From the NCBI GenBank assembly GCA_020059465.1, contig JAGVBZ010000032.1:1-64000 (forward strand): a DNA stretch of 64,000 nucleotides, written 5' to 3'. The notes below the pieces were generated by a model, which was not told where the DNA came from, searched no databases, and was given only the letters and a program-made list of their open reading frames with translations. Below are positions 1 through 64,000 of this stretch, piece after piece. Origin of the DNA: Brevinematales bacterium. Lineage in GTDB: Bacteria > Spirochaetota > Brevinematia > Brevinematales > GWF1-51-8. Numbering within the stretch: position 1 is the first letter of the stretch; every line of letters begins with the position of its first letter. A program made the translations under genes and the position numbers.

Positions 1-888
1 TCTGTATTCAAAACGGTGTGTCGCGAGATTAAATTTCGAGGCCATCCCGAAAAGGAGGCTCATCGTCTCTTTTTTCAGGTTCGGGTCGCCTTTTTCCCAG
101 CTACAGTAAGGATGGCAAAAATAGGATTTCATTTCTAACTCATGGTTTACTCGCATATGAAACCTGTTTTCAATCCCGTTATCGTATGTGCTTGTCTTCC
201 TGAAACTTTTCGGAAAAACGACTAACGACTTTTTCATCGCTAGAAATTTTTCTTCCGCGTTATTTCTGGAGACTTTTTTCAGTCTCGCCAATCCACCCCT
301 TCTCTCTACAGATGTACATACGCAGGATTTTCCTTTTTTCCCCTCCAACGTGTCGGTTTCCCAATGCCCGAACTCGGTTCTATTATTAATCTCCTTTGTC
401 CTCTCTTCGATGCTAATTCTTTCAGGTATATTCAGTTGCCTCGAACTCGCCGGCTGTCCTTTCTTCTTCCTCACTTTCCTTCTCTGCGGTAGATAAGGAA
501 TCAATTTCTTGTCTTCCCGGTAGATGTACTGATAAATCGTTTCATGACTGACATTGCTTTGATACTCGATTTTCAGCCGTCCCGATATTTGTTCAGGCGA
601 CCAGCCGAGTTTAATCTTCTCGCAAACATAATCACGGATGCCCTGTTTGTCTAACTCGCTTTTCCGTTTGGCGGCGCTCCGAACCCTCTCTTGATAATAC
701 CGTTGCGCTGCGTCGGGATTATACTCCGGTTGAAATACTTTCCATCGATTCCTTTCAAGTTCACGGCTGATCGTCGAAGGATGCCGTTTTAAATTTTCGG
801 CTATCTTATTAGGTTTCATCCCGTTTTTCCGATGAATAAATATTCGGGTTCTTTCTTCATAACTTAAATGCTTATAATTGTGCGACAC
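1..888 (-). CDS. IS30-family transposase, start present, 3' end off the window
   Basis: Translating the minus strand from a GTG at 888 gives 296 codons without a stop down to base 1, so the gene continues past the left edge. The N-terminus (SHNYKHLSYEERTRIF) and a helix-turn-helix with PSTISREL at residues 37-44 are typical of IS30 transposases, which bind the element ends and cut and join DNA with a DDE active site. Two core blocks are clear: GHWETDT (174-180) and TYDNG (234-238). The HPYCSWEKG block (259-267) follows. After residue 267 (base 88) the expected ENTNG-like block carrying the catalytic Glu is not recognisable, so the element may be truncated or rearranged there. Family call is secure; intactness is doubtful. 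Confidence 0.88.
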   Translation of the reverse strand, partial: MSHNYKHLSYEERTRIFIHRKNGMKPNKIAENLKRHPSTISRELERNRWKVFQPEYNPDAAQRYYQERVRSAAKRKSELDKQGIRDYVCEKIKLGWSPEQISGRLKIEYQSNVSHETIYQYIYREDKKLIPYLPQRRKVRKKKGQPASSRQLNIPERISIEERTKEINNRTEFGHWETDTLEGKKGKSCVCTSVERRGGLARLKKVSRNNAEEKFLAMKKSLVVFPKSFRKTSTYDNGIENRFHMRVNHELEMKSYFCHPYCSWEKGDPNLKKETMSLLFGMASKFNLATHRFEYR

Positions 889-965
889 CTTCTACCTTCC
901 TTAATCAGTTTTGTTGTGATTACTGATTATCGGTTTTTGGTGTTGCACTTATTTTTTGAATCTAC
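1..965 (-). mobile_element. IS30-type insertion sequence, partial
   Basis: The transposase frame plus its upstream flank. Just upstream of the GTG start, at about 940-965, the plus strand reads GTGTTGCACTTATTTTTT followed by GAATCTAC. This resembles the terminal inverted repeats of IS30-family elements and is taken as the outer end. The other end lies outside the window, so neither the matching repeat nor a target duplication can be checked. Confidence 0.65.
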
Positions 966-999
966 AAGAACGAATAGTGAAAAAGTTTTATTTTTGAAT

Positions 1000-1028
1000 T
1001 TGACAAAATGCTGAAAATAATCTAAATT
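1000..1028 (+). promoter_or_regulatory. sigma70-type promoter for tRNA-Ser (and probably the repressor gene)
   Basis: TTGACA at 1000-1005 and TAAATT at 1023-1028 are separated by exactly 17 bases. The tRNA begins 14 bases after the -10 hexamer. Confidence 0.7.
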
Positions 1029-1042
1029 ATGTACCGAATTTT

Positions 1043-1127
<85 letters not shown>

Positions 1128-1148
1128 TATTTAATAAGGGAGATGTAT

Positions 1149-1814
1149 ATGAATATCCGGGAAAGATTTAGAAAAGTCAGAAAACGTTTAGGCCTGAAAC
1201 AGGCTGAGATCGGAAAGGTTCTGGATTTATCTCAGGATGCTATCAGCGCGATCGAGACCGGCAGAAACAAACCCACACTCGATGTCCTGTCTATTCTGTA
1301 TAACAATTATGATGTCAATGTGGAATGGATGCTGACAGGAAACGGAACGATGTTCCTGAACGGGATAGGCGAGGATGAGGGAAGCACAGAAAAGAAGCAG
1401 GCGGCGATCTATATTCCTGTTGTCGGCGCGAAGGTTTCGAGGGAATATGGAACGGTGTTTGAAAATGCTGAGATCACGATTGAAGAGTATTTTCCGTTAT
1501 CGGGAAAGGTATTGAACTCTTTTCCCGTTGATAAAATAAAGGCATTCCACATCGTTTCGGATATACTTTATCCCTTTCTTTCAGCCGGGGATTATGTAGT
1601 ATTTATCGAAGAATTCCGGCCGAAGACCGACGGGATATATATTGTGAATAAATCCGGCGTATTATCGGCGCAGAGGATTATCTACCGTACCGACGGGGGA
1701 ATTGTCATCAGCCCGGATAACCAGAAATACCCTCCCGAAGAGATTTCATCGCAGGACGCGGGAAAAGTGATTATTGCCGGAAAAGTGGTTTCCAAACTCC
1801 AGAGTATTCTCTAA
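1149..1814 (+). CDS. HTH repressor with LexA/CI-like S24 domain lacking the catalytic dyad
   Basis: A 221-residue protein. Residues 1-60 form an XRE/Cro-type helix-turn-helix ([21 protein letters not shown]), followed by the WMLTGNG segment common in such repressors. Residues 88-221 match the S24 (LexA/CI C-terminal) fold. In this family a Ser in a GDSM-like motif and a Lys carry out self-cleavage. Here the aligned segment is [13 protein letters not shown] (136-148), with Ile139 at the Ser position, and Gln175 in LSAQRI sits at the Lys position. The usual Ala-Gly cleavage site is not visible either. I infer a dimerising regulator that does not cleave itself. The start ATG at 1149 was chosen because AGGGAG at 1137-1142 is well spaced; an upstream in-frame ATG at 1086 lies inside the tRNA. 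Converges on ribBA with 3 bases between. Confidence 0.85.
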
Positions 1815-1817
1815 TTC

Positions 1818-3035
1818 CTAATCGTTGTGATTGAACATGTGCCCCATTTTTTCTTCCTTTGTGCGCAGATACTTTTCGTTATGCGGATTGGGCTCAATTT
1901 CTATCGATACCCGCTCGACAATCTCAAGCCCGAACCCCTCCAGAGCGTGAGTTTTTGTGGGATTGTTTGTAAGCAGGCGAATTCTGCTGATCCCCAGATC
2001 TTTGAGTATCAACGCACCGACGCCGTAGTTCCGCAGATCCGGGGCGAATCCCAGATGCAGATTGGCTTCGACCGTGTCAAGTCCCTGATCCTGAAGGGCG
2101 TAGGCCTTGATTTTGTTCAGCAATCCTATTCCGCGCCCTTCCTGTCGCATATATAGTACTAATCCGGCGCCCTCCTTGTCGATCATCTGCAGCGCTGAAT
2201 GAAGCTGATCGCCGCAGTCGCAACGGAGAGAGCCTAATATATCCCCGGTGAAGCATTCGGAATGTACGCGGACTAATACGTCCTTCTTTTTGGAAAAATC
2301 TCCTTTTATGATAGCCATATGCTGATAGCTGTCCAAGTCGTTTTCATACATAATGATACGGAAATCGCCGTAAATAGTCGGAAGTTTCGCTTCTGCTTCG
2401 CGCCAGATATGGGTTTCGTGCTTGCGGCGGTGCTCGATGATCTGTGCGACCGATATAATCTTCAACCCGTGTTTTTTAGCGAAGCCGATAAGCTCCGGGA
2501 GACGCGCCATACTGCCGTCGTCGTTCAATATTTCACAGATACATCCTACTGGCGTCAATCCCGCCAGGGTCAGCAGATCGACAGTCGCCTCGGTATGCCC
2601 TGCGCGTTTTAGTACGCCTCCGTTCTGGGCCTTGAGGGGAAACACATGCCCCGGTTTCTCGAAGTCGCCGGGCAGGGATTTTTTATCGGCGAGACGGTTC
2701 AATGTGAGCGCACGGTCGGAAGCTGATATCCCAGTCGCCGTATCTTTATGGTCGACCGATACCGTGAACGCGGTCCCCCATTTTTCGTTGGGATGGTCGA
2801 TCATGATATTCAGGCCGAGATGCTCGGTAAACATGGCGGGCATCGGGGCGCAGAGAAGTCCGCGGGCTTCCTTGATGATAAAGTTTATTTTTTCGGGCGT
2901 TGCCAATTCGGCGGCCATCACCACATCGCCCTCGTTTTCGCGGTCTTCGTCGTCGACAATGACGATTATTTCACCCTTCTGTATCGCGTGTATCGCTTCA
3001 TCGAATGTGTTGAAATTCTTTTTATCGACCGCCAT
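1818..3035 (-). CDS. ribBA: bifunctional 3,4-dihydroxy-2-butanone 4-phosphate synthase / GTP cyclohydrolase II
   Basis: A 405-residue cytoplasmic enzyme that catalyses both entry reactions of riboflavin synthesis: ribulose 5-phosphate to dihydroxybutanone phosphate (RibB, residues about 5-205) and GTP to the diaminopyrimidine precursor (RibA, about 210-400). The RibB active-site stretch [17 protein letters not shown] is intact, as are [11 protein letters not shown] and the RibA zinc-binding block with three cysteines, [29 protein letters not shown] appears as [13 protein letters not shown]. The length is normal for the fusion. It stands alone on the minus strand and is divergent from the aminopeptidase gene, with 116 bases between. 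No FMN riboswitch fits in that space. Confidence 0.97.
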
Positions 3036-3059
3036 AGCTGTCCCCTAAATGTTTCGATA

Positions 3060-3065
3060 ATTATA
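3060..3065 (-). promoter_or_regulatory. ribBA: putative -10 element for ribBA
   Basis: The minus strand reads TATAAT here, 25-30 bases upstream of the ribBA start. No convincing -35 hexamer is seen 16-18 bases further upstream, so this is tentative. Confidence 0.4.
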
Positions 3066-3101
3066 CATCACCTTGGAAAAAAAATAAATATTCCTCTCAA
3101 A

Positions 3102-3130
3102 TTGACAAATAAGGAAAAGGTCTATAGAAT
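3102..3130 (+). promoter_or_regulatory. sigma70-type promoter for the aminopeptidase operon
   Basis: TTGACA (3102-3107), a 17-base spacer, then TAGAAT (3125-3130). It is followed by an AAGGAGG ribosome-binding site and the ATG at 3152. Confidence 0.8.
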
Positions 3131-3151
3131 AATTCCCTTAAGGAGGATACA

Positions 3152-4558
3152 ATGGGAGAAGAAGTTAAATCCAAATATGCGTATGAACGGGAAAGCTCGT
3201 GGAAGAAAGTTACCGAGCCGGAACGTCGAAAAATAGATGATTTTGCCTCGGACTATAAAAAATTCATGAACTCCTGTAAGACCGAGAGGCTGTGCGTAAA
3301 ATACCTTGAGAAAGAAGCCGTATCGTTGGGGTTTAAAGACTTAGCCGACGCCAAACCTGTTCCGGGCGAGCGGTTTCTGATAAAAAACGGGAATAAAAAT
3401 ATCATTCTCGTCGTTCTCGGAAAACAGCCCCCGACTCAGGGGATCAACTTTATCGCCTCCCATCTCGATTCGCCGCGTCTCGATCTGAAGCCGATGCCGC
3501 TGATCGAAGAGAACAACCTTGCGATGCTGAAAACACACTATTACGGTGGGATAAAAAAGTACCACTGGGTAAATATTCCGCTGTCCCTTCACGGTACGGT
3601 CGTCCGTAAGGACGGTTCCACAGTCGATATCAGCATCGGGGAGGAAGAGAACGACCCGGTATTCGTCATCACCGATCTTATGATCCACCTCGCGCAAAAG
3701 GCGCAGGGCGATAAGAAACTTCTCGAGGGGATCGAAGGGGAAAATCTGACCCTCCTCGCGGGCAGTATTCCTGTTGAAAATAAGGACATCAAGGAAAAAG
3801 TGAAGGAAATGGCGCTTACGAAGCTGAACGAAATGTACGGAATGATCGAGGAAGATTTCGTCTCGGCGGAAATAGAAGTGGTTCCCGCTCTGAAGGCGAA
3901 GGACGTCGGGTTCGATAGGGGGATGGTCGGCGCGTACGGGCATGACGACCGCGCATGCAGTTATCCCGCGTTCCGTTCCATCGTCGATTTCGAGGGAATC
4001 CCTGAAAAGACGCTTCTCGTCTTCCTTGTCGATAAAGAGGAGATCGGTTCTTACGGTATCAGCGGTATCCGTTCCCGCCACTTCCAGAATGCGCTCACAC
4101 GGATACACGAAGTTTACGGGAGCGAATGCCGTCAATCCGATCTGCGCGATATATTGGAGAATTCATGCTGTATCTCCGGCGATGTCGGCGGAGTGGTCGA
4201 CCCCATGTACCCTCAGGTGAACGATATGTACAACGCGGCGAAGCTGGGGTACGGGATAATCCTTGAGAAGTATACCGGTTCGCGCGGAAAGTCAGGGGCG
4301 AGCGACGCGTCGGCGGAATATATGGGCAAGGTTCGTAAGATATTTAACGATAACGGGATCGTCTGGCAGCCGGGTACGCTCGGTAAGGTGGACGAGGGCG
4401 GGGGCGGCACTGTCGCGGCATATATCGCCGATCTCGGCATTCAGGTAGTCGATTGCGGCGTCGGGGTGCTCGGCATGCATTCCCCCTATGAGGTGATCAG
4501 CAAAGCAGATCATTTTCAGACCTATAAAGCATATATGTCGTTCCTGAAGGACGCGTGA
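3152..4558 (+). CDS. M18-family metalloaminopeptidase
   Basis: A 468-residue protein matching M18 (aspartyl aminopeptidase-type) enzymes, which remove N-terminal residues from peptides using two metal ions. Visible landmarks are the first metal ligand block SHLDSPRLDLK (about residues 112-122), HYYGGIKKYHWVNIPLSLHG (about 135-155), GHDDRACS (about 265), the catalytic/metal acid block DKEEIGSYG (about 294-302), SGDVGGVVDP and the C-terminal GMHSPYE histidine. The ATG follows a strong AAGGAGG site. It heads a plus-strand unit in which the next gene starts 7 bases after its stop. The natural substrate preference within M18 cannot be told from sequence. Confidence 0.93.
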   Translation: MGEEVKSKYAYERESSWKKVTEPERRKIDDFASDYKKFMNSCKTERLCVKYLEKEAVSLGFKDLADAKPVPGERFLIKNGNKNIILVVLGKQPPTQGINFIASHLDSPRLDLKPMPLIEENNLAMLKTHYYGGIKKYHWVNIPLSLHGTVVRKDGSTVDISIGEEENDPVFVITDLMIHLAQKAQGDKKLLEGIEGENLTLLAGSIPVENKDIKEKVKEMALTKLNEMYGMIEEDFVSAEIEVVPALKAKDVGFDRGMVGAYGHDDRACSYPAFRSIVDFEGIPEKTLLVFLVDKEEIGSYGISGIRSRHFQNALTRIHEVYGSECRQSDLRDILENSCCISGDVGGVVDPMYPQVNDMYNAAKLGYGIILEKYTGSRGKSGASDASAEYMGKVRKIFNDNGIVWQPGTLGKVDEGGGGTVAAYIADLGIQVVDCGVGVLGMHSPYEVISKADHFQTYKAYMSFLKDA

Positions 4559-4565
4559 GGTAAGT

Positions 4566-5117
4566 ATGAAAAATAAACAATTGTTTCCCCTGATTCTGAT
4601 AGCGGCGGCGCTGGCTTCCTGTTCGGCGGAATGGAAAACGGAGGTGTCGTTCTACGGCTTCTCGCTGGGTGAACAGTACTCCGATTCGCTCTCGCGCCTG
4701 CAGAATATGGCAAAAACCGGACAGATCAGCAATATACTGATGCCGGGATACTCGTTCGTAGATTCGCGGGTGATGTTCTACCCGCTTCCGAGCCTAGGTG
4801 ACCTCGCGGGAGTTAAGGAGGCGGGGCTGGAGTTTGTTGGCTCGGTCTCCCATCACAAGTCCTATCTGGTGGAGATTGATTTCACCTTCGATACGAATCA
4901 GGCATCGTCGAAGAAAATAACGAGTCTATTGAACGGATTTTCGTTTCTTTCTAACACCGTGCAGAAGTATAATCTTTTCACGGAGTCGAACAGTTACTAT
5001 GTCTTCACTAATAAATCTCTGGATATCGAGGCTAAACATACCGTAATAAGCAATAACCAGCGTTTGGTAATCGTTTACTGGAGCTGCATTCTCTATATCC
5101 AGGAACACGAGCAGTAA
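4566..5117 (+). CDS. putative lipoprotein, function unknown
   Basis: A 183-residue protein whose start (MKNKQLFPLILIAAALASC) is a lipoprotein signal peptide with lipobox LASC and Cys19 as the lipidation site. It is probably anchored in the inner or outer membrane. The rest has short beta-prone segments, including YGFSLGEQYSDSLSRLQNM, and no motif I recognise. The arrangement (signal, then a GFSLGE/YSDSL segment) recalls small exported proteins carrying a WGMxxxEVKK-like motif such as the one at 15861, but that is a loose resemblance. It sits between the aminopeptidase and a radical SAM gene, with the next start 2 bases downstream. Confidence 0.75.
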   Translation: MKNKQLFPLILIAAALASCSAEWKTEVSFYGFSLGEQYSDSLSRLQNMAKTGQISNILMPGYSFVDSRVMFYPLPSLGDLAGVKEAGLEFVGSVSHHKSYLVEIDFTFDTNQASSKKITSLLNGFSFLSNTVQKYNLFTESNSYYVFTNKSLDIEAKHTVISNNQRLVIVYWSCILYIQEHEQ

Positions 5118-5119
5118 GG

Positions 5120-6091
5120 ATGTATCGTTATATATACGGCCCTGTTCCCTCACGACGTCTGGGAATCTCGCTCGGTATCGACATGGTTCCGCATAAAACA
5201 TGCACGCTCGACTGCGTTTACTGCGAATGCGGGGGTACGACCGACCTGACTGTCGAACGCACGGAATACTATCCCATCCGAGAAATACTTGGCGAACTCA
5301 GGGATTACCTTTCTAAAAACCCCGCCCCGGAATACGTGAGCCTTTCCGGCTCCGGGGAACCGACACTCAACTCGGGTATCGGCGAACTGATTACAATTTT
5401 TAAAAATGAATATCCGGGTATCCCGCTCGCCGTCCTGACCAACGGGACGCTCCTGTACCGGAAGGATGTGCGCGGCGAGATACTCGCTTCCGACTTGGTG
5501 CTTCCGTCGCTTGATTCCGCATGCGCGGGAGGGTTCGGGAGTATCGATAAGCCTGACGCGAAACTCGACCTGAACGCTATTATCGCGGGGATAACATTAT
5601 TCCGTGACGAGTTCAAGGCGACGTCTCCCGCGAAACAGGTCTGGCTTGAAATATTTATCGTAGAAGGCATCAATACTACTCCGGAAGAAATATCCGCGTT
5701 GAAGGGCGCGATCGCGAAAATACGCCCCGACCGTGTCCAGCTCAATTCGCTTGACCGCCCGGGTACGGAGACGCGGCTGAAAGCTCCCCCGATGAGCCTG
5801 ATGGAGCGCGTCCGGGACGAACTCGATCCCGGCGACGGAACATGGATTGTCGAAATAGTCATGAAGTATAAAAACCGTACCGAGATCGCCTCATACCGGA
5901 AGGAGAACGAACTTTCCATTGTCGAGGCGATTTCCCGGAGGCCGCTTACGACCAGCGATATACACGAGGTGACGGGAATGCATATCCATGAGATCGAGAA
6001 GTATCTCGACGTGCTTGTCCACGATAAAAAGGTCAAGCATGTGATCGGCGACAGAGGGGTATTCTATCAGATTATTCCGGGCGGTAAATAA
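5120..6091 (+). CDS. radical SAM protein with C-terminal winged-helix domain
   Basis: A 323-residue protein. The N-terminal YGPVPSRRLGISLGID and the iron-sulfur cluster motif KTCTLDCVYC (CxxxCxxC, residues about 27-36) identify a radical SAM enzyme of the COG0731-like group, related to the wyosine-base TYW1 family. SLSGSGEPTLN (about 74-84) is the conserved S-adenosylmethionine-binding strand. Residues about 255-323 look like a winged helix (LTTSDIHEVTGMHIHEIEKYLDVL), so nucleic-acid binding is possible. The reaction is unknown. Its stop overlaps the helicase start (TAATG at 6089-6093), pointing to translational coupling. Confidence 0.88.
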   Translation: MYRYIYGPVPSRRLGISLGIDMVPHKTCTLDCVYCECGGTTDLTVERTEYYPIREILGELRDYLSKNPAPEYVSLSGSGEPTLNSGIGELITIFKNEYPGIPLAVLTNGTLLYRKDVRGEILASDLVLPSLDSACAGGFGSIDKPDAKLDLNAIIAGITLFRDEFKATSPAKQVWLEIFIVEGINTTPEEISALKGAIAKIRPDRVQLNSLDRPGTETRLKAPPMSLMERVRDELDPGDGTWIVEIVMKYKNRTEIASYRKENELSIVEAISRRPLTTSDIHEVTGMHIHEIEKYLDVLVHDKKVKHVIGDRGVFYQIIPGGK

Positions 6092-8331
6092 TGGACCCTA
6101 TTCTGGACGGGCTGAACGAAAAACAGCGCGAGGCGGTGCTTGCCGCAGACGGTTCCGTGCTGGTGCTCGCGGGAGCGGGTTCCGGTAAGACGCGCGTTAT
6201 CACTCACCGTTTCGCATACCTCATCCGTGAGAAAAACCTCAAGATGGAGAATATCCTCGCCGTAACGTTTACCAATAAAGCCGCAGGGGAAATGAAGGAA
6301 CGTATCGCGCGATTGACAGGGGAATCCACTTCCCGCGCGTGGGTACGGACATTCCATGCGACCGGCCTTATGATAATCCGCCGCAACCCGGAGACGATCG
6401 GGTATCCTCATAACTTCGTGATCTACGACGCGGACGATTCGAAGGATATCGCAGGCTCCATCATGCATGACCTGAAAATCAATACGACCGTCTATAAGAC
6501 AGGGCCCATCATGCACGCGATTTTCCGCGCGAAGGATAATATGATCACTCCCGGCGAGTACGAGAAGGACGCCGCGACCGAAATCGAAAAGGTTACCGCG
6601 TCGGTATACCGCGAGTACGAGAACCGTCTTCGGGAGAACTTTGCGCTCGATTTTAACGACCTTCTCCTGATGCCGATCCGCATATTCCGCGACAATCCCC
6701 GGCTATTAGAGTATTATCAGGATTTGTGGCGTTATATGATGATCGACGAGTTCCAGGATACCAATATCGCGCAGTTCCAGTTCATGAAACTGGTCGTATC
6801 GCGGGACAGGCATATCTGTGTGGTCGGCGACGACGATCAGTCTATCTACGGGTGGCGCGGCGCGAACATCGAAAACATCTATAAATTCAAGCGCGACTAT
6901 TCCCCGGCGGTCGTCCCGCTCGAGCAGAATTACCGTTCCACCCAGCTCATCCTCGACGCGGCGAACAACGTGGTCAACAAGATCCCCGGCCGGATGGAAA
7001 AACGCCTGTGGACGTCGCGGAGCGGAGGAGAGAAGATCGGGCTGATCGAGACCATGCGCGAGACCGACGAGGCCCGTGTGATCGCCGAAACGGTCAGGGA
7101 GTTATCCGCGAAGTATAAAAACAGCGAGATCGCAATTTTTTACCGTACTAATTCGCAGTCCCGCGTGCTGGAAGAAGCGATGCTCCGCGCGAATATCCCG
7201 TACAGGATTTTCGGCGGGCAGAAGTTCTACGAGCGTAAGGAAATAAAGGACGTGGTCGCATATATCCGCCTCATCATCAATCCGTTCGACCGTCAGGCGT
7301 TCGAGCGGATAGTGAATATTCCCGCGCGCGGCGTGGGGAATGTCGGGCGGCAGAAAATGATCGCGTACGCCAAGGAATCGGGAATTTCCTATGTCGAGTC
7401 GCTGATGAAGTCCGGCGAGGTGAGCGGGATTCAGCGGGAATCGGTGAGGAAACTGAACGATCTGGGGCAGGTCCTATTCGAACTCAACCAGTCGCTGGAG
7501 CAGATTACTCCGACGAATTTTGTGAAGATACTGATTGACTCGATCGAGTATAAAAAATATATCCGCGAATTCGACGAGACCGGCCCCGACCGTTGGGAAA
7601 ACGTAGAGGAATTGGTCAACTCGGTGAAAGAGTTCGAGGAGAGCGGGGATACTTCAGAGAAAAAAACGATTGTCGATTTTATCAACAGTATCACCCTGCA
7701 CGCTGATATCGACGACCTGAAGGAAGAGGAAGAACGCGAGACCGTGTCGCTGATGACTATCCACAACGCCAAGGGGTTGGAGTTCCCGGTGGTATTCATC
7801 TCCGGGGTGAACGACGGACTGATCCCGCATTCCAACTCCCGTCATTCGCCCGAACAGATGGAGGAGGAGCGGAGGCTGTTCTATGTCGCGGTCACGCGCG
7901 CGAAGGATAAGCTTTATATGTCGTTTTCCGGGTCTCGGCTGGTGTACGGCGACCTGATTCCAACGAAACCATCGGTATTCCTGCTCGATATCCCGTCGGA
8001 GCTCTACGACGAAATCCGGACTCATTCCACTTATGAACCGCAGAGGAGAACGCCGGGAAAAGGAGTAGGGAAATTTACTAATCCCCCTGCGGCGCCGAAG
8101 GAAGAACCGGCATATACCTATGAGGGAAAAGTCGGCGGCGCCGAGAAAGGATCGTCCGTATCCGGGATGGACGAGCTGAAGCCCGGCGACAGGGTGCGTC
8201 ACCCGAACCTCGGGGCGGGCACTGTCAAATCGGTATCCGCGAAACTGATGCAGATCGAATTCGATAACTGGGGACTGCGCGCGATGGGCGGCAACTTTCT
8301 GTCCAGCCTCCGTAAAATAGAGGCGAAATAA
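6091..8331 (+). CDS. pcrA: UvrD/PcrA-type superfamily 1 DNA helicase
   Basis: A 746-residue SF1A helicase that unwinds DNA 3'-5' in repair and rescues replication. The motifs occur in order: Q motif region LNEKQREAV, Walker A LAGAGSGKTR (about residues 27-36), TFTNKAAGEM (Ia), DEFQDTN (II), GDDDQSIYGWRGA (III), QNYRS (IV), TIHNAKGLEF (V) and VAVTRAKDKLY (VI). The C-terminal tail (about 660-746) carries a GDRVRHPNLGAGTV segment typical of the PcrA/UvrD C-terminal Tudor-like domain that contacts RNA polymerase. Last gene of the unit that begins at 3152. PcrA versus UvrD naming is arbitrary in this lineage. Confidence 0.96.
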   Translation: MDPILDGLNEKQREAVLAADGSVLVLAGAGSGKTRVITHRFAYLIREKNLKMENILAVTFTNKAAGEMKERIARLTGESTSRAWVRTFHATGLMIIRRNPETIGYPHNFVIYDADDSKDIAGSIMHDLKINTTVYKTGPIMHAIFRAKDNMITPGEYEKDAATEIEKVTASVYREYENRLRENFALDFNDLLLMPIRIFRDNPRLLEYYQDLWRYMMIDEFQDTNIAQFQFMKLVVSRDRHICVVGDDDQSIYGWRGANIENIYKFKRDYSPAVVPLEQNYRSTQLILDAANNVVNKIPGRMEKRLWTSRSGGEKIGLIETMRETDEARVIAETVRELSAKYKNSEIAIFYRTNSQSRVLEEAMLRANIPYRIFGGQKFYERKEIKDVVAYIRLIINPFDRQAFERIVNIPARGVGNVGRQKMIAYAKESGISYVESLMKSGEVSGIQRESVRKLNDLGQVLFELNQSLEQITPTNFVKILIDSIEYKKYIREFDETGPDRWENVEELVNSVKEFEESGDTSEKKTIVDFINSITLHADIDDLKEEEERETVSLMTIHNAKGLEFPVVFISGVNDGLIPHSNSRHSPEQMEEERRLFYVAVTRAKDKLYMSFSGSRLVYGDLIPTKPSVFLLDIPSELYDEIRTHSTYEPQRRTPGKGVGKFTNPPAAPKEEPAYTYEGKVGGAEKGSSVSGMDELKPGDRVRHPNLGAGTVKSVSAKLMQIEFDNWGLRAMGGNFLSSLRKIEAK

Positions 8332-8352
8332 TCTCGCGGTTACTTTCATTGC

Positions 8353-8381
8353 TTGAGAATAACCTGAAAACAGTATAAAAT
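8353..8381 (+). promoter_or_regulatory. gltX: sigma70-type promoter for gltX
   Basis: TTGAGA (8353-8358), a 17-base spacer and TAAAAT (8376-8381). The gltX start lies 27 bases downstream. Confidence 0.6.
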
Positions 8382-8407
8382 ATACCACATTACTAACGGA
8401 GAAAAAC

Positions 8408-9865
8408 ATGATAAAGACCCGTTTCGCGCCGTCGCCGACAGGACACCTGCATATCGGAAATATCCGCACGGCGCTTTTTGCATACCTCTACGCGAGACAT
8501 ACCGGCGGTAAGTTCATATTGAGGATAGAGGATACCGATTTGGAGCGTTCCCACGAGGATTACACAAAGGCGCTGATGGAAGACATGCGCTGGCTGGGGC
8601 TGGATTGGGACGAAGGCCCCGAAGCGGGCGGCCCGAACGGCCCGTATCATCAGAGCGAACGTTTGGGTATCTACAAGGAGTATGCGGAGAAGCTCGTGAG
8701 TGAAGGGCGGGCGTATTACTGCTACTGTTCCGAGGAGGAAATCGAGGAGCGGAAAGCCAAGCTCGAAGCCGATGGCAAACCCCCGCACTATGACGGGAAA
8801 TGCCGTCATCTGTCCGCGTCCGAACGGAAAACCCTCGAAGCGGAAGGGCGTGTCCCGGTGATCCGGTTCTGGTCGTACGAGGAGGATTTCGAGTTCGACG
8901 ACGTAGTCAAGGGAACCGTCAAGTTCCCCAAGGGCATGGTCGGCGATTTCGTGATCCTCCGTTCCAACGGACTCCCGCTGTATAACTTCGCGGTCGTTAT
9001 CGACGATATGCTGATGGAAGTCAGCCATGTCCTGCGGGCCGACGAGCATCTCTCGAATACAGTGCGCCAGTTGATGATATATAAGGCGTGCGGGGCGAAG
9101 CCCCCCATTTTCGCGCATATGGCGCTCGTACTCGGCCCCGATAAGAAGAAGCTTTCCAAGCGTCACGGCGCGACGAGCGTGGACGAGTTCAGGAAGATGG
9201 GGTATCTCCCCGAATCGCTCCTGAACTATCTCGCGCTGCTGGGATGGTCGAGTCCCGACGGGCGTGAAATCCTGAATAAGGATGAACTGATAAAACTGTT
9301 CGACCTCGACAGGCTTTCGACCAGTCCCGCGATATTCGACCCGGTCAAGCTCGACTGGATCGCGAAGCATGACGTACTCAATTCCGACATCGACCGTATT
9401 TTCGATCTTTCGCTTCCCTACATCATGGAGACCGGACTGATCGATGATAAATACCTGAGCGACGCGAAGAACCGGGATTTCCTGAAGGGAGTGGTACAGC
9501 TTACACGGGGGTATTGTTCGCGTCTTTCGCAGATTAAGGAACACATCGATTATTTCCTGAACGACGGTTTTGAGATACATCCCGACGCGATGGCGTTTCT
9601 GAAGAAGGAAACATCCGCGCCCGTCATTAAAGCGTTCAGGGAACTTGTCCTGAAGGATGGCGGAAATATCGGCGAGGAACAGTTCGTTAAAATCGCGGAT
9701 GAGATTTCCAAGCGCACTGGGGTGAAGGGAAAGAATCTATTCATGCCGCTCCGCGCGGCGCTGACCGGGCGTCCGCACGGCCCGGAAATATATTTCCTGA
9801 TTCCCGTGATAGGCTCCGAGCGTACGGTCAAACGTCTTGACCGCGCCTTAGAGCTGATCGGGTAA
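8408..9865 (+). CDS. gltX: glutamyl-tRNA synthetase
   Basis: A 485-residue class I aminoacyl-tRNA synthetase that charges tRNA-Glu (and tRNA-Gln in bacteria using the transamidation route). The HIGH-type motif is RFAPSPTGHLHIGNIRTAL (residues 4-22) and the KMSKS-type motif is DKKKLSKRHGA (about residue 247). RIEDTDLERS and YHQSERLGIY are also conserved. Length is normal. A single gltX-type gene in the window does not show whether this enzyme is discriminating. The next gene follows 4 bases after its stop. Confidence 0.97.
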   Translation: MIKTRFAPSPTGHLHIGNIRTALFAYLYARHTGGKFILRIEDTDLERSHEDYTKALMEDMRWLGLDWDEGPEAGGPNGPYHQSERLGIYKEYAEKLVSEGRAYYCYCSEEEIEERKAKLEADGKPPHYDGKCRHLSASERKTLEAEGRVPVIRFWSYEEDFEFDDVVKGTVKFPKGMVGDFVILRSNGLPLYNFAVVIDDMLMEVSHVLRADEHLSNTVRQLMIYKACGAKPPIFAHMALVLGPDKKKLSKRHGATSVDEFRKMGYLPESLLNYLALLGWSSPDGREILNKDELIKLFDLDRLSTSPAIFDPVKLDWIAKHDVLNSDIDRIFDLSLPYIMETGLIDDKYLSDAKNRDFLKGVVQLTRGYCSRLSQIKEHIDYFLNDGFEIHPDAMAFLKKETSAPVIKAFRELVLKDGGNIGEEQFVKIADEISKRTGVKGKNLFMPLRAALTGRPHGPEIYFLIPVIGSERTVKRLDRALELIG

Positions 9866-9869
9866 CCCG

Positions 9870-10769
9870 ATGAAACGTATCACCGCCGCGCTGATAATAC
9901 TATTTACAGTATCTATAGGGAGTTACGGCGCGGTATTCGCAGACAGAAATATACTGTTCGACCCGTTCGAAACAGGATCGGATTTCGACCGCGTCTATTT
10001 CACTCAGGTGTGGGGATGGGGCGAGTTCAGCCGGTATGTCACCCAATCGGATAATATGCATTTCTGGGATGCGAAGATCGGCGCGTACGGCGAGTTTTTA
10101 CGCATCGGCAACCTTTTCAGCATTGTGATGGGGAGCGACCTCGAACTTATATCGTCGTCGAACAGTACGATATTTTTCGAGCCGCGCGCGTTTTTCTGGC
10201 AGGAGGAATTCCTGCTGTTCCTCAAGCTCGACCGGTACACGCTGGGGCTGGGGTACTATCACCGATGTAAGCACGATGTGGATAACCTGAATCAGTATAT
10301 ACGTACGGGGATGTATATCGCGCGGGTCTCGATCTATGACAGCATCACCCTCCGCTGGAGTATCGAGCCTGCTGTGATCGATTGGGGCGGGGGACTGCAT
10401 AGCTCGTTTAAACCGTTTGTGAGAAATCATTTATTTGTCATCACGAGCGATCTCACGACCACAAATTATTACCCTTCGGACGTACGGCTGACGAATCTAG
10501 TCAATGCCCTGGAATTTGGGGCATATATCAAGATGCTGGAATGGCAGGGGATATGTTTATATCTTTTCCCCAGCGTGATGATAAACTTCTATCGTGCCGA
10601 CGGTAAAATAACCGCGCCGATAGACTGGTTCCTTGAAGGGGGAATTCGATTCGGCGGGGACGATGCATCGCTGAACCTCCTATTCCGGTACGAACATTTT
10701 TTCGATGCCGGGATCGAACCGCACCGTGTCGCCGGGGATTATTGGATGATTGGATTGAAAGTGGAATAA
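9870..10769 (+). CDS. exported, putative outer-membrane beta-barrel protein
   Basis: A 299-residue protein with a cleavable signal peptide (MKRITAALIILFTVSIGSYG, probable cut near residues 20-25). The mature part alternates polar and aromatic residues over many short strands, for example WDAKIGAYGEFLRIG, YTLGLGYYHR and LNLLFRYEHF, and ends in WMIGLKVE. This is the pattern of a membrane beta-barrel, but no named family is recognised. It is squeezed between gltX (4 bases) and prfB (16 bases), so it is probably co-transcribed with both. Function unknown. Confidence 0.75.
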   Translation: MKRITAALIILFTVSIGSYGAVFADRNILFDPFETGSDFDRVYFTQVWGWGEFSRYVTQSDNMHFWDAKIGAYGEFLRIGNLFSIVMGSDLELISSSNSTIFFEPRAFFWQEEFLLFLKLDRYTLGLGYYHRCKHDVDNLNQYIRTGMYIARVSIYDSITLRWSIEPAVIDWGGGLHSSFKPFVRNHLFVITSDLTTTNYYPSDVRLTNLVNALEFGAYIKMLEWQGICLYLFPSVMINFYRADGKITAPIDWFLEGGIRFGGDDASLNLLFRYEHFFDAGIEPHRVAGDYWMIGLKVE

Positions 10770-10785
10770 CGATAAAGGAAGCGCA

Positions 10786-11893
10786 ATGGGAGCATTATTC
10801 GAACGTGTGACCGAACTGAAAAAAACATTTGAGCACGACTGGAGGTATCTTTGAGATCGAGAAACGGGTCTCGGATATCGATAGTATCCGGAAGCAACTG
10901 ACCGACGAAACGGTCTGGAGCGATCACAAACTCTCGTCGAAACTCAACTCGAACCTTTCCACATTGGAACGGGAGATAGAAGACTGGAAAATCATGAGGA
11001 AGGATATCGACGACCTTTTAGGGCTTGTGGAACTGACCGAATCCGACGGGGACGAGGCGATGATTGCCGAACTCCAACAGAACTTCGAATCGCTGACACG
11101 GAAACTCTCCAAGCTTGAAATTGAAATGATATTTTCCGGCGAGAACGATACCCACGATGCGTTCCTGAATCTCCATCCGGGCGCCGGGGGAACCGAGTCC
11201 CAGGACTGGGGCGATATGCTTCTGCGGATGTATCTCCGGTGGGCGGAATTAAACGGATTTAAAGCGGAGTTGGTAGATTACGAACCGGGCGACGTGGCAG
11301 GACTGAAAGACGCGACCATTTATATCCGGGGGAAGTACGCATACGGATACCTGCAGGCCGAGAACGGGATTCACCGTCTTGTGCGCCTCTCGCCGTTTAA
11401 CGCGAACAATAAACGCCAGACCTCGTTCTGCGCGGTCAGTATTATTCCCGAGGTTGACGACGAGATCAAGGTCGACATCAAGGACGACGATATCCGCATC
11501 GATACGTTCCGCGCGAGCGGGGCGGGCGGCCAGCATGTCAACAAGACCAGTTCCGCGATACGGATCACGCATTTTCCGACCGGGATAGTCGTCACCTGTC
11601 AGAACGAGCGTTCGCAGCATCAGAATAAAGACCTTGCGATGCGTGTTTTACGCGCACGTATTGTCAAGTACGAAGAGGAAAAGCGCGACCGGGAGGATGC
11701 GGCGAAAATGCCCGAACGTAAGTCCATCGAATGGGGGAACCAGATACGGAGCTACGTTTTTCAGCCGTACACCCTCGTGAAGGACCACCGTACCGATATC
11801 GAGCGGGGAAATATTCAGGCGGTGATGGACGGCGAGATCAGCGATTTTATTATCGGTTATCTGAAAATGACTAAAATGAAAACGGCAAAATAA
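10786..11893 (+). CDS. prfB: peptide chain release factor 2, made by programmed +1 frameshift
   Basis: RF2 terminates translation at UGA and UAA. The first 22 codons run from ATG 10786 to CTT 10849-10851 and meet an in-frame TGA at 10852. Skipping T10852 continues in the +1 frame (GAG ATC GAG at 10853) for 346 more residues, giving 368 in total, the normal RF2 length. The body carries the GGQ peptidyl-transferase motif (GAGGQHVNKT), the SPF stop-recognition motif (RLSPFN) and the usual helical N-terminal domain. A GTG/TTG-initiated product from within the second frame would lack the N-terminal helix, so the frameshift reading is strongly preferred. Level is likely autoregulated by RF2 itself. 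Confidence 0.95.
10840..10855 (+). promoter_or_regulatory. prfB: prfB programmed +1 frameshift site
   Basis: TGG AGG TAT CTT TGA G: a Shine-Dalgarno-like GGAGG lies just upstream of the slippery CTT and in-frame TGA, as in the classic RF2 element (AGG GGG TAT CTT TGA C). The base after the stop is G rather than the usual C. Confidence 0.93.
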
Positions 11894-11903
11894 GGCGGAA
11901 TAT

Positions 11904-12752
11904 ATGAAAGGTGTCATAGTTGCGGCGGGCTACGGAACCCGTTTTTTACCGGCGACCAAATCTGTACCGAAGGAAATGCTCCCGATGTTCACTAAACCCC
12001 TGATCGACTTTATCCTCGACGAGTTCGAGGAAGCGGGTATAAAAGAAGTAGTGATTATCACGAGCCGCCGCAAGAAAACGCTTGACGATTATCTCGACCG
12101 CGAAGTGGAACTCGAGACGGAACTTGAGAAGGCCGGGAAGGACGTATGGATAAAGGCGATTCAGCCGCGTAATATGAATTTCATCTTCATCCGCCAGCAG
12201 AGGATGCGCGGTACGGGGCATGCGCTTCTGATCACGCATCCCGTGATCGGGGACGAACCGTTCGTAGTGGCGTATCCAGACGATATCGTTCTGGGCGCGC
12301 CGGGTGTAACCAAATCGATGATAGATATTTTCAATAAGACCGGCAAATCTGTGCTCGCGGTCCGCGAGGAGTATAATGATGTCACCCGGTATGGAGTGAT
12401 TCTTCCGGAGAATAAAGACGGCCGGATTTATGTGCGGAGTATTGTCGAGAAACCGAAAAAGGAGGACGCGCCGAGTAACATGGTTTCGATAGGACGGTAC
12501 CTTTTTTCCGGGGAATTCCTCCCGCTTCTGGAAAAGCAGTACGCCGATTTCACCGGGACGGGCGAGTTTTTCCATATCGATACTATCCTGAAATTGGCGC
12601 ACGATGATAAAGTACTCGCATATCCGGTACAGGGGATGATGCTTGATACGGGCGAACCGTACTCCTACTTCCGCTCGATGCTGGAATACGCATGGACAAT
12701 GGAAGAACCGCGCCGGATACTTAAGGAATTCTACAACGAAAAATACCGTTGA
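11904..12752 (+). CDS. galU: UTP-glucose-1-phosphate uridylyltransferase
   Basis: A 282-residue nucleotidyltransferase that makes UDP-glucose from UTP and glucose 1-phosphate for envelope polysaccharides and glycogen-related routes. The N-terminal AAGYGTRFLPATKSVPKEML is the nucleotide-binding signature. RGTGHALL, FVVAYPDDI and SIVEKPK further mark GalU, and GTGEFFHIDTI is near the C-terminus. Length is typical. It starts 10 bases after prfB, so it probably belongs to the gltX-prfB transcript. Confidence 0.95.
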   Translation: MKGVIVAAGYGTRFLPATKSVPKEMLPMFTKPLIDFILDEFEEAGIKEVVIITSRRKKTLDDYLDREVELETELEKAGKDVWIKAIQPRNMNFIFIRQQRMRGTGHALLITHPVIGDEPFVVAYPDDIVLGAPGVTKSMIDIFNKTGKSVLAVREEYNDVTRYGVILPENKDGRIYVRSIVEKPKKEDAPSNMVSIGRYLFSGEFLPLLEKQYADFTGTGEFFHIDTILKLAHDDKVLAYPVQGMMLDTGEPYSYFRSMLEYAWTMEEPRRILKEFYNEKYR

Positions 12753-12810
12753 AATGATAGCGAAAAAACGGGATAAAGTTTACAATAATCAAATTTAAAT
12801 TGGAGTTGAG

Positions 12811-15309
12811 ATGAATTGGAAAGAATTTTATAATCTCGCGCAAAACAGTATCGCGTTCAGCGATGGCGCGATGGGGTCGTTATTACAGCAGATCGGGTTG
12901 ACGTCCGAGGATTGCCCTGAAATATGGAACGTGACGCGCGCAGAAGATATTTACAGTGTTCATAAACAGTACGTGGATGTAGGCTCGATGCTGCTGACGA
13001 CGAACACATTAGGCGGAAACCGAATAAAGCTTTCTTACTACAATGCCGTCGGGCGTCTTAAGGAACTGAACGAAGCGGGCGTGCGGAACGCCAAACGCGC
13101 CGCGAACGGTAAAGCGATAGTCGCCGCGTCGGTAGGCCCGACGGGGAAATTTATCGAACCCCTCGGCGAACTGACGTTCGACGAGATGGTCGAGATATAC
13201 AAGGAACAGATAGAAGTGCTCGCGAACGCGGGCGCGGACGCTATAGATTTCGAGACGCATGTCGATCTGTTGGAACTTAAGGCGGCGATGATAGCATGCC
13301 GCGAGATCTGCGACCTCCCGATGATCGCGAATATGACGTTCGATTCCGAGGGGCGTACGGTCACCGGGACACCGCCGGAAGCGGCGTTCACGATGATGGA
13401 AGCGCTCGGCGCGGCGGTGATCGGGACGAACTGCAGTACCGGGCCGGATAAGATGGCGGAAATTATCGCGCGTACGCGCGGGCTTTTCGATCTCCCGATG
13501 ATCGCGCAGGCGAACGCCGGGATGCCGCATATCCACCAGGGCAAAACCGTATTCGATGAAACCCCCGATTCATTTTCAGGCAAGGCCATCAAGTTGGTCG
13601 ACCTCCATGAGTTCGGCGGAGCGAACATTATCGGCGGATGCTGCGGGACGACCCCGGAGCATATGGCGCGTCTTATCGCGGAAATGAATTATTCCGGCGT
13701 AAACGTGATCGGCGGGTGCTGCGGCACCACGCCCTCGCATATCGCGCGTCTGATAGAATCTACTAAGAATACGAAGTTTAACCGCAGCGATGTCGTTCGC
13801 AGGAACTTCCTAAAAATATCGTCCCGTTACCGGATAGTCCTGATGAGCCATGACGAGCCGTTTGTTGTCATCGGGGAGAGACTGAACCCTACGGCGCGTA
13901 AGAAGCTTGCTGAGGATATTAAGAGCGGCGAATTCAGCATGTTTAAGGACGAGGCGCTTGCACAGGAAGCGGCAGGCGCGGCTATTCTTGATATGAATAT
14001 GGGGATTCCCGGCGCGGACGAACCCGCGCTGATCAAGAAGGGTGTGGAGATATTATCGAACACTATACAGGCGCCGTTCGCGATAGATACGTCCAATCCC
14101 GAAGCCGCGAGGATAGGGATGAGGCTGTATCCCGGCAAACCTCTCCTGAATTCCATCAGCGCCGAGGCAGACCGTCTCGAACTCCTCAAAGATATAAAAA
14201 AGTACGGCGCGGCGTTTATAGCGCTCCCGATAGACGAGCGCGGGATACCGGAGACCTCCGAGGGACGAATCAAGCTGATGCGGAAGATTATTGGGGAGGC
14301 GGAACGGCTTGGTATCGATAAAAAGAATATTATCGGCGATCCGCTCGTGCTGACGGTGAGCGCCCAGCAGGCCGGGGCGAAGGTAACGCTCGAGACGATC
14401 CGGCGTTATAAAACGGAACTCGAAATATATTCCTCGATGGGGCTTTCTAATATATCGTTCGGGCTGCCCGCGCGTGGGAATGTCAACAGGGCTTTCCTGA
14501 ATATGGCGATATCGGAGGGGCTGACGTCGGCGATCATGAACCCGATGGACGCTGATGTGATGGGGCTCGTACGCGCCTCGGACGTGCTTTTATCGAAGGA
14601 CGCGAATTCGAAGGAGTATATCCGTGTGTACTCGGAAATCGATAAACAGAGCGCATCTGCCAAGACGGATGCGAAAAGCGACAGCATACCCGTGACTGTC
14701 GGCGAAAAGATGTACGACGCGGTACTCAAAGGCAGCAAGGGCGGTATTCTCCCGCTGATCGAGCAGGCGCTGGATGAAAAGATGTCAGCGATCGAGATAC
14801 TGAATAACCACCTGATAATGGCAATCAATAAAGTAGGCGAACTGTACGAGAAACGAATCTACTTTTTACCCCAGCTCATGATGTCCGCAGAGACGATGAA
14901 GGCCGCGTTCGGAAGGCTTGAGCCGCTTTTATTGAAAGAATCGCAGGAACCGAAGGGTAAGATAGTAATTGCGACCGTGAAGGGGGATGTGCACGATATC
15001 GGAAAAAATATCGTGATTATTATGCTGCAGAATAAAGGATTTCAGGTTATAGATATGGGTAAGGATATTCCGAATGAGGAAATACTGCGGAAAGCGAAAG
15101 AGGTGGGAGCCGATATAGTAGGCCTTTCCGCATTGATGACTACTACCATGCCGCGGATGGAAGAATTTATGCAGCTTGCCGAGGGCGAGAAGTTCCGCGT
15201 GATGGTGGGAGGCGCGGCGGTCACTCCCGGTTTTGCCGAGGGGTTGGGGGCATATTATGCCGCCGACGCGGTCAATGCGGTAAAACTGGCTGAAAAAATT
15301 ATGGGATAA
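12811..15309 (+). CDS. metH: cobalamin-dependent methionine synthase, no reactivation domain
   Basis: An 832-residue enzyme that transfers the methyl group of methyltetrahydrofolate to homocysteine through B12. Domains in order: homocysteine-binding barrel (about 1-330; zinc ligands Cys208 and Cys277-Cys278), folate-binding barrel (about 348-610; FVVIGERLNP, DMNMG, FAIDTSNP), cobalamin cap (about 625-705) and cobalamin-binding domain (about 715-832) with the lower-ligand motif DVHDIG (726-731). The roughly 300-residue S-adenosylmethionine reactivation domain of E. coli MetH is absent, as known for several other bacteria. Odd point: residues 270-295 and 296-321 are a tandem repeat, so the GGCCGTTP zinc motif occurs twice. 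Only 58 bases precede it, too few for a riboswitch. Confidence 0.95.
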   Translation: MNWKEFYNLAQNSIAFSDGAMGSLLQQIGLTSEDCPEIWNVTRAEDIYSVHKQYVDVGSMLLTTNTLGGNRIKLSYYNAVGRLKELNEAGVRNAKRAANGKAIVAASVGPTGKFIEPLGELTFDEMVEIYKEQIEVLANAGADAIDFETHVDLLELKAAMIACREICDLPMIANMTFDSEGRTVTGTPPEAAFTMMEALGAAVIGTNCSTGPDKMAEIIARTRGLFDLPMIAQANAGMPHIHQGKTVFDETPDSFSGKAIKLVDLHEFGGANIIGGCCGTTPEHMARLIAEMNYSGVNVIGGCCGTTPSHIARLIESTKNTKFNRSDVVRRNFLKISSRYRIVLMSHDEPFVVIGERLNPTARKKLAEDIKSGEFSMFKDEALAQEAAGAAILDMNMGIPGADEPALIKKGVEILSNTIQAPFAIDTSNPEAARIGMRLYPGKPLLNSISAEADRLELLKDIKKYGAAFIALPIDERGIPETSEGRIKLMRKIIGEAERLGIDKKNIIGDPLVLTVSAQQAGAKVTLETIRRYKTELEIYSSMGLSNISFGLPARGNVNRAFLNMAISEGLTSAIMNPMDADVMGLVRASDVLLSKDANSKEYIRVYSEIDKQSASAKTDAKSDSIPVTVGEKMYDAVLKGSKGGILPLIEQALDEKMSAIEILNNHLIMAINKVGELYEKRIYFLPQLMMSAETMKAAFGRLEPLLLKESQEPKGKIVIATVKGDVHDIGKNIVIIMLQNKGFQVIDMGKDIPNEEILRKAKEVGADIVGLSALMTTTMPRMEEFMQLAEGEKFRVMVGGAAVTPGFAEGLGAYYAADAVNAVKLAEKIMG

Positions 15310-15313
15310 CCGG

Positions 15314-15814
15314 ATGTTCCACCTTGTAAAAAAGTATTCCAATCGAAAAATGTACGATACATGCGGTAAAAAATTTATCAAACTCGAGGAACTGATCGAG
15401 TTTATCCTGAATCATGAGGAACTGCGGATTGTCGACAGCGATACGAATATCGATATTACGGGGTTGGAGGTATCGAAAGCCATCGTACGCTATATGAACG
15501 ACGGCAATCCGGTCCCGGAGAGCCTGACTGTACTGCTTCGTGAGATTTCCGAGAGACGCGGCGGCCAATCCCCCGCATCTAAAGAAAAATTCAGTAAATA
15601 CGAATCATCAGGCGAATCGGAGAACGAAGTGCTTTCGTATGTGCCCGCGGAAATCCGTCTGCTGAACAAATCGATGGAATACCTTCATGGCGCGATCCAT
15701 ATCCTGAAGGACGAGACCCCTTATAACGCGAAACTTCATGACGAACTTTATGTGACGTTCAAGGAGTTCGACCGGAAACTCACCGAATTAAAAAAGAGGT
15801 ACAGAATCAGCTAA
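15314..15814 (+). CDS. PhaR-type regulator (PHB/PHA accumulation regulator DNA-binding domain)
   Basis: A 166-residue protein. Residues 1-60 (VKKYSNRKMYDT, then FIKLEELIEFI and LRIVDSDTNIDITG) match the N-terminal DNA-binding domain of PhaR/PhbR, repressors that bind polyhydroxyalkanoate granules and control phasin genes. The C-terminal half is charged and helical (LTELKKRYRIS at the end) and does not resemble the classic PhaR tail. It follows metH by only 4 bases. No PHA synthase or phasin is in this window, so the target and effector are unknown. Confidence 0.82.
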   Translation: MFHLVKKYSNRKMYDTCGKKFIKLEELIEFILNHEELRIVDSDTNIDITGLEVSKAIVRYMNDGNPVPESLTVLLREISERRGGQSPASKEKFSKYESSGESENEVLSYVPAEIRLLNKSMEYLHGAIHILKDETPYNAKLHDELYVTFKEFDRKLTELKKRYRIS

Positions 15815-15860
15815 TTCCTTTTTCTGCCGATAATCAATCAGATTAAAACGGGAGAGGAGT

Positions 15861-16454
15861 ATGCTGAGAAATATTATTTTTTTTAGCATGATAGGACTTT
15901 TTATCTTAATGGTGCAGTTTTTTAAGATAACCGATGTCCGCGGTGTGTGCTGGGGAATGAATCCCTACGAGGTCAAAAAAGCCGAAACGGCGCGGTACAT
16001 CCCGTACTTCGTCCAGAACTTCGATTATTTCTCATCGACGAATTATTTCGACGGGAAGGAACGCATCGCGTACTTCGACCGCATGTACGGGTACGATATT
16101 CTGGTCACCTATGCGTTCGAGAGCAACCAACTGATATCGCTGGTGTACCAGATAACCAATATCTATCATCGTGACGAAGTTCTCGAGCATTTCCAGATCA
16201 TAAAGGAAAATCTCCAGAAGGAATACGGCGAGCCGGACAGTATTCTGGGCGGCGAGATTATGTATTGGAAAACCCTCAGTCTAGAAGTAACCCTTCTCTA
16301 TGTCGATACGTTTAACCGCAGTACTATCATGATAAAATTCGCCCCTCCGGCGAGTGAAACATTGAACGAAAAGTACCAGAAGGCTGCGCTGGAGTATCCT
16401 ACCAATCAGGCTAAACTGTTTATTGATACCCCATCGGATATCGGCGCGTTATAA
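15861..16454 (+). CDS. membrane-anchored or exported protein, function unknown
   Basis: A 197-residue protein with one N-terminal hydrophobic segment (residues 4-22, IIFFSMIGLFILMVQFF) acting as an anchor or uncleaved signal. The next part, RGVCWGMNPYEVKKAE, is a motif found in various small exported bacterial proteins of unknown role. The remainder is a mixed alpha/beta domain with a YGEPDSILGGEIMYW stretch. It sits between the PhaR-like regulator and a GNAT gene, and its stop lies 3 bases before the latter. Not assigned to a named family. Confidence 0.7.
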   Translation: MLRNIIFFSMIGLFILMVQFFKITDVRGVCWGMNPYEVKKAETARYIPYFVQNFDYFSSTNYFDGKERIAYFDRMYGYDILVTYAFESNQLISLVYQITNIYHRDEVLEHFQIIKENLQKEYGEPDSILGGEIMYWKTLSLEVTLLYVDTFNRSTIMIKFAPPASETLNEKYQKAALEYPTNQAKLFIDTPSDIGAL

Positions 16455-16457
16455 ACC

Positions 16458-17453
16458 ATGACAATCAGGCAGGCTGAAGAAAAGGACATTCCAAGGCTTA
16501 TTGAGCTTTCCTATTTGTTCGATTATTCCCCCTTCACGGTCGATAAGAAATTCCGGGAACTGTCGCCGGATTTTTTTCCCGCATTCGCGGACGAAATGAT
16601 ACGGAAGAAATCGTCTGTAAGCATAGTTGCGGACGGCGACGACGGGATTATCGGGTATCTCACGGTCGGATTGAACGAAGCCTTATCGAAGGCAATCGGC
16701 AAAAAGATCGGAAACATCTACCTCCTTGCGGTAGAACCGTCATACCGCGATAAGGGGATAGGCCGATTCCTCGTAGACAAAGGATGCGGAGTTCTTTTTA
16801 CTTACGGCGCGGATCTGATTACAGTGGGCACCGATCTGTATAATATCCCTGCCATACACGTGTACGAATCGTGCGGCTTCAGGAGCGCAATGTTCTGGCA
16901 CATCTACCGTTATTATCCCGATACACCCCGTGATCCGGAGAAGGTATCCGACAGCATAGACCTGATCAGCATGCATAGCCTTAACCAGTACCTCCCGTAT
17001 CTTGAACGTCCGGTGTCGCTACTCAGGGACAGGAAGATACCACAGGAACGGCTGATGGGATATATTTCAGAACAGTTTTTGAAAAAGTCGATGGGAGAAA
17101 ACGAGACAGTCCTGGAGTACCGTGATAACGGGCGAAGTTTAGGCATGATTCACCTGACTTTAGATAAGCTTTCGATGAATACCCTCAGCGTGGACACCCC
17201 GATTTATAAGGTATCCGATCTGATTGTACCGGATGGGAATGCCGGAACCGATATAGGCGAAAAACTGCTTAGGGATATCCAGAACCGGATGGGCGATTAT
17301 CTGCTCATGGAAATGTGGGTCGAACCGTCGCAGACACGTTTGATTGAATCGCTCGAAAAAACGGGATTCCACCTGGTTTACTCGGGAGTAAGCCTGCATC
17401 GATGGAAACGCGAAATATCAGGAAATCCCGCATATAACTCGAGCAGCGCATGA
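16458..17453 (+). CDS. GNAT-family acetyltransferase, two-domain
   Basis: A 331-residue protein. Residues about 1-150 form a GNAT acetyl-CoA-dependent N-acyltransferase domain, with the coenzyme-binding loop SYRDKGIGRFLVDKG after strand IYLLAVEP (about 88-110), and YNIPAIHVYESCGF near its end. Residues about 170-331 look like a second, degenerate GNAT half (LIVPDGNAGTDIGEKLL, then MWVEPSQ and GFHLVYSGVSLHRW) without a clear coenzyme loop. The acceptor substrate is unknown. It is the last plus-strand gene before the minus-strand STAS gene. Confidence 0.85.
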   Translation: MTIRQAEEKDIPRLIELSYLFDYSPFTVDKKFRELSPDFFPAFADEMIRKKSSVSIVADGDDGIIGYLTVGLNEALSKAIGKKIGNIYLLAVEPSYRDKGIGRFLVDKGCGVLFTYGADLITVGTDLYNIPAIHVYESCGFRSAMFWHIYRYYPDTPRDPEKVSDSIDLISMHSLNQYLPYLERPVSLLRDRKIPQERLMGYISEQFLKKSMGENETVLEYRDNGRSLGMIHLTLDKLSMNTLSVDTPIYKVSDLIVPDGNAGTDIGEKLLRDIQNRMGDYLLMEMWVEPSQTRLIESLEKTGFHLVYSGVSLHRWKREISGNPAYNSSSA

Positions 17454-17469
17454 ATATTTTTTAGTGTTA

Positions 17470-17808
17470 TTATTTAAAGAATGCTAAAGCCTCATCGATT
17501 TCATCGTAGATGAGGATCAGATCAATTAACGAACTGAGGCGTAATAATTCGACAACATTCTCACGCGGCTGTACCACGCAAACACGCGAATTATTGAGCA
17601 GAGCGATTTTTACTGTCATCGCGACCAATCCAAGCCCCATGGAATCAATCCATTTTACATCCGATAAATCGTAGATAAACTTATATTCGTTCTTGCTGAT
17701 TTTTTCCTTGATGAATTCATCGAGTTCTTCTAAAAAGAAAAACGTCATTTCTCCATGCGGTTGAATAATATAAGTCCCATTTCGATCGATGAAATCCACC
17801 TTCTTCAT
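17470..17808 (-). CDS. STAS-domain anti-sigma-factor antagonist
   Basis: A 112-residue protein, entirely one STAS domain. In SpoIIAA/RsbV-type proteins a Ser in the motif DSxGLG is phosphorylated by a partner-switching ATPase kinase and controls release of a sigma factor or other target. The motif here is WIDSMGLG at about residues 56-63, so phosphorylation is possible. No kinase or phosphatase is adjacent. The nearest candidate partners in the window are the ATPase-domain proteins encoded at 43202-45452. Confidence 0.9.
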   Translation of the reverse strand: MKKVDFIDRNGTYIIQPHGEMTFFFLEELDEFIKEKISKNEYKFIYDLSDVKWIDSMGLGLVAMTVKIALLNNSRVCVVQPRENVVELLRLSSLIDLILIYDEIDEALAFFK

Positions 17809-17845
17809 ATATGCCCTTCTTATGGTTCACCCCAATATAAAAGTT

Positions 17846-17875
17846 AGAGAGAGCCGCCTGCAGGCAGCTCTCTTT
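17846..17875 (-). terminator. intrinsic terminator downstream of the CBM48 gene
   Basis: Inverted arms AGAGAGC (about 17848-17854) and GCTCTCT (17867-17873), with a further internal GCCT/AGGC pairing. On the minus strand a CTTTTAT tract follows, and on the plus strand TTTTTATA follows. It lies between the CBM48 gene and the STAS gene. Confidence 0.75.
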
Positions 17876-17882
17876 TTATAGT

Positions 17883-18467
17883 CTACTTGGAAACAAACTC
17901 GCTATTATACCCGCCGAAACCGTCATCCGATTTCTGAGGATTCATAGGGTCTTCAATGTAGAGATATTCCTGTTCGGTTCCGTCGGCGGCTGTAAACTTC
18001 TTACCGATATCAAGTACGAACTTATAACGGAGTTTTTCTCCTGGGCCGGACACAAGGAAAGGTACCAATGTGGCAGTGTACCATGTGTCGGGATTGGCGC
18101 TGCCGGGTTTTAACAGATTCGGTTTATCGCTGGCAAATGTTTTCCATCCGTTGAAATCGCCGAAAACGCATACTTTTTTTACCTTGTTATTCTTCAACTG
18201 ATCGAGAATAACGGTATAATTATCGATTTTTTTCTGGAGGTTCTTTTTCCCTTTTTCCGCCGTCTCCAGTTTCTTCTTGAAACCGTTCAGCAGATTCTCA
18301 AGGTAATTTAGGGCAAAGGGGATATTAAGTCTGAAAACAACGTACATGGTGTTTTCTTTCTTTTCTTTAATTTCAAAACTCTTATAACCGCTGTCGTATT
18401 TTCCTGCAAGCATGCCGAAACCGACTAAAACCAGAACTAAGGACATAAAAACTTTTTTCACACTCAT
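17883..18467 (-). CDS. exported protein with coiled coil and CBM48 glycogen-binding-type domain
   Basis: A 194-residue protein with a signal peptide (MSVKKVFMSLVLVLVGFGMLAG). Residues about 55-95 are Lys-rich and helical (KKKLETAEKGKKNLQKKI), probably a coiled coil. From about 97 to the end it resembles the AMPK-beta/isoamylase-N carbohydrate-binding module: VKKVCVFGDFNGWKTF, KLRYKFVLD, then a DPMNPQKSDDGFGGYNSEF tail. Such modules bind alpha-glucans and are normally attached to cytoplasmic enzymes. Here the module stands alone on an exported protein. Strong AAGGAGG site before the ATG. Binding partner unknown. Confidence 0.82.
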   Translation of the reverse strand: MSVKKVFMSLVLVLVGFGMLAGKYDSGYKSFEIKEKKENTMYVVFRLNIPFALNYLENLLNGFKKKLETAEKGKKNLQKKIDNYTVILDQLKNNKVKKVCVFGDFNGWKTFASDKPNLLKPGSANPDTWYTATLVPFLVSGPGEKLRYKFVLDIGKKFTAADGTEQEYLYIEDPMNPQKSDDGFGGYNSEFVSK

Positions 18468-18495
18468 CCGTTTCCTCCTTTTCGTGCTTATTATA

Positions 18496-18523
18496 AATAT
18501 ACATCAAAAATATGAACTGTCAA
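18496..18523 (-). promoter_or_regulatory. sigma70-type promoter for the CBM48 gene
   Basis: On the minus strand TTGACA (18523-18518), a 16-base spacer, then TATATT (18501-18496), about 30 bases upstream of the start at 18467. Confidence 0.65.
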
Positions 18524-18531
18524 GAATTATT

Positions 18532-19299
18532 TTATTTATCTAATTTCCCTATAAACGAGAACGACCGCGATACATTCTCGCCTCTCCGGTATGAAAAAAA
18601 ACGGGGCTTCGTACAATCAAAAGTACAGAGAGCAGGGGTTTCTATTCTCTCAGGATTTACTCCATTAGAGACAAGTTCTGCGGAAATCGTCCCCTCAAGA
18701 TCGAAATATATTCTCCCGTCCCTTTGATTATAAACCGGATTTTTCCCGTTGTCTATAAATTTATCGATTAGTTCCTTCCCAACCTCATAACAGCATGAAC
18801 GGATATTCGGGCCGAACCGGATAAATATCTCTCCGGGTCCGATGGAATACTCTTTTCGGAAAATCTCGAGCATACGGATATGAATACCCGCGAAGATGCC
18901 TTTCCATCCGGCATGCGCTATCCCGATAACCCCGCACGCGGATATAAAAAACACAGGTACACAGTCCGCTGTCAGTATCCCGATCAGTACCCCTTTGCTG
19001 TCTGTAATCAGGCCGTCGCCTTCGATTAAGGGGTTCGTTTCATAATCGGCAAAATTGTCACCCGTTATCCGGTGTATTGTTTCGCCGTGCACCTGCTTCA
19101 GGGTAACCAAGTGATCGAACCCAAGCTGAAACGCGAAACTGTCGCGGGACGTTTTAACCGACGCATATTGAACTTCGGATTCCGCAGTATGCAGGGCGAA
19201 ATTATCGTCCTTTCCTGTAATGAACGTCGTTCCGCTGATCAACCCGCTTATTCCAAAATTTGGGTAGATAACAGCCCGATCATGCGGGAAATTTGTCAT
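18532..19299 (-). CDS. pgeF: PgeF/YfiH multicopper-oxidase-fold protein (purine nucleoside phosphorylase / peptidoglycan editing factor)
   Basis: A 255-residue protein of the DUF152/YfiH family, often annotated as polyphenol oxidase or laccase-domain protein. Members have been reported to act on purine nucleosides and, in E. coli, to clean up misincorporated cell-wall amino acids. Conserved blocks: LKQVHGETIH (about residues 66-75), ILTADCVPVFF (about 107-117), IAHAGWKGI (about 126-134) and GPNIRSCCYEVG with the CCYEV hallmark. The start overlaps the stop of the small upstream gene by 4 bases (ATGA), so translation is likely coupled. Exact substrate not inferable. Confidence 0.92.
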   Translation of the reverse strand: MTNFPHDRAVIYPNFGISGLISGTTFITGKDDNFALHTAESEVQYASVKTSRDSFAFQLGFDHLVTLKQVHGETIHRITGDNFADYETNPLIEGDGLITDSKGVLIGILTADCVPVFFISACGVIGIAHAGWKGIFAGIHIRMLEIFRKEYSIGPGEIFIRFGPNIRSCCYEVGKELIDKFIDNGKNPVYNQRDGRIYFDLEGTISAELVSNGVNPERIETPALCTFDCTKPRFFSYRRGENVSRSFSFIGKLDK

Positions 19300-19502
19300 G
19301 CCTGCGGTTTATTCTTCTTCTGGATAACGAACTGGTTGAATTTATCCCATACCATGTCCTCCGGAAGTACATCCGTCTGCTGTGCTAAAAGGTAATAACA
19401 TGGCGACCCGTTGTTCATCACACATTTCTCGATAGACATCTCATCGGTATTATCGACGTTGCACCGTTTCAATTGGCACCTGAGTATTAAAGATTTCATC
19501 AA
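19296..19502 (-). CDS. small four-cysteine protein, function unknown
   Basis: A 68-residue protein with a good ribosome-binding site (GGGGAGGAG) before its ATG and an ATGA overlap with pgeF. Four cysteines are arranged as a CQLKRC pair (residues 9 and 14) and a CVMNNGSPC pair (27 and 35), which could bind a metal or form disulfides; no signal peptide is seen. The coupling to pgeF supports it being real. No family is recognised. Confidence 0.6.
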   Translation of the reverse strand: MMKSLILRCQLKRCNVDNTDEMSIEKCVMNNGSPCYYLLAQQTDVLPEDMVWDKFNQFVIQKKNKPQA

Positions 19503-19543
19503 CTCCTCCCCTGTTTTTACCGGATGGATAGACTCTTATAGTA

Positions 19544-19948
19544 CTACTCTCCATCCTTTTTTTTCGCTTTCTTCATAGCAGCTTTAAATTCCGACTTATT
19601 TCCTACAATCAAATTCGACAGTTCGGTTTTTATCTCAACTACATACATAATATTTGTCGATTTGGAGACAATCAGTTCTTCCGATAACGGAACAGGATGA
19701 TATACCTCAAGGATATTAAAATCGTTGTCTAAATACAGCGTAACCATATCGAGGTAGGTATTTTTCATCCAGAATGTGACCGGCATAGGCGCGGTATTGA
19801 TAAAAATCATCCCGTCTATCCCGCCCCAATCCTTGCGGTACATTAATCCTTTCGATTTCTGGTCGGGGGTGACTGCCGTCTCAAAAACAAGAGACTTCCC
19901 CAATAAAATAATAGTTAAAAATATTTTTTTCGCTGCCGCAAGGGACAT
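19544..19948 (-). CDS. DUF192-family protein
   Basis: A 134-residue protein with the DUF192 core: ETAVTPDQKSKGLMYRKDW (about residues 26-44), GMIFIN, PVTFWMKNTYLDMVTLYLD, and the VYHPVPLSEE loop. The family consists of small exported or periplasmic beta proteins of unknown function. The start at 19948 was chosen because GGAGAA sits 5 bases upstream. Upstream in-frame ATG/GTG codons (19960, 19975) have poorer sites and would only add up to nine residues. The first 20 residues are hydrophobic and may be a short signal anchor. Confidence 0.82.
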   Translation of the reverse strand: MSLAAAKKIFLTIILLGKSLVFETAVTPDQKSKGLMYRKDWGGIDGMIFINTAPMPVTFWMKNTYLDMVTLYLDNDFNILEVYHPVPLSEELIVSKSTNIMYVVEIKTELSNLIVGNKSEFKAAMKKAKKKDGE

Positions 19949-19991
19949 TGTTTTCTCCATAAAAAACAGACACACCGATTCTACTATAATT

Positions 19992-20020
19992 TTGATTTTT
20001 ATGCACTTTTTCGTTAAAAT
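19992..20020 (+). promoter_or_regulatory. icd: sigma70-type promoter for icd
   Basis: TTGATT (19992-19997), a 17-base spacer and TAAAAT (20015-20020), 37 bases upstream of the icd start. Confidence 0.6.
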
Positions 20021-20057
20021 ATTATTCTTGTTTTGAATACGTTCACCCGGAGGATGT

Positions 20058-21299
20058 ATGAATTTTCAGAAAATAAAGATTCCCGCAGAAGGAACCAAGA
20101 TAAAAATCGTCAACGGAAAGCCGCAGATTCCCGATCAGCCGATCATACCTTATATCGAGGGCGACGGTATCGGGCGCGATATTACCCGCGCTATGAAAAC
20201 CGTGGTCGACGATGCGGTATCGAAGGCCTACAAAGGTAAGCGGAAGATCAGCTGGATGGAGATTTTTGCCGGGGAAAAGGCTAATCAGCTCTATGGGAAT
20301 TATCTTCCCGATGAAACAATCGACGCGCTGAAGGAGTATATTATTTCCATTAAGGGGCCGTTGACGACCCCTGTAGGGCAGGGATTCCGCAGCCTGAACG
20401 TGTCGATCCGCCAGATCTTGGACCTCTACGCCTGCGTACGTCCCGTCCGTTATTTCAGCGGTACGCCCAGCCCGTTGCTGAGACCCGATCTCATGGATAT
20501 AGTTCTGTTCCGCGAAAATACCGAAGACGTGTATGCAGGCATCGAATGGGAAGCGGGAAGTCCGGACGCGAATGAAATAGTCCGTTATATCAACCAAAAC
20601 TACGGGTTTTCTATCCGCGAGGATTCCGGGATTGGAATCAAGCCGATGAGCGAATTCGCGTCCCGCCGTCTGATGCGGAAGGGTATCGAGTACGCTATCG
20701 CCAATAACCGGAAATCTGTTACGATTGTCCATAAAGGGAACATTATGAAATTCACCGAGGGGGCGTTCAATAACTGGTGCAAGAAGGAAGCCGCCGAGAA
20801 TTTCCGGGATTGGATTGTCACCGAGGATGAGCTTTATTCCATGTACGACGGCAAGCTTCCCGACGGGAAGATCCTCGTGAACGACCGGATCGCCGATTCG
20901 ATGTTTCAGCAGCTTCTGCTTCGCCCGTCGGAGTACGACGTATTGGTTACACCCAACCTTAACGGGGATTACCTCTCCGATTCTGCGGCGGCAATGGTCG
21001 GCGGCCTTGGAATGGCGCCGGGCTCTAATATCGGGGACTATCTTGCTGTATTCGAGGCCACTCACGGTACCGCGCCTAAATACGCCGATCAGGACAAAGT
21101 TAATCCGGGTTCGCTGATTCTTTCGTCGGTACTGATGCTTCGGTATATGGGTTGGATAGAGGCAGCCGACATGATTGAGAAGGGGGTAGGCGCCGCAATT
21201 ACCGGGAAAAAAGTGACTTACGATTTGGCGAGACAGATCGAGAACGCAGTCGAGGTAAAAACCAGCGAATTTGCAGCGGAGATCTGTAAAAACATGTAA
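20058..21299 (+). CDS. icd: isocitrate dehydrogenase, NADP-type
   Basis: A 413-residue TCA-cycle enzyme that converts isocitrate to 2-oxoglutarate. It aligns end to end with E. coli Icd: [16 protein letters not shown] near the start, [18 protein letters not shown] carrying the substrate/phosphorylation Ser, the [10 protein letters not shown] block, [14 protein letters not shown], and [17 protein letters not shown] near residue 330. The Lys-Tyr in HGTAPKY are the E. coli determinants of NADP preference. The ATG follows CCGGAGGATGT. It is a single gene with its own promoter. The 150 bases after it contain no gene I can see. Confidence 0.96.
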
Positions 21300-21449
21300 T
21301 TTATAGAACATTTTTCCCGCCGGGTACAGAGTCCGACGGGGTACCTGAATGATATATTGCCGGGGGGCATAACAAATTTCTAATCCGAAACATATTCCGA
21401 GACACCACTACAACGCTGTGACCGCAGATTCGAAAAAAAAGAGGTAAAA

Positions 21450-22199
21450 ATGAAAACCGGCAGGTTTTATGATAGAGAAAAGAAAATCGAGTTTTTCGGG
21501 ATAATTGAGGGTGAAAAGGTCAGGCAGATTGCGGACTTCGATAAACCCGATATTACCGAGGAATGGGAACTTGCCAAACTTGAAGTTTTAACCCCTGTTA
21601 TGCCGAAAAAGATAATTGCGGTCGGTTTAAATTACAAGAGGCACGCCGAGGAAATGAAGCTCCCGATACCCGACGAGCCGGTGCTGTTTCTGAAACCGCA
21701 TACCGCGGCGCTCCCGCATAAGGGCGTTATCCGATATCCTGAAATGTCCTCGCGTGTCGATTATGAGGCCGAACTGGGAATTGTGATCGCAAAGGGCGGA
21801 AGGAATATTCCCGAAGCCGAAACGGATAAATATATTCTCGGGTTCACGGCGTTTAACGATGTGACCGCGAGAGATCTTCAGAAGATTGACGGTCAATGGG
21901 CGCGAGCCAAGGGTTTCGATACGTTCGCACCCTTCGGGCCGTATGTCGAGACGGATCTAGATCCGTCCGATCTTCCGTTAGCCGCTGTGCTGAACGGCAG
22001 GACGATCCAGAGTTCGAGGACATCGGATATGATTTTCAGCGTTCCCTTTTTAGTCTCGTTTATCAGCAGGGTAATGACGCTGGAGCCGGGGGATGTGATT
22101 GCGACCGGTACTCCGGAAGGCATCGGGCCGATGGAGAGGGGTGACGAGATTATTATACGAATAGAAGGATTGACTGATTTGGTCAATATTATCCGTTAA
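21450..22199 (+). CDS. fumarylacetoacetate hydrolase-family protein
   Basis: A 249-residue protein of the FAH family (C-C bond hydrolases, isomerases and oxaloacetate tautomerase/acylpyruvases). Visible: [20 protein letters not shown] (about 58-77), [10 protein letters not shown] with the metal acid residues, [14 protein letters not shown] (about 130), [11 protein letters not shown], and TGTPEGIGP near the C-terminus. The N-terminal 50 residues are the usual short beta domain. Substrate cannot be read from sequence, and no aromatic-degradation genes are near. It lies just upstream of the clpP promoter. Confidence 0.92.
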
Positions 22200-22202
22200 T
22201 AC

Positions 22203-22232
22203 TTGTCATTTGGCGTATTTTTGGAGTATATT
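22203..22232 (+). promoter_or_regulatory. clpP: putative promoter for clpP-clpX-lon
   Basis: TTGTCA (22203-22208), an 18-base spacer and TATATT (22227-22232), 29 bases upstream of clpP. An alternative -10 TATAGAAT follows at 22233. No CIRCE or CtsR-like repeat is visible. Confidence 0.5.
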
Positions 22233-22261
22233 ATAGAATAAAATGTTTACGAGGAGAGTTT

Positions 22262-22843
22262 ATGCTGGTACCAATGGTTGTCGAACAAAGTAATCGCGGA
22301 GAACGCGCATATGATATTTATTCGCGGTTATTAAAAGATAGAATTGTATTTTTAGGTTCCGCTATAGACGACGATGTAGCCAATCTGGTGATAGCCCAGT
22401 TGTTATTCCTGGACGCCGAAGACCCTGAGAAGGATATATCGCTTTATATCAATTCTCCCGGGGGAGTGGTGACTGCGGGTATGGCGATATACGATACGAT
22501 TCAGTTCCTCAAGCCAGAAGTAAACACTATTTGTATCGGGCAGGCCGCTTCGATGGGGGCAGTATTGCTCGCCGCGGGGAAGAAAGGCAAGCGTTTCGCG
22601 CTTCCGAATTCCCGCATCATGATCCATCAGCCGTCGGGCGGAGCGCAGGGACAGGCCGCAGATATCCGTATTCAGGCTGAGGAGATACTCCGGATGAAAG
22701 AACGCCTGAACCAGATTATGGTCAAGCATACCGGTCAAAAGCTTTCAACGCTCGAAAAGGATATGGACAGGGATTATTTTATGTCCGCCGAAGAGGCGAA
22801 AACTTATGGTATAATCGATGATATCATAGAAAAGAGGAAATAA
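22262..22843 (+). CDS. clpP: ATP-dependent Clp protease proteolytic subunit
   Basis: A 193-residue serine peptidase that forms the tetradecameric ClpP barrel. The catalytic Ser is in [13 protein letters not shown] (about residue 97), His in [12 protein letters not shown] (about 122) and Asp in the [13 protein letters not shown] segment (about 171). YINSPGG lines the substrate groove. It has a short pro-region ([24 protein letters not shown]). A GAGGAGAG site precedes the ATG. The clpX start overlaps its stop (TAATG at 22841-22845). Confidence 0.97.
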
Positions 22844-24144
22844 TGGCAGGAAACAAACGGAGTGATCGGTTTAGGGAACGGAGTCCCCGGGATTTGAATC
22901 CCATCACCTGCAGTTTCTGCGGGCGGAGCCGGAATGAAGTGGAGAAGATGTTCAAGGGCAAAGACGACAATTATATCTGCGACCGCTGCCTGACGGATTC
23001 GATGGAAATCCTGAAAGAAGAACGCAAGGAACGCGTCAAGACGGGTGTTCGAGAACTTCCCAAGCCTAAAGAATTGAAATCATATCTGGATCAGTATGTA
23101 ATAGGGCAGGATCACGCGAAAAAAGCACTCGCGGTCGCCGTATATAACCATTATAAACGCATCATGACGAACCGCGGCGATGTCACCGAGAACAGGGAGG
23201 TCGAGCTTGAGAAAAGCAATATCCTCCTGATGGGGCCTACCGGTTCCGGGAAGACGCTGATCGCAAAGACAATGGCGAAGTTCCTCGACGTACCGTTCGC
23301 TATAGCGGACGCGACGACTCTGACAGAGGCGGGGTATGTCGGCGACGATGTGGAGAATGTGCTTCTCCGGCTGATTCAGAATGCCGCGGACGGGGACCTT
23401 GACCCGGAGTCGACCAAGATCGACGAGGTGATCGCGCGCGCGGAAATAGGTATTATTTATCTGGATGAAATAGATAAAATCGCCCGCAAAAGCGAGAGTA
23501 TGTCGATTACCCGCGACGTATCCGGCGAAGGCGTACAGCAGGCTCTCCTGAAAATTATAGAAGGCACGATATCGGGAGTACCGGCGTTCGGAGGACGGAA
23601 GCATCCCCAACAGAGACAGTTATATATCGATACGTCGAACATTCTGTTTATCGTTGGCGGCGCGTTTGTCGGTCTCGAGGACATAGTTAAAACCAGAATA
23701 GGGAAGAAAGAAATCGGGTTTAAGTCGTCAGGCAAGGATCAGCCGAAAGAGGCCTCCGAAATTCTCAGAGAGGTTATCCCTCACGATCTGGTCAAGTACG
23801 GGCTGATTCCCGAATTAGTCGGGCGATTACCGATCAATCTTGCCCTCAGTGAACTGACAAACGATGAGCTTCGCCGTATTTTAGTCGAGCCGAAGAACTC
23901 GATCATCCGGCAGTACCAGAAGCTGATGGAACTGGAAGCGATCGAACTGGTATTTACCGACGAGGCTCTCGACGAGATTGTCCGCAAGACGATCGAGCGG
24001 AAATCGGGCGCGAGAGGGCTGCGCGCGGTAATCGAGGGTATTATGCTCGATGTGATGTATAATGTGCCGTCGATGAAAAACGTAAAGAAGTGTACGATAT
24101 CGAAAGAAGTTATTACCGAAGGAAAGGAGCCGATGACGGCGTAA
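22843..24144 (+). CDS. clpX: ATP-dependent Clp protease ATPase subunit
   Basis: A 433-residue AAA+ unfoldase that feeds ClpP. The N-terminal zinc-binding domain has [14 protein letters not shown] and ICDRC (residues about 22-50). Walker A is [15 protein letters not shown] (about 127-140), Walker [12 protein letters not shown] (about 203-213), pore loop GYVG ([10 protein letters not shown]) and sensor residues in the [13 protein letters not shown] region. The substrate-receiving ClpP-binding loop is IGF (KEIGFKSS). Length is normal. Directly coupled to clpP, and lon follows after 10 bases. Confidence 0.97.
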
Positions 24145-24154
24145 TGGTGAAACG

Positions 24155-26488
24155 ATGGATGAAATAATGGAAAAAACTCAAAACCTGCTCAAACTCCCCC
24201 TGATTCCGCTCAGGGGTATTGTGCTGTTCCCTTATATGGTGGTGCCGCTCATTATAGGACGAGAAAATTCCGTCAAAGCGGTAACGCACGCGTTTGAGAA
24301 TAAGATTCCGTTATTCCTCGCATCGCAGAAAAAGAAGGATGTGGAATCTCCCGAACCGGGCGATATCTACGAAGTCGGCTGTATCGCCGATATCCTTGAG
24401 GTCATCAATCTGACAAACGGGATGGTTCGCGTTCTGGTCGAGGGAGTAAGCCGCGCCCGTATCAAGAAATTTTATCCCAACGATGAATTTTTTCAGGTCG
24501 ATGTGGAGGAACTGAAAAGTTTCAGCCGGGACGAGAAGGAACTCGAAGCGCTTCTACGGACTCTGAAAGAAAAGTTCGGCGAGTATATCGCGATGAACCC
24601 GAAGCTTCCGAAGGAAGCTATCAGCACTATCGCATCTATCGACGATTCCGAGAAACTGATCGACGCCGTAATGGCGAATATCCCGTCTCAGGTCACCGAG
24701 AAGCAGACTGTGCTCGAAGAGAACGATATGAACGAACGCCTCATCAAGACTCTTTCCCTCATCAGTTCCGAGGTGGAAGTTCTAAAGATAGAAGATAATA
24801 TTAACAAACGGGTGCAGGACAGGCTTGAGAAGATGCAGAAACGTTATTTCCTCAACGAACAGCTCAAGGAGATCCGAAAGGAACTTGACGAAGGGGAAAA
24901 CGACGACGAGACGATTAAAGACCTGAAAGCGAAAGCGAAAAAAATAAAAATGTCCGACGACGTCAAGGAAAAGTTCGACAAGGAAATGGAACGCCTGATA
25001 AAGATACCGAATATGTCCCCGGAATACACGGTGCTTCATACCTATCTCGAATGGCTGGTGGATATGCCGTGGGGTGTGTTTACTCAGGATAATAAAGATA
25101 TTTCTGTCGCGGAGAAAACTCTTGAAAAAGAACATTGGGGATTGAAGGAGGCGAAGGAACGTATCCTCGATTTTATCGCAATCCGTCAGCTCAACCCGAC
25201 GACAAAAGGGCCTATTATCTGTCTGGTAGGGCCTCCCGGTACAGGCAAAACGTCGCTGTCGAAATCGGTGGCGCACGCGCTGAACCGTAACTTTGTCCGT
25301 TTTTCACTGGGCGGGGTACGCGACGAGGCTGAAATCCGCGGGCACCGCAGGACGTATGTCGGGGCGATGCCGGGGAAGATCATCCAGATGATGAAGAAAG
25401 CGAACTCGATGAATCCTGTTTTTCTCCTCGATGAAATCGATAAGATGAGCATGGATTTCCGGGGCGATCCTTCGTCCGCGCTCCTCGAAGTGCTCGACCC
25501 CGAACAGAATAAGAATTTCAACGACCATTATTTATCCGTAGATTTCGACCTATCGTACGCATTTTTTATCACTACGGCAAACAATCTCTATAATATTCCG
25601 GTGCCGTTATTGGACCGTATGGAAATCATCGAGATACCGGGATACACCGAGATCGAGAAGAAAGACATATCAAAACATTTTCTTATCCCGAAACAGAAAG
25701 GAGAGAACGGACTGGAAAACTTTGATATTTCTTTCTCAGAAGAATCGCTTTATAATATTATTCGTTTTTATACTAAGGAAGCCGGGGTCAGAAATCTTGA
25801 AAGGCATATAGGAAAGATAATAAGGAAAGTTGCGCGAGAAAAAATTAAAAAAAGTGCAAAATCTGTTAAGATTACACCTCAAAAAATCGAAAAATACTTA
25901 GGTTTACAAAAGTATGATTATACATCCATGCAGAAGACTCCGCGGCCGGGCGTAATCGCCGGTCTGGCATGGACGGAAGCGGGCGGGGACGTCCTTTATA
26001 TCGAAAGCGCGCTGATAAAAGGCAAGGGCGAGCTTATTCTTACCGGGAAACTCGGTGATGTCATGAAGGAATCGGCACAGATCGCGTATTCGTACGCGAA
26101 GAATCTTGGCAACAGGTACGGCATCAAGGATGATGTGATCGATAAAAAGGATCTGCATATCCATGTTCCAGAGGGCGCGATACCGAAGGACGGGCCGTCT
26201 GCGGGTATTTCGATGGTCAGTTCGATCGTATCGACATTATCGGGGCTTCCCGCACGGAACGATGTCGCGATGACCGGTGAGGTGACATTAAAAGGCGATG
26301 TTCTGCCGATAGGCGGGTTGCGTGAAAAGCTTTTGGCAGCGAAACGCGGGGGGATTTTTATTGTAATAGTCCCTAAGAAGAATGAAAAGGATGTAAAAGA
26401 GATGGAACCGCAGATTCTCGCAAACCTGACGATACATTATGTGGAATCTGTAAACGAAGTATTGGATAGGATATTGATAAATCAATAG
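24155..26488 (+). CDS. lon: ATP-dependent Lon protease
   Basis: A 777-residue cytoplasmic protease. N-terminal substrate-binding domain (LPLIPLRGIVLFPYMVVPLIIGR at about 14-36), a long helical region (about 200-310), the AAA+ module with Walker A VGPPGTGKTSLSKS (about 355-368) and Walker B PVFLLDEIDKM, and the C-terminal peptidase domain with the catalytic Ser in PKDGPSAGISM and Lys in GGLREKLLAAKRGG. Length is standard. A stretch at about 25680-25920, encoding the end of the AAA+ lid, is more AT-rich than its surroundings, but the frame is intact. Confidence 0.97.
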   Translation: MDEIMEKTQNLLKLPLIPLRGIVLFPYMVVPLIIGRENSVKAVTHAFENKIPLFLASQKKKDVESPEPGDIYEVGCIADILEVINLTNGMVRVLVEGVSRARIKKFYPNDEFFQVDVEELKSFSRDEKELEALLRTLKEKFGEYIAMNPKLPKEAISTIASIDDSEKLIDAVMANIPSQVTEKQTVLEENDMNERLIKTLSLISSEVEVLKIEDNINKRVQDRLEKMQKRYFLNEQLKEIRKELDEGENDDETIKDLKAKAKKIKMSDDVKEKFDKEMERLIKIPNMSPEYTVLHTYLEWLVDMPWGVFTQDNKDISVAEKTLEKEHWGLKEAKERILDFIAIRQLNPTTKGPIICLVGPPGTGKTSLSKSVAHALNRNFVRFSLGGVRDEAEIRGHRRTYVGAMPGKIIQMMKKANSMNPVFLLDEIDKMSMDFRGDPSSALLEVLDPEQNKNFNDHYLSVDFDLSYAFFITTANNLYNIPVPLLDRMEIIEIPGYTEIEKKDISKHFLIPKQKGENGLENFDISFSEESLYNIIRFYTKEAGVRNLERHIGKIIRKVAREKIKKSAKSVKITPQKIEKYLGLQKYDYTSMQKTPRPGVIAGLAWTEAGGDVLYIESALIKGKGELILTGKLGDVMKESAQIAYSYAKNLGNRYGIKDDVIDKKDLHIHVPEGAIPKDGPSAGISMVSSIVSTLSGLPARNDVAMTGEVTLKGDVLPIGGLREKLLAAKRGGIFIVIVPKKNEKDVKEMEPQILANLTIHYVESVNEVLDRILINQ

Positions 26489-26493
26489 AAAGA

Positions 26494-26523
26494 TTGACAA
26501 ATCCCAAAAATCCTTCAAAATAT
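26494..26523 (+). promoter_or_regulatory. putative promoter for the HEAT-repeat gene
   Basis: TTGACA (26494-26499), an 18-base spacer and AAATAT (26518-26523), with TATAGG just after. The -10 is imperfect. It begins 6 bases after the lon stop. Confidence 0.5.
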
Positions 26524-26548
26524 AGGTAGTAAAAAACAGGAGTGTAAA

Positions 26549-27226
26549 ATGAAAGGAAAGTGGCTGGTATGGGTGACCGCTCTTATATTTACCGGGATAC
26601 TTTCGGTGTACGGAGCGCATAATGTCGCGACCGAAAAGATCGATCCGATTGATACAATAGGCCCGGAAGGGATTCCTAAGCTGATGGAAGTTGCTAAGTC
26701 ACAGGACCTTGACGATGTAGAAATTAAGATCAAGGCAATACAGAGACTCGGCAAACTGAAAGCGGTAGAAGCCTTGCCGATCCTGATAGACGCGCTCGGA
26801 TACGGTTCGGAGACTATTATTCTTCAGGGGGGTACCAAGAAAGAGTACCCGTGGAAAGTACGGGTAGTGGCGGCCTTAGCGCTTGCTGAAATAGGCAGCG
26901 CGGATGCAGTCGATGCGCTGATTATTCGTGCGTATGAGGATGAAGAATCGACCGTCAAGAAAGCTGCCGTCCAGGCACTTGCGGCGCTCGGTCCGAAAGC
27001 AAAAACTAAAAAAGTTTTAACCTATCTCTTCGATATGCTTGAGAAAACAAAAGACAACAGTCTTGCCTACGATATTTGTATTGCGTTGGGTAAAATCGGC
27101 GATAAGTCGGCGTTTGTCCATCTGCTGAGAGTCACTCAGGGCGGGTTTTTGACTGTTGTAAAAGAGAAGGCTGAAGAAGCGATAAAGAATCTGAATTGGC
27201 AGGAAGGTTCGGCGTTCGATAAGTAA
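26549..27226 (+). CDS. exported HEAT-repeat protein
   Basis: A 225-residue protein with a signal peptide (MKGKWLVWVTALIFTGILSVYGA). The mature part is built of helical HEAT/PBS-type repeats, seen as IKAIQRLGKLKAVEALPILIDAL, RVVAALALAEIGSADAVDALI, KAAVQALAALG and ICIALGKIGDKSAFVHLL. Such repeats form a curved scaffold for protein binding. Probably periplasmic; partner unknown. It has its own promoter after lon and ends at a strong terminator. Confidence 0.88.
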   Translation: MKGKWLVWVTALIFTGILSVYGAHNVATEKIDPIDTIGPEGIPKLMEVAKSQDLDDVEIKIKAIQRLGKLKAVEALPILIDALGYGSETIILQGGTKKEYPWKVRVVAALALAEIGSADAVDALIIRAYEDEESTVKKAAVQALAALGPKAKTKKVLTYLFDMLEKTKDNSLAYDICIALGKIGDKSAFVHLLRVTQGGFLTVVKEKAEEAIKNLNWQEGSAFDK

Positions 27227-27266
27227 TCGAACCGGATCAACAGTTCCTTTCATTAGATATAATAAC

Positions 27267-27300
27267 AGAGGGGTTGCTCAACGCAACCCCTCTTTATTTT
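27267..27300 (+). terminator. intrinsic terminator after the HEAT-repeat gene
   Basis: A perfect 11-bp stem, AGAGGGGTTGC (27267-27277) with GCAACCCCTCT (27283-27293), a 5-base loop, and TTTATTTT on the plus strand. It lies between two convergent genes and may also serve the minus-strand gene at 27305. Confidence 0.88.
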
Positions 27301-27304
27301 CATC

Positions 27305-27646
27305 CTACCATTTGTGTTCGTTTGGAACAGCTATCGTAATAGTTTTATATTTGAAAAGATGGATAGGGATATAGAGGATGGTTTTCGTATTATCCGAGCA
27401 GCTCACATAAATCTCCCCGCATTTCATGGATAAACAATCGTAGTCTTTTCCGCCGTAAGAAAATTTCAATTCTCTTACGCCTTCCTGAATCACCTTAACA
27501 TTATTCCATTCCGCGTAGGGAACTTTCATCATACGGAAAATATATTTCTTGTAAGGAAAAATGTCCATCTTAAAGGTGACACCGTATGAGAAGAGGGGCA
27601 GGACAAATAACGCCAGCATGATAAACAAAACGAACTTCCTGTTCAT
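27305..27646 (-). CDS. small exported protein, function unknown
   Basis: A 113-residue protein with a signal peptide (MNRKFVLFIMLALFVLPLFSYG). The mature 90 residues are Tyr/Lys-rich and beta-prone (TILYIPIHLFKYKTITIAV), with three cysteines near residues 71-82. A clear AGGAGGT site precedes the ATG. No family recognised. It follows rex on the same strand with an 83-base gap and may be a separate unit. Confidence 0.7.
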   Translation of the reverse strand: MNRKFVLFIMLALFVLPLFSYGVTFKMDIFPYKKYIFRMMKVPYAEWNNVKVIQEGVRELKFSYGGKDYDCLSMKCGEIYVSCSDNTKTILYIPIHLFKYKTITIAVPNEHKW

Positions 27647-27729
27647 ATAGACCTCCTAGATTTAGCAAAACTCCCCACGCTTTATTGTAGCACCTTCAGC
27701 CTTAGCTGTCAATACCTTTTCGGCTTTAT

Positions 27730-28353
27730 TTAGCTATAATATGAAATCATCGCGCCTAAAATATCCAACTCGCGAATCACATCAATTTCACGGTAATAAA
27801 TATGGCTCGGGAGGTTCAGACGGACGGGTGCGAAATTTAGGATACCCTCTGCCCCGCATTCGATCAGCCTCTCTGCCACTTTCGGGGCGTCATCGGCCGG
27901 AACCGTGATTATGCCGAGCTCGATCTCGTTTTCCGGGGATAAAACCGCGAAATCCTCTATGGGTTTCTCGGCTACGTTTTTCCCGATTTTATGGACATCT
28001 TTATCGAACAGTTTTGTGACACGGTAGTTATTCTTGGAATTGGTGAGATAGCGGAGGATGGCGTTCCCGAGATTTCCCATACCGATGATGGCAACGTTCC
28101 AGATGCGGTGCTTTGCCAGAAAATCCTTGATATTTTCCTGAAGGATGGGTAAAGAATAACCGAAGCCGCGCTTTCCGATTTTTCCGATCAGACTGAGATC
28201 GCGGCGGATTAACGATGAATCGAGATTCAGGATTTTCGACATCTCTTTCGAATCGATAAACTCGCGGCTGGTGCTTTCGATGATCTTATTGATGCAACGG
28301 TTATAAAGCGAAATGCGCTCGAAAACCAGATCACTCAACTGCTTTTCTTTCAT
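27730..28353 (-). CDS. rex: redox-sensing transcriptional repressor Rex
   Basis: A 207-residue repressor that responds to the NADH/NAD+ ratio. The N-terminal winged helix is residues about 1-80 (ISLYNRCINKI, SKEMSKILNLDSSLIRRDLS, GKRGFGYS). The Rossmann domain follows with the nucleotide loop IIGMGNLGNAI (about 92-102), then FDKDVHKIG and the ITVPADDAPKVAERLIECG and ILNFAPVRL blocks. Length and order are typical. Its start lies inside the 3' end of alr (23-base overlap), so the two are co-expressed. I saw no clear Rex operator palindrome in the immediate surroundings. Confidence 0.95.
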   Translation of the reverse strand: MKEKQLSDLVFERISLYNRCINKIIESTSREFIDSKEMSKILNLDSSLIRRDLSLIGKIGKRGFGYSLPILQENIKDFLAKHRIWNVAIIGMGNLGNAILRYLTNSKNNYRVTKLFDKDVHKIGKNVAEKPIEDFAVLSPENEIELGIITVPADDAPKVAERLIECGAEGILNFAPVRLNLPSHIYYREIDVIRELDILGAMISYYS

Positions 28354-29479
28354 CTTCCTTCCTTGTGTAAATCCTGGGTACTCGTTTGGAAACAGCGCAT
28401 GTTACTTCATAAGGAATCCTATGGCAGAGCTTTCCGAAATACTCCACACTTGCCGCGCCCTCGCCGAAAACTGTAACTTCATCGCCGATCTGTATTTTCT
28501 CCGGATTCTGCCCCAGCGAAACCATCATGTAGTCCATGCATATTCTTCCGACATTGGGGTATAGCTTATTCTTAATTCTTACCTTGAGCTTATTAGAAAG
28601 GATCGTAGGGATACCGTCGGCATAACCCACGGGAATAACTGCGATATTTTCGCCATTTTCCTTGATCTTATAGGTGCGAAGGTAGCTGACGGTTTGGCCT
28701 TGTTTCATTTTATTGATTGCCGCGACGCGGGCTTTAAGGCTCATGGAATTCTGGATTTCAGGATTTTTCTGAGAACTATATCCGTATAGGCACAAACCCG
28801 GACGCACCATCGTATACGGATCAGAGAATGAGGACGGAAGGTTGAAAATCCCGGAACTGTTCGATATATGAAAGTGGCGTACTTTTATTCCGAGCCGTTT
28901 GATATCCGCGATAAGCTTGGTAAATTTCAATGTTTGCTGCTCGGAGTATTCGATATCATCGTCCGAACTCGGATAATGAGAGTATATCCCGTCGATAATC
29001 ATTCCTTCGATTTTTGATATCTGTTCGACTTCAAGCAGTGCGTCATCAACAGGAATTCCCAGCCGCCCCATACCGGAATCGATTTTTATATGCACTTTAG
29101 GAAAGACTCCGCGGTAACGGTAGGACTCGCTTAGTTCTCTAGCGTATTCGAAACTGAATACGGTAGGAAACATATTGAACTGAATCAGCTTGCCGAATTC
29201 GGGAGACTCGACAGGCCCGAAAAGAAGAAGCGGGGATGACAGCCCGGCGTTTCGGAGTTCGATCGCCTCGTCGATATTGGATACGGCAAGATATTCCACC
29301 CCAAGCTTCAGGAGTTCCTGCGAAACAGGGATTGCTCCGTGCCCGTAAGCATCCGCCTTAACAACCCCCATAATCATCATATCCGGGGGCAATTTAGATT
29401 TGACATAAAGCAAATTCGCGCGAATCGCATCAATATTGATTTCCGCCCAGACGGGACGGTGAGATTTGTTTAAATACAT
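28331..29479 (-). CDS. alr: alanine racemase
   Basis: A 382-residue PLP enzyme that makes D-alanine for peptidoglycan. The PLP lysine is in MGVVKADAYGHGA (about residues 35-47). The second catalytic Tyr is in GRICMDYMMVSLG (about 310). HIKIDSGMGRLG and VRPGLCLYG are also conserved. Start at 29479, 15 bases after nrnA. Part of the long minus-strand unit that begins at rimP. Confidence 0.96.
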   Translation of the reverse strand: MYLNKSHRPVWAEINIDAIRANLLYVKSKLPPDMMIMGVVKADAYGHGAIPVSQELLKLGVEYLAVSNIDEAIELRNAGLSSPLLLFGPVESPEFGKLIQFNMFPTVFSFEYARELSESYRYRGVFPKVHIKIDSGMGRLGIPVDDALLEVEQISKIEGMIIDGIYSHYPSSDDDIEYSEQQTLKFTKLIADIKRLGIKVRHFHISNSSGIFNLPSSFSDPYTMVRPGLCLYGYSSQKNPEIQNSMSLKARVAAINKMKQGQTVSYLRTYKIKENGENIAVIPVGYADGIPTILSNKLKVRIKNKLYPNVGRICMDYMMVSLGQNPEKIQIGDEVTVFGEGAASVEYFGKLCHRIPYEVTCAVSKRVPRIYTRKEDERKAVE

Positions 29480-29494
29480 CAGCCACTCCCAAAG

Positions 29495-30517
29495 TTAGTG
29501 TTTATATGAAATGATCTCGTCTTGTATCAGTTCTAAAAGCTTATCCTTAAACTCGGTGAATTCCATTTCATCGGTACGGCATCCCGCCGCGCGCATATGT
29601 CCTCCGCCGCCGAGAACTGATGCAATCTTTGCTACATCGACGTCGTACTTGCTGCGTAAACTCGCCCCGAAAAGCTGAGGCTTTTTCTCCTTAATGAGAA
29701 AATACACCGATACTGAATCCAATGTCCCTAAATATTCGATCATGGTATCCGTATCTATATCCGGATACCCGTTAAAATCGTCGTTGAGAAGATAACTGTA
29801 GGCGATAGAATTGTCTTCGGCAAGTTCCATTCGGGATAACATGAGGCTGAGCAATTTTGTATAACCGAGCGACTTCATCATGTTTAACTGGATATGGAAA
29901 TAATTCGGAGATATTCCATGAGATATCAGGTCGGCGGCAATCATATGCACCTCCGGACTGGTCTGGTCGTACCGGAAAAATCCCGTATCGGTGATTATCG
30001 ACGTATATATATCCGACGCGGCCTCCGGTGAAATCCGGATATCATTAATACGGAAGAAATAGTACAGTATTTCCCCAATACTCGATGCTTTTTCATGAAT
30101 AATGTTCAGATCGCCGAAACGGGTGTTTCCCAAATGATGGTCGATATTAACAATTTTTATCGATTGATTGAAAACACCTGCAACATCCCCGATTCTGCCG
30201 ATGTCCCCGGAATCGACCACAATTGCAAGATCGTAGGCGGAAATATCAACTTCTGTTTCACGCAGAGTTTTTAACAAATGCGTGTTTGGAAGGAAGCGCA
30301 AAAACGCGGGAACCGGATCCTCGTCGAGAAGGATGAATTTTTTACCGATGGAATCGAAGTATTCCCCCAGCGCGAGCTGACTACCGATGTTATCCCCGTC
30401 GGGATTGATGTGGCCTGTTACAATAATTCCGCGCGAGGCGAGAATCCATTCTTTCAGGAGCTTTAATTCATCGGCAAGAGAATCACTCAGGTTGAGATTC
30501 ATCGACTGAATCGTCAC
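29495..30517 (-). CDS. nrnA: DHH-family phosphoesterase, NrnA-like (nanoRNase / pAp phosphatase)
   Basis: A 340-residue DHH/DHHA1 protein. Motifs: TGHINPDGDNIGSQLA (about residues 34-49), VVDSGDIGRIG (about 101-111), the defining NIDHHLGN (about 124-131) and the DHHA1 substrate loop GGGGHMRAAG near 305. NrnA degrades 2-5-mer RNAs and dephosphorylates pAp, and often lies next to rbfA and infB, as here. The 5' end overlaps the rbfA 3' end by 35 bases. An internal Met at 30502 (MNLNLSD) is an alternative start that would cut the overlap to about 20. Confidence 0.93.
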   Translation of the reverse strand: MTIQSMNLNLSDSLADELKLLKEWILASRGIIVTGHINPDGDNIGSQLALGEYFDSIGKKFILLDEDPVPAFLRFLPNTHLLKTLRETEVDISAYDLAIVVDSGDIGRIGDVAGVFNQSIKIVNIDHHLGNTRFGDLNIIHEKASSIGEILYYFFRINDIRISPEAASDIYTSIITDTGFFRYDQTSPEVHMIAADLISHGISPNYFHIQLNMMKSLGYTKLLSLMLSRMELAEDNSIAYSYLLNDDFNGYPDIDTDTMIEYLGTLDSVSVYFLIKEKKPQLFGASLRSKYDVDVAKIASVLGGGGHMRAAGCRTDEMEFTEFKDKLLELIQDEIISYKH

Positions 30518-30863
30518 CGGTCATCTCCTTCATTTTGTTAGTTAGACGGACGGAATCCTCGATCATATGAGAACGTTTGAACTCGATCACCGGGGCGAAT
30601 TTCAGCCGAAGATTCTTGCTGACAACCGAACTGATAAAACCGGATGCGGTTTTTAACGCCTCGAGCGTCTTAATATTATGAATTTCATTACTGCTGTAAA
30701 GACTGACTTCGACCTTCATATAGTGCATATCCTTCGATATTTCAGCGTCGAGCACCGAAACCAGGGATAAGAGACGGGGGTCTTTCACTTCAGTCATTAT
30801 AGCCTGGCTGATTTCTTTCATCAGCGTTTTATTCATGCGCTGTATCCTGATTACTTTAGACAT
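30483..30863 (-). CDS. rbfA: 30S ribosome-binding factor A
   Basis: A 126-residue KH-type RNA-binding protein that helps mature the 16S rRNA 5' end and aids cold growth. Typical features are the basic N-terminus (SKVIRIQRMNKTLMKEIS), DPRLLSLVSVLDAEISKDM and the VVSKNLRLKFAPVIEFKRS segment, with an acidic tail DDSVDESQPE. It starts 8 bases after infB and overlaps nrnA. Confidence 0.93.
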   Translation of the reverse strand: MSKVIRIQRMNKTLMKEISQAIMTEVKDPRLLSLVSVLDAEISKDMHYMKVEVSLYSSNEIHNIKTLEALKTASGFISSVVSKNLRLKFAPVIEFKRSHMIEDSVRLTNKMKEMTGDDSVDESQPE

Positions 30864-30871
30864 GCAACCTC

Positions 30872-33268
30872 CTAATTTGTCGCGGGTTTTTTACCGTCGG
30901 TAGAGGAGAACAGCTTTTTCTCCTTTTTCTCAGAGGTGTAGCATTCCAGAATATCACCTTTCTTAAAGTTGTCGAAATTTGTGAACGAGATACCGCAATC
31001 GAAGCCCTGCTGGACTTCGGTCGCATCGTCCTGAAAACGTTTCAGCGCGGACATCTTTCCTTCCCAGTACTGCACGTCTTCACGGTAGAGCCGGACAAGA
31101 TTTCCCTTGCGGATAAACCCTTCTGTAACGAAACACCCCGCGACCTTTCCGATTTCCTTGATACGGAAGACCTCTTTGATTTCCGCCGTACCGATAACAT
31201 TTTCGATCACTTCGGGAGTCAGCATCCCTTCGAGTATCGCCTTTACGAAATCGATGAGTTCGTAAATGATTGCGAAGCGCTTAATCGGAATACCCTCGGA
31301 TTCGGTTTTTTCCTTCGCCATCGTATCGACCCGGACACGGAACGCGAGGACTAAAGTGCGTGATTCTTCGGTGACAGCCGTGGCGGATGCGAGCATAATA
31401 TCGCTTTCCGTTACAGCGCCGATTCCCGCATGAATCACGTTTATTACAATTTCCTCGTTCTGGAGCTTGGAAAGAGAGTATTTAATAGCCTCCACAGACC
31501 CGTCCACATCCGCCTTGACGATAATTTTCAATTCTTTCAGATTGGGAGTGGAAAGTTTATCCATAGCCTGCTGAATCTGTATCTTCTTTATATTCTGGTT
31601 GTCTTCCAACTTCTTGAGATTTTTCCGCTTGGTTGAAATATCCTTGGCGAGTTCCTCGTTTTCTACGACAAAGAATTTATCACCGGCGCTCGGAACATCG
31701 TTGAATCCCATGATCTCGACCGGCTGCGAAGGAAGGCCCACTTCAATTTTATTTCCCTTGTCGTCAAACATCGCACGTACTTTTCCCATAGTCGTACCGA
31801 CGACAAAACAGTCGCCGATCTGAATTTTACCTGTGCGGATAACTACGGTAGCGATCGCGCCCTTTCCGATATCCATCTCGGATTCGACTACGAAGCCGAC
31901 GCCGCGTTTATTTGGGTTGCCCTTGAGTTCCATGACTTCCGCACGAAGCAGGATAGCCTCGAGTAGTTTATCGATACCCGTCTTTTTTAGCGCCGATACC
32001 TCGACAAACTGGGTGTCGCCGCCCCATTCCTCGGACAAAAGACCGTGTTCGGCAAGCTGTTGTTTCAGACGTTCGGGGTTGGCGCCCGGAAGGTCAATTT
32101 TATTTATCGCGACAATGATGGGAACCTTTGCGGCTTTGGAATGGTTGATCGCTTCGACCGTCTGGGGCATTGCGCCTTCGGCGGCGGATACGACAAGAAT
32201 AACGATATCGGTCACTTCGGCGCCGCGCGCGCGCATTGCGGTAAACGCCTCGTGGCCGGGAGTGTCGAGGAATACAAGCTGTCCGCGGGGGGTGCTGACA
32301 CGGTATGCCCCGATATGCTGGGTAATACCGCCGCTCTCATGCTCGACCACATTGGTGTTGCGGATAGCGTCCAGCAGGCTGGTTTTACCGTGGTCGACAT
32401 GTCCCATAACGGTAACAATCGGAGGCCTCGGCGCGAGATCCGCCTCGGTGTCCTCTTCCTCCTTGACGATCACTTCCTCTTTCAGACTCTTTATCTTGAC
32501 TTTACAGTTGAATTCAGACGCAAGAATCACAGCAGTGTCTGCGTCTATATTATCGTTGATTGTAGCGGTAACTCCCAATCCCATGAGTTTCTGGATCAGA
32601 AGACTGGCTTTGATCTGCATCTTTTTTGCCATATCGGAAATCTTGGTAACTTCCCCGATCTCTATTTCATCAGGAATGACCACCTCTCCCTTTTTCTGCT
32701 TCATCATCATGGAATTCTGCATCTTAGAGAGAAAGATCTCTTCCTGTCGCTTTTTTATCTCTTCCTTTGTCAACGGCGCGTCTTTTCTCTTTGCGGCAAC
32801 ATTGCTGAAATGACGGTTGCGGTTAGACTGGTCCTTCCCCGCCGCCGCGCCTGGTGCGGGAGCCGATCCTGGTGCGCCGGGTCTATAACCGCCCTGCTGG
32901 CCGGGAGCGCCGGGCCTATAGCCGCCCTGCTGACCGCCGGGACGGTAACCGCCCTGCTGGCCGCCGGGTCTATAGCCGCCCTGTTGTCCGGGAGCGCCGG
33001 GACGAAATCCGCCCTGCTGCCCTGCGGGACGTCCCGTAAACGGACGCGGAGAGGGCCCTTTGTTTGCAGAAAACTGAGTCTTTTTTACGCCGGCCCCTTC
33101 ATAGGATGTAGGTGCAGGGGTTACCGGCTTCTGCGGCTGAGTATCAGGCAATGCGGTTTCAGGCGTTGTCTCTTTGGTTTCCGATGCGATTTTGGCCGCT
33201 GTAGAATCCGATTTTACTTTCAGCTTGATTATTTTTTTCTTCTTTGCTTCTTGGCCGTTATCAGGCAT
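30872..33268 (-). CDS. infB: translation initiation factor IF-2
   Basis: A 798-residue GTPase that places initiator tRNA on the 30S subunit. The basic N-terminus (KKKKIIKLKVKS) is followed by a Gly/Gln/Tyr/Arg-Pro repeat region (83-133), an IF2-N domain (about 195-250), then the GTPase with GHVDHGKTSLLD (G1), DTPGHEAF (G3) and NKIDLPGAN (G4) at about 290-455, and C-terminal domains II-IV ending in DFKKGDILECY-type sequence. Length is normal; the repeat region is the unusual part. Between nusA (37 bases) and rbfA (8 bases). Confidence 0.96.
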   Translation of the reverse strand: MPDNGQEAKKKKIIKLKVKSDSTAAKIASETKETTPETALPDTQPQKPVTPAPTSYEGAGVKKTQFSANKGPSPRPFTGRPAGQQGGFRPGAPGQQGGYRPGGQQGGYRPGGQQGGYRPGAPGQQGGYRPGAPGSAPAPGAAAGKDQSNRNRHFSNVAAKRKDAPLTKEEIKKRQEEIFLSKMQNSMMMKQKKGEVVIPDEIEIGEVTKISDMAKKMQIKASLLIQKLMGLGVTATINDNIDADTAVILASEFNCKVKIKSLKEEVIVKEEEDTEADLAPRPPIVTVMGHVDHGKTSLLDAIRNTNVVEHESGGITQHIGAYRVSTPRGQLVFLDTPGHEAFTAMRARGAEVTDIVILVVSAAEGAMPQTVEAINHSKAAKVPIIVAINKIDLPGANPERLKQQLAEHGLLSEEWGGDTQFVEVSALKKTGIDKLLEAILLRAEVMELKGNPNKRGVGFVVESEMDIGKGAIATVVIRTGKIQIGDCFVVGTTMGKVRAMFDDKGNKIEVGLPSQPVEIMGFNDVPSAGDKFFVVENEELAKDISTKRKNLKKLEDNQNIKKIQIQQAMDKLSTPNLKELKIIVKADVDGSVEAIKYSLSKLQNEEIVINVIHAGIGAVTESDIMLASATAVTEESRTLVLAFRVRVDTMAKEKTESEGIPIKRFAIIYELIDFVKAILEGMLTPEVIENVIGTAEIKEVFRIKEIGKVAGCFVTEGFIRKGNLVRLYREDVQYWEGKMSALKRFQDDATEVQQGFDCGISFTNFDNFKKGDILECYTSEKKEKKLFSSTDGKKPATN
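32870..33022 (-). repeat. infB: in-frame tandem repeats in infB (GQQGGYRPG units)
   Basis: Five imperfect repeats of 27 or 33 bases encode GQQGG(Y/F)RPG, three of them extended by AP, at IF-2 residues 83-133. The DNA copies differ at several third positions, so they are not a recent exact expansion. Confidence 0.93.
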
Positions 33269-33305
33269 GGAACATCCTCCTCATATTACAAAAACACAGC
33301 GTAAT

Positions 33306-34661
33306 TTACGCTTCCTCTTCTTCTATTTCTACATTTGTTTCTATCACTTTCCAGATTTCCATCGCACTGTCAAGAGAAATCCCGCAGCGGTTAGCGAGTT
33401 CTTCAATTGAAAATTCCACGATTTCCACAACGTCTTCAAACCCAGCTGTTCTGAGTATATCCATCTGCTCGACCGTAAACGGAAGCATATCGATCGGGAT
33501 CTTCTCTTCCTCGATCACCTCGACTTCCTCTGTTTCGGAAGTGATGCCCAGAATCTGGTCAACCTGTCTCTGTTTCTCCTGTATCTCAACCTCGAATTCG
33601 GAATAGGGACGGAAATGAATTTTCCAACCGGTGACCTTTTCGATCATCTTCTGGTGAGACCCGCCCTTCCCGATAAGCGGCGCGAGAAACTCGTCCGCGA
33701 CAACTATATGCGCCTCTCTTTTATCCATATCAAGGTCAATATTATATACCTCGGCGATACGCGCCTTTAGGACACGGCTGGCCTTGACGGCGTTGGATAT
33801 CAGTTGACGGGGTTCCTCGTTCCAACGGATGATCTCGATGCGCTCGCTGCCCAGTTCGCTGCGGATCGGCTTGATACGCGATCCCTGCTTCCCGACTGTC
33901 ACGCTGATGGGGTCGATCGAATCGTTGATCGTATCGATGACCACCTTGCTGACTTCGCCGGGTTTACGCGCGATGGCGCGGATGGTAAACGTGCTGTCGT
34001 TGATCTCGGGGATATTCAGGCGCAGAAGTTCTTTTACAAATTCTTCGCGCTTGCGGGAAAGTATCAGTTGCGATTCGCCCTTCCGGGAGAATTGCTTCGC
34101 CTCGAGAAGATAAAACTTGACGTTTTCGCCGGTATCGAACGATTCGTCCGGGATACATTCGCTATACGGCAGGAACGCCTCGACTCCCCGCGGTTCGAGG
34201 GAAATAAAGTATCCGCCCGAACGGGAATCGGTCATCGATTTGACCTTGCCGACAAAGACCTGACCGGTCTTATTCGCGAACTCGTTATATAGAATATCCT
34301 TCTGGATTTCGTTTACTCGTTGTTTCAGTACCTGCTTAACAATCTGCGCGATCTGCCTTCCGAATTCGGAAACGTCGATAGGTATTTTTACAGTATCTCC
34401 CGGTTCGAGGGACTTTTTCTTGGTATACTGCATCCCTTCTTCCGCAGAAATCTGTAAAACCTCGTCCTCAATCGTTTCGGCGACTTCTCTTAACTGGAAC
34501 ATATTGATTTTTTTATCGATTTTTACCTCGACATTTTCGTAGGTTTTCCCATACTTTTTCTTATAAGCCGTGCTCATGGCCTCTTTTAATATTTGTTCCG
34601 CTAATTCTTCGGATATTTTGTTTTCTTTTGCAAATTCTTCGATGATATCACCAAGCGCCAC
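33306..34661 (-). CDS. nusA: transcription termination/antitermination factor NusA
   Basis: A 451-residue RNA-polymerase-binding protein. N-terminal domain (about 1-125), S1 domain (about 133-200, KTGQVFVGKVKSMTDSRSGGYFISL), KH1 and KH2 (about 205-345, including SVGKQGSRIK-like TVGKQGSRIKPI and LIGKGGSHQKMI), and one C-terminal helix-hairpin-helix-like acidic repeat (about 390-445, ending EEEEA). E. coli NusA has two such C-terminal repeats; one is common elsewhere. It starts 12 bases after rimP. NusA may act on the leader hairpin of its own operon. Confidence 0.95.
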   Translation of the reverse strand: MALGDIIEEFAKENKISEELAEQILKEAMSTAYKKKYGKTYENVEVKIDKKINMFQLREVAETIEDEVLQISAEEGMQYTKKKSLEPGDTVKIPIDVSEFGRQIAQIVKQVLKQRVNEIQKDILYNEFANKTGQVFVGKVKSMTDSRSGGYFISLEPRGVEAFLPYSECIPDESFDTGENVKFYLLEAKQFSRKGESQLILSRKREEFVKELLRLNIPEINDSTFTIRAIARKPGEVSKVVIDTINDSIDPISVTVGKQGSRIKPIRSELGSERIEIIRWNEEPRQLISNAVKASRVLKARIAEVYNIDLDMDKREAHIVVADEFLAPLIGKGGSHQKMIEKVTGWKIHFRPYSEFEVEIQEKQRQVDQILGITSETEEVEVIEEEKIPIDMLPFTVEQMDILRTAGFEDVVEIVEFSIEELANRCGISLDSAMEIWKVIETNVEIEEEEA

Positions 34662-34673
34662 CGTTTTCCTCCT

Positions 34674-35150
34674 TTATAAGTATTTTTTTATATCCAAATA
34701 TAATTGTGCTTTCGAGATGTCGGTCAGAGGAATAGTCAGTTCCTTATCGTCCGATTTCACCCGGAGTTCGCTGCCGTCATAGGCTTCGAGATTCCCGATA
34801 ATGACATTATCCTTCAACCCGTAATCTGCGGGGTTTTTAACCACAACCCGTACCGCTCTCCCCGTAAAATGCGCGTATTCCTTTTTATGCGAAATCTCGC
34901 GCTCAAGTCCGGGCGATTCGACCGTCAGATGATACGATCCGCCGATAAAATCCTCCAGATCGAGGCGCTGGGACAATACCCGTGAAACCTTTTCACAGTC
35001 ATTCGTCGAAATATCGCGTTCCTTGTGATGGATAACCACCCGCAATGTACTGCTGGCTTTACCGTATACCCACAAGCACTCGACCATAATAAATCCCATA
35101 GTCTCGACTGTTTCTAAAACCAGTTTATTCAGTTTTTCACGGAACATCAT
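34674..35150 (-). CDS. rimP: ribosome maturation factor RimP
   Basis: A 158-residue 30S assembly factor. It has the two-domain arrangement (N-terminal alpha/beta domain to about 80, C-terminal SH3-like domain to the end), with RVVIHHKERDISTNDCEKVSR and GSYHLTVESPGLEREI (the diagnostic SPGL motif). The second codon is also ATG (35147), better spaced from AAAAGGA at 35161-35155, so the true start may be either. First gene of the rimP-nusA-infB-rbfA-nrnA-alr-rex series. Confidence 0.93.
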   Translation of the reverse strand: MMFREKLNKLVLETVETMGFIMVECLWVYGKASSTLRVVIHHKERDISTNDCEKVSRVLSQRLDLEDFIGGSYHLTVESPGLEREISHKKEYAHFTGRAVRVVVKNPADYGLKDNVIIGNLEAYDGSELRVKSDDKELTIPLTDISKAQLYLDIKKYL

Positions 35151-35154
35151 GCAA

Positions 35155-35195
35155 TCCTTTTGCTAACAAAAAAGGAGCTGCAAAACAGCTCCTTT
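35155..35195 (-). promoter_or_regulatory. rimP: terminator hairpin in the rimP leader, possible attenuator
   Basis: On the minus strand AAAGGAGCTG (35195 side of the stem) pairs with CAGCTCCTTT over 10 bp (35195-35186 with 35180-35171) around a 5-base loop, then runs into a T tract and TGTTAGC. The 3' arm TCCTTTT (35176-35170) can instead pair with AAAAGGA (35161-35155), the rimP ribosome-binding site. The hairpin lies between a consensus promoter and the rimP start, so it is in the leader rather than at a gene end. No plus-strand gene could use it. Confidence 0.72.
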
Positions 35196-35229
35196 ATTAA
35201 TTCATCAGGTTAATTTCAATCTCGCAATT

Positions 35230-35258
35230 ATTATAACCGGAACAAAGGGATTTGTCAA
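35230..35258 (-). promoter_or_regulatory. rimP: consensus sigma70 promoter of the rimP operon
   Basis: On the minus strand TTGACA (35258-35253), exactly 17 bases, then TATAAT (35235-35230). Both hexamers are perfect. The predicted start near 35223 gives a leader of about 70 bases. Confidence 0.85.
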
Positions 35259-35315
35259 ATCCGCCTTTATAAATTACAAATTTATTTTTATATATTAATA
35301 ATAGTTTATTACGGC

Positions 35316-35344
35316 TTGAAGAAATCATAAAATCCTGTTATATT
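35316..35344 (+). promoter_or_regulatory. sigma70-type promoter for the exported protein gene
   Basis: TTGAAG (35316-35321), a 17-base spacer and TATATT (35339-35344), 26 bases upstream of the ATG. Confidence 0.65.
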
Positions 35345-35370
35345 ATTCCAAGCATATTTCAAGGGTGGTT

Positions 35371-36624
35371 ATGAAAACAATCGTACTGCTTTTTATAATT
35401 TTTCCATTGACCCTTCATTCATTGATATTTATCCCGATGGACGATACCCAGCGGAATCACCTGAAAGCATACGGTATGGCGTATTTCGCGCTGAAGCAAG
35501 GTATTCAGGTGAAGTGGCTCCTGAATTACCGGGGCGGCAGTTTTGTCGTCATGAGCGGTTCCACGGTAATTGCCGAATGGGGGCTGCTGCGGAATGTGGC
35601 GAACCAATCCATCAGCGATCAGGAATTCGCATCGATGAAAGCGGTAATCGAGAAAGAAAACATGAATATCGTCGATCTGGATAAAGCCCCGATTGTCGCG
35701 GTATACGCCCCGCCGTGGACAGCCCCGTGGGACGACGCGGTGACTCTCGTGCTCGAATATGCGGAAATCCCCTATACCCGAATCTGGGACCAAGAGGTGA
35801 TAGGCGGATTATTGACCCCGGAGAATTTCGATTGGCTCCATCTTCATCATGAGGATTTTACGGGACAATTCGGAAAATTCTGGTTTAATTACGGCGGAGA
35901 GAAATGGTATATTGAACAGGTCGCGCTGTATCAGAAAATCGCCGCATCGTTAGGGTTTAAAAGTGTGCAGGATGAGAAGAAAGCGGTAGCCGCGAAAATC
36001 CGGAAGTACGTTGTAGACGGGGGATTTATGTTCGCAATGTGCTCCGCGACCGATACCCTCGATATCGCGCTCGCCTGCCAGGATTTCGATATTGTTCCCG
36101 CGCAGATCGACGGGACATCCTTCGATTCCGCATGGCCGCAGAAAATCAATTACGAGAGTACTCTCGCCTTCGAGAAATTCCAACTGATTACCGAACCCTA
36201 TATTTACGAATATTCCGATATCGATGTCAATCCCACAGTGGAAAATATTTATTCGACACCTTTCTATTTCCGTCTGAACGATTTCTCCGCGAAGTACGAC
36301 GTGATCCCGACGATGCTGATACAGGATCATAAGAACCTTGTCAAAGGATTTTTAGGGCAGACTACCGGGTTCCAAAAGTACCTGATAAAGAAGGACATTA
36401 CTATACTTGCGGCCGTACAGGGTAAGAGTTGGGTGAATTATATTCACGGCGACCGCGGTAAGGGAACGTTTACATTCTTCGCCGGGCACGACCCGGAGGA
36501 CTACGCTCATCAGGTCGGCGATCCGCCTACCAATCTCGACCTGTTTCCCAATTCCCCGGGATACCGCCTGATCCTGAATAATATTTTATTTCCGGCGGCG
36601 AAAACCAAGAAAAAGAAAACGTAA
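35371..36624 (+). CDS. large exported protein of a family often misnamed asparagine synthetase B
   Basis: A 417-residue protein with a short signal peptide (MKTIVLLFIIFPLTLHS). Start ATG 35371, with AAGGGTGG just upstream; the GTG at 35365 is also in frame. The sequence IPMDDTQRNHLKAYGMAY, VKWLLNYRGGSF, PWDDAVTLVLEYAEIPY, WLHLHHEDFTGQ, GGGFMFAMCSATD-like (DGGFMFAMCSATDT) and GHDPEDYAHQVG fits a family common in Bacteroidota whose database label is asparagine synthetase B. I see no glutamine amidotransferase Cys1 and no ATP pyrophosphatase motif, so that label is unsupported. The mid region may be a class I amidotransferase-like alpha/beta fold. Function unknown. Confidence 0.82.
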   Translation: MKTIVLLFIIFPLTLHSLIFIPMDDTQRNHLKAYGMAYFALKQGIQVKWLLNYRGGSFVVMSGSTVIAEWGLLRNVANQSISDQEFASMKAVIEKENMNIVDLDKAPIVAVYAPPWTAPWDDAVTLVLEYAEIPYTRIWDQEVIGGLLTPENFDWLHLHHEDFTGQFGKFWFNYGGEKWYIEQVALYQKIAASLGFKSVQDEKKAVAAKIRKYVVDGGFMFAMCSATDTLDIALACQDFDIVPAQIDGTSFDSAWPQKINYESTLAFEKFQLITEPYIYEYSDIDVNPTVENIYSTPFYFRLNDFSAKYDVIPTMLIQDHKNLVKGFLGQTTGFQKYLIKKDITILAAVQGKSWVNYIHGDRGKGTFTFFAGHDPEDYAHQVGDPPTNLDLFPNSPGYRLILNNILFPAAKTKKKKT

Positions 36625-36785
36625 ACGGGTTTGATGCGCGATATAATTTTCATTACGAGTTAATCCGTTTGGATTGGCGAAGCAATCTTTATAATACTAT
36701 CCGTTGGTTTATAAATGAAAGCGTATATCTTGCTGTTGAAGAAATTTAGAAAGGCGCGATGTATTTTACGAACCGCATCATGCGG

Positions 36786-37721
36786 TTATTTGACCTTGAT
36801 TGTGAACGTTTTGACCACTGTTACAGGGCCGACAGACGCGGGTACCGACTCGACTATGATATTCTGAAGTTCTATCTGGAAAATGCTGTCCAGTTCGATC
36901 TCCCCCGACGATTCGAGGATGTTTACTTTCTTTACATTTCCCTCAGGGGTGATGGTCAGACGGACGGTAATTTTGTAGTTCAGTCCCTTCATTTTATACT
37001 CGTCGGGTATCTTCGACGCCAGATCGGGGAATTTAACTGTTTTACGGGGTTGTCCAGTCCATTTAGCATCGCTTAACGGATCGTTCTTATCGAGTTTCTC
37101 GCCCTGACTTACCGTCTGGTTTTCCTTTCCGGGTTGGCCGGTAACATTCTGTTGGTTGGACAGCTCGCTTATAATTTTCTGTGAAAGTTCGCCGATCTGG
37201 TTTACGGGCTTTGTAGAAGGCTGATTGTCCTTCGCTGGTTCTTCGAATATCTTATCGAGCGTATCGGCGGGAGTACTATTCTTTTTCGCGAGTTGATCCA
37301 TCTCCTTCTGGTTCTGATTATTCTTAATCTTATTCGGATCGATCTTGAAAAGGTCTTCAGAGTCCTTAACGGTAAGGTTATTTTTTATCGTTTCCTTCAC
37401 TTCACTTTGGGAATTTTGCTTCGGGTTAATCGCAGGCATTTCCGGGACTGCCTTATCAGGGACAGCGTTTTTCTGTACTACTGGCGAGACACGTTCCTCT
37501 AAGGTAGGGGCCTGGGCGTGAGTAGGAGCGTCGAGCATACTATTCAGCGAGGACGCGATAGAATCGACAGGAGACTCGATGGTTACAAGCATGGGCTCGG
37601 GGGCTATAAATAGGTTTTGCTGTAATAAAAAGATAGAAAAGATTAACAGGAGGACGATATGGATGATAAAAGAAGCTAAAAAGCTTTGATTGATATTGAT
37701 ATCTTTCAGGTTCACCCTCAT
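36786..37721 (-). CDS. TonB-like protein
   Basis: A 311-residue protein: N-terminal cytoplasmic tail, one membrane helix (about residues 14-35, FLASFIIHIVLLLIFSIFLL), a long polar periplasmic linker rich in Asn, Gln, Lys and Pro (40-215), and a C-terminal TonB-type domain (about 225-311; YKITVRLTITPEGNVKKVNI, then LQNIIVESVP). TonB carries proton-motive-force energy from the ExbB-ExbD motor to outer-membrane receptors; TolA-like roles are also possible. It starts 9 bases after exbD, and no exbB is in the window. The gap to the convergent gene at 36624 (160 bases) has no gene or convincing terminator. Confidence 0.82.
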   Translation of the reverse strand: MRVNLKDININQSFLASFIIHIVLLLIFSIFLLQQNLFIAPEPMLVTIESPVDSIASSLNSMLDAPTHAQAPTLEERVSPVVQKNAVPDKAVPEMPAINPKQNSQSEVKETIKNNLTVKDSEDLFKIDPNKIKNNQNQKEMDQLAKKNSTPADTLDKIFEEPAKDNQPSTKPVNQIGELSQKIISELSNQQNVTGQPGKENQTVSQGEKLDKNDPLSDAKWTGQPRKTVKFPDLASKIPDEYKMKGLNYKITVRLTITPEGNVKKVNILESSGEIELDSIFQIELQNIIVESVPASVGPVTVVKTFTIKVK

Positions 37722-37730
37722 ATGTTATCC

Positions 37731-38141
37731 TTAGGGTTTATTCTCTTTCAGCAGAGTCGCAAGACTCATCTTTTTCACTCCCGCGAATCGCGCGATATCC
37801 ATAGTCTGAATAATTTTATCGTACGGGACATTCTTATCGCCCTGAATAGTCACTACAATATCGGTACTGTTGGTTTTCAGTGTCGCTATTTCGATACCCA
37901 GATTGTTGAAATCGATATTTTTATCGTTCAGTTTGACTGTCCCGTCCTGATAAAGTGTAACGACCGCTACACGAATAGGGGCTGCGTCGGATGTGCTCGC
38001 GCTGGGAAGGTCGACGTTTATCGCCGAGGTCTTGATGACAGTCGAGGTGATCATAAAAAATGTGAGGAGTTGGAACACCACGTCGATCATCGGGGTCATA
38101 TCAATTCCCGTCTTGGTAGAACGTTCTCTTTTTATCTTCAT
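37731..38141 (-). CDS. ExbD/TolR-family biopolymer transport protein
   Basis: A 136-residue protein, start at 38141 chosen because GGAG is 6 bases upstream (an upstream ATG at 38159 has no site). The membrane helix at about 10-32 carries the family's proton-conducting Asp in GIDMTPMIDVVFQLLTFFMI. The periplasmic part contains VTIQGDKNVPYDKIIQTMDIARFAGV, the conserved C-terminal motif. It pairs with the TonB-like protein downstream. ExbB/TolQ must be encoded elsewhere. Confidence 0.92.
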   Translation of the reverse strand: MKIKRERSTKTGIDMTPMIDVVFQLLTFFMITSTVIKTSAINVDLPSASTSDAAPIRVAVVTLYQDGTVKLNDKNIDFNNLGIEIATLKTNSTDIVVTIQGDKNVPYDKIIQTMDIARFAGVKKMSLATLLKENKP

Positions 38142-38246
38142 GCGGAACTCCGGATACATTTAGTACTATGAATATTATACCTGAAAACCGGGAGATTAAC
38201 AACTATTCTGAAAGTATTTTTCGTGTTTTACAAAACAATGAAATTC

Positions 38247-38275
38247 TTGTGAAATATCGGGTTTTTCTTTATAAT
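38247..38275 (+). promoter_or_regulatory. rodZ: sigma70-type promoter for rodZ-rimO-pgsA-pgpA
   Basis: TTGTGA (38247-38252), 17 bases, TATAAT (38270-38275). Located in the 230-base divergent gap between exbD and rodZ, 96 bases before the rodZ start. Confidence 0.7.
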
Positions 38276-38371
38276 ATATATGGTTTTGCTCTGTGCCGTA
38301 TACATTACAAGCGGATATATGTAGTTCAGTACTCTAAAAATACTTTTGAGAAATGGGAAGGAGAAAAACGG

Positions 38372-39463
38372 ATGCCGTTAAATGAGAAAACGTCTTTGGG
38401 TGAATACCTGCAGGATGCGCGTAAGGCCAAAGGGATATCGATAGATGAAATCGTGCGCGAGACAAATATTTCTAAAAAATACCTTGAATCTCTTGAGATG
38501 AACGACCTTTCCGTCTTCCCGGGAGAAACATATCTCTTAGGGTTTTTAGCGACCTACGCCGACACTCTCGAACTCGACCGTAATACTGTTATCTCTATCT
38601 ACAAGCGTCAAATGCGTATCGAGCAGGACGCTCCTATCGAACAATTGGTCGGTTCGACCCAGAAAAAAAAGCTCCCCCAGGTCGATCTTAAATCGGTTGG
38701 TGTCATTGGCGGGGTATTGGGCGCTCTTCTCCTGTTAATCCTGATTATTTCCAATATCAGGGTTCCCGCCGGAGGAAACACCGCGATTCCGCACTCCAAC
38801 AAGTCCTATAGCTATAACCTGACCGATCTGGAAAAAATTACCAAGCAGGAATATGGCCTCGGCGATATTATTTTTATTTCTAACGGCACGTCATTGATCC
38901 AGATGGAACTGAAAGAACTCGGGGCATCGAAAAGCCTCCAGATCGCGGTGAACAAGATGAACTACACCATCAAAGAAAGGGACGTTCTGAATATTGACAG
39001 CGACGCAAATAATATCAAGGATATGGGGGTAGAGCTTACTCGTATTACCGACGGGAAGATTTATCTGAGCGTGTTCATCCTGAAGGAAGACATAACCGAT
39101 AAAACGAATATCTCAGAAGGCTCTATTTTAAAATATAAGTCTGCGGTGATCGCAGAAAACGAATTGCTCTCGTCCAAGATCAAAAACAAGATAGATATGA
39201 AGATTGTTGCCGAAGCCACCGGATGGATGGAGTATTCGGCTGACGGTGCCGAGCCAAAGCAGTTTGTAGTGAAAAAAGGTATGGAAATTCCCATCGGATT
39301 CCTGAATGAACTGACTTTGCTTCTCGGGAACGCCGGGGCTATGAAAATAGTGATCGGCGATAAGACCGAGCCGGGCGGGAGTTACGGCGAGATCAATAAA
39401 TCAATATTCTACTGGAAAAACAATCAGGGACAATTCTCGCTGAATAGGGCGTTCCTGAAATAA
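38372..39463 (+). CDS. rodZ: RodZ-like cytoskeleton-associated membrane protein
   Basis: A 363-residue protein. The N-terminal helix-turn-helix (LGEYLQDARKAKGISIDEIV, then NISKKYLESLEMNDLSVFPG, residues 9-51) is the RodZ type that binds MreB rather than DNA. One membrane helix lies at about 108-128 (SVGVIGGVLGALLLLILIIS), followed by a periplasmic part with two beta-domain segments (about 150-260, 270-363). The start at 38372 is supported by GGAAGGAGAA. The frame is open upstream to 38168, but that stretch contains the promoter. The stop overlaps the rimO start (TAATG). Confidence 0.87.
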   Translation: MPLNEKTSLGEYLQDARKAKGISIDEIVRETNISKKYLESLEMNDLSVFPGETYLLGFLATYADTLELDRNTVISIYKRQMRIEQDAPIEQLVGSTQKKKLPQVDLKSVGVIGGVLGALLLLILIISNIRVPAGGNTAIPHSNKSYSYNLTDLEKITKQEYGLGDIIFISNGTSLIQMELKELGASKSLQIAVNKMNYTIKERDVLNIDSDANNIKDMGVELTRITDGKIYLSVFILKEDITDKTNISEGSILKYKSAVIAENELLSSKIKNKIDMKIVAEATGWMEYSADGAEPKQFVVKKGMEIPIGFLNELTLLLGNAGAMKIVIGDKTEPGGSYGEINKSIFYWKNNQGQFSLNRAFLK

Positions 39464-40800
39464 TGCGCGTTTATTTTGATGCTTTAGGCTGCCCTAAGGC
39501 GTTGGTGGACGCGGAGAAAATAGCGTCGATTGTCCAGAACAACGATCATGAAATAGTTTTATCCCCCGGCGAAGCCGAGGTCATCATCGTCAATACCTGC
39601 GGATTTATCGATACCGCCAAACAGGAATCCATTAATTCCATTCTCGAATATACCGAAATGAAAAAAGATACGCCCGATTTGAAGATCATCGTTTCGGGGT
39701 GCCTGACCGAACGATACCGGAACGAGCTAACGAAGAGTATCCCTGAAATCGATTCGATGATCGGGGTGCGCGATATCGGGAAAATTCTCGATGCGATCGC
39801 CCGGAAAAGCGAGGATATCCTCGATAACGGGGAATACCGCGAATACGAATTCGACGGGGCGCGTACGGCTTTGTTTTCCGGCAGCCATTTCGCCTATCTT
39901 AAAATTTCCGAGGGATGCGCGCGTCAATGTGCATTCTGCGCGATCCCATCGATCCGGGGGCCGTTACGCAGCCGTTCGATCGATGATATCCTGAATGAAG
40001 CTAAGTTTCTCCGCGAAGAATGGGATGTCAGGGAGCTTATCCTCGTATCTGAGGACACATCGGCATACGGACAGGACAGATACGGGAAACAAAGCATTAT
40101 CGATCTTCTGGAAAAGCTGATTGTGATGGATTTCGACTGGATTCGCCTGCTTTACCTTTTCCCTGACGGAATAGTCGATGAAATATCCGAACTGATGAGC
40201 CGTTCGGATAAAATCTGCCGTTATTTCGATATGCCCCTTCAGCATGCAAGCGCCCGGATACTCCGCGCAATGAACCGCTCCGGCGATGCAGGTACTTATC
40301 TTTCGATGATCGAACGTATCCGTGCAAAGATCCCCGATGCCGCGATACGTTCCGCGTTTATCGTAGGGTTTCCCGAAGAGGATGAAAACGACCATGCGGC
40401 GCTCGCGGAATTCCTGAAACAGGCCCGTTTCGACAGAGTGGGCTTCTTCGAGTATTCCGACGAGGAAGGTACGCCCGCCTATGAGATGAAAGGAAAAGTC
40501 CCGGCAAAGGTTGTCCGCCGCCGGATAGAAGAACTCAGCCGGATTCAGGAAGATATCTCCGCCGAACGTCTGGGAAAACGGGTGGGTATGACGCTCAAGT
40601 GCATCAATGACGGAATGGTGATGGAGCAGGGGGGAAAGCTCAATGCGGTGTTTCGGAGTCAATACGAAGCCCCGGAAATCGACGGCAGCGTCAACGCTGT
40701 AATTGATTACGGAGATGCTCCGGATAAACCTTTCTATCAGGTTCTGATAAAAAAAGTGCTGCCTCCGCACGATTTGGAAGGAGAAATCATTGAGCCGTGA
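39463..40800 (+). CDS. rimO: ribosomal protein S12 methylthiotransferase RimO
   Basis: A 445-residue radical SAM methylthiotransferase that adds a methylthio group to an Asp of ribosomal protein S12. The N-terminal cluster domain has cysteines in DALGCPK (residue 9), VNTCGFI (about 45) and SGCLTERY (about 79). The radical SAM motif CARQCAFC is at about 150-157 within ISEGCARQCAFCAIP. A C-terminal TRAM domain begins near 380. The LGCPK and CAFCAIPSIRGP features favour RimO over MiaB. Translationally coupled to rodZ and overlapping pgsA. Confidence 0.93.
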   Translation: MRVYFDALGCPKALVDAEKIASIVQNNDHEIVLSPGEAEVIIVNTCGFIDTAKQESINSILEYTEMKKDTPDLKIIVSGCLTERYRNELTKSIPEIDSMIGVRDIGKILDAIARKSEDILDNGEYREYEFDGARTALFSGSHFAYLKISEGCARQCAFCAIPSIRGPLRSRSIDDILNEAKFLREEWDVRELILVSEDTSAYGQDRYGKQSIIDLLEKLIVMDFDWIRLLYLFPDGIVDEISELMSRSDKICRYFDMPLQHASARILRAMNRSGDAGTYLSMIERIRAKIPDAAIRSAFIVGFPEEDENDHAALAEFLKQARFDRVGFFEYSDEEGTPAYEMKGKVPAKVVRRRIEELSRIQEDISAERLGKRVGMTLKCINDGMVMEQGGKLNAVFRSQYEAPEIDGSVNAVIDYGDAPDKPFYQVLIKKVLPPHDLEGEIIEP

Positions 40801-41449
40801 AAACCGCCTGAAATTCGAATGGACGATTCCCAACGCGCTGACGATTTTTCGTATCGTTCTCATACCGCCTATTCTGATAACCATTTACCTCGATAACTGG
40901 GTTTCCCTGATGATAGGAATGATACTGTACGGGATATCGGCGATTACGGACGCGCTCGACGGAAAAATCGCGCGGATGCTTAACCAGCAGAGCGAATTCG
41001 GGGCATTCCTTGATCCGCTCGCGGACAAATTTCTCGTGATCGGATGCTACGCGGTTTTCGCGCTAAAGCCCGAGCTTCGGATACCGTTCTGGCTTGTTTT
41101 ACTGATTATCCTCAGGGATATCTGGATAACATGGCTTCGTTCGGTTTGTCTGAAAAAGAATATTAAATTTACCACATCGCTCCTCGCGAAGGCGAAAACG
41201 CTGGTTCAGATGATCGGAGCCGCGCTGATAATAATCGTCATGTTTTTATTCAGGTTAGGCGCTCATATAGTGAATATTACTTCGTTGGAATATAAGACTA
41301 TTGCGGGCGATATAATGGGCGAAGGGTTTGTATGGATGGTTTATTTCCCTATTGTCTTGACAACTTTAATAGTTCTTTTTACCCTTTATACAGGGATAGA
41401 TTATTATATTCAAATCCGTAGAACGGAACGCGGGGAAGAAAATGGCTGA
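40790..41449 (+). CDS. pgsA: CDP-diacylglycerol-glycerol-3-phosphate 3-phosphatidyltransferase
   Basis: A 219-residue integral membrane enzyme that makes phosphatidylglycerol phosphate from CDP-diacylglycerol. The catalytic CDP-alcohol phosphotransferase motif DGxxARxxxxxxxxGxxxDxxxD is complete (from DALDGKIAR to EFGAFLDPLADK, about residues 62-88). Several hydrophobic helices follow. The start is TTG at 40790, inside rimO, with GGAAGGAG upstream; no better ATG is available near. PgpA, the next enzyme of the pathway, is encoded immediately after, with an 8-base overlap. Confidence 0.93.
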   Translation: MSRENRLKFEWTIPNALTIFRIVLIPPILITIYLDNWVSLMIGMILYGISAITDALDGKIARMLNQQSEFGAFLDPLADKFLVIGCYAVFALKPELRIPFWLVLLIILRDIWITWLRSVCLKKNIKFTTSLLAKAKTLVQMIGAALIIIVMFLFRLGAHIVNITSLEYKTIAGDIMGEGFVWMVYFPIVLTTLIVLFTLYTGIDYYIQIRRTERGEENG

Positions 41450-41963
41450 CGGCGTATTTTTTAAAAAATTGAGAGAGTTTCTTGTTACCGGTTTTTTTAT
41501 CGGATATATCCCGTTTTTTCCGGGATTATTCGGCACTCTTATGGGCGCCGGGATATATGTGCTTCTCAGTCAGTATGCATTTGTCTATTATCCTGCAACA
41601 GCGTTATTACTGATCATATCTTTTCCGTTATCCGATTTCGCGGAGAAACATATTTTTAAAGAGACGAACAGTCCGCACATAGTTATTGACGAAATAGTCG
41701 GATTTTTGATCGCAATGGCATCGTTCCCCTTTATCGCAAGCTGGGGCGGCCCGGTAGATTCCATTACATTATCCAGCGTGAAATTCTTAGTGATCGGGAT
41801 TGTACTTTTCAGGATTTTCGACAGTTGGAAACCGTTTCCTATCAAGAGGGTGTTGAATATCGGGGGAGGGGCGGGAATTGTGCTGGACGATGTGATTGCC
41901 GCGATCTACACCAACATAATGCTGCAGTTCCTAAGGATATTCGATTATCAGTTCCATTTTTAA
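41442..41963 (+). CDS. pgpA: phosphatidylglycerophosphatase A
   Basis: A 173-residue membrane enzyme that removes the phosphate from phosphatidylglycerol phosphate. The family marks are present: GYIPFFPGLFGTLMG (about residues 21-35), HIVIDEIVGFLIA (about 78-90), FRIFDSWKPFPIK (about 126-138) and GIVLDDVIAAIY (about 148-159). It completes phosphatidylglycerol synthesis with pgsA. Its stop overlaps the convergent HD-GYP gene by 4 bases. Confidence 0.92.
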   Translation: MADGVFFKKLREFLVTGFFIGYIPFFPGLFGTLMGAGIYVLLSQYAFVYYPATALLLIISFPLSDFAEKHIFKETNSPHIVIDEIVGFLIAMASFPFIASWGGPVDSITLSSVKFLVIGIVLFRIFDSWKPFPIKRVLNIGGGAGIVLDDVIAAIYTNIMLQFLRIFDYQFHF

Positions 41964-43147
41964 TCTTCGTCTTTCAGGCGTTCAAACACATCAGCGACCT
42001 GATCTTTTATCGATATGAATACCTTCGCGAGTTGCGGGTCGAAATGAATCCCGGCCTGTTCCTCGATGATGCCGAATGTCTTATCGAGCGGGAAGGCGGG
42101 CTTATAAACCCGTTTATTGGATAATGCGTCAAACACATCCGCAATAGCGGTGATACGCCCCGATAAAGGGATATTTTCACCTTTTAGGGTGTGAGGATAC
42201 CCGCTTCCGTCCCATTTCTCATGATGGGATACCGCGAGTTCCTGAGCGAGTCTCATGATATCGTTATCGGCGTTGACTAATATTTTCCCGCCGATCAGGG
42301 TATGCTGCTTCATGATTTCATATTCCTCTTCCGTCAGACGTCCGGGTTTTTTCAGGATATTATCGGGAATACCGATTTTACCGACGTCATGCAAAGGACT
42401 CGCATACTTGATATTTTTTACATACTCCTCTTCCAATCCGTATGCTCTAGCCAGAAGTTCGCAGTAAAAACTCACCCTCTGGACATGGAAACCCGTTTCA
42501 TTATCGCGGAATTCGTTTGCGGCGGATAGGCGCATGATGGAATCGTAATGAGCTTTCAGCAGGTCGTCCTGAAGCTGGACGTTTTCCAAAGCGACGGCAG
42601 CCTGCGCGCCGAGAGATATGGTGATTTCCTCATCATATTTCTTGTAAGTGGAAAGTTTATTCTTGTTCGACAGTTTATTGATTAACTGCAGGACGCCTAC
42701 GACGCCGCCTTCGCGGTTTATCAGCGGAACGGTCAGCATGGATTTGGAACGGTACTTATTGATCTCGTCAAATGTTTTGTTAAACGAGTAGGGCTTTCCC
42801 TCGATCTTATAGACATCCTTAATATTAACGATTTTTCCGGTATATGCGGCGAATCCTGAAATGCTTTTCTTTGAGATAGCGACTGTAAACGCTTTAATGG
42901 TCGACTCGAATACTTTTTTACCCATCCTTCTTTCGAGGGTTTTATTCGAGGTGATCACGAACCTGAGCTGGTCCTTTTCTCTCAGGTACAGGCTCGCGGC
43001 GTCGGAATGAGTGATATCGAGGGCGGACTGAACAATCAGCTTTAGAAGCCGTTCTAAATTATGCTCGCTTGTCAGCGATGCCATGACCTGAATCAGTTCG
43101 CTTACATCATTTCGGGCTTTAATACCGCCTTTCTTTTTCAAAAACAT
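41960..43147 (-). CDS. GAF-HD-GYP protein, likely cyclic-di-GMP phosphodiesterase
   Basis: A 395-residue cytoplasmic protein. A GAF sensor domain (about 20-185; MASLTSEHNLERLLKLIVQSALDITHSD, LTVPLINREGGVVGVLQLINK) precedes an HD-GYP domain (about 200-390) with the HD metal site HDVGKIGIPDNILKKPG, the second histidine block HHEKWDGSGYPH containing GYP, and IADVFDALSNKRVYKPAF. HD-GYP enzymes hydrolyse cyclic-di-GMP. No signal or membrane segment. It follows the ATPase gene at 43202 on the same strand after 54 bases and may be the last gene of the signalling cluster. Confidence 0.92.
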   Translation of the reverse strand: MFLKKKGGIKARNDVSELIQVMASLTSEHNLERLLKLIVQSALDITHSDAASLYLREKDQLRFVITSNKTLERRMGKKVFESTIKAFTVAISKKSISGFAAYTGKIVNIKDVYKIEGKPYSFNKTFDEINKYRSKSMLTVPLINREGGVVGVLQLINKLSNKNKLSTYKKYDEEITISLGAQAAVALENVQLQDDLLKAHYDSIMRLSAANEFRDNETGFHVQRVSFYCELLARAYGLEEEYVKNIKYASPLHDVGKIGIPDNILKKPGRLTEEEYEIMKQHTLIGGKILVNADNDIMRLAQELAVSHHEKWDGSGYPHTLKGENIPLSGRITAIADVFDALSNKRVYKPAFPLDKTFGIIEEQAGIHFDPQLAKVFISIKDQVADVFERLKDED

Positions 43148-43201
43148 ACTCCGTAATTAGACTCTCTATTAATGTCGATATTTTCAGTCTAAATATTAAA
43201 T

Positions 43202-43909
43202 TTATTGCTCACGAACCCCTAGAAAACCGGAATTGAATGGAATTTCGATACGGGACGCAGTATATCCCGCATATTTTCGTCCAACCCTGAAATAGCCGGG
43301 GTCGATCCCGCGTTCGCGCAGCATCAGCACGAGGAGAAATATTCCAAGGCCGGAACCTTCGATTTGATTGGAGTGGTCGTTGATAAAGCTCACTAAATCC
43401 TTATACTCCATCGCAAGACGAAACCTCTCGCGAATTCGGCTCTCTTCGATCGATGAAAGTTCACAATTATTGAGCACTTCGATCAGTAAACCGTTTTCCA
43501 TCCTTTGAAAACGGACGATCAGTTCATAGTTGTTTTCTATCAGCGTTTCTTCGATATCTTCGGAAGTATGCATAGAGAGAAAATCCCTAAAAAGTTTCAT
43601 CCCGTACGCATAATGATCCAAATTGTCCAGATCGAGCGAGTTATGTTTGAAAATTACACGTTTTAAGTTAGCCTTGATACCGTTGATAACTATCTCTTTT
43701 ACACCGTTGTAGATCATACTCTGGAAGTCCGATCTGCCGGCGATTTCCAGAATTCTATCAATTATTGATTTCAGTCGATAAATAACACCGTCGTTATAAA
43801 AAAACAATTTGATACCGAAATTATCGTTCCTGGTGATAAAATCTATGATAGGCTTTAGCTCTGTGTCTGTCTTCAGGATAAAAGTTTCGGTATCAAATAT
43901 TTCCGTCAT
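43202..43909 (-). CDS. histidine-kinase-like ATPase-fold protein
   Basis: A 235-residue protein without a phospho-acceptor helix. An N-box-like segment VKEIVINGIKANLKRV is at about residues 69-84 and a G2-box-like EGSGLGIFLLVLML at about 187-200, as in the GHKL ATPase fold. The expected DxGxG box is instead VLNNCELSSIEESRI (about 148-162). I recall a similar NN..E..RI pattern in uncharacterised spirochaete and deltaproteobacterial proteins. Partner and output are unknown. It overlaps the TPR gene upstream by 4 bases. Confidence 0.75.
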   Translation of the reverse strand: MTEIFDTETFILKTDTELKPIIDFITRNDNFGIKLFFYNDGVIYRLKSIIDRILEIAGRSDFQSMIYNGVKEIVINGIKANLKRVIFKHNSLDLDNLDHYAYGMKLFRDFLSMHTSEDIEETLIENNYELIVRFQRMENGLLIEVLNNCELSSIEESRIRERFRLAMEYKDLVSFINDHSNQIEGSGLGIFLLVLMLRERGIDPGYFRVGRKYAGYTASRIEIPFNSGFLGVREQ

Positions 43910-44541
43910 TGCGGAGAGTGAATCGAAAGTGTGTTTTCGATACGCTGTAAATTACTGAGCGCATACGGATGCGACGGATCAAACTTCAGGGCTTTTTTAA
44001 AAAATACCATCGCCAACTCGTGATCCTTACGTGCCTCGAACGAAACTCCGAGATTATTATAATAGCGCCCTTTCGCGACATTATTTTCGTTTCCGACAAA
44101 GAAAACCGCAGCCTTAAACGCAACTTCTGCCTGATGGTAATTCTCCATTTTTAAAAGGGTCAGCCCCATACGGTTATAGAGTACAGAAGAAACCGGGTCG
44201 ATCTTAAGCGCCATCTGGTAATACGAAAGTGATTTGGAAAAATCGCCTTTATCTTTGTATGTATCCCCGATGATGGCATAGAGTTCGGGGTCGTCGCCGA
44301 GATGCTGAATCGCTTTCAGCGCAATTTTTATCCGGCTGTCTTCCTTTCCGTAGGTTTTATACAACTTTAACAAACCCCAGTAGGCCTGAGCGTTTTTAGG
44401 ATTCGCATCGATCGCATCGAGATACTGCTTCTCCAATGAGACGGGTTTGGGCTGGGCCGGTCCAGGTAATTCACTGCCCTGCTGTGCAAACAATACCCCT
44501 AAGCCTAATAATAAAATTAAAAGGGTGTATATTTTTTTCAT
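43906..44541 (-). CDS. exported TPR-repeat protein
   Basis: A 211-residue protein with signal peptide MKKIYTLLILLLGLGVLFAQ. Four tetratricopeptide repeats are visible, at about residues 50-83 (AQAYWGLLKLYKTYG), 87-118 (PELYAIIGDTYKDKGDFSKSLSYY), 122-155 (SVLYNRMGLTLLKMENYHQAEVAF) and 162-195 (YYNNLGVSFEARKDHELAMVFF). They form a protein-binding scaffold, probably periplasmic. Stop/start overlaps of 4 bases on both sides place it in one operon between two ATPase-fold proteins. Confidence 0.9.
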   Translation of the reverse strand: MKKIYTLLILLLGLGVLFAQQGSELPGPAQPKPVSLEKQYLDAIDANPKNAQAYWGLLKLYKTYGKEDSRIKIALKAIQHLGDDPELYAIIGDTYKDKGDFSKSLSYYQMALKIDPVSSVLYNRMGLTLLKMENYHQAEVAFKAAVFFVGNENNVAKGRYYNNLGVSFEARKDHELAMVFFKKALKFDPSHPYALSNLQRIENTLSIHSPQ

Positions 44542-45452
44542 TTTTCCTCCTGATCATGGTAATAAATGATTTTTATTTCATTCCCTTTATCGTTAAACTC
44601 TACTTCGTGAACAACATTTTTTATCAGGAAAAGACCTTTATTCAGACTGTCGTTATAGATATTCTGGTCGATCCCCTTGAGAAATTCCCGGTAATTAAAC
44701 CCTTTCCCTTCGTCTTTAATACTAAACTCGAACTTATCGGAAGAAAACAGGTACTTAATTTTTACTTTTTTATTCGCAAATTCCGGAAGTTTCAGCTTTT
44801 CCATTTTCTCTTTAATAAATGAATCCAATACGTCGATTTTATTCTCACGCGATATTTCTTTTTTCAGATTAAGATTTCCGTGCTCAATCGCATTGCTCAG
44901 AGCTTCATAGAGACCCATCGTAATATTATCGACGGATAATTTTGCGCAGCCGAGTTCTTTTATCTCCGATACAAGATAATTCACGATCATCTCGAGGTTA
45001 TTATTCAAATCTTTTGTAGATATTTCCAATTCTTTATCGATATGGATGAGGTAAGGTTTCATTTTCACCGGCACATTGCGGGTGATAATAAGCTCTTCGG
45101 CCTTTTTTATCGTTGCAATTAATTCCACGATGCTGATGGGTTTTTTTATAAAATTAAGGGCGCCCATTTTCATACATTCTATCGCGCTGTCAAGCGTTCC
45201 ATATCCGCTCATAATGACAAATATTAACTCGGGTTTGATGCTCTTCGCCAGTTTCATCAGTGTCAAGCCGTCCATTTCCGGCATCTTGATATCCGTCAGG
45301 ACAATATCGTAGTGATCGTTTTGTATTTTACTCAGGGCTTCTTTCCCGTTACTCGCGGAATCTCCCTGATAATTATTCATTCCGAGGAAACGCTGAACCA
45401 TATTACAAATGGGGGGTTCGTCGTCGACGATTAATACTTTCAGCTTATCCAT
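44538..45452 (-). CDS. response regulator with C-terminal RsbW-like ATPase domain
   Basis: A 304-residue protein. Residues 1-122 are a receiver domain (VLIVDDEPP acid pair, phospho-acceptor Asp in IVLTDIKMPEMDG at about 54, MSGYGT, and the Lys in FIKKPIS at about 105). Residues about 160-300 form a serine-kinase/anti-sigma-type ATPase: N box NITMGLYEALSNAIEHGNLN at about 174-193 and a G box KDEGKGFNYREF at about 260. Such hybrids can act as phosphorylation-controlled kinases in partner switching. No DNA-binding output domain. A sensor kinase for the receiver is not adjacent. Confidence 0.9.
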   Translation of the reverse strand: MDKLKVLIVDDEPPICNMVQRFLGMNNYQGDSASNGKEALSKIQNDHYDIVLTDIKMPEMDGLTLMKLAKSIKPELIFVIMSGYGTLDSAIECMKMGALNFIKKPISIVELIATIKKAEELIITRNVPVKMKPYLIHIDKELEISTKDLNNNLEMIVNYLVSEIKELGCAKLSVDNITMGLYEALSNAIEHGNLNLKKEISRENKIDVLDSFIKEKMEKLKLPEFANKKVKIKYLFSSDKFEFSIKDEGKGFNYREFLKGIDQNIYNDSLNKGLFLIKNVVHEVEFNDKGNEIKIIYYHDQEEK

Positions 45453-45503
45453 ATTAAGTCTCCTTCAGTAAAACTCTACCAGCAAACGCGCAAAACACGA
45501 TAT

Positions 45504-45531
45504 ATTATAAAAGATTATATTAGATTGTCAA
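45504..45531 (-). promoter_or_regulatory. sigma70-type promoter of the signalling cluster
   Basis: On the minus strand TTGACA (45531-45526), 16 bases, TATAAT (45509-45504), about 50 bases upstream of the response regulator start. Confidence 0.72.
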
Positions 45532-45594
45532 ATCGGCAGAACAAAATCTGCACTTTACACCGATTCAAAATCATTACTAATGATATATCGTTAG

Positions 45595-45623
45595 TTGACG
45601 AAAAAGGGATATTCCGGTATAAT
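45595..45623 (+). promoter_or_regulatory. consensus promoter for tRNA-Arg
   Basis: TTGACG (45595-45600), 17 bases, TATAAT (45618-45623), 47 bases before the tRNA. Confidence 0.82.
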
Positions 45624-45670
45624 ATCTTCTGCGTCAGCTTTTCAAAATCACCACTTTTATATCAATCATT

Positions 45671-45744
<74 letters not shown>

Positions 45745-45747
45745 ATT

Positions 45748-46764
45748 TTATTTCATCTTTTCTGCCGTTTTTGGCTCAACAGGAATCCTGCTCATGAAAT
45801 ACGCCAGCGCAAACCCGCCTATAAACGCCCCGATGCTCAATGAAAATATCAGCGCATTGAACGTAAACCCTGCCTGCAGCTGCATCCATATCTGGTAGAA
45901 CGACGCGAGCATGAGGCCTATGATGAAGTACATCGTTCCCGACGGGTACCGTTTCAGGAAAAAGTCGATCACCTTCGCAGCGACGATCACTCCCAGTACC
46001 ATTCCAACCCCGAAGACCCCTAATGGCAGGATTACATCGGTAAAATTAGTGGAAACCCGCGCGACCATATTAATGACGTGATAGTATTCACCGAACACGA
46101 TTAACAGAGCGGAACCCGAGACCCCGGGGACAACCATCGCCGACGCCGCGAAGAATCCGCATATCCCGATCCATAGCAGGTAGTCCCATGTCCTCGGGGG
46201 AGTGAAGTCAACCAAGTGGGTCTGAGCGGCGTTCGAAACGACAGGGGGCGCGATATTTGTCGAGGCCACGGCAAGCTGATCGATTGCAGTATTGGAAATT
46301 ACCGCGTTGTTTGTCTGCATCGGTGCTGCATGGGGCTTTACCTCGGGGGCTGCCCCGCGGAATACTGTCATGGCTACCACTATTGCAATACCGATCACAA
46401 GCGCTGTAATGCGCGGGAATGTAGCCTTCATGTCCTTCTGCACCTTAAAGACAAACGGAAGCGATCCGGCGATCAGTCCGCCGAAGAGGAAGTAAACCGG
46501 TTGTTTATACTCAGTCTGCAATAAGAAATTCAGGATTCGGGAGAATCCCCATCCGCCTATAGCGATACCTATAATCAGAAAAATAAGAAATATAAAACGG
46601 CCCTTGGTTTTATCGCTTTTCAACTCCAGGAAAAAATTCCCGATGGCGTCCATCATTTTATCATAGATACCGAGGATAAACGCGATCGTTCCCCCGGATA
46701 CGCCGGGAATCGCATTTGCAATTCCGATTGCCATACCGCGGAATATATTCAATATATGCTGCAC
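45748..46764 (-). CDS. DUF368-family polyprenyl-phosphate transporter
   Basis: A 338-residue polytopic membrane protein. It begins with the family signature IFRGMAIGIANAIPGVSGGTIAFILGIYD (in part) and has a second copy-like motif ASAMVVPGVSGSALLIVFGEY at about 210-230, consistent with an inverted-repeat transporter. About eight hydrophobic helices; a hydrophilic Ala/Asn/Thr-rich loop (about 140-190) separates the halves. DUF368 proteins have been shown to recycle undecaprenyl phosphate across the membrane for cell-wall synthesis. It follows dnaE on the same strand after about 70 bases. Confidence 0.92.
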   Translation of the reverse strand: MQHILNIFRGMAIGIANAIPGVSGGTIAFILGIYDKMMDAIGNFFLELKSDKTKGRFIFLIFLIIGIAIGGWGFSRILNFLLQTEYKQPVYFLFGGLIAGSLPFVFKVQKDMKATFPRITALVIGIAIVVAMTVFRGAAPEVKPHAAPMQTNNAVISNTAIDQLAVASTNIAPPVVSNAAQTHLVDFTPPRTWDYLLWIGICGFFAASAMVVPGVSGSALLIVFGEYYHVINMVARVSTNFTDVILPLGVFGVGMVLGVIVAAKVIDFFLKRYPSGTMYFIIGLMLASFYQIWMQLQAGFTFNALIFSLSIGAFIGGFALAYFMSRIPVEPKTAEKMK

Positions 46765-46836
46765 AATCAGCTCCTCAAGAATTTGGAAATTATTTTAACG
46801 GCAAACCTGAAAAAACACAATAATAACAGGTTTCTT

Positions 46837-49800
46837 CTATACGTGATCTCGTATCAGGCGTTCGAATAGAAACAATTCCTCGACGATTATTTTTCCTTCC
46901 TCCATTCGTCCTTTAGCGAGATACACAGCGTTATTCCGCAGGATATGAATATAGTCCTTATAGACTTTCGGAAAGATGATTGCCTCAATGCTTCCGGTCT
47001 GATCAGTAAACATCCCGAAGGCCATGTGCTCCTTCTCGCGTTTTGTCTTGATAACCCTGAGCTTATAGAAGAACGCGATAATCGAGACTTGTTCTATATA
47101 GCGCGCGTCTATGATCTTATCGATACGGTATTGTCCGATCTCCTCAGTATAGATATCGAGAGGGTGGTGCGTCAGGAAAAGATCGGTGGCCTCCATTTCC
47201 ATCTCAAGATTGTTTTTCTGGTTCTCAGGTTTCACATCGGCGCGGTGCTTCGGGATCAGGTCATCCATAGAAAAGGTGGCGGTCTCCTCCTTAAACAGGG
47301 AATTTTCGCTGTCGCGGCGCGCGGATTTTATCTTTTCCGGTCCGATGGCGAAAAGTTCGTCGATAATCGACAGAAGCTCGATTCGCGGCGAAGGCGAAAG
47401 GGAATCGAACGCGCCCGCCTTGACAAGGTACTCCATCGCCTTGATATTTATTCCCTTTGCGCGCGAACGAAGGTAAAAGTCCATCAGGTCGGCGTATTTT
47501 CCGTTACTCTTCCGCTCCTCGATAATTCCCTTCGCGGCTTTTTTACCGAGATACTTGATCAGCAGAAGCCCGGCTCGAATCCTGTTACCGTCCGCGCTGA
47601 AAAAAAGCCCGCTCTCGTTGATATCGATGGGCAGGATTTCAATATGATGCATCTTGACATCGTTCAGGTACTGGTTCAGGCGCGAGATGAAGTCCAGATT
47701 ATTATTGAGCGAACTGACAAAGAACTCGAGAGTATAGTGCGCCTTCAGGAACGCCCCCGTATATGCGGCGTATGCGTAAGCCATCGCATGAGACTTATTA
47801 AACCCGTACCGCCCGAAGTCGATCAGGATCGAGAAAAGACCCTCCGCGTAGTCGTTCCCGATTTTTCGCTCGACACAGCCTGCTATAAACTCCTCCTTGA
47901 GAGGGACTATTTTAGCCGAATTTCGGGACGATAACGCCTTTCGCAGGATATCCGCGCGTTCCCATGACATCCCGGCGATATCGTGGGCGATGGCGAGCAC
48001 CTGCTCCTGATAGATGAAAAGCCCGTAGGTATCCTTAGTAATCGCCGCGATATGTTTATCGACAGTGTAATCTACGGTTTTCTGGTGGCGCCGGATATAT
48101 TCGTCGGTCATTCCCGAACGGGTGGGGCCGGGACGGTACAGCGAGATCACGTCGCAGAGACGGGGCACGGTTTCCGGGCGTATCTTTTCCAGCAGGGTCT
48201 TCATACCCCCGCTCTCAAGCTGGAAAATTCCTGTCGTATCGCCGTCCCATAGAAGTTCGTACGCCGCATGGTCGTCCGGCCGGATTTTCTTGATCTTCGC
48301 CATCCGCATGGTATCGTGGATGATGGTGATAAACCGCAGTCCCAGCACGTCAATCTTGATAAAGCCAGTATCTTCGAGGTCGTCCTTTGTTAACTGCGCG
48401 ACCTGATGGCCGTCACGCGAATGCTCCATAGACGCGTAACGGGTGATGCCGCGCGGTAGAATCATTATCCCCCCCGCGTGCACCGACGTATGGGACGCGA
48501 CCCCCTCGATCTTTCGAGCGATATCGAGGAAATGACGGATTTCCGGGTCGTTCAGGTAGAGTGTATTGAGGACGGGATTATCGTGGATAGACTTGGATAA
48601 TAGATGTTCTGACGTAAACGAAAACGGGATGACCGCTAACAGTTGTTCCAGTTTCTGCTTATGCAAATGATAGACTTTCGATATTTCGCGGATACAGGAA
48701 CGCGCCATCATCCGGTCGATCGCCGCAAGATGGGCGACATTGAGCGCGCCGTAACGCTCGGTGAGGTACTCGAATACCTCGTGACGCCTGCGCCAGCACA
48801 CGTCTATATCGACATCGGGGAGTTGTTTGCGTCCGGGGTTGAGGAACCGTTCGAACATGAGATTGTTCGCTACCGGGTCAACTTTGGTCACCCCCAGCAG
48901 GAAAAGTACGAGGGACGATACCGAGGAGCCGCGCCCCCATCCGAACGGGATTCTCGATTTCCGCATGAAACGGGCGATATCCCAGACGATCAGGAAAAAA
49001 TTCTGGAGCTGGAGTTTTTCGATAATCGAAAGCTCGTACATCAGGCGGTCTTCGTACTCCTTACCGTAGCCCAGCCGCGAGCATCGGGACTTGGTGATCT
49101 CGCGGAGCTTGTTCGCGTTCTTGCTGAACGATGGAATTTTGAACGATTTTATATCGAAACGGATATCGATCTGCTCGAAAAGTTTTTCAGTGTTTTCTAT
49201 GAAATCGGGATGATTCCTGAAAATCTGGCGCATCTCGTCGGGCTTTTTCAGCACGAAATCCGCGTCGAGATCGATAGGAAATCCGCGCTCGTTGCCGCTG
49301 TGGCTTTTTAAACGGTGACTGTTGAGGAATAGAAACGCGTCCTTATCCTCATTGAAGTAACGCGCCTCGCATGAGGCGAGCGGGGTAAGGCCGAGGGATT
49401 CGTTGACCTCGATCAGCCTTTTTATCAGCGGGACTTTTTTCAGCCCGGTATAATTTATTTCGAGATAAACATGGTCGCCGAATATTTCACGGTACTTGTC
49501 GCGTACAGTTGTCAGATAACGCATATCGTCGATATGCATCAGTATTTCCGCCTCGATAATGACCGCGATACCCTGCGAGAATTTACGAAGGGTATCCCGC
49601 GATATGACATATTGCTTTTTTATGAAGCTGGTATGCTGAGCGATGGTATTCAGTTTAAGCAGATTATGCAGACCGGTATAGTTCAGCCCGATTAAAAGAA
49701 TGGGATAGCGGTTTTTGCCGCTATCCCCTTTAATGAATAATTCTATTCCGTAGACCGGCTTCAGTTTTTCCTTTTCACAGAGCTTGGTCAGCTCGAAAAA

Positions 49801-49938
49801 ACCGTAAGTCGATAAGGTGTCGGTCAGCGCGACCCCGGGATACCCATGAAACGCGCAGAAGCCGACTAAATCTTCAATCCGGATGAGCGACCCGAAAAAC
49901 GAGTATTCGCTGTGGGTATGAAGATTGATAAAACCCAT
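46837..49938 (-). CDS. dnaE: DNA polymerase III alpha subunit, short DnaE form
   Basis: A 1033-residue C-family DNA polymerase. N-terminal PHP domain (about 1-200; NLHTHSEYSFFG), palm with GWGRGSSVSSLV and the catalytic acids in LPDVDIDVCWRRR (about residue 374), finger and thumb, helix-hairpin-helix region, and an OB domain (about 950-1025; MAFGMFTDQTGSIEAIIFP). It ends right after the OB fold, so the C-terminal tau-binding domain of replicative DnaE is absent. PHP metal residues look incomplete (LTDTLSTYG has Thr where TDH is usual). It may be a second, non-replicative polymerase. Its ATG overlaps the stop of the LPP20-like gene (TAATG). Confidence 0.92.
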   Translation of the reverse strand: MGFINLHTHSEYSFFGSLIRIEDLVGFCAFHGYPGVALTDTLSTYGFFELTKLCEKEKLKPVYGIELFIKGDSGKNRYPILLIGLNYTGLHNLLKLNTIAQHTSFIKKQYVISRDTLRKFSQGIAVIIEAEILMHIDDMRYLTTVRDKYREIFGDHVYLEINYTGLKKVPLIKRLIEVNESLGLTPLASCEARYFNEDKDAFLFLNSHRLKSHSGNERGFPIDLDADFVLKKPDEMRQIFRNHPDFIENTEKLFEQIDIRFDIKSFKIPSFSKNANKLREITKSRCSRLGYGKEYEDRLMYELSIIEKLQLQNFFLIVWDIARFMRKSRIPFGWGRGSSVSSLVLFLLGVTKVDPVANNLMFERFLNPGRKQLPDVDIDVCWRRRHEVFEYLTERYGALNVAHLAAIDRMMARSCIREISKVYHLHKQKLEQLLAVIPFSFTSEHLLSKSIHDNPVLNTLYLNDPEIRHFLDIARKIEGVASHTSVHAGGIMILPRGITRYASMEHSRDGHQVAQLTKDDLEDTGFIKIDVLGLRFITIIHDTMRMAKIKKIRPDDHAAYELLWDGDTTGIFQLESGGMKTLLEKIRPETVPRLCDVISLYRPGPTRSGMTDEYIRRHQKTVDYTVDKHIAAITKDTYGLFIYQEQVLAIAHDIAGMSWERADILRKALSSRNSAKIVPLKEEFIAGCVERKIGNDYAEGLFSILIDFGRYGFNKSHAMAYAYAAYTGAFLKAHYTLEFFVSSLNNNLDFISRLNQYLNDVKMHHIEILPIDINESGLFFSADGNRIRAGLLLIKYLGKKAAKGIIEERKSNGKYADLMDFYLRSRAKGINIKAMEYLVKAGAFDSLSPSPRIELLSIIDELFAIGPEKIKSARRDSENSLFKEETATFSMDDLIPKHRADVKPENQKNNLEMEMEATDLFLTHHPLDIYTEEIGQYRIDKIIDARYIEQVSIIAFFYKLRVIKTKREKEHMAFGMFTDQTGSIEAIIFPKVYKDYIHILRNNAVYLAKGRMEEGKIIVEELFLFERLIRDHV

Positions 49939-51410
49939 TATAACTTATCGATCAGCGCTTTTAACTGGGTCGAGGAACCCTTTACAAACGACCCGAATAC
50001 TTCTTTAGCGCTGGCCGCGGCGGCCATTATACGTACGTTATCCGCGAAGAAAACTTCGCCGGTCTTGGTGTCGACCAACTGCGCGGAAACGGAATACATC
50101 GCCTTATACTTCTTGATCGTTTCGTTATACACGGGCTCGGTATCGGTATCGATATAAAGTATCAGAACCCGTTTGATCCCCTGTGAATTAAGCTGGGCGA
50201 GCGCGCTGTCGTCGGCTTCCTGAATCTTCTTCAGGTTTACGCCGGACGGAAACTTGACCGCCTTGAAACCCTTGCTCTTCATATAAGAAAGCATGTCGGA
50301 GGCCATATTCGGGACCAGTTCCATATTGCCGTCCTGATTCACTATCGCGACGACGGCTGTAGGAATGTCATAATTCGCCTTATTGCCGGCGGTAAACGAC
50401 GCGGTGGCCATCGATTTCTGGACATAGTTCTTCAGGTCGATATAGTACTTCTGGAAATCACCGCCTATGGTGGTGAGTTCGTTGAATGTGATATCGAGAT
50501 TGGCGTAAAGCTTGGTGGAACCGACGCTCTTCAGCCCGGTGATCTTACACTTGACGGAACCGTCCTTATCGGACACGGCGGTGCGGTTATAATCGCCCTT
50601 GTTATTGTTGAGGGTGAAAAGAACCTGCGCGCCGTACACGGGGATTTTTCCTTTATCGCCGGAATAATAAACCATATAAGTGAATTCTCCGCCCTTGGAG
50701 GTATCGACTTCCTTGACGCCGTCGACGGCTTCGAGCGAGACTTTTTTCAGGACGTTACCCGCGAGGTTGATATAGATAATCGCCTCATCCTTACGTTCCT
50801 CCACCTTGGCGGCGGAAAGCGCGGCTGTGACATAAGCGTTGACCGCGTCGATGACCTTACCCTCGGTGATATATCCTTCGGCTTTCTTGATCTGGTCGTC
50901 GACCAGTTTTTTCTTACGCATCAGTTCGTCGATGATATTCTGGCGTTCTTTATCTACAGAGGCCTTTGTGATCTTGCAGAGTACCCATACGGAATATCCG
51001 TTGAGGCCGTCCTCGCTGAACGGGATCGCCTCGGTCTTTTCGACCTCGAGGCCGCCTATGTTCGCTTTCGCCTTGGTTTTTATATTCTGCTCATAGTCCT
51101 TCTGCAATGCGGGATCGTTCAATGAGCCGTATATTTTCAACGCGCTGGATACTTCCGATTCCTGGAAAATGAACTCGATCGTCTTCGCGGTCGCGTCCTT
51201 GTAGGCTTTGTCCTTAACCTCGACACCCGTACCCAGATCCTGAGAATACCCTACGAAATAATAATACTGAGATGAAGCAGGCGGATTAAGCGCCCAGTCC
51301 GGCTCTTTTACCGGGGCGGGATTACCGCTTTTGACAGCCGCGCCGCCCCCGCCGCACGACATCAGCAGGATTCCTATCAGCCCGGATAAAATCAATGCGC
51401 TTCGTTTCAT
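49938..51410 (-). CDS. LPP20-like lipoprotein
   Basis: A 490-residue exported lipoprotein. Signal peptide MKRSALILSGLIGILLMSC with lipobox LMSC; start ATG 51410, preceded by GGAGGG, rather than the ATG four codons upstream. Residues about 40-170 match the LPP20 fold (PDWALNPP, YYYFVGYSQDLGTGVEVKDKAYKDATAKTI in part, VWVLCKITKASV), found in many surface lipoproteins. Residues about 235-320 look like an immunoglobulin-like segment (DTSKGGEFTYMVYY, VSDKDGSVKCKITGLKS). The C-terminal part resembles a periplasmic alpha/beta domain (AVVAIVNQDGNMELVPNMAS to VLILYIDT). Role unknown; possibly outer-membrane assembly. Confidence 0.85.
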   Translation of the reverse strand: MKRSALILSGLIGILLMSCGGGGAAVKSGNPAPVKEPDWALNPPASSQYYYFVGYSQDLGTGVEVKDKAYKDATAKTIEFIFQESEVSSALKIYGSLNDPALQKDYEQNIKTKAKANIGGLEVEKTEAIPFSEDGLNGYSVWVLCKITKASVDKERQNIIDELMRKKKLVDDQIKKAEGYITEGKVIDAVNAYVTAALSAAKVEERKDEAIIYINLAGNVLKKVSLEAVDGVKEVDTSKGGEFTYMVYYSGDKGKIPVYGAQVLFTLNNNKGDYNRTAVSDKDGSVKCKITGLKSVGSTKLYANLDITFNELTTIGGDFQKYYIDLKNYVQKSMATASFTAGNKANYDIPTAVVAIVNQDGNMELVPNMASDMLSYMKSKGFKAVKFPSGVNLKKIQEADDSALAQLNSQGIKRVLILYIDTDTEPVYNETIKKYKAMYSVSAQLVDTKTGEVFFADNVRIMAAAASAKEVFGSFVKGSSTQLKALIDKL

Positions 51411-51501
51411 TATACCCTCCATATTTTTTTGTTCGAATTTGATATATCATAACACTATTTAATAAATATTTAAAGAAAATCGGCAGTTTTCAGGGGACGA
51501 A

Positions 51502-52122
51502 TTAATAGAAACAATCCAATACTTTCCGCATCGTATCGAGTAAATCCTTTATCGAGCGAACATCAGGTTCTCCGGAAGGAATCATGCATTTCACCCCGAT
51601 ATCGCTGAGTACGGCGGCAGGAGAGACGGTAATTAGCTCTTTCATCGAATGCGTGAGCGCCGAGTTTTCGAGGAACGTTTTTACCTGCGCTTTATTCCTT
51701 TTCGCTTTGACAGTTATCAACCTGTTAAAATCGGGGTCGTGAGATTTTATGCTCCCGCCTGAGAACAATCTGCTGAAGAAAGTGGATTTCTTCATCTGCA
51801 TATCGAATTCGTAACGGGTATTGAACGACATATTCAGATTGGTTTGATAATTATGCGCAGTGCTGCTCTGGGAGGAAAAGCGCACCGGGTAGATAAAAAC
51901 GGGATACTTCCCGAATTTTCCGCTGACTAAGCACGGAAACATCTCCTCATAGAACTTTTTGAACATAGGCTGTTCAAGCATTTCTTTTATTTTTTCGATG
52001 TTTTCGGGATTCATCGCCTGCCCGGAAAGCTGAGAGAGGACCGGGGATTCAAGTATCGCGCTGAAACTATCGTCGTATTTCAGTCCCAGCTGCTCGCCGA
52101 GCTTTTTCCAGTATTCCTGCAT
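51502..52122 (-). CDS. protein of unknown function
   Basis: A 206-residue protein. Start ATG 52122 chosen for the GGAGGG just upstream; the frame stays open further 5' through 52587 but that part is antisense to the hydrolase gene and its leader. No signal peptide. N-terminal 70 residues are helical (QEYWKKLGEQLGLKYDDSF, NPENIEKIKEMLEQPMFKKFYEEMF). The middle is beta-prone and Ser/Thr-rich (YPVFIYPVRFSSQSSTAHNY), and the end is helical with KDLLDTMRKVLDCFY. No family recognised; a phage-like or regulatory role cannot be excluded. Confidence 0.65.
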   Translation of the reverse strand: MQEYWKKLGEQLGLKYDDSFSAILESPVLSQLSGQAMNPENIEKIKEMLEQPMFKKFYEEMFPCLVSGKFGKYPVFIYPVRFSSQSSTAHNYQTNLNMSFNTRYEFDMQMKKSTFFSRLFSGGSIKSHDPDFNRLITVKAKRNKAQVKTFLENSALTHSMKELITVSPAAVLSDIGVKCMIPSGEPDVRSIKDLLDTMRKVLDCFY

Positions 52123-52186
52123 ACACCCTCCAATCGGATAATAATTATTGTAATACCGGAAGATGTTTTTGTAAACAGTAAAATCT

Positions 52187-52215
52187 TTGTTAATCCATGC
52201 AAGCTGTATTATAAT
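52187..52215 (+). promoter_or_regulatory. promoter for the hydrolase gene with long leader
   Basis: TTGTTA (52187-52192), 17 bases, TATAAT (52210-52215). The predicted start near 52222 leaves a leader of about 230 bases before the hydrolase ATG at 52453. Confidence 0.65.
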
Positions 52216-52232
52216 ATTCCGTTGGAGTTTCG

Positions 52233-52409
52233 ATGGAATCGAACCGGACGGAGGGTATGAGACCAGTTTCGGTTTCCATGTTAGACGAAGGTGCCGATAT
52301 TTGTCTGCATGCTGTCGTTTCAGATAAAAAAGATCCCATCCACGGGGGAGTGATACGCGCAGGTGTATCCGATGAATGCGTGGCGGCTGATCGTTTGCTT
52401 GACGGGTGA
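52233..52409 (+). CDS. possible small leader ORF (58 codons)
   Basis: ATG at 52233 with TTGGAG six bases upstream opens 58 codons (MESNRTEGMRPVSVSMLDEG and onward) to a TGA at 52407-52409. It lies wholly in the leader of the hydrolase transcript, and its predicted ribosome-binding site is almost at the 5' end. The peptide has no signal sequence and no recognisable motif. It could be a real small protein, an upstream regulatory ORF, or chance. The 52123-52452 gap holds nothing else I can identify. Confidence 0.3.
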   Translation: MESNRTEGMRPVSVSMLDEGADICLHAVVSDKKDPIHGGVIRAGVSDECVAADRLLDG

Positions 52410-52452
52410 ATGAAAGTCGGGTTCGATAAGGAATGATTTCACGGGGAAATAC

Positions 52453-53385
52453 ATGCTCGATCTCTACACGATTCAAATAATTCGGGAAAAAAATATCCCG
52501 TTCGATACCCGGCACGCATCCCGGTATACCCCGGAGATGATCGATTATATATCCTATTACGGGATGCTCTCCGATACGTTCGACCATTACTACGGGTATA
52601 TCGACTGCGGGAAGTATAGGGTTTTCGCAAACGTCTTTGTTCCGCCGCGGTCGAAGGGTTTGTTATTTTTCAATCACGGGTTGTATAATCATTCCGTCAC
52701 CCATTGGCGATACTTTTCCTTACTATTAGAGAACGGCTATACCGTACTGACATACGACTTCCCGGGACACGGGCTTTCCTCAGGCGCCCGCTACGATATC
52801 GGCGATTTCTCCGAGTACTCGGATGTGATGCTGAAGGTGATCGAGACGTTCCGGAAGGAGTGGAAGCCGCCTTATATGCTGACCGCGTTCAGCACGGGGG
52901 GATCGTGCTATCTCGATTACCTGATGCGGAATAAGGATGATCTGTTCGATAAAACGGTGCTGGTCAGCCCGTTGATCCGTTCGTTCCTCTGGGAACCGTC
53001 GCGGGTCAGCTATAATCTATTTGCAAAGAACATCGGCATACTGCCTCTGCCGAAACTCCCCTCGCACGCATCGTCCGACCCGGACTTTAAACGGCGCTAC
53101 CTGAGCGACCCGCTGATGGAATGGAAACTGCCGATGTCATGGTACGGCGCCCTGCTTCGTTGGAACGAACGAATCGTCCGTCTGCCCCGGAATGAGAAGG
53201 AGATACTGGTCTTGCAGGGCGATAAGGACAGAGTGGTGGACTACAAATATAACCTCGCGTTCCTCGCGGAAAAATTTCCGAACATGCGGTTGAAGATGTT
53301 TCCCGGCGCGAAGCATGAAATCCTGAACGAGACAGCCAATATCCGTCATACCGCCTACGAAACAATTGTCAATTACCTCTCTTGA
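52453..53385 (+). CDS. alpha/beta hydrolase, lysophospholipase-like
   Basis: A 310-residue cytoplasmic hydrolase. LLFFNHGLYNHSVTHW (oxyanion strand-loop, about 67-82), YTVLTYDFPGHGLSSG (about 97-112), nucleophile elbow TAFSTGGS (Ser near residue 155; the usual Gly before the motif is Ala), acid in LVLQGDKDRVVDY (about 256) and His in FPGAKHEILNE (about 290). This is the monoglyceride/lysophospholipase arrangement. Substrate unknown. The htpG promoter starts at its stop codon. Confidence 0.88.
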   Translation: MLDLYTIQIIREKNIPFDTRHASRYTPEMIDYISYYGMLSDTFDHYYGYIDCGKYRVFANVFVPPRSKGLLFFNHGLYNHSVTHWRYFSLLLENGYTVLTYDFPGHGLSSGARYDIGDFSEYSDVMLKVIETFRKEWKPPYMLTAFSTGGSCYLDYLMRNKDDLFDKTVLVSPLIRSFLWEPSRVSYNLFAKNIGILPLPKLPSHASSDPDFKRRYLSDPLMEWKLPMSWYGALLRWNERIVRLPRNEKEILVLQGDKDRVVDYKYNLAFLAEKFPNMRLKMFPGAKHEILNETANIRHTAYETIVNYLS

Positions 53386-53410
53386 CGTTTCCCCGCGAAT
53401 TGATTAATTT
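53382..53410 (+). promoter_or_regulatory. htpG: sigma70-type promoter for htpG
   Basis: TTGACG (53382-53387), 17 bases, TAATTT (53405-53410), then GGGAGGAAA and the ATG at 53450. No CIRCE repeat is seen. Confidence 0.65.
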
Positions 53411-53449
53411 ATGGGTACTTTTTACTAACCGATAGGGAGGAAACGAATT

Positions 53450-55348
53450 ATGTCTTCCGAGACATTCAAGTTCCAAGCCGAGAGCCGTGAGCTGCTCGAT
53501 CTGATGGTGCATTCCATCTATTCCAACAAAGAAATATTCCTGCGCGAATTGATATCCAACGCATCGGACGCGCTGGATAAGCTACGTATCGAGGCCATAC
53601 AATTCCCGGATTTCCTCAAGGAATCGGGCGAGGCCGAGATCGTGATCGAAACGGACAAGAAAGTCCGCACTCTTACTATCCGCGATAACGGTATCGGGAT
53701 GAGCAGGGAGGAAGTGATCGAAAATATCGGCACTATCGCCAAATCCGGTACGAAGGAATTTCTGCAGAAAATACAGGACGCGAAGAAGGGCGAATCGGCC
53801 GACCTGATCGGGCAGTTCGGGGTGGGATTCTATTCGGTATTTATGATTGCGAATCAGGTCACAATCCTGACCCGCCGCGCCGGTCAGACGACCGCCACCA
53901 AGTGGGTATCCGACGGAAAGGGCGAGTTTACCGTTTCCGACGCAGAGAAGGCAGCCCCCGGAACTGAAATCACCCTGCTCCTGAAGCCGGTCGACGAGGA
54001 GAACGGACTTGAGGATTATACCGAGTTCCAGACTATATCTTCGATTGTCAAGCGCTATTCCGACTTCATCGGATATCCCATTGTGATGACGGACGAAAAT
54101 GAGAAGGACAAGGAAAAGGCGAAGAAAACGCTGAATTCCATGAAGCCGATCTGGGCGAAATCGGAGACGGAAGTCAAACCCGAAGAGTACAACGAATTCT
54201 ATAAGCATATTTCCCATGACTGGAACGAACCCCTCAAGGTGATCCCGTTCAAGGCGGAAGGGACTATCGAGTATCAGTCTATACTGTTTATCCCGTCGCG
54301 CGCCCCGTTCGATTTCTACTATCAGGGATATAAGAGCGGATTACAGCTTTATGTCCGCCGTGTCATGATACTCGAGGCGTTCGAGGACATGCTCCCGCAT
54401 TACCTCCGTTTCGTGAAGGGCGTAGTCGAATCGTCCGATCTCCCCTTGAATATTTCCCGTGAAATGCTCCAGCACGACCGGGTAACCCTCCAGATGAAGA
54501 AGCGCCTCGGTAAAAAGGTGCTGGATACTTTGCAGGAATTGCTCGAAAAAGACCGCGAGAATTATATCAAATTCTGGGGCGAGTTCGGGAACGCGGTGAA
54601 GGAAGGGATGACCGTCGATTTCGAGAACAAGGATAAACTGCAGGAACTGCTGCTTTTCTATTCCACGAATGACGCTGAGAAGCAGACGACCCTGAAGGAG
54701 TATGTCGGACGGATGAAGCCCGATCAGAAGGATATTTATTACTTCGCCGGCGAGAACCGTGAAACGATGACAAATTCTCCGCTGATAGAGATTTATAAGA
54801 ACAAGGGATACGAGGTGATTCTCCTGACCGAGGCGGTGGACGAGATTGTCGCCGGGACGATTATGGAGTATTCCGGAAAGAAGATGAAATCCATAGAGAA
54901 GGGCGAAGCCGATATCGAGAAGACGAAGGACGAGAAGAAAGCCGACAAAGAGCTGAAGAACACCGAGAAGGAATATGACGAACTGATTAAGTATCTCGAA
55001 ACTGAACTCGGCGAGTATGTGAAGCAGGTTCGTCTGACGACCCGTCTGGTGTCCGCGCCCTCGTGCGTGGTCTCCGACGAAGCAGGGATGTCGCCCCATC
55101 TGGAACGTTTCCTCAAGCGTACGAATATGAAGGTGCCGGAGAACAAGCGTATTATGGAGCTCAATCCCGCGCATAACATAGTGCAGAAGCTCAAAGCGCG
55201 TTTCGACGCCGATAAGTCCGACCCGGTGATCTCCGAGTACGCGGAACTCCTTCTGGGATATTCCTACCTCGGAGCGGGCGCCGAACCCCCCGATGTGGTG
55301 CGTTTCAATAACCTGCTCGTGCGGGTTCTCGACGATACATTGAAATAA
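53450..55348 (+). CDS. htpG: molecular chaperone HtpG (Hsp90)
   Basis: A 632-residue ATP-dependent chaperone. N-terminal GHKL ATPase domain: FQAESRELLDLMVHSIYSNKEIFLRELISNASDA in part (about 5-38), RDNGIGMSREEV (about 83), GTIAKSGT and LIGQFGVGFYS. Middle domain starts near 230 with NEFYKHISHDW, and the Arg-containing LNISREMLQ is at about 340. The C-terminal dimerisation domain ends near 632. Length is normal. Own promoter and terminator. Confidence 0.97.
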   Translation: MSSETFKFQAESRELLDLMVHSIYSNKEIFLRELISNASDALDKLRIEAIQFPDFLKESGEAEIVIETDKKVRTLTIRDNGIGMSREEVIENIGTIAKSGTKEFLQKIQDAKKGESADLIGQFGVGFYSVFMIANQVTILTRRAGQTTATKWVSDGKGEFTVSDAEKAAPGTEITLLLKPVDEENGLEDYTEFQTISSIVKRYSDFIGYPIVMTDENEKDKEKAKKTLNSMKPIWAKSETEVKPEEYNEFYKHISHDWNEPLKVIPFKAEGTIEYQSILFIPSRAPFDFYYQGYKSGLQLYVRRVMILEAFEDMLPHYLRFVKGVVESSDLPLNISREMLQHDRVTLQMKKRLGKKVLDTLQELLEKDRENYIKFWGEFGNAVKEGMTVDFENKDKLQELLLFYSTNDAEKQTTLKEYVGRMKPDQKDIYYFAGENRETMTNSPLIEIYKNKGYEVILLTEAVDEIVAGTIMEYSGKKMKSIEKGEADIEKTKDEKKADKELKNTEKEYDELIKYLETELGEYVKQVRLTTRLVSAPSCVVSDEAGMSPHLERFLKRTNMKVPENKRIMELNPAHNIVQKLKARFDADKSDPVISEYAELLLGYSYLGAGAEPPDVVRFNNLLVRVLDDTLK

Positions 55349-55356
55349 ATTATTAT

Positions 55357-55386
55357 ACGGGCTGTTCTTCGGGACGGCCCGTTTTC
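55357..55386 (+). terminator. htpG: intrinsic terminator after htpG
   Basis: ACGGGC (55357-55362) pairs with GCCCGT (55377-55382), extended inward across TGTTC/GGGACG to a TTCG-type loop, followed by TTTTCATT. Confidence 0.8.
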
Positions 55387-55420
55387 ATTAAAAACATGCA
55401 GCGTCATGGGCATGCAATAC

Positions 55421-55449
55421 TTGAGATATTTCTTTTCCGGTATTATCAT
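55421..55449 (+). promoter_or_regulatory. sigma70-type promoter for the tldE-tldD operon
   Basis: TTGAGA (55421-55426), 17 bases, TATCAT (55444-55449), followed by AAGAGGCGGCG and the ATG at 55475. Confidence 0.6.
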
Positions 55450-55474
55450 TATAGACTAAATACAAGAGGCGGCG

Positions 55475-56836
55475 ATGACAAACTGGAATACGCTGGTAGG
55501 ATTTAAAAGCGACCTACTGAATATCGCGGAAAAGTATATCCGCGAGAAGAAGGGGTATACCTTCGAATTCGTTATCGAGGATTGGACGACCGATTTCCTG
55601 CGCTTCTACCGTAATCAGACCAATTACAACATTACGAAAAATGAGATCACGATGGCTGTGACGGTCGAACGCGACAAGAAAAAGTATACTTTCGTACTGT
55701 CCAATCCCGGGCCGGATGCGCTCGCATTGTCGCTCAACGACGCCTGCGGGATAGTGGATAAGCTTCCCGCCGACGAGGATTTCACGAGCTTCGAAGATAA
55801 CCGCGATATCTATAAATATAGCAGTATCGCCGATTCCCGCACCGCGATGCCCCTCAGCGATAAAGTCCAGCTTCTCAAGGAAATATCCGGTTCACTCGGC
55901 GATAACGAATACAAGCTGTACGGAAGTTTTATCACCCTGCGGGTTTTCCGGCATATCCTGAATTCGCATATCCCGGTCAAACATTTTTACCAGTCGCCCG
56001 TTATGCTGGACGTGAAGGCGGTATCCGATAAAACAATGTCTACCGTCATCGAGTCGTACGGCGGGAACGATTTCATGCTGTTCGACCGCGACGATTTCAC
56101 CGCGCGCCTGCGCGGGAAGATAGGCTATTGCCGCCTGCCCTCGACAGATATCGAGCCGGGCGCGTATGACGTTATCCTGTCGCCTCACGCCGCCGCGCAA
56201 TTGCTGGAATTCCTCATCATGGGAGCGTACGCCCAGAACCTCGATAACGGTACGTCGTTCTTCGAGGGCAGGATCGGGCAGAAGACGCTGTCGGATAAAC
56301 TGACTGTCGCGTCGGACCCGCACTGCCCGGAACTCATCAATTTTCCGTATCACCGCGAGGGTTCGGTTACCGGACGGCTCGCGATTGTAGAGAAGGGCGT
56401 ATTCAAGTCGTTTATCACCGACCATTATTACTCGAAGAAGCTGAAAATACCGAAGAACTGCTCCGTAGGTACCAACGCGCTTACTATCGAGCCGGGCGGG
56501 AAGTCTCTCGCCGAACTGACGGGGATGGTCGAACGCGGCATCTATATATCGAATATCCATTATATGAATTTCATCAACGAGAAGGAAACTTCGGTCACCG
56601 GGCTGACCCGCGACGGGACATTCCTGATAGAGAACGGGAAGATCGCGAACACGTTGCCGAACCTTCGCTACACGGTGAAGCTTTCGGACGTATTCACGAA
56701 CATCATCGAACTGGAAAACCGCCGCTACACTATCCCTCAGTCGCAGAACTACGATAACTTTCAGTTGTACTCGTCGGCAGTCCCGCATATCCTCACCGGC
56801 GGGTTCAAGATCAGTTCGTCGTCCCACACGGTATAA
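55475..56836 (+). CDS. TldE/PmbA-type protein, non-metal partner of TldD
   Basis: A 453-residue member of the TldD/PmbA (U62) family. TldE/PmbA forms a heterodimer with TldD to give a peptidase that trims modified peptides such as microcins. The HExxxH metal motif is absent, as in PmbA/TldE subunits; the corresponding region reads PHAAAQLLEFL (about residue 245). LPSTDIEPGAYDVILSP, HREGSVTGRLAIVEKGVFKSFITDHYYSKKL (in part) and C-terminal PSLRYTVK-like NLRYTVKLSDVF support the family. Together with the TldD at 58142 it brackets a lipoprotein gene. Confidence 0.88.
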   Translation: MTNWNTLVGFKSDLLNIAEKYIREKKGYTFEFVIEDWTTDFLRFYRNQTNYNITKNEITMAVTVERDKKKYTFVLSNPGPDALALSLNDACGIVDKLPADEDFTSFEDNRDIYKYSSIADSRTAMPLSDKVQLLKEISGSLGDNEYKLYGSFITLRVFRHILNSHIPVKHFYQSPVMLDVKAVSDKTMSTVIESYGGNDFMLFDRDDFTARLRGKIGYCRLPSTDIEPGAYDVILSPHAAAQLLEFLIMGAYAQNLDNGTSFFEGRIGQKTLSDKLTVASDPHCPELINFPYHREGSVTGRLAIVEKGVFKSFITDHYYSKKLKIPKNCSVGTNALTIEPGGKSLAELTGMVERGIYISNIHYMNFINEKETSVTGLTRDGTFLIENGKIANTLPNLRYTVKLSDVFTNIIELENRRYTIPQSQNYDNFQLYSSAVPHILTGGFKISSSSHTV

Positions 56837-56846
56837 GGAGGGTAAA

Positions 56847-58133
56847 ATGTTGAAGAAAGGTAGTATCGTTTTATTATTCTTACTCGCATCGTGCCAGCCC
56901 AACGAGGTAATCAAATGGAATAGTAATTACACTCCCGAGAATCTAGGTTATTTTTATGAAGATTTATCGAATACTATTCCGCCCGAACTTCAAATTGTGT
57001 TCCGTTTTGAGGAAACGAATTGTCAATGGCCGGAAATAATTAACGGTAAAATACACTTCTCGTTTCCCGATTTGCCTGGAGAGTTTTCATTTTCAAATGT
57101 AAACCTTCAGTTGCTACTTATCGATACGAACATTGAAAATGTGGAATCGATAACGCCCGATTGGGATAACCCTGATCTAAAACTGGATATCCGGAAAGAG
57201 GGGGAGATGTGGAAGGGCGAGGTCGAATTATCGAAGGTCAAGGATGGTTTTTGGGCATACCGTTTCCAAACTTTTAATAATAAGACCTTTGTTTACGGAA
57301 GCGATTGGGATAACGTTTACTCCGATTGGACTCTATCCTATTTTGTCTATAGGGACGGTAAAATTATACCGCACAAGTTCCTGAAAGCGACCGCCGATAC
57401 GGGGATTTTTACATTCGAAGACTACATAGAACCGAATCAATCGAGTAAGGATTGCTTTCAGGCAATTTCTTCCCAGATGCTGAATGTCGCCAATTACTGT
57501 TATGAATATATCATCACGAATAATTTCCTCGATATATTAAAGCTGAATGATAAAAGAATCTTTTTTAAGAAGGCTCATTGGATTGTATTTCCGAATATAG
57601 CGCTTTCACCGTTTTCCTATAACACAAATGCCGCAGTGATATATTTCAGATTTTTAGGCGGAATGAAAGCCGATTATTTTTCGGATACGTTTAACAATAC
57701 ATTTTTCGCGCTGATAGGCGAAGGGCGCACTTCATTGCTATCGGCATCCATGGGGAATTATATTTTTATCTTGAGTAAATTTGTTAAGAAGGAGCTTATT
57801 TATTATCCGGGAAAAATATATGAGGAATGTAAAATAGCGGTGCTTTCACAAATTGATTTCAATAAATATTCGGGAAAGATCGATTTTCATAAAAAAACAA
57901 TGGAAATCTTAAAATCGGAAAAAGATAAAATTGTAAAAGGTTTCCAGTATTTATCATATGAAAATCCCGCTAATTATCATTTAGCAAAACATGCATACTT
58001 GTTCTTGGCATACCTGTTTAAGAAATTCGGAGCGAATAAAACGGTCGCGTTCTATCAAACGGGAGATTCGCAAAAACTTGGTCAAGATGTAGATATAAGC
58101 GAAGTCTACGATAAATTTGTCTTAGAATTTTAG
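56847..58133 (+). CDS. AT-rich lipoprotein gene, function unknown, between tldE and tldD
   Basis: A 428-residue protein with a lipoprotein signal (MLKKGSIVLLFLLASC, Cys16 as lipidation site). The rest has aromatic- and Asn-rich segments such as YFSDTFNNTFFALIGEG (about 273-289), and a C-terminal helical region (KHAYLFLAYLFKKFGANKT) that could be a gluzincin-like helix, but no HExxH is present. Not recognised. Its codons are clearly more AT-rich than those of the two flanking genes, with many AAA, ATT, TTT and TAT codons, especially after 57500. Spacings of 10 and 8 bases show it is transcribed with tldE and tldD. Confidence 0.8.
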   Translation: MLKKGSIVLLFLLASCQPNEVIKWNSNYTPENLGYFYEDLSNTIPPELQIVFRFEETNCQWPEIINGKIHFSFPDLPGEFSFSNVNLQLLLIDTNIENVESITPDWDNPDLKLDIRKEGEMWKGEVELSKVKDGFWAYRFQTFNNKTFVYGSDWDNVYSDWTLSYFVYRDGKIIPHKFLKATADTGIFTFEDYIEPNQSSKDCFQAISSQMLNVANYCYEYIITNNFLDILKLNDKRIFFKKAHWIVFPNIALSPFSYNTNAAVIYFRFLGGMKADYFSDTFNNTFFALIGEGRTSLLSASMGNYIFILSKFVKKELIYYPGKIYEECKIAVLSQIDFNKYSGKIDFHKKTMEILKSEKDKIVKGFQYLSYENPANYHLAKHAYLFLAYLFKKFGANKTVAFYQTGDSQKLGQDVDISEVYDKFVLEF

Positions 58134-58141
58134 GAGATACT

Positions 58142-59602
58142 ATGGAACGCACACCCGAATCAATCATCCACCGCGCATCGGAACTCATGGGCGCTCATTC
58201 CCTCACGTTCGGCGATATCCGTTATATCGGCACCGACGAGGAGGATTTTTATTTCGAGAAGGGTATCCTCAAGACATACGCCTCCGTGATGGGGCAGAAT
58301 TCCGTCGGTATACGTATCCTCTGCGACGGGTGCTGGGGTTTCGCTGGCACGAACGACCTTTCGGACGATTCGCTCGCGTACACGGTTCAGCGGGCGCACG
58401 ATAACGCCAAACACGGCGCGCTCTTCAAGACCGCCGCGCAGAAGGTGAAAATCAGTCCGCTGTCCGCAGTCAATATCAAACATGTCCAGAAGATAAAGAC
58501 CGACCCGTTCACGCTCGACCGCGAACGCAAGATGGAGACGCTTCTCGCGATCGCGAAAAAGCTCGACGGGCATACCGGCATCGTATTCAATTATTTCCTC
58601 GCCATGTTCAATAAGGAATATAAGTATTACTGGAATACCGAGGGCACGACCTACGAATCGACCCGTTACCAGGTATTGCCGATGATGCAGGTGATCGCGT
58701 CGGACGGTAAGGGTATCCAGACCCGCACCTATCCGGGGCATATGTCCGCGCGTACCGGGGGATTCGAGATCATCGATCATTTCCGCTTCGGGGAAAATAT
58801 AGAGCAGATAGTGAAAGAGGCGAACGACCTGATGAACGCGCCGTATATTACGGATGAACGCGCCGATCTGATTATCGCGGGCGGGCATCTCGCGCTGCAG
58901 CTGCATGAATCGGTCGGGCATGCCACCGAGGCGGACAGGATATTCGGGATGGAGATTTCCTACGCCGGGAAAACGTTCGTCAAACCGGAGATGATCGGGA
59001 ATTTACGCTACGGCTCCGATCAGGTCAATATCGTCAGCGACAGCACTATCGAGGAAGGGATCGGTTATCACGGGGTGGACGACGAGGGTGTCCCGGGGCG
59101 GCGAACCGATATCGTGAAGGACGGTATCCTTGTCGGGATGCAGAATTCCCGCGAGGTCGCCGGATTATTGGGAACCGAACCGAGCTCGAATATGAAGGCG
59201 TCGCACGGCTACAATATCCCGCTCGTGCGGATGACCAATTTCAGTCTCCTGCACGGGAAAGCCGGGAGTCTCGCAGAACTGATAAAAAATACCGAAAAAG
59301 GTTATCTGCTCGATCATACGAAAACATGGTCGATCGACGACAACCGTTATAATTTCCAGTTCACCACCGAGATCGGATGGAAGATCGAGGACGGCGAGAT
59401 CAAGGGGATTGTTAAGGAGCCGACCTATTCGGGGATTACCCCTGAGTTCTGGAACTCGTGCGACGCGGTCTGCTCGGAGAGCGAATGGGGCATACACGGG
59501 ACGTTTCATTGCGGGAAGGGCGAACCGGGACAAGTGATGAAGCTCTCGCACGGGGTCGCTCCCGCGCGTTTCAGGGACGTCGCGGTCAATATCCGCGCGT
59601 AA
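58142..59602 (+). CDS. tldD: TldD-type metalloprotease
   Basis: A 486-residue catalytic subunit of the TldD/TldE protease. The metal motif HESVGHATEADRI (HExxxH, about residues 259-264) is present in LALQLHESVGH. Other conserved blocks: VNIVSDSTIEEGIGYHGVDDEG-type segment (in part, around 298-318), PGRRTDIVKDGILVG and the SSNMKASHGYN region, and C-terminal GTFHCGKGEPGQ. Length is normal. Third gene of the unit with tldE and the lipoprotein. Confidence 0.92.
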   Translation: MERTPESIIHRASELMGAHSLTFGDIRYIGTDEEDFYFEKGILKTYASVMGQNSVGIRILCDGCWGFAGTNDLSDDSLAYTVQRAHDNAKHGALFKTAAQKVKISPLSAVNIKHVQKIKTDPFTLDRERKMETLLAIAKKLDGHTGIVFNYFLAMFNKEYKYYWNTEGTTYESTRYQVLPMMQVIASDGKGIQTRTYPGHMSARTGGFEIIDHFRFGENIEQIVKEANDLMNAPYITDERADLIIAGGHLALQLHESVGHATEADRIFGMEISYAGKTFVKPEMIGNLRYGSDQVNIVSDSTIEEGIGYHGVDDEGVPGRRTDIVKDGILVGMQNSREVAGLLGTEPSSNMKASHGYNIPLVRMTNFSLLHGKAGSLAELIKNTEKGYLLDHTKTWSIDDNRYNFQFTTEIGWKIEDGEIKGIVKEPTYSGITPEFWNSCDAVCSESEWGIHGTFHCGKGEPGQVMKLSHGVAPARFRDVAVNIRA

Positions 59603-59645
59603 TTAAGAATAATACTTATCAGCCGATAATTGAACGGAGAATAGA

Positions 59646-60485
59646 TTGAGTTTATTCGATCTGCATATTCATTCCACATATTCCGACGGTTTGGACGGCC
59701 CGGACTCATTGATAGAAAAGATTGAAACCATGGGCCTCGACGGGTTTGCGCTGACCGATCATGAGACGTTCGACGGTATACAGCCGATGCGGGAATGGCT
59801 TGCCGCGATGAAGTCGAAACTGATCTTCATCCCCGGCATCGAGTTTTCCACCTATATTACGGGTTTGGGGGAGATTCATATACTCGGATATTTCCCTTCC
59901 GGCGGGATTGAAAAACTCGCGGAGATTACGCAGGCCGGGAAGAAATACCGTATCGAGCGGGCCGGGAGAATTATCGACTGTCTTGCGGGTAAGGGGATGA
60001 AGATAGACGGGGATAAACTCTTATCGCAGAAGGATAAGCCCATCGGCCGGATGCATATAGCGAGGGAGTTGGTCGCGCACGGGTATTTCGACGAGCCCCA
60101 GGAGGCGTTCAGGAAGTACATCGGGCAGGGCATGCCGTGCTACTTTCCGCGGCGGCAGCTTTCGCCGGAGGAAGCGATCACCGCGATAAAGGAAGCGGGC
60201 GGGATATCCAGCCTCGCGCATCCGATGTTCCTGTCGAAGACGGGGAATTGGGCGATTGTCGAGAAGTTTATCGATACCGGATTAAACTGTATAGAGTACT
60301 TTCACCCGAAAATAAGCCGCGCCCTGATGCTGAAAATAGAGGAAAAAGCGGAAGGACGGCTTCTGCTGACATCGGGAAGCGACTATCACGGGGATGCACG
60401 CGATAAAGGACTGGGCTTTTACGGGGTGAATGAGGCACGGTTTCAGACGCTGTTTCCGACTATTCGTTTGCTTGTGAGGAAATGA
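59646..60485 (+). CDS. PHP-domain phosphoesterase (RNase AM/TrpH-like)
   Basis: A 279-residue PHP-fold enzyme. Metal-binding blocks: FDLHIHSTYSDG (residues 4-15), FALTDHETFDG (about 34-44), PGIEFSTY (about 62) and the SLAHPMF, SGSDYHGD histidines (about 191 and 246). This fits 3',5'-nucleoside bisphosphate phosphatase/RNase AM-type proteins. The start is TTG at 59646 following GGAGAATAGA; no nearby ATG fits. The bactofilin promoter overlaps its 3' end. Confidence 0.87.
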   Translation: MSLFDLHIHSTYSDGLDGPDSLIEKIETMGLDGFALTDHETFDGIQPMREWLAAMKSKLIFIPGIEFSTYITGLGEIHILGYFPSGGIEKLAEITQAGKKYRIERAGRIIDCLAGKGMKIDGDKLLSQKDKPIGRMHIARELVAHGYFDEPQEAFRKYIGQGMPCYFPRRQLSPEEAITAIKEAGGISSLAHPMFLSKTGNWAIVEKFIDTGLNCIEYFHPKISRALMLKIEEKAEGRLLLTSGSDYHGDARDKGLGFYGVNEARFQTLFPTIRLLVRK

Positions 60486-60500
60486 AAATAATGTTATAAT
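60472..60500 (+). promoter_or_regulatory. sigma70-type promoter for bactofilin-map-nadB
   Basis: TTGTGA (60472-60477), 17 bases, TATAAT (60495-60500). It overlaps the last codons of the PHP gene and is followed by ACAGGAGGACACG and the ATG at 60528. Confidence 0.75.
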
Positions 60501-60527
60501 AACAGATAATTTTTACAGGAGGACACG

Positions 60528-61001
60528 ATGCCGCCCAAAATTGAAGGCACTATCAACAGCATAATCGGCGAAGGGTCAGTATTCCAGGGTAAATTTTTCG
60601 TACACGGCTCCTTCCAGATCGACGGTAAATTCGAGGGAGAAATCCGCACCGAAGAACATCTCGTAGTCGGCGAAACCGGTAAGGTGAAGACCAAGGTTAT
60701 CCGCGCGAAGAAGGTTACGGTTGCCGGAGTTGTTCTCGGGGATATCGAGGGTTTGGAAGAAGTCAGACTCCTTTCTACCGGAAGAATACTCGGAAGCATC
60801 ACCGCACCCCAGTTGACGATGGAACCCGGAGTAGTTATCAAGGGTACCATTCTCATCACCGCCGGCCAGAAGAAAGAAGTGGACAAGCTGATAGAAGACG
60901 CCTACAGTTCCGGCCCGTCCATCAACTTTGACGCGATTTTCGATGAGTCTAAGAAGCCTCTGCCTTCATCCGATGGGAAGTTCCGCAACGAGATCGAGTA
61001 A
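60528..61001 (+). CDS. bactofilin
   Basis: A 157-residue bactofilin (DUF583). The central beta-helix is visible as repeated short strands: GEGSVFQGKFFVHGSFQIDGKFEGEI (in part), HLVVGETGKVKTKVIRAKKVTVAGVVLGDIEG (in part), VRLLSTGRILGSITAPQLTMEPGVVIKGT (in part). Flanking tails are polar. Bactofilins polymerise into filaments that support cell shape and localised cell-wall synthesis. The map start codon directly follows its stop. Confidence 0.95.
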   Translation: MPPKIEGTINSIIGEGSVFQGKFFVHGSFQIDGKFEGEIRTEEHLVVGETGKVKTKVIRAKKVTVAGVVLGDIEGLEEVRLLSTGRILGSITAPQLTMEPGVVIKGTILITAGQKKEVDKLIEDAYSSGPSINFDAIFDESKKPLPSSDGKFRNEIE

Positions 61002-61769
61002 ATGTTCCATTTGAAGACCCCGGTCGAGATCGAGTACCTCAAGAAAAGCAATCAGATCATCGCGAAATCGTTCGACCTGATTCGGCCTCATATTAAACCG
61101 GGCGTCACGACAAAGGAAATAGATACGATTGTTGAGGATTTTATCCGTTCCAAGGGCGCAAGGCCTTCCTATAAAGGGTATTCCCCCGGCAAAGGATTCA
61201 AACCGTATCCGGCGGCGACATGCATCTCTGTCAATGAAGAGGTGATTCACGGTATTCCCGGTATTTACCGGTTGGAGGAAGGGGATATCGTTTCCGTCGA
61301 CATCGGTACGGAACTGGCCGGATACTACGGCGACGCCACGTTCAATTATACGGTCGGGAAAGTTTCCCCCGAGGCGAAGGCGCTGGTTGAACATACCGAA
61401 AAGGCGCTATATCTCGCAATCGACGTCTGCCGTGAAGGGAATTATTTAAACGAAATCGGTAAAGCTATCAGTTTTTATCTCAGCCCGTTGGGGTATGGTA
61501 TTATCCGCGAATACTGCGGGCACGGGGTCGGTAAGGCGGTTCACGAGGAGCCTCCTGTGCTGAATTATTACGACCCTAAGCGCAAAGGCCCGAAGTTGAA
61601 GAAAGGGCTGGTTATCGCCATAGAGCCCATGATCACGATGGGTAACCCGGCAATCGCCGTCAAGAGCGACGGATGGACTGTCGTGACAAGAGATCAGAGT
61701 CTGGCGTCGCACTGGGAGCACTCGATTGCGATAACGGACGGCGAACCGATCATTCTCTCCGCGTATTAG
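61002..61769 (+). CDS. map: methionine aminopeptidase, type I
   Basis: A 255-residue enzyme that removes initiator Met. The five metal ligands are present: Asp in VDIGTELAGYYGDAT (two Asp, about 97 and 108), His in CGHGVGKAVHE (about 171), Glu in AIEPMITMG (about 204) and Glu in SHWEHSIAITDGEP (about 235). The substrate-binding His is in ISVNEEVIHGIP (about 79). No zinc-finger extension is present. Start at 61002, immediately after the bactofilin stop. Confidence 0.96.
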   Translation: MFHLKTPVEIEYLKKSNQIIAKSFDLIRPHIKPGVTTKEIDTIVEDFIRSKGARPSYKGYSPGKGFKPYPAATCISVNEEVIHGIPGIYRLEEGDIVSVDIGTELAGYYGDATFNYTVGKVSPEAKALVEHTEKALYLAIDVCREGNYLNEIGKAISFYLSPLGYGIIREYCGHGVGKAVHEEPPVLNYYDPKRKGPKLKKGLVIAIEPMITMGNPAIAVKSDGWTVVTRDQSLASHWEHSIAITDGEPIILSAY

Positions 61770-61777
61770 GAGGGGTT

Positions 61778-63334
61778 ATGGAATTTGACGCAGTAGTTGT
61801 CGGAAGCGGCATCGCGGGAAGCGTGACCGCCTATTATCTCGCAAAACAAGGGTATCAGGTCGTACTTCTCGATAAATCGGAAGATTCTTCCGAATCCAAT
61901 ACCTATCAGGCGCAGGGCGGAATTTCCTATCAGGGTGAAAAAGACTCCATCGAGCTTCGTTTTCAGGACATCATGAGCGCGGGTGCGGGAATTTCCAATC
62001 CCGATGCCGTATCCATCGTTGCTGAACAAGGGCCGAAACTGATCGAAGAAATCCTGATCAACGAATTCAACGTCGATTTCTCCCGCAAGGGCGACGGATC
62101 ACTCGATTTTACCGATGAGGGCGCGCATTCAGTCCGTCGTATTTTACATTCGTTCGATACGACCGGACGTAGTATTCAGATTGCCGCGAATGCCGCGTTG
62201 AAGAAGCAGAAGAACGTCACATTTCTCTACGACCACACCGCTGTCGATATCATCACATGGCATCATCATTCCAGCGATAAACACCGGATGTACAAACCGT
62301 TGACCGCCCTTGGGGTGTACGCTCTCGATAATAACACAAAAAAAGTAGAAAAAATTCTCTCCAAAATCGTCGTTCTCGCCTCGGGCGGAATGGGGCGCAT
62401 TTACCTGCATACGACCAATCCCATTTCGGCGACCGGCGACGGATACGCGATGGCCGCCCGCGCCGGAGCGCGTCTGGTCAATATGGAATTCACCCAGTTT
62501 CATCCGACGACTCTCTTTCACCCCAAGGGGAATAATTTCCTGATCTCCGAATCGGTGCGCGGCGAGGGAGCGGTGATTACCGACACCCACGGCCGTCCGT
62601 TTATGCATAAGTACCATGAGAAAAAAGACCTCGCTCCGAGAGATATTGTCACCCGTGCTATTCTGAGCGAACTCCTCGAATCGGGCGAAAAATTCGTCCT
62701 GCTCGACCTTTCCCCGATCGGCAGGAATAATATCGCCGCGCGTTTCCCGAATATCTATAAAACTTGCCTCGAATTGGGGATCGATATTACCGAAACCCCG
62801 ATCCCGATTGTCCCGGCTTTTCATTTTTCATGCGGCGGCGTGATGTCGGATATACAGGGGCGTACGAACATCGAACGTTTATTCGCGGCCGGAGAAGTGG
62901 CATGCACCGGTCTGCACGGTGCGAACCGTCTGGCGAGCACATCGCTTCTTGAGGCGATGGTGTTCGGTAAAATCATTTCGGATTATACCATTAAGAATAA
63001 AGATACGTACTTTAACTTCAAATTCCCGGAAGTCAGGGATTGGATAGACACCGGGATTATCAATATTATCGATCCCGCGCTCATCAAGCAGGATTGGACA
63101 TACCTGCAGAATATCATGTGGAATTATGTCGGGCCGGTGCGGAGTAAGAAGCGTCTCCAGAGGGCGCTGATCGACCTTCGCAACCTGCAGGAAGATATAG
63201 AAAATTTTTACCGCGACGCAAAGATGGACAGGAAGATGGTGGAACTGCGAAACGCTATCCAGACGGGCGTTCTGGTCGCGGAGCATTCATGGGCGAACCG
63301 TGAGAGCCTCGGCGCGCATTACCGGATAGACTGA
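61778..63334 (+). CDS. nadB: L-aspartate oxidase
   Basis: A 518-residue flavoenzyme that oxidises aspartate to iminoaspartate, the first step of NAD synthesis. FAD-binding N-terminus VVVGSGIAGSVTAYYLAKQGY (in part, residues 5-25), QAQGGISY (about 47), HTTNPISATGDGYAMAARAG (in part) and EFTQFHPTTLFHP (about 235), the APRDIVTRAI block (about 290), and GEVACTGLHGANRLASTSLLE (in part, about 374). The TQFHPT and GLHGANRLASTS segments favour NadB over succinate dehydrogenase flavoprotein. Start at 61778, with AGGAGGGG upstream; nadA and nadC are not in the window. Confidence 0.93.
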   Translation: MEFDAVVVGSGIAGSVTAYYLAKQGYQVVLLDKSEDSSESNTYQAQGGISYQGEKDSIELRFQDIMSAGAGISNPDAVSIVAEQGPKLIEEILINEFNVDFSRKGDGSLDFTDEGAHSVRRILHSFDTTGRSIQIAANAALKKQKNVTFLYDHTAVDIITWHHHSSDKHRMYKPLTALGVYALDNNTKKVEKILSKIVVLASGGMGRIYLHTTNPISATGDGYAMAARAGARLVNMEFTQFHPTTLFHPKGNNFLISESVRGEGAVITDTHGRPFMHKYHEKKDLAPRDIVTRAILSELLESGEKFVLLDLSPIGRNNIAARFPNIYKTCLELGIDITETPIPIVPAFHFSCGGVMSDIQGRTNIERLFAAGEVACTGLHGANRLASTSLLEAMVFGKIISDYTIKNKDTYFNFKFPEVRDWIDTGIINIIDPALIKQDWTYLQNIMWNYVGPVRSKKRLQRALIDLRNLQEDIENFYRDAKMDRKMVELRNAIQTGVLVAEHSWANRESLGAHYRID

Positions 63335-63349
63335 TATTCTTAAGGGCGG

Positions 63350-63420
63350 TACCATCGCTGAAAGTACTGCGTCAAAAAAATATACCGCTCTGCTATAGTC
63401 TGTACCATCTCTGCAAGTAC
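63350..63420 (-). repeat. short direct repeat: duplicated 3' end of the Nudix gene
   Basis: TACCATCGCTGAAAGTAC (63350-63367) and TACCATCTCTGCAAGTAC (63403-63420) match at 16 of 18 positions. On the minus strand the second encodes YLQRWYR at the end of the Nudix protein. The first, in another frame, reads YFQRWYRP before a TAA. It looks like a degenerate copy of the gene's tail. Confidence 0.6.
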
Positions 63421-63938
63421 AATAACAAAAGAATCGTCTTAGAATCCTTGATTTTTCCGGAATACACCCATTCCATCGCCTCGGAGTAATCTACAATCGC
63501 GGGCTCGATAATCTCGTCCTCGTCGGGCTGCTGCTCTGCTTTTTCGAGATGAGTCGCGCGGAAGGCATGGATGACCTCGGAACTATAGCCGACCGCGGGA
63601 TAGAATGAGAACAGGTACTCCATTTTTCCCGCGCTGTATCCGGTTTCCTCGAGAAGTTCGCGGTAGGCCGCGGCTTCGCGGGGCTCGGAAGGATTGTCGA
63701 TTTTCCCCGCCGGAAGTTCCCATATCACTTCGCCTATAGAATAACGGAACTGTTCGATCAGTATCAGGCGTTTCTCGTCGATAAACGGGATAATGACGAC
63801 TGCGTTAGGGTAACGGACATAATTACGCTGGACGGTCCTGCCGTTGGGAAGCATGACATCGTCGCTCATAAAAGAAAACGACGTCCCGCGAAGGACTTCT
63901 CGGGTCGATACCGTGTTTTCTATCATAGGTTTTTTCAT
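63393..63938 (-). CDS. Nudix hydrolase, ADP-ribose pyrophosphatase-like
   Basis: A 181-residue hydrolase. The Nudix box is GKIDNPSEPREAAAYRELLEETGY (in part), at about residues 79-101, with REL and EE residues conserved. There are six residues between the box Gly and the first Glu instead of five, a single insertion. The following AVGYSSEVIH segment and the N-terminal RNYVRYPNAVVIIPF strand fit the ADP-ribose pyrophosphatase group. The ATG is preceded by AGAGGAG. Substrate inferred from family only. Confidence 0.88.
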   Translation of the reverse strand: MKKPMIENTVSTREVLRGTSFSFMSDDVMLPNGRTVQRNYVRYPNAVVIIPFIDEKRLILIEQFRYSIGEVIWELPAGKIDNPSEPREAAAYRELLEETGYSAGKMEYLFSFYPAVGYSSEVIHAFRATHLEKAEQQPDEDEIIEPAIVDYSEAMEWVYSGKIKDSKTILLLLYLQRWYRL

Positions 63939-63953
63939 TTAGCAACTCCTCTG

Positions 63954-64000
63954 CTACGAACCCCTGCGGTTTCCGAAATACTTCTGCTTGATCTCCTGTT
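63954..64000 (-). CDS. possible C-terminal end of an upstream minus-strand gene
   Basis: Reading the minus strand from the right edge, one frame gives QEIKQKYFGNRRGS and then a TAG at 63956-63954. It would end 15 bases before the Nudix start. Only 14 residues are visible, so no identity can be given and the frame choice is uncertain. Confidence 0.3.
   Translation of the reverse strand, partial: QEIKQKYFGNRRGS

Follow-up and report, generated by a model that had tools for sequence, protein, structure and literature searches.

A putatively non-cleaving, genus-restricted XRE/LexA-fold repressor encoded directly behind tRNA-Ser(UGA) in Brevinematales

Introduction

LexA and CI repressors self-cleave at high pH (pH 9–10). 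LexA-fold repressors that do not cleave (phage 186 CI and Synechocystis LexA) as well as co-opted phage repressors are already known. The CI repressor of phage 186 (PDB 2FJR) combines a helix-turn-helix (HTH) with a LexA-fold C-terminal domain and has both residues of the Ser-Lys dyad replaced, with Gly118 and Arg152 standing where Ser and Lys would be (MAFFT). According to its record, DNA binding by CI is inhibited by Tum, which is itself under LexA control. LexA of Synechocystis sp. PCC 6803 is reported to have Gly-Gly for Ala-Gly and Asp for the catalytic Ser, and to regulate non-SOS genes (PMC3091678, PMC7567884, PMC4759255); its control by phosphorylation is a proposal made in one of these reports (PMC7567884). 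FddR of Francisella and the non-canonical LexA of Bacteroidetes are chromosomal XRE-S24 regulators which, according to the papers describing them, were probably co-opted from phage repressors and retain both the Ser-Lys dyad and the Ala-Gly (PMC13148647, PMC8565304).

Here we describe a repressor (A) encoded in a 64,000-nucleotide contig region of a Brevinematales bacterium (the whole stretch of DNA analysed, hereafter the window). A resembles phage 186 CI in domain make-up and in the replacement of both dyad residues, but the two share only 13–15% identity in structural alignments, and whereas 186 CI comes from a phage, where it has a switch and an antirepressor of its own, A is chromosomal, orphan and tRNA-linked. 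With Synechocystis LexA it shares being an S24-fold regulator kept after the loss of Ala-Gly and the nucleophile. However, the cyanobacterial protein is a true LexA, whereas A carries an XRE HTH and scores poorly on the LexA model; in addition, the reports on it name the loss of Ser only, whereas A has lost the Lys too. Unlike FddR and the Bacteroidetes proteins, A has neither dyad nor Ala-Gly. What is new is a lineage, genus-wide and under selection, in which all three cleavage features have gone, together with a half-way paralogue (B) and the linkage to tRNA-Ser; no description of the A lineage was found in the literature searched.

Results and discussion

Domain architecture and predicted fold

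The start codon of A is preceded by GGGAG, a Shine-Dalgarno-like sequence (for coordinates see Table 1). Pfam assigned HTH_3 (1.9e-10) and Peptidase_S24 (PF00717; 1.5e-7, 31.5 bits against a cut-off of 23.3) to the protein, and PHROGs assigned phrog_4, transcriptional repressor (5.7e-29), while the NCBIfam LexA model TIGR00498 gave 14.5 bits, below its cut-off of 110.95. A is thus no LexA but a repressor of the XRE/CI type that carries an S24 domain. By analogy, the C-terminal S24-fold domain would be the dimerisation domain.

An AlphaFold2 model of A, built from 53 sequences, reached a mean pLDDT of 88.2 and a pTM of 0.61. When the model was searched with Foldseek, the phage 186 repressor ranked first (7.8e-10) and LexA structures were among those ranked next. 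Residues 87–220 of the model matched Thermotoga maritima LexA in VIA with a Z of 15.6 (rmsd 2.3 Å over 123 residues), and residues 1–65 matched the DNA-binding domains of the P22 c2 and 434 repressors with Z of 10.1 and 8.8, respectively. The S24/LexA fold, which a first-pass annotation of this DNA had called recognisable, is thus present in A by both the Pfam match above cut-off and the model.

Table 1 Positions of repressor A, its domains and key codons, and its neighbours in the window
Feature	Position	Strand	Details
Repressor A CDS	1149..1814	+	221 aa; ATG at 1149; uninterrupted ORF
XRE/434-type helix-turn-helix of A, residues 1–66	1149..1346	+	Pfam HTH_3, residues 8–60
LexA/S24-fold C-terminal domain of A, residues 85–221	1401..1811	+	Pfam Peptidase_S24, residues 106–214
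Ile139 codon, place of LexA Ser119	1563..1565	+	MAFFT, both modes
Gln175 codon, place of LexA Lys156	1671..1673	+	MAFFT, both modes
Loop, residues 96–104, expected place of the scissile Ala-Gly, absent in A	1434..1460	+	Alignments; pLDDT <50
tRNA-Ser(UGA), upstream of A	1042..1128	+	ARAGORN; 20 nt gap to ATG
Promoter-like TTGACA-17-TAAATT before tRNA-Ser	1000..1028	+	10/12 matches; A/T-rich UP-like tract ahead
ribBA, convergent neighbour of A	1818..3035	-	Pfam DHBP_synthase and GTP_cyclohydro2; same in two orthologous loci

Loss of the active site and the scissile bond

We aligned A with E. coli LexA, lambda CI, phage 186 CI and 50 viral S24 repressors using two modes of MAFFT. The first-pass annotation had read Ile139 as replacing the nucleophile and Gln175 as replacing the lysine, and had seen no Ala-Gly scissile bond; the alignment bore out all three readings. 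Specifically, Ile139 falls on LexA Ser119 and lambda CI Ser150, and Gln175 on LexA Lys156 and lambda CI Lys193 (lambda numbered with Met1). The Ala-Gly region that reads RASAGHG in relatives reads AKVSREYG in A, and neither AG nor CG occurs in the aligned region. The annotation had also allowed for a different Ser and Lys occupying the active site, and no second Ser/Lys pair was placed there in the two alignment modes. All A and B sequences (6/6) have Ser137, which lies two residues away from position 139. On these sequence grounds, A would be unable to self-cleave. RecA is encoded in the same genome.

Each of the 24 further S24 homologues that we read in the phylum has the full Ser/Lys dyad together with [A/C]G; these proteins come from among the best matches to a profile of A and B that is unbiased for the dyad. 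That search listed 35 places, six of them A or B. The 29 others comprised the 24 proteins read, paralogue C of two genomes (G002 and G003, read in the tree set only), two places in G211 left unread and one (L056) without an S24 domain. The viral set derives from 80 loci, from which 56 proteins were hand-picked, two being removed by length and four by redundancy. Ser and Lys were present in 50/50 of these, a count that is circular for Ser given that one of the two search patterns contained it, and AG/CG was missing from the inspected stretch in 2/50 (L136, L165).

Orthologues and selection

We searched 100 relatives for orthologues of A, including the three other genomes of the genus (G001, G002 and G003; G000 is the window's genome). 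Orthologues were found in two of the three other genus genomes, with 86% (G002) and 62% (G003) identity. A was absent from G001, which is 73% complete and also lacks a close match to the tRNA-Ser, so that this genome is uninformative. In a scan of a second contig collection, Spirochaetes bacterium GWF1_51_8 (the same as G003) was the one source of A and B; the scan used short exact peptide patterns, with which relatives can be missed.

The position of LexA Ser119 is Ile, Ile and Val in the three orthologues, such that the exact Ile is not invariant, and that of Lys156 is Gln in 3/3; Ala-Gly is absent from both other orthologues as well. The three proteins form one supported clade (100/99). Orthologues sharing the Ile/Gln pair had been proposed as the mark of a separate non-cleaving subfamily, and the pattern found agrees with this, Val standing for Ile in one case. 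No close homologue with an intact dyad, which could have pointed the other way, was found; the nearest intact ones are ≤31% identical. Taken together, A appears to be a separate, genus-restricted, non-cleaving lineage.

Pairwise NG86 estimates of dN/dS for the whole gene ranged from 0.07 (G000–G002) to 0.13 (G000–G003) in three comparisons, in which dS values >1 are rough. The HTH had the lowest dN/dS where it was computable (0.02 for G000–G002; dS was saturated in the other two pairs), and it is more conserved than the C-terminal domain. These values indicate that purifying selection acts on A. A recent inactivating mutation or a pseudogene was ruled out by the orthologues and the dN/dS.

Linkage to tRNA-Ser(UGA)

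A lies directly behind tRNA-Ser(UGA) in 3/3 genomes, with gaps of 20, 21 and 20 nt between tRNA and ATG. The promoter-like sequence ahead of the tRNA has the -35 hexamer TTGACA in 3/3 and a 17-nt spacer, with TAAATT, TACATT and TATAAT as the -10; in the window, an A/T-rich, UP-like tract lies ahead of it. No terminator-like site was found between tRNA-Ser and A in the window, and the ribosome-binding site, tRNA spacing and promoter are kept across genomes. Because of the 20–21 nt spacing and the conserved promoter ahead of the tRNA, A is probably co-transcribed with tRNA-Ser(UGA) as a second cistron. Once the 3' end of the tRNA had been processed, the A mRNA would start with a leader of ~20 nt.

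None of eight tRNA-Ser(UGA) loci in genomes from other families of the order (L069–L076; 282 nt behind the tRNA covered in L073) has an S24 gene behind the tRNA. The tRNA-Ser/A arrangement thus probably dates from this genus or its stem, and at these eight loci there was no sign that an element had integrated long ago at this tRNA in sister families. In L088, 4.4 kb separate a prophage-like S24 repressor from tRNA-Ser, and other genes lie in between. At one of the eight loci (L075/L089), a 174-aa ORF right behind the tRNA looked integrase-like by eye, but Pfam finds no family in it and we give it no weight.

The gene order in the other two genomes is exbB (divergent), tRNA-Ser(UGA), A and ribBA (convergent). 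With these neighbours (exbB, tRNA-Ser, ribBA), a phage lysogeny module is absent around A. In G002, ribBA is split into two ORFs of 237 and 150 aa (L005, 2283–3510, minus strand), through a frameshift or an assembly error. In the window, an ORF at 1–888 (minus strand) is truncated where the contig ends; it separates the tRNA-Ser promoter from the position that exbB occupies in the other two genomes and is presumably an IS30-like transposase, Pfam having returned HTH_38 and other HTH families only.

Paralogues B and C

The window's genome encodes three S24 proteins: A, B and C. Paralogue B (L030, L031, L029), present in the same three genomes as A (3/3), keeps the Ser, has Arg for Lys and lacks Ala-Gly. 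A and B together form one clade (100/100), in which B is also a clade of its own. Both lack Ala-Gly and both lie just behind a tRNA gene, which for B is tRNA-Pro(CGG); unlike A, B keeps the Ser and is separated from its tRNA by a hairpin and by its own promoter-like sequence (TTGACATA-TATATTAT). The two share 14/17 residues in the recognition-helix region, compared with 42–50 of 134 (about a third) in the C-terminal domain. Given this shared region, A and B may bind similar or shared operators. In the window's genome, B (L090, 2598–7099) is flanked by proS/tRNA-Pro(CGG) and by a ParA-type ATPase, behind which lies an ORF that matches no Pfam family.

C keeps Ser, Lys and ASAG, as do its counterparts in G002 and G003, and is the sole intact S24 repressor of the window's genome, with a helix that differs from that of A. 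No LexA scored above cut-off in this genome, where the best match to TIGR00498 is C (31 bits). In the tree, in which long branches make the deep S24 relationships unsure, C clusters with a repressor encoded in a prophage-like locus of the order. The C locus itself (L091, 4617–10840; L092; L093) is kept in 3/3 genus genomes. One of its genes is terminase-like and another encodes an FRG-domain-like protein, as tested with Pfam in L091, whereas neither capsid nor portal genes were recognised across the 10–13 kb read. The locus may be a domesticated phage remnant or gene-transfer-agent-like.

Within one genus, then, the LexA/CI switch is lost step-wise across paralogues: C has all three features, B the Ser only and A none. 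A protein that is dead in this sense yet selected makes it testable how a repressor built on one-way proteolysis works once release is gone, and also whether linkage to a tRNA transcript replaces the lost control.

Origin

tRNA genes are the usual targets of integrative elements. Homologues of A at the level of the order sit in prophage-like loci, where gene identities were read from translations without family search, among them genes that we take to encode a Mu-like transposase and MuB, whereas A stands in a housekeeping context in three genomes. The position of both paralogues right behind tRNA genes, together with relatives that are phage repressors, suggests that A may descend from a mobile-element repressor. 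As for att remnants, a search of the window for the 22-nt 3' part of tRNA-Ser (up to 3 mismatches) gave a single occurrence and no second copy, and the 3' part of tRNA-Pro was found once in L090. No phage genes lie beside A.

Proposed mode of action and alternatives

Our preferred reading, to which we assign a probability of roughly 0.7, is that A is a domesticated XRE/LexA-fold repressor that cannot be cleaved, is expressed as a second cistron behind a tRNA and is either constitutive or released in another way. An A dimer, held together by the S24-fold C-terminal domain, would bind its operator through the N-terminal HTH and so repress its targets. RecA-stimulated self-cleavage would not release it because the active site appears dead (Ser to Ile/Val, Lys to Gln) and the scissile bond is gone. 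If A is indeed co-transcribed with tRNA-Ser(UGA), the tRNA promoter should set the amount of the protein, rather than an operator belonging to A itself. A would act constitutively, or be released by another factor (an antirepressor or a modification). An inverted-repeat scan upstream of A and B in three genomes found no motif common to both; the palindrome TAATAAAGTTTATTA of B in G002, considered as an operator, is not kept in the other two genomes. The pocket with its conserved Ser137 may have a different activity.

It is possible, if tentative, that A is a regulated repressor whose release depends on a further protein, in the manner of the phage 186 (Tum) and Gifsy antirepressors, or on phosphorylation, as proposed for Synechocystis LexA; a ligand may even bind in the dead pocket. 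The best structural match is 186 CI, whose DNA binding is annotated as inhibited by Tum. Gifsy repressors are reported to be freed by antirepressors without cleavage (PMC3121763), and in Synechocystis LexA, without Ser and Ala-Gly, phosphorylation of Ser173 is reported to change on salt stress (PMC7567884). The invariance of Ser137 in A and B would be consistent with such regulation. Nonetheless, none of the genes next to A was recognisable as coding for an antirepressor, and regulated release is a refinement of the preferred reading from which sequence cannot separate it.

We consider it unlikely that A is a standing immunity repressor that silences incoming or resident related phages, an immunity that would not be lost on DNA damage since A would not self-cleave. 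Its relatives are phage repressors (phrog_4) with prophage-like loci at the level of the order, and the near-identical recognition-helix region of A and B, against C-terminal domains that have diverged to about a third, makes a shared operator possible. However, a phage with a close relative was not found (phage records showed <60% identity, with 25 listed at 25–30%), IMG/VR matches to the A/B profile were confined to the HTH, and C, the only intact S24 repressor of the genome, has a different helix.

Quite improbable, in our estimation, is a reading in which A is a dead CI-like repressor dosed by the tRNA promoter, such that repression of its regulon tracks the growth-rate control of tRNA synthesis, and in which A and B form a two-input switch, B, with its own promoter and a near-identical recognition helix, competing for or sharing the operators of A. 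If true, this switch would have replaced proteolytic induction in a genus without LexA.

That A is a functionless, decaying prophage-repressor relic is very hard to sustain. All catalytic features are lost, no operator was found and the presumed IS30-like element lies just upstream in this genome, but dN/dS is about 0.07–0.13, the ORF is uninterrupted in 3/3, the HTH is the better conserved domain, and ribosome-binding site, tRNA spacing and promoter are all kept. Catalysis by Ser137 with another basic residue, whereby A would still cleave at a new site, is scarcely credible: Ser137 is invariant in A and B, but in both MAFFT modes it aligns with a Gly that precedes LexA Ser119 by two places and LexA Lys156 has no Lys of A opposite it, the nearby Lys168 is Arg in B (3/3), and the Ala-Gly is lost too.

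Elsewhere in the window, 10786–11893 (plus strand) holds a gene that we take, from its sequence, to be prfB-like (release factor 2). The ATG frame from 10786 meets a TGA, and the main frame begins after ...TGG AGG TAT CTT TGA G, a layout that is the classic programmed +1 frameshift.

Follow-up and report, generated by a model that had tools for sequence, protein, structure and literature searches.

Attenuation at rimP/nusA is an established principle in Firmicutes and Gammaproteobacteria. The rimP-leader described by Naville and Gautheret (2010) is the most widespread predicted attenuator; its terminator lies 4 to 130 nt from the start codon, it has a conserved stem of the form GGGc...gCCC and no visible antiterminator, and NusA was proposed as its effector (PMC2965389). 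In B. subtilis, according to the account of Mondal et al. (2016) given in PMC12288461, NusA is autoregulated via NusA-stimulated termination in the 5' leader. In S. agalactiae, RNA-seq places termination in the leader of gbs0413-gbs0418 (rimP-nusA-infB) 31 nt after the start; the short and long RNAs share one start, and NusA feedback was proposed (PMC4448216). In E. coli, two terminators precede rimP (PMC6511841). As for the spirochetes, the word spirochaete is absent from the main text of PMC2965389, and the main text of a Borrelia term-seq paper, which states that NusA's part in termination still awaits testing in Borrelia, does not mention a rimP or nusA leader (PMC10319736).

Here we consider the rimP leader of a Brevinematales spirochete (GWF1_51_8/GWF1_49_6 genus), contained in a window of 64,000 nucleotides (the whole stretch of DNA analyzed), and its counterparts across the Spirochaetota. 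Like the rimP-leader, the window element places a terminator between promoter and rimP, 21 nt from the gene and thus within the 4- to 130-nt range, and combines a conserved stem sequence with the lack of a visible antiterminator. In contrast, GGGc...gCCC is absent: the stem is AAAGGAGCTG/CAGCTCCTTT, with the core GGAGCTG/CAGCTCC, and the phylum has GAGTCG or GAGTGG. The gammaproteobacterial rimP leader in Rfam, RF01770, concerns the same gene and the same position. That model (102 positions, gathering score 47 bits) matched E. coli, one of our controls; it matched neither the window nor, at E <= 0.001, the genome, and 13 lineage genomes gave nothing above the cut-off. Because both the GGGc...gCCC motif and RF01770 fail, we do not count the element as a formal rimP-leader member but as a lineage-specific variant, one that would nonetheless work alike. 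It shares with B. subtilis an intrinsic terminator in the leader of a NusA-encoding operon, the difference being that NusA dependence, as PMC12288461 relates it, was demonstrated there and is proposed by analogy here. It shares with S. agalactiae a very short leader with a terminator near the start of the same operon, the phylum being different and the evidence being RNA-seq there and sequence here.

Layout of the leader and operon

On the minus strand, the order is promoter, terminator, and rimP-nusA-infB-rbfA (Table 1). The preliminary description had reported a perfect TTGACA-17-TATAAT promoter and, between it and rimP, a 10-bp stem with a U tract. Both are there: the promoter is the only exact TTGACA-N17-TATAAT site in the 64 kb, and the 10-bp hairpin with its T6 spans 35195-35168, exactly where it had been placed. 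The gene order, with nusA second, was also read correctly, and Pfam confirms the gene identities. When up to one mismatch is allowed, the window holds 6 promoter sites, against 0.25 expected in shuffles.

Table 1. Features of the rimP leader and operon, in window coordinates
Feature	Position	Strand	Details
Sigma-70 promoter TTGACA-17-TATAAT	35258-35230	minus	12/12 match
Start site (predicted)	G35223/A35222	minus	
Terminator stem-loop	35195-35171	minus	5' arm 35195-35186 AAAGGAGCTG; loop 35185-35181 TTTTG; 3' arm 35180-35171 CAGCTCCTTT
U tract T6	35173-35168	minus	first three Ts also pair with AAA
Leader RNA 3' end (predicted)	at U tract 35173-35168	minus	RNA length ~55-59 nt
rimP ribosome-binding site AAAAGGA	35161-35155	minus	complementary to UCCUUUU in the 3' arm of the hairpin
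rimP	34674-35150	minus	start ATG 35150 or 35147; Pfam PF02576 RimP_N, PF17384
nusA	33306-34661	minus	proposed trans-acting feedback factor; Pfam PF08529 NusA_N, PF13184 KH_5
infB (IF2)	30872-33268	minus	Pfam IF2_N, IF-2, GTP_EFTU
rbfA	30483-30863	minus	Pfam PF02033

The end of the -10 element lies 34 nt from the hairpin, and the hairpin lies 21 nt from the rimP ATG. The 58-nt leader has a minimum free energy (MFE) of -16.4 kcal/mol (z = -4.3), and 0 of 200 shuffles were equally good. The 3.19-Mb genome holds a single copy of this exact stem. The gene 5' of the leader (35365-36624) is divergent, on the plus strand, which rules out the hairpin as a neighbor's 3' terminator and means that transcription of rimP from this promoter must read through it. 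Among window intergenic regions with a divergent upstream gene and a same-strand downstream gene, only the rimP leader holds a strong hairpin with a T tract.

Several observations concern the surroundings. The divergent gene encodes a 419-aa protein without a Pfam match, whose hydrophobic N-terminal stretch suggests export. Within the operon, the N-terminal third of the infB product carries an IF2 linker with tandem GQQGGYRPG-type repeats. Farther downstream (27730-30517, minus strand), the translation operon appears to extend via a DHH-family gene and alr (alanine racemase) to a Rex-like redox repressor gene (rex), these open reading frames (ORFs) being overlapping or closely spaced and on the same strand as rimP. 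At 27267-27293, a strong bidirectional terminator, AGAGGGGTTGC...GCAACCCCTCT, separates convergent genes and is an ordinary one.

Conservation across the Spirochaetota

We compared the rimP leaders of 120 genomes from 49 families of the phylum, seeking a hairpin in the 220 nt that precede rimP; for some distant genomes we placed the start codon by extrapolating from RimP alignments, which makes gene distances throughout this comparison approximate. A strong hairpin with a T tract lies 5' of rimP in 96 of the 120 genomes and in 39 of the 49 families. This presence, 80% against 0.9% in dinucleotide shuffles, is the independent evidence for conservation. On the antisense strand, 26 of 120 leaders gave a hairpin with a T tract, because a palindromic stem between a run of A and a run of T looks like a terminator from either strand. 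Most hairpin leaders are preceded by a sigma-70-like promoter, with a median distance of 29 nt from the -10 element to the stem, and the predicted terminated RNA has a median length of 52 nt (range, 32 to 78). Outside the stem, leader sequence shows no conservation across families.

The preliminary description had called for a search of related genomes for compensatory changes, and the terminator stem is indeed conserved in this way: among 56 aligned leaders, changes on both sides occur at 9 of the 10 stem pairs, with a covariation score of 0.438 (0.209 after shuffling, no more than 0.187 after sliding), although these leaders had been preselected for having a hairpin, which biases both the pairing percentage and the covariation count. 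For example, the GGAGCTG/CAGCTCC of the window corresponds to GGAGTCG/CGACTCC elsewhere in the order. In total, the sequence comparison supports a putative attenuator in the rimP-nusA-infB leader whose conservation across the phylum includes compensatory changes.

Beyond the pairing, the letters themselves recur. The arms read GAGTCG/CGACTC or GAGTGG/CCACTC across the phylum (37 of the 96 leaders have GAGTCG and 20 have GAGTGG, the others being related) and GGAGCTG/CAGCTCC in the window genus, all four genomes of which keep both this stem and TTGACA-17-TATAAT; the window terminator is identical in two of them (L002 and L003) and nearly so in L004. A strict GAGTCG pattern found 22 matches in the 120 genomes, with 12 within 130 nt upstream of rimP, 1 at 327 nt upstream of rimP, 5 elsewhere, and 4 unplaced; a reversed control pattern found none. 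When a covariance model made from these leaders was run on the genome of the window, the rimP leader came out on top, and the next matches examined there are ordinary 3' terminators of other genes, with different stems.

The strong hairpin is absent from 24 of the 120 leaders, including 5 of 5 in a sister group (f5) and 3 of 3 in another family (f9); the device is therefore dispensable in some lineages. In the f5 genomes (L012-L016, same class), rimP has no terminator and a TATAAT-like box stands about 10 to 15 nt before a plausible ATG, so that the rimP mRNA may have little or no leader.

Proposed mechanism and alternative explanations

We posit a minimal leader attenuator. RNA polymerase would start at about 35223, make about 28 nt, and then reach the intrinsic terminator about 55 to 59 nt from the start. 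Some polymerases would end transcription at this point, releasing a short leader RNA, and the remaining ones would continue into rimP-nusA-infB-rbfA and beyond. What would set the fraction that reads through? We propose the termination-promoting strength of an elongation factor, most likely NusA, the product of the second gene: high NusA would cause more termination, and low NusA would allow more operon expression. In this model, neither an antiterminator nor a leader peptide nor a ribosome-site switch would be needed. We consider a minimal leader attenuator with NusA-set read-through probable. The stem with its T6 looks strong, and sequence proves neither partial read-through nor NusA dependence; it is by analogy with the described systems that we infer partial termination in vivo and NusA as the sensor.

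Does the leader contain anything more than a terminator? In the window, the RNA between the start site and the last base of the 5' arm folds at only -1.2 kcal/mol, and values in the genus run from -1.2 to -2.3 kcal/mol; because this RNA folds weakly and there is too little of it, upstream RNA can provide no antiterminator in the window genus. The leader is more structured in some distant families (f8, f12, and f30). No conserved leader peptide was found in the genus, ATGAATTAA being present in three members and absent in the fourth, and two candidates, ATG-AAT-TAA and a TTG frame with six codons inside the stem, were rejected as not conserved. More broadly, ORFs of at least 5 codons starting with ATG occur in 8 of 65 leaders, with no conserved short ORF overlapping the terminator.

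The conservation of the stem's letters raises a more specific idea, which we hold tentatively and find rather doubtful: the GAGUSG stem may be a sequence-specific recognition element read by a trans-acting operon protein (NusA, or RimP/IF2), controlling termination within about 32 to 78 nt of the start. If the reader were RimP, IF2, or a ribosomal factor or ribosome-assembly signal, binding to the stem in the nascent RNA would change termination in place of NusA. That the stem sequence is conserved beyond its pairing and that 12 of the 22 strict GAGTCG matches concentrate at rimP are both consistent with such a reader. However, NusA also contacts hairpin RNA, so that sequence conservation cannot separate the two, and the known precedents point to NusA. 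We think a reader other than NusA unlikely.

Could the leader work with no sensor at all, as a passive attenuator with a fixed low read-through or as a stabilizer of the mRNA 5' end? Structure alone would suffice for this, and the leader shows no sensor element. Yet a weaker promoter could set a fixed level, and protection alone would not need the T tract, which is conserved alongside the stem; moreover, NusA feedback at the same operon is documented elsewhere, in the accounts given in PMC12288461 and PMC4448216. A passive leader seems to us quite improbable next to these points.

The preliminary description had gone further than a terminator, proposing that the leader switches between the terminator and a second hairpin that sequesters the ribosome-binding site, both built on the same 3' arm. 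The complementarity of UCCUUUU and AAAAGGA on which this relied is literally present over 7 nt (35176-35170 with 35161-35155) and can be extended to 12 bp with one bulge (UGCAG/UUGCA), giving an alternative hairpin at 35182-35150. The predicted energies speak against its use: the whole leader has an MFE of -24.7 kcal/mol, compared with -19.8 kcal/mol when the alternative pairing is forced and -14.7 kcal/mol when the terminator is forbidden, and the 3' arm has a predicted occupancy by downstream pairing of 0.0009 in the window and of 0.0016, 0.045, and 0.0015 in three same-genus leaders. Nor is the ribosome-site stem conserved in relatives, where this occupancy never exceeds 0.045 and where, in L002 and L003, the ribosome-binding site is shifted by about 45 to 65 nt. 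The extra sequence between terminator and ribosome-binding site in these two genomes contains TGTCATCCTGAGC...GAAGGGTGA and resembles a dispersed repeat. Because the 5' arm, AAAGGAG, is Shine-Dalgarno-like and its partner resembles an anti-Shine-Dalgarno sequence, the 3' arm can pair with any ribosome-binding site, and the complementarity noted here is a trivial consequence of that 5' arm. The terminator half of the proposal thus stands, whereas the second hairpin, 5 to 10 kcal/mol less stable, we judge from these folding predictions not to be functional, and a switch between the two is highly improbable. Finally, although promoter and terminator make a complete small transcription unit, so that the ~57-nt transcript might be an independent small RNA (sRNA) with rimP having its own promoter, the 21-nt gap leaves no room for a second promoter, the leader outside the stem is not conserved across families, and an Rfam search of the leader gave only chance-level sRNA matches, so an sRNA gene is hardly credible and largely excluded.

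Implications

The phylum-wide extent of this leader and its stem motif appear to be undescribed in the literature that we searched, a search of limited scope. A minimal attenuator with NusA-set read-through would extend the rimP/nusA leader attenuator across the Spirochaetota, a phylum in which little work exists on factor-assisted intrinsic termination. If the GAGUSG stem is indeed read by its sequence, the spirochete leader would be a form of the rimP-leader particular to this phylum. The stem motif also yields a clear prediction, namely a leader RNA of some 50 nt, the amount of which would track NusA.
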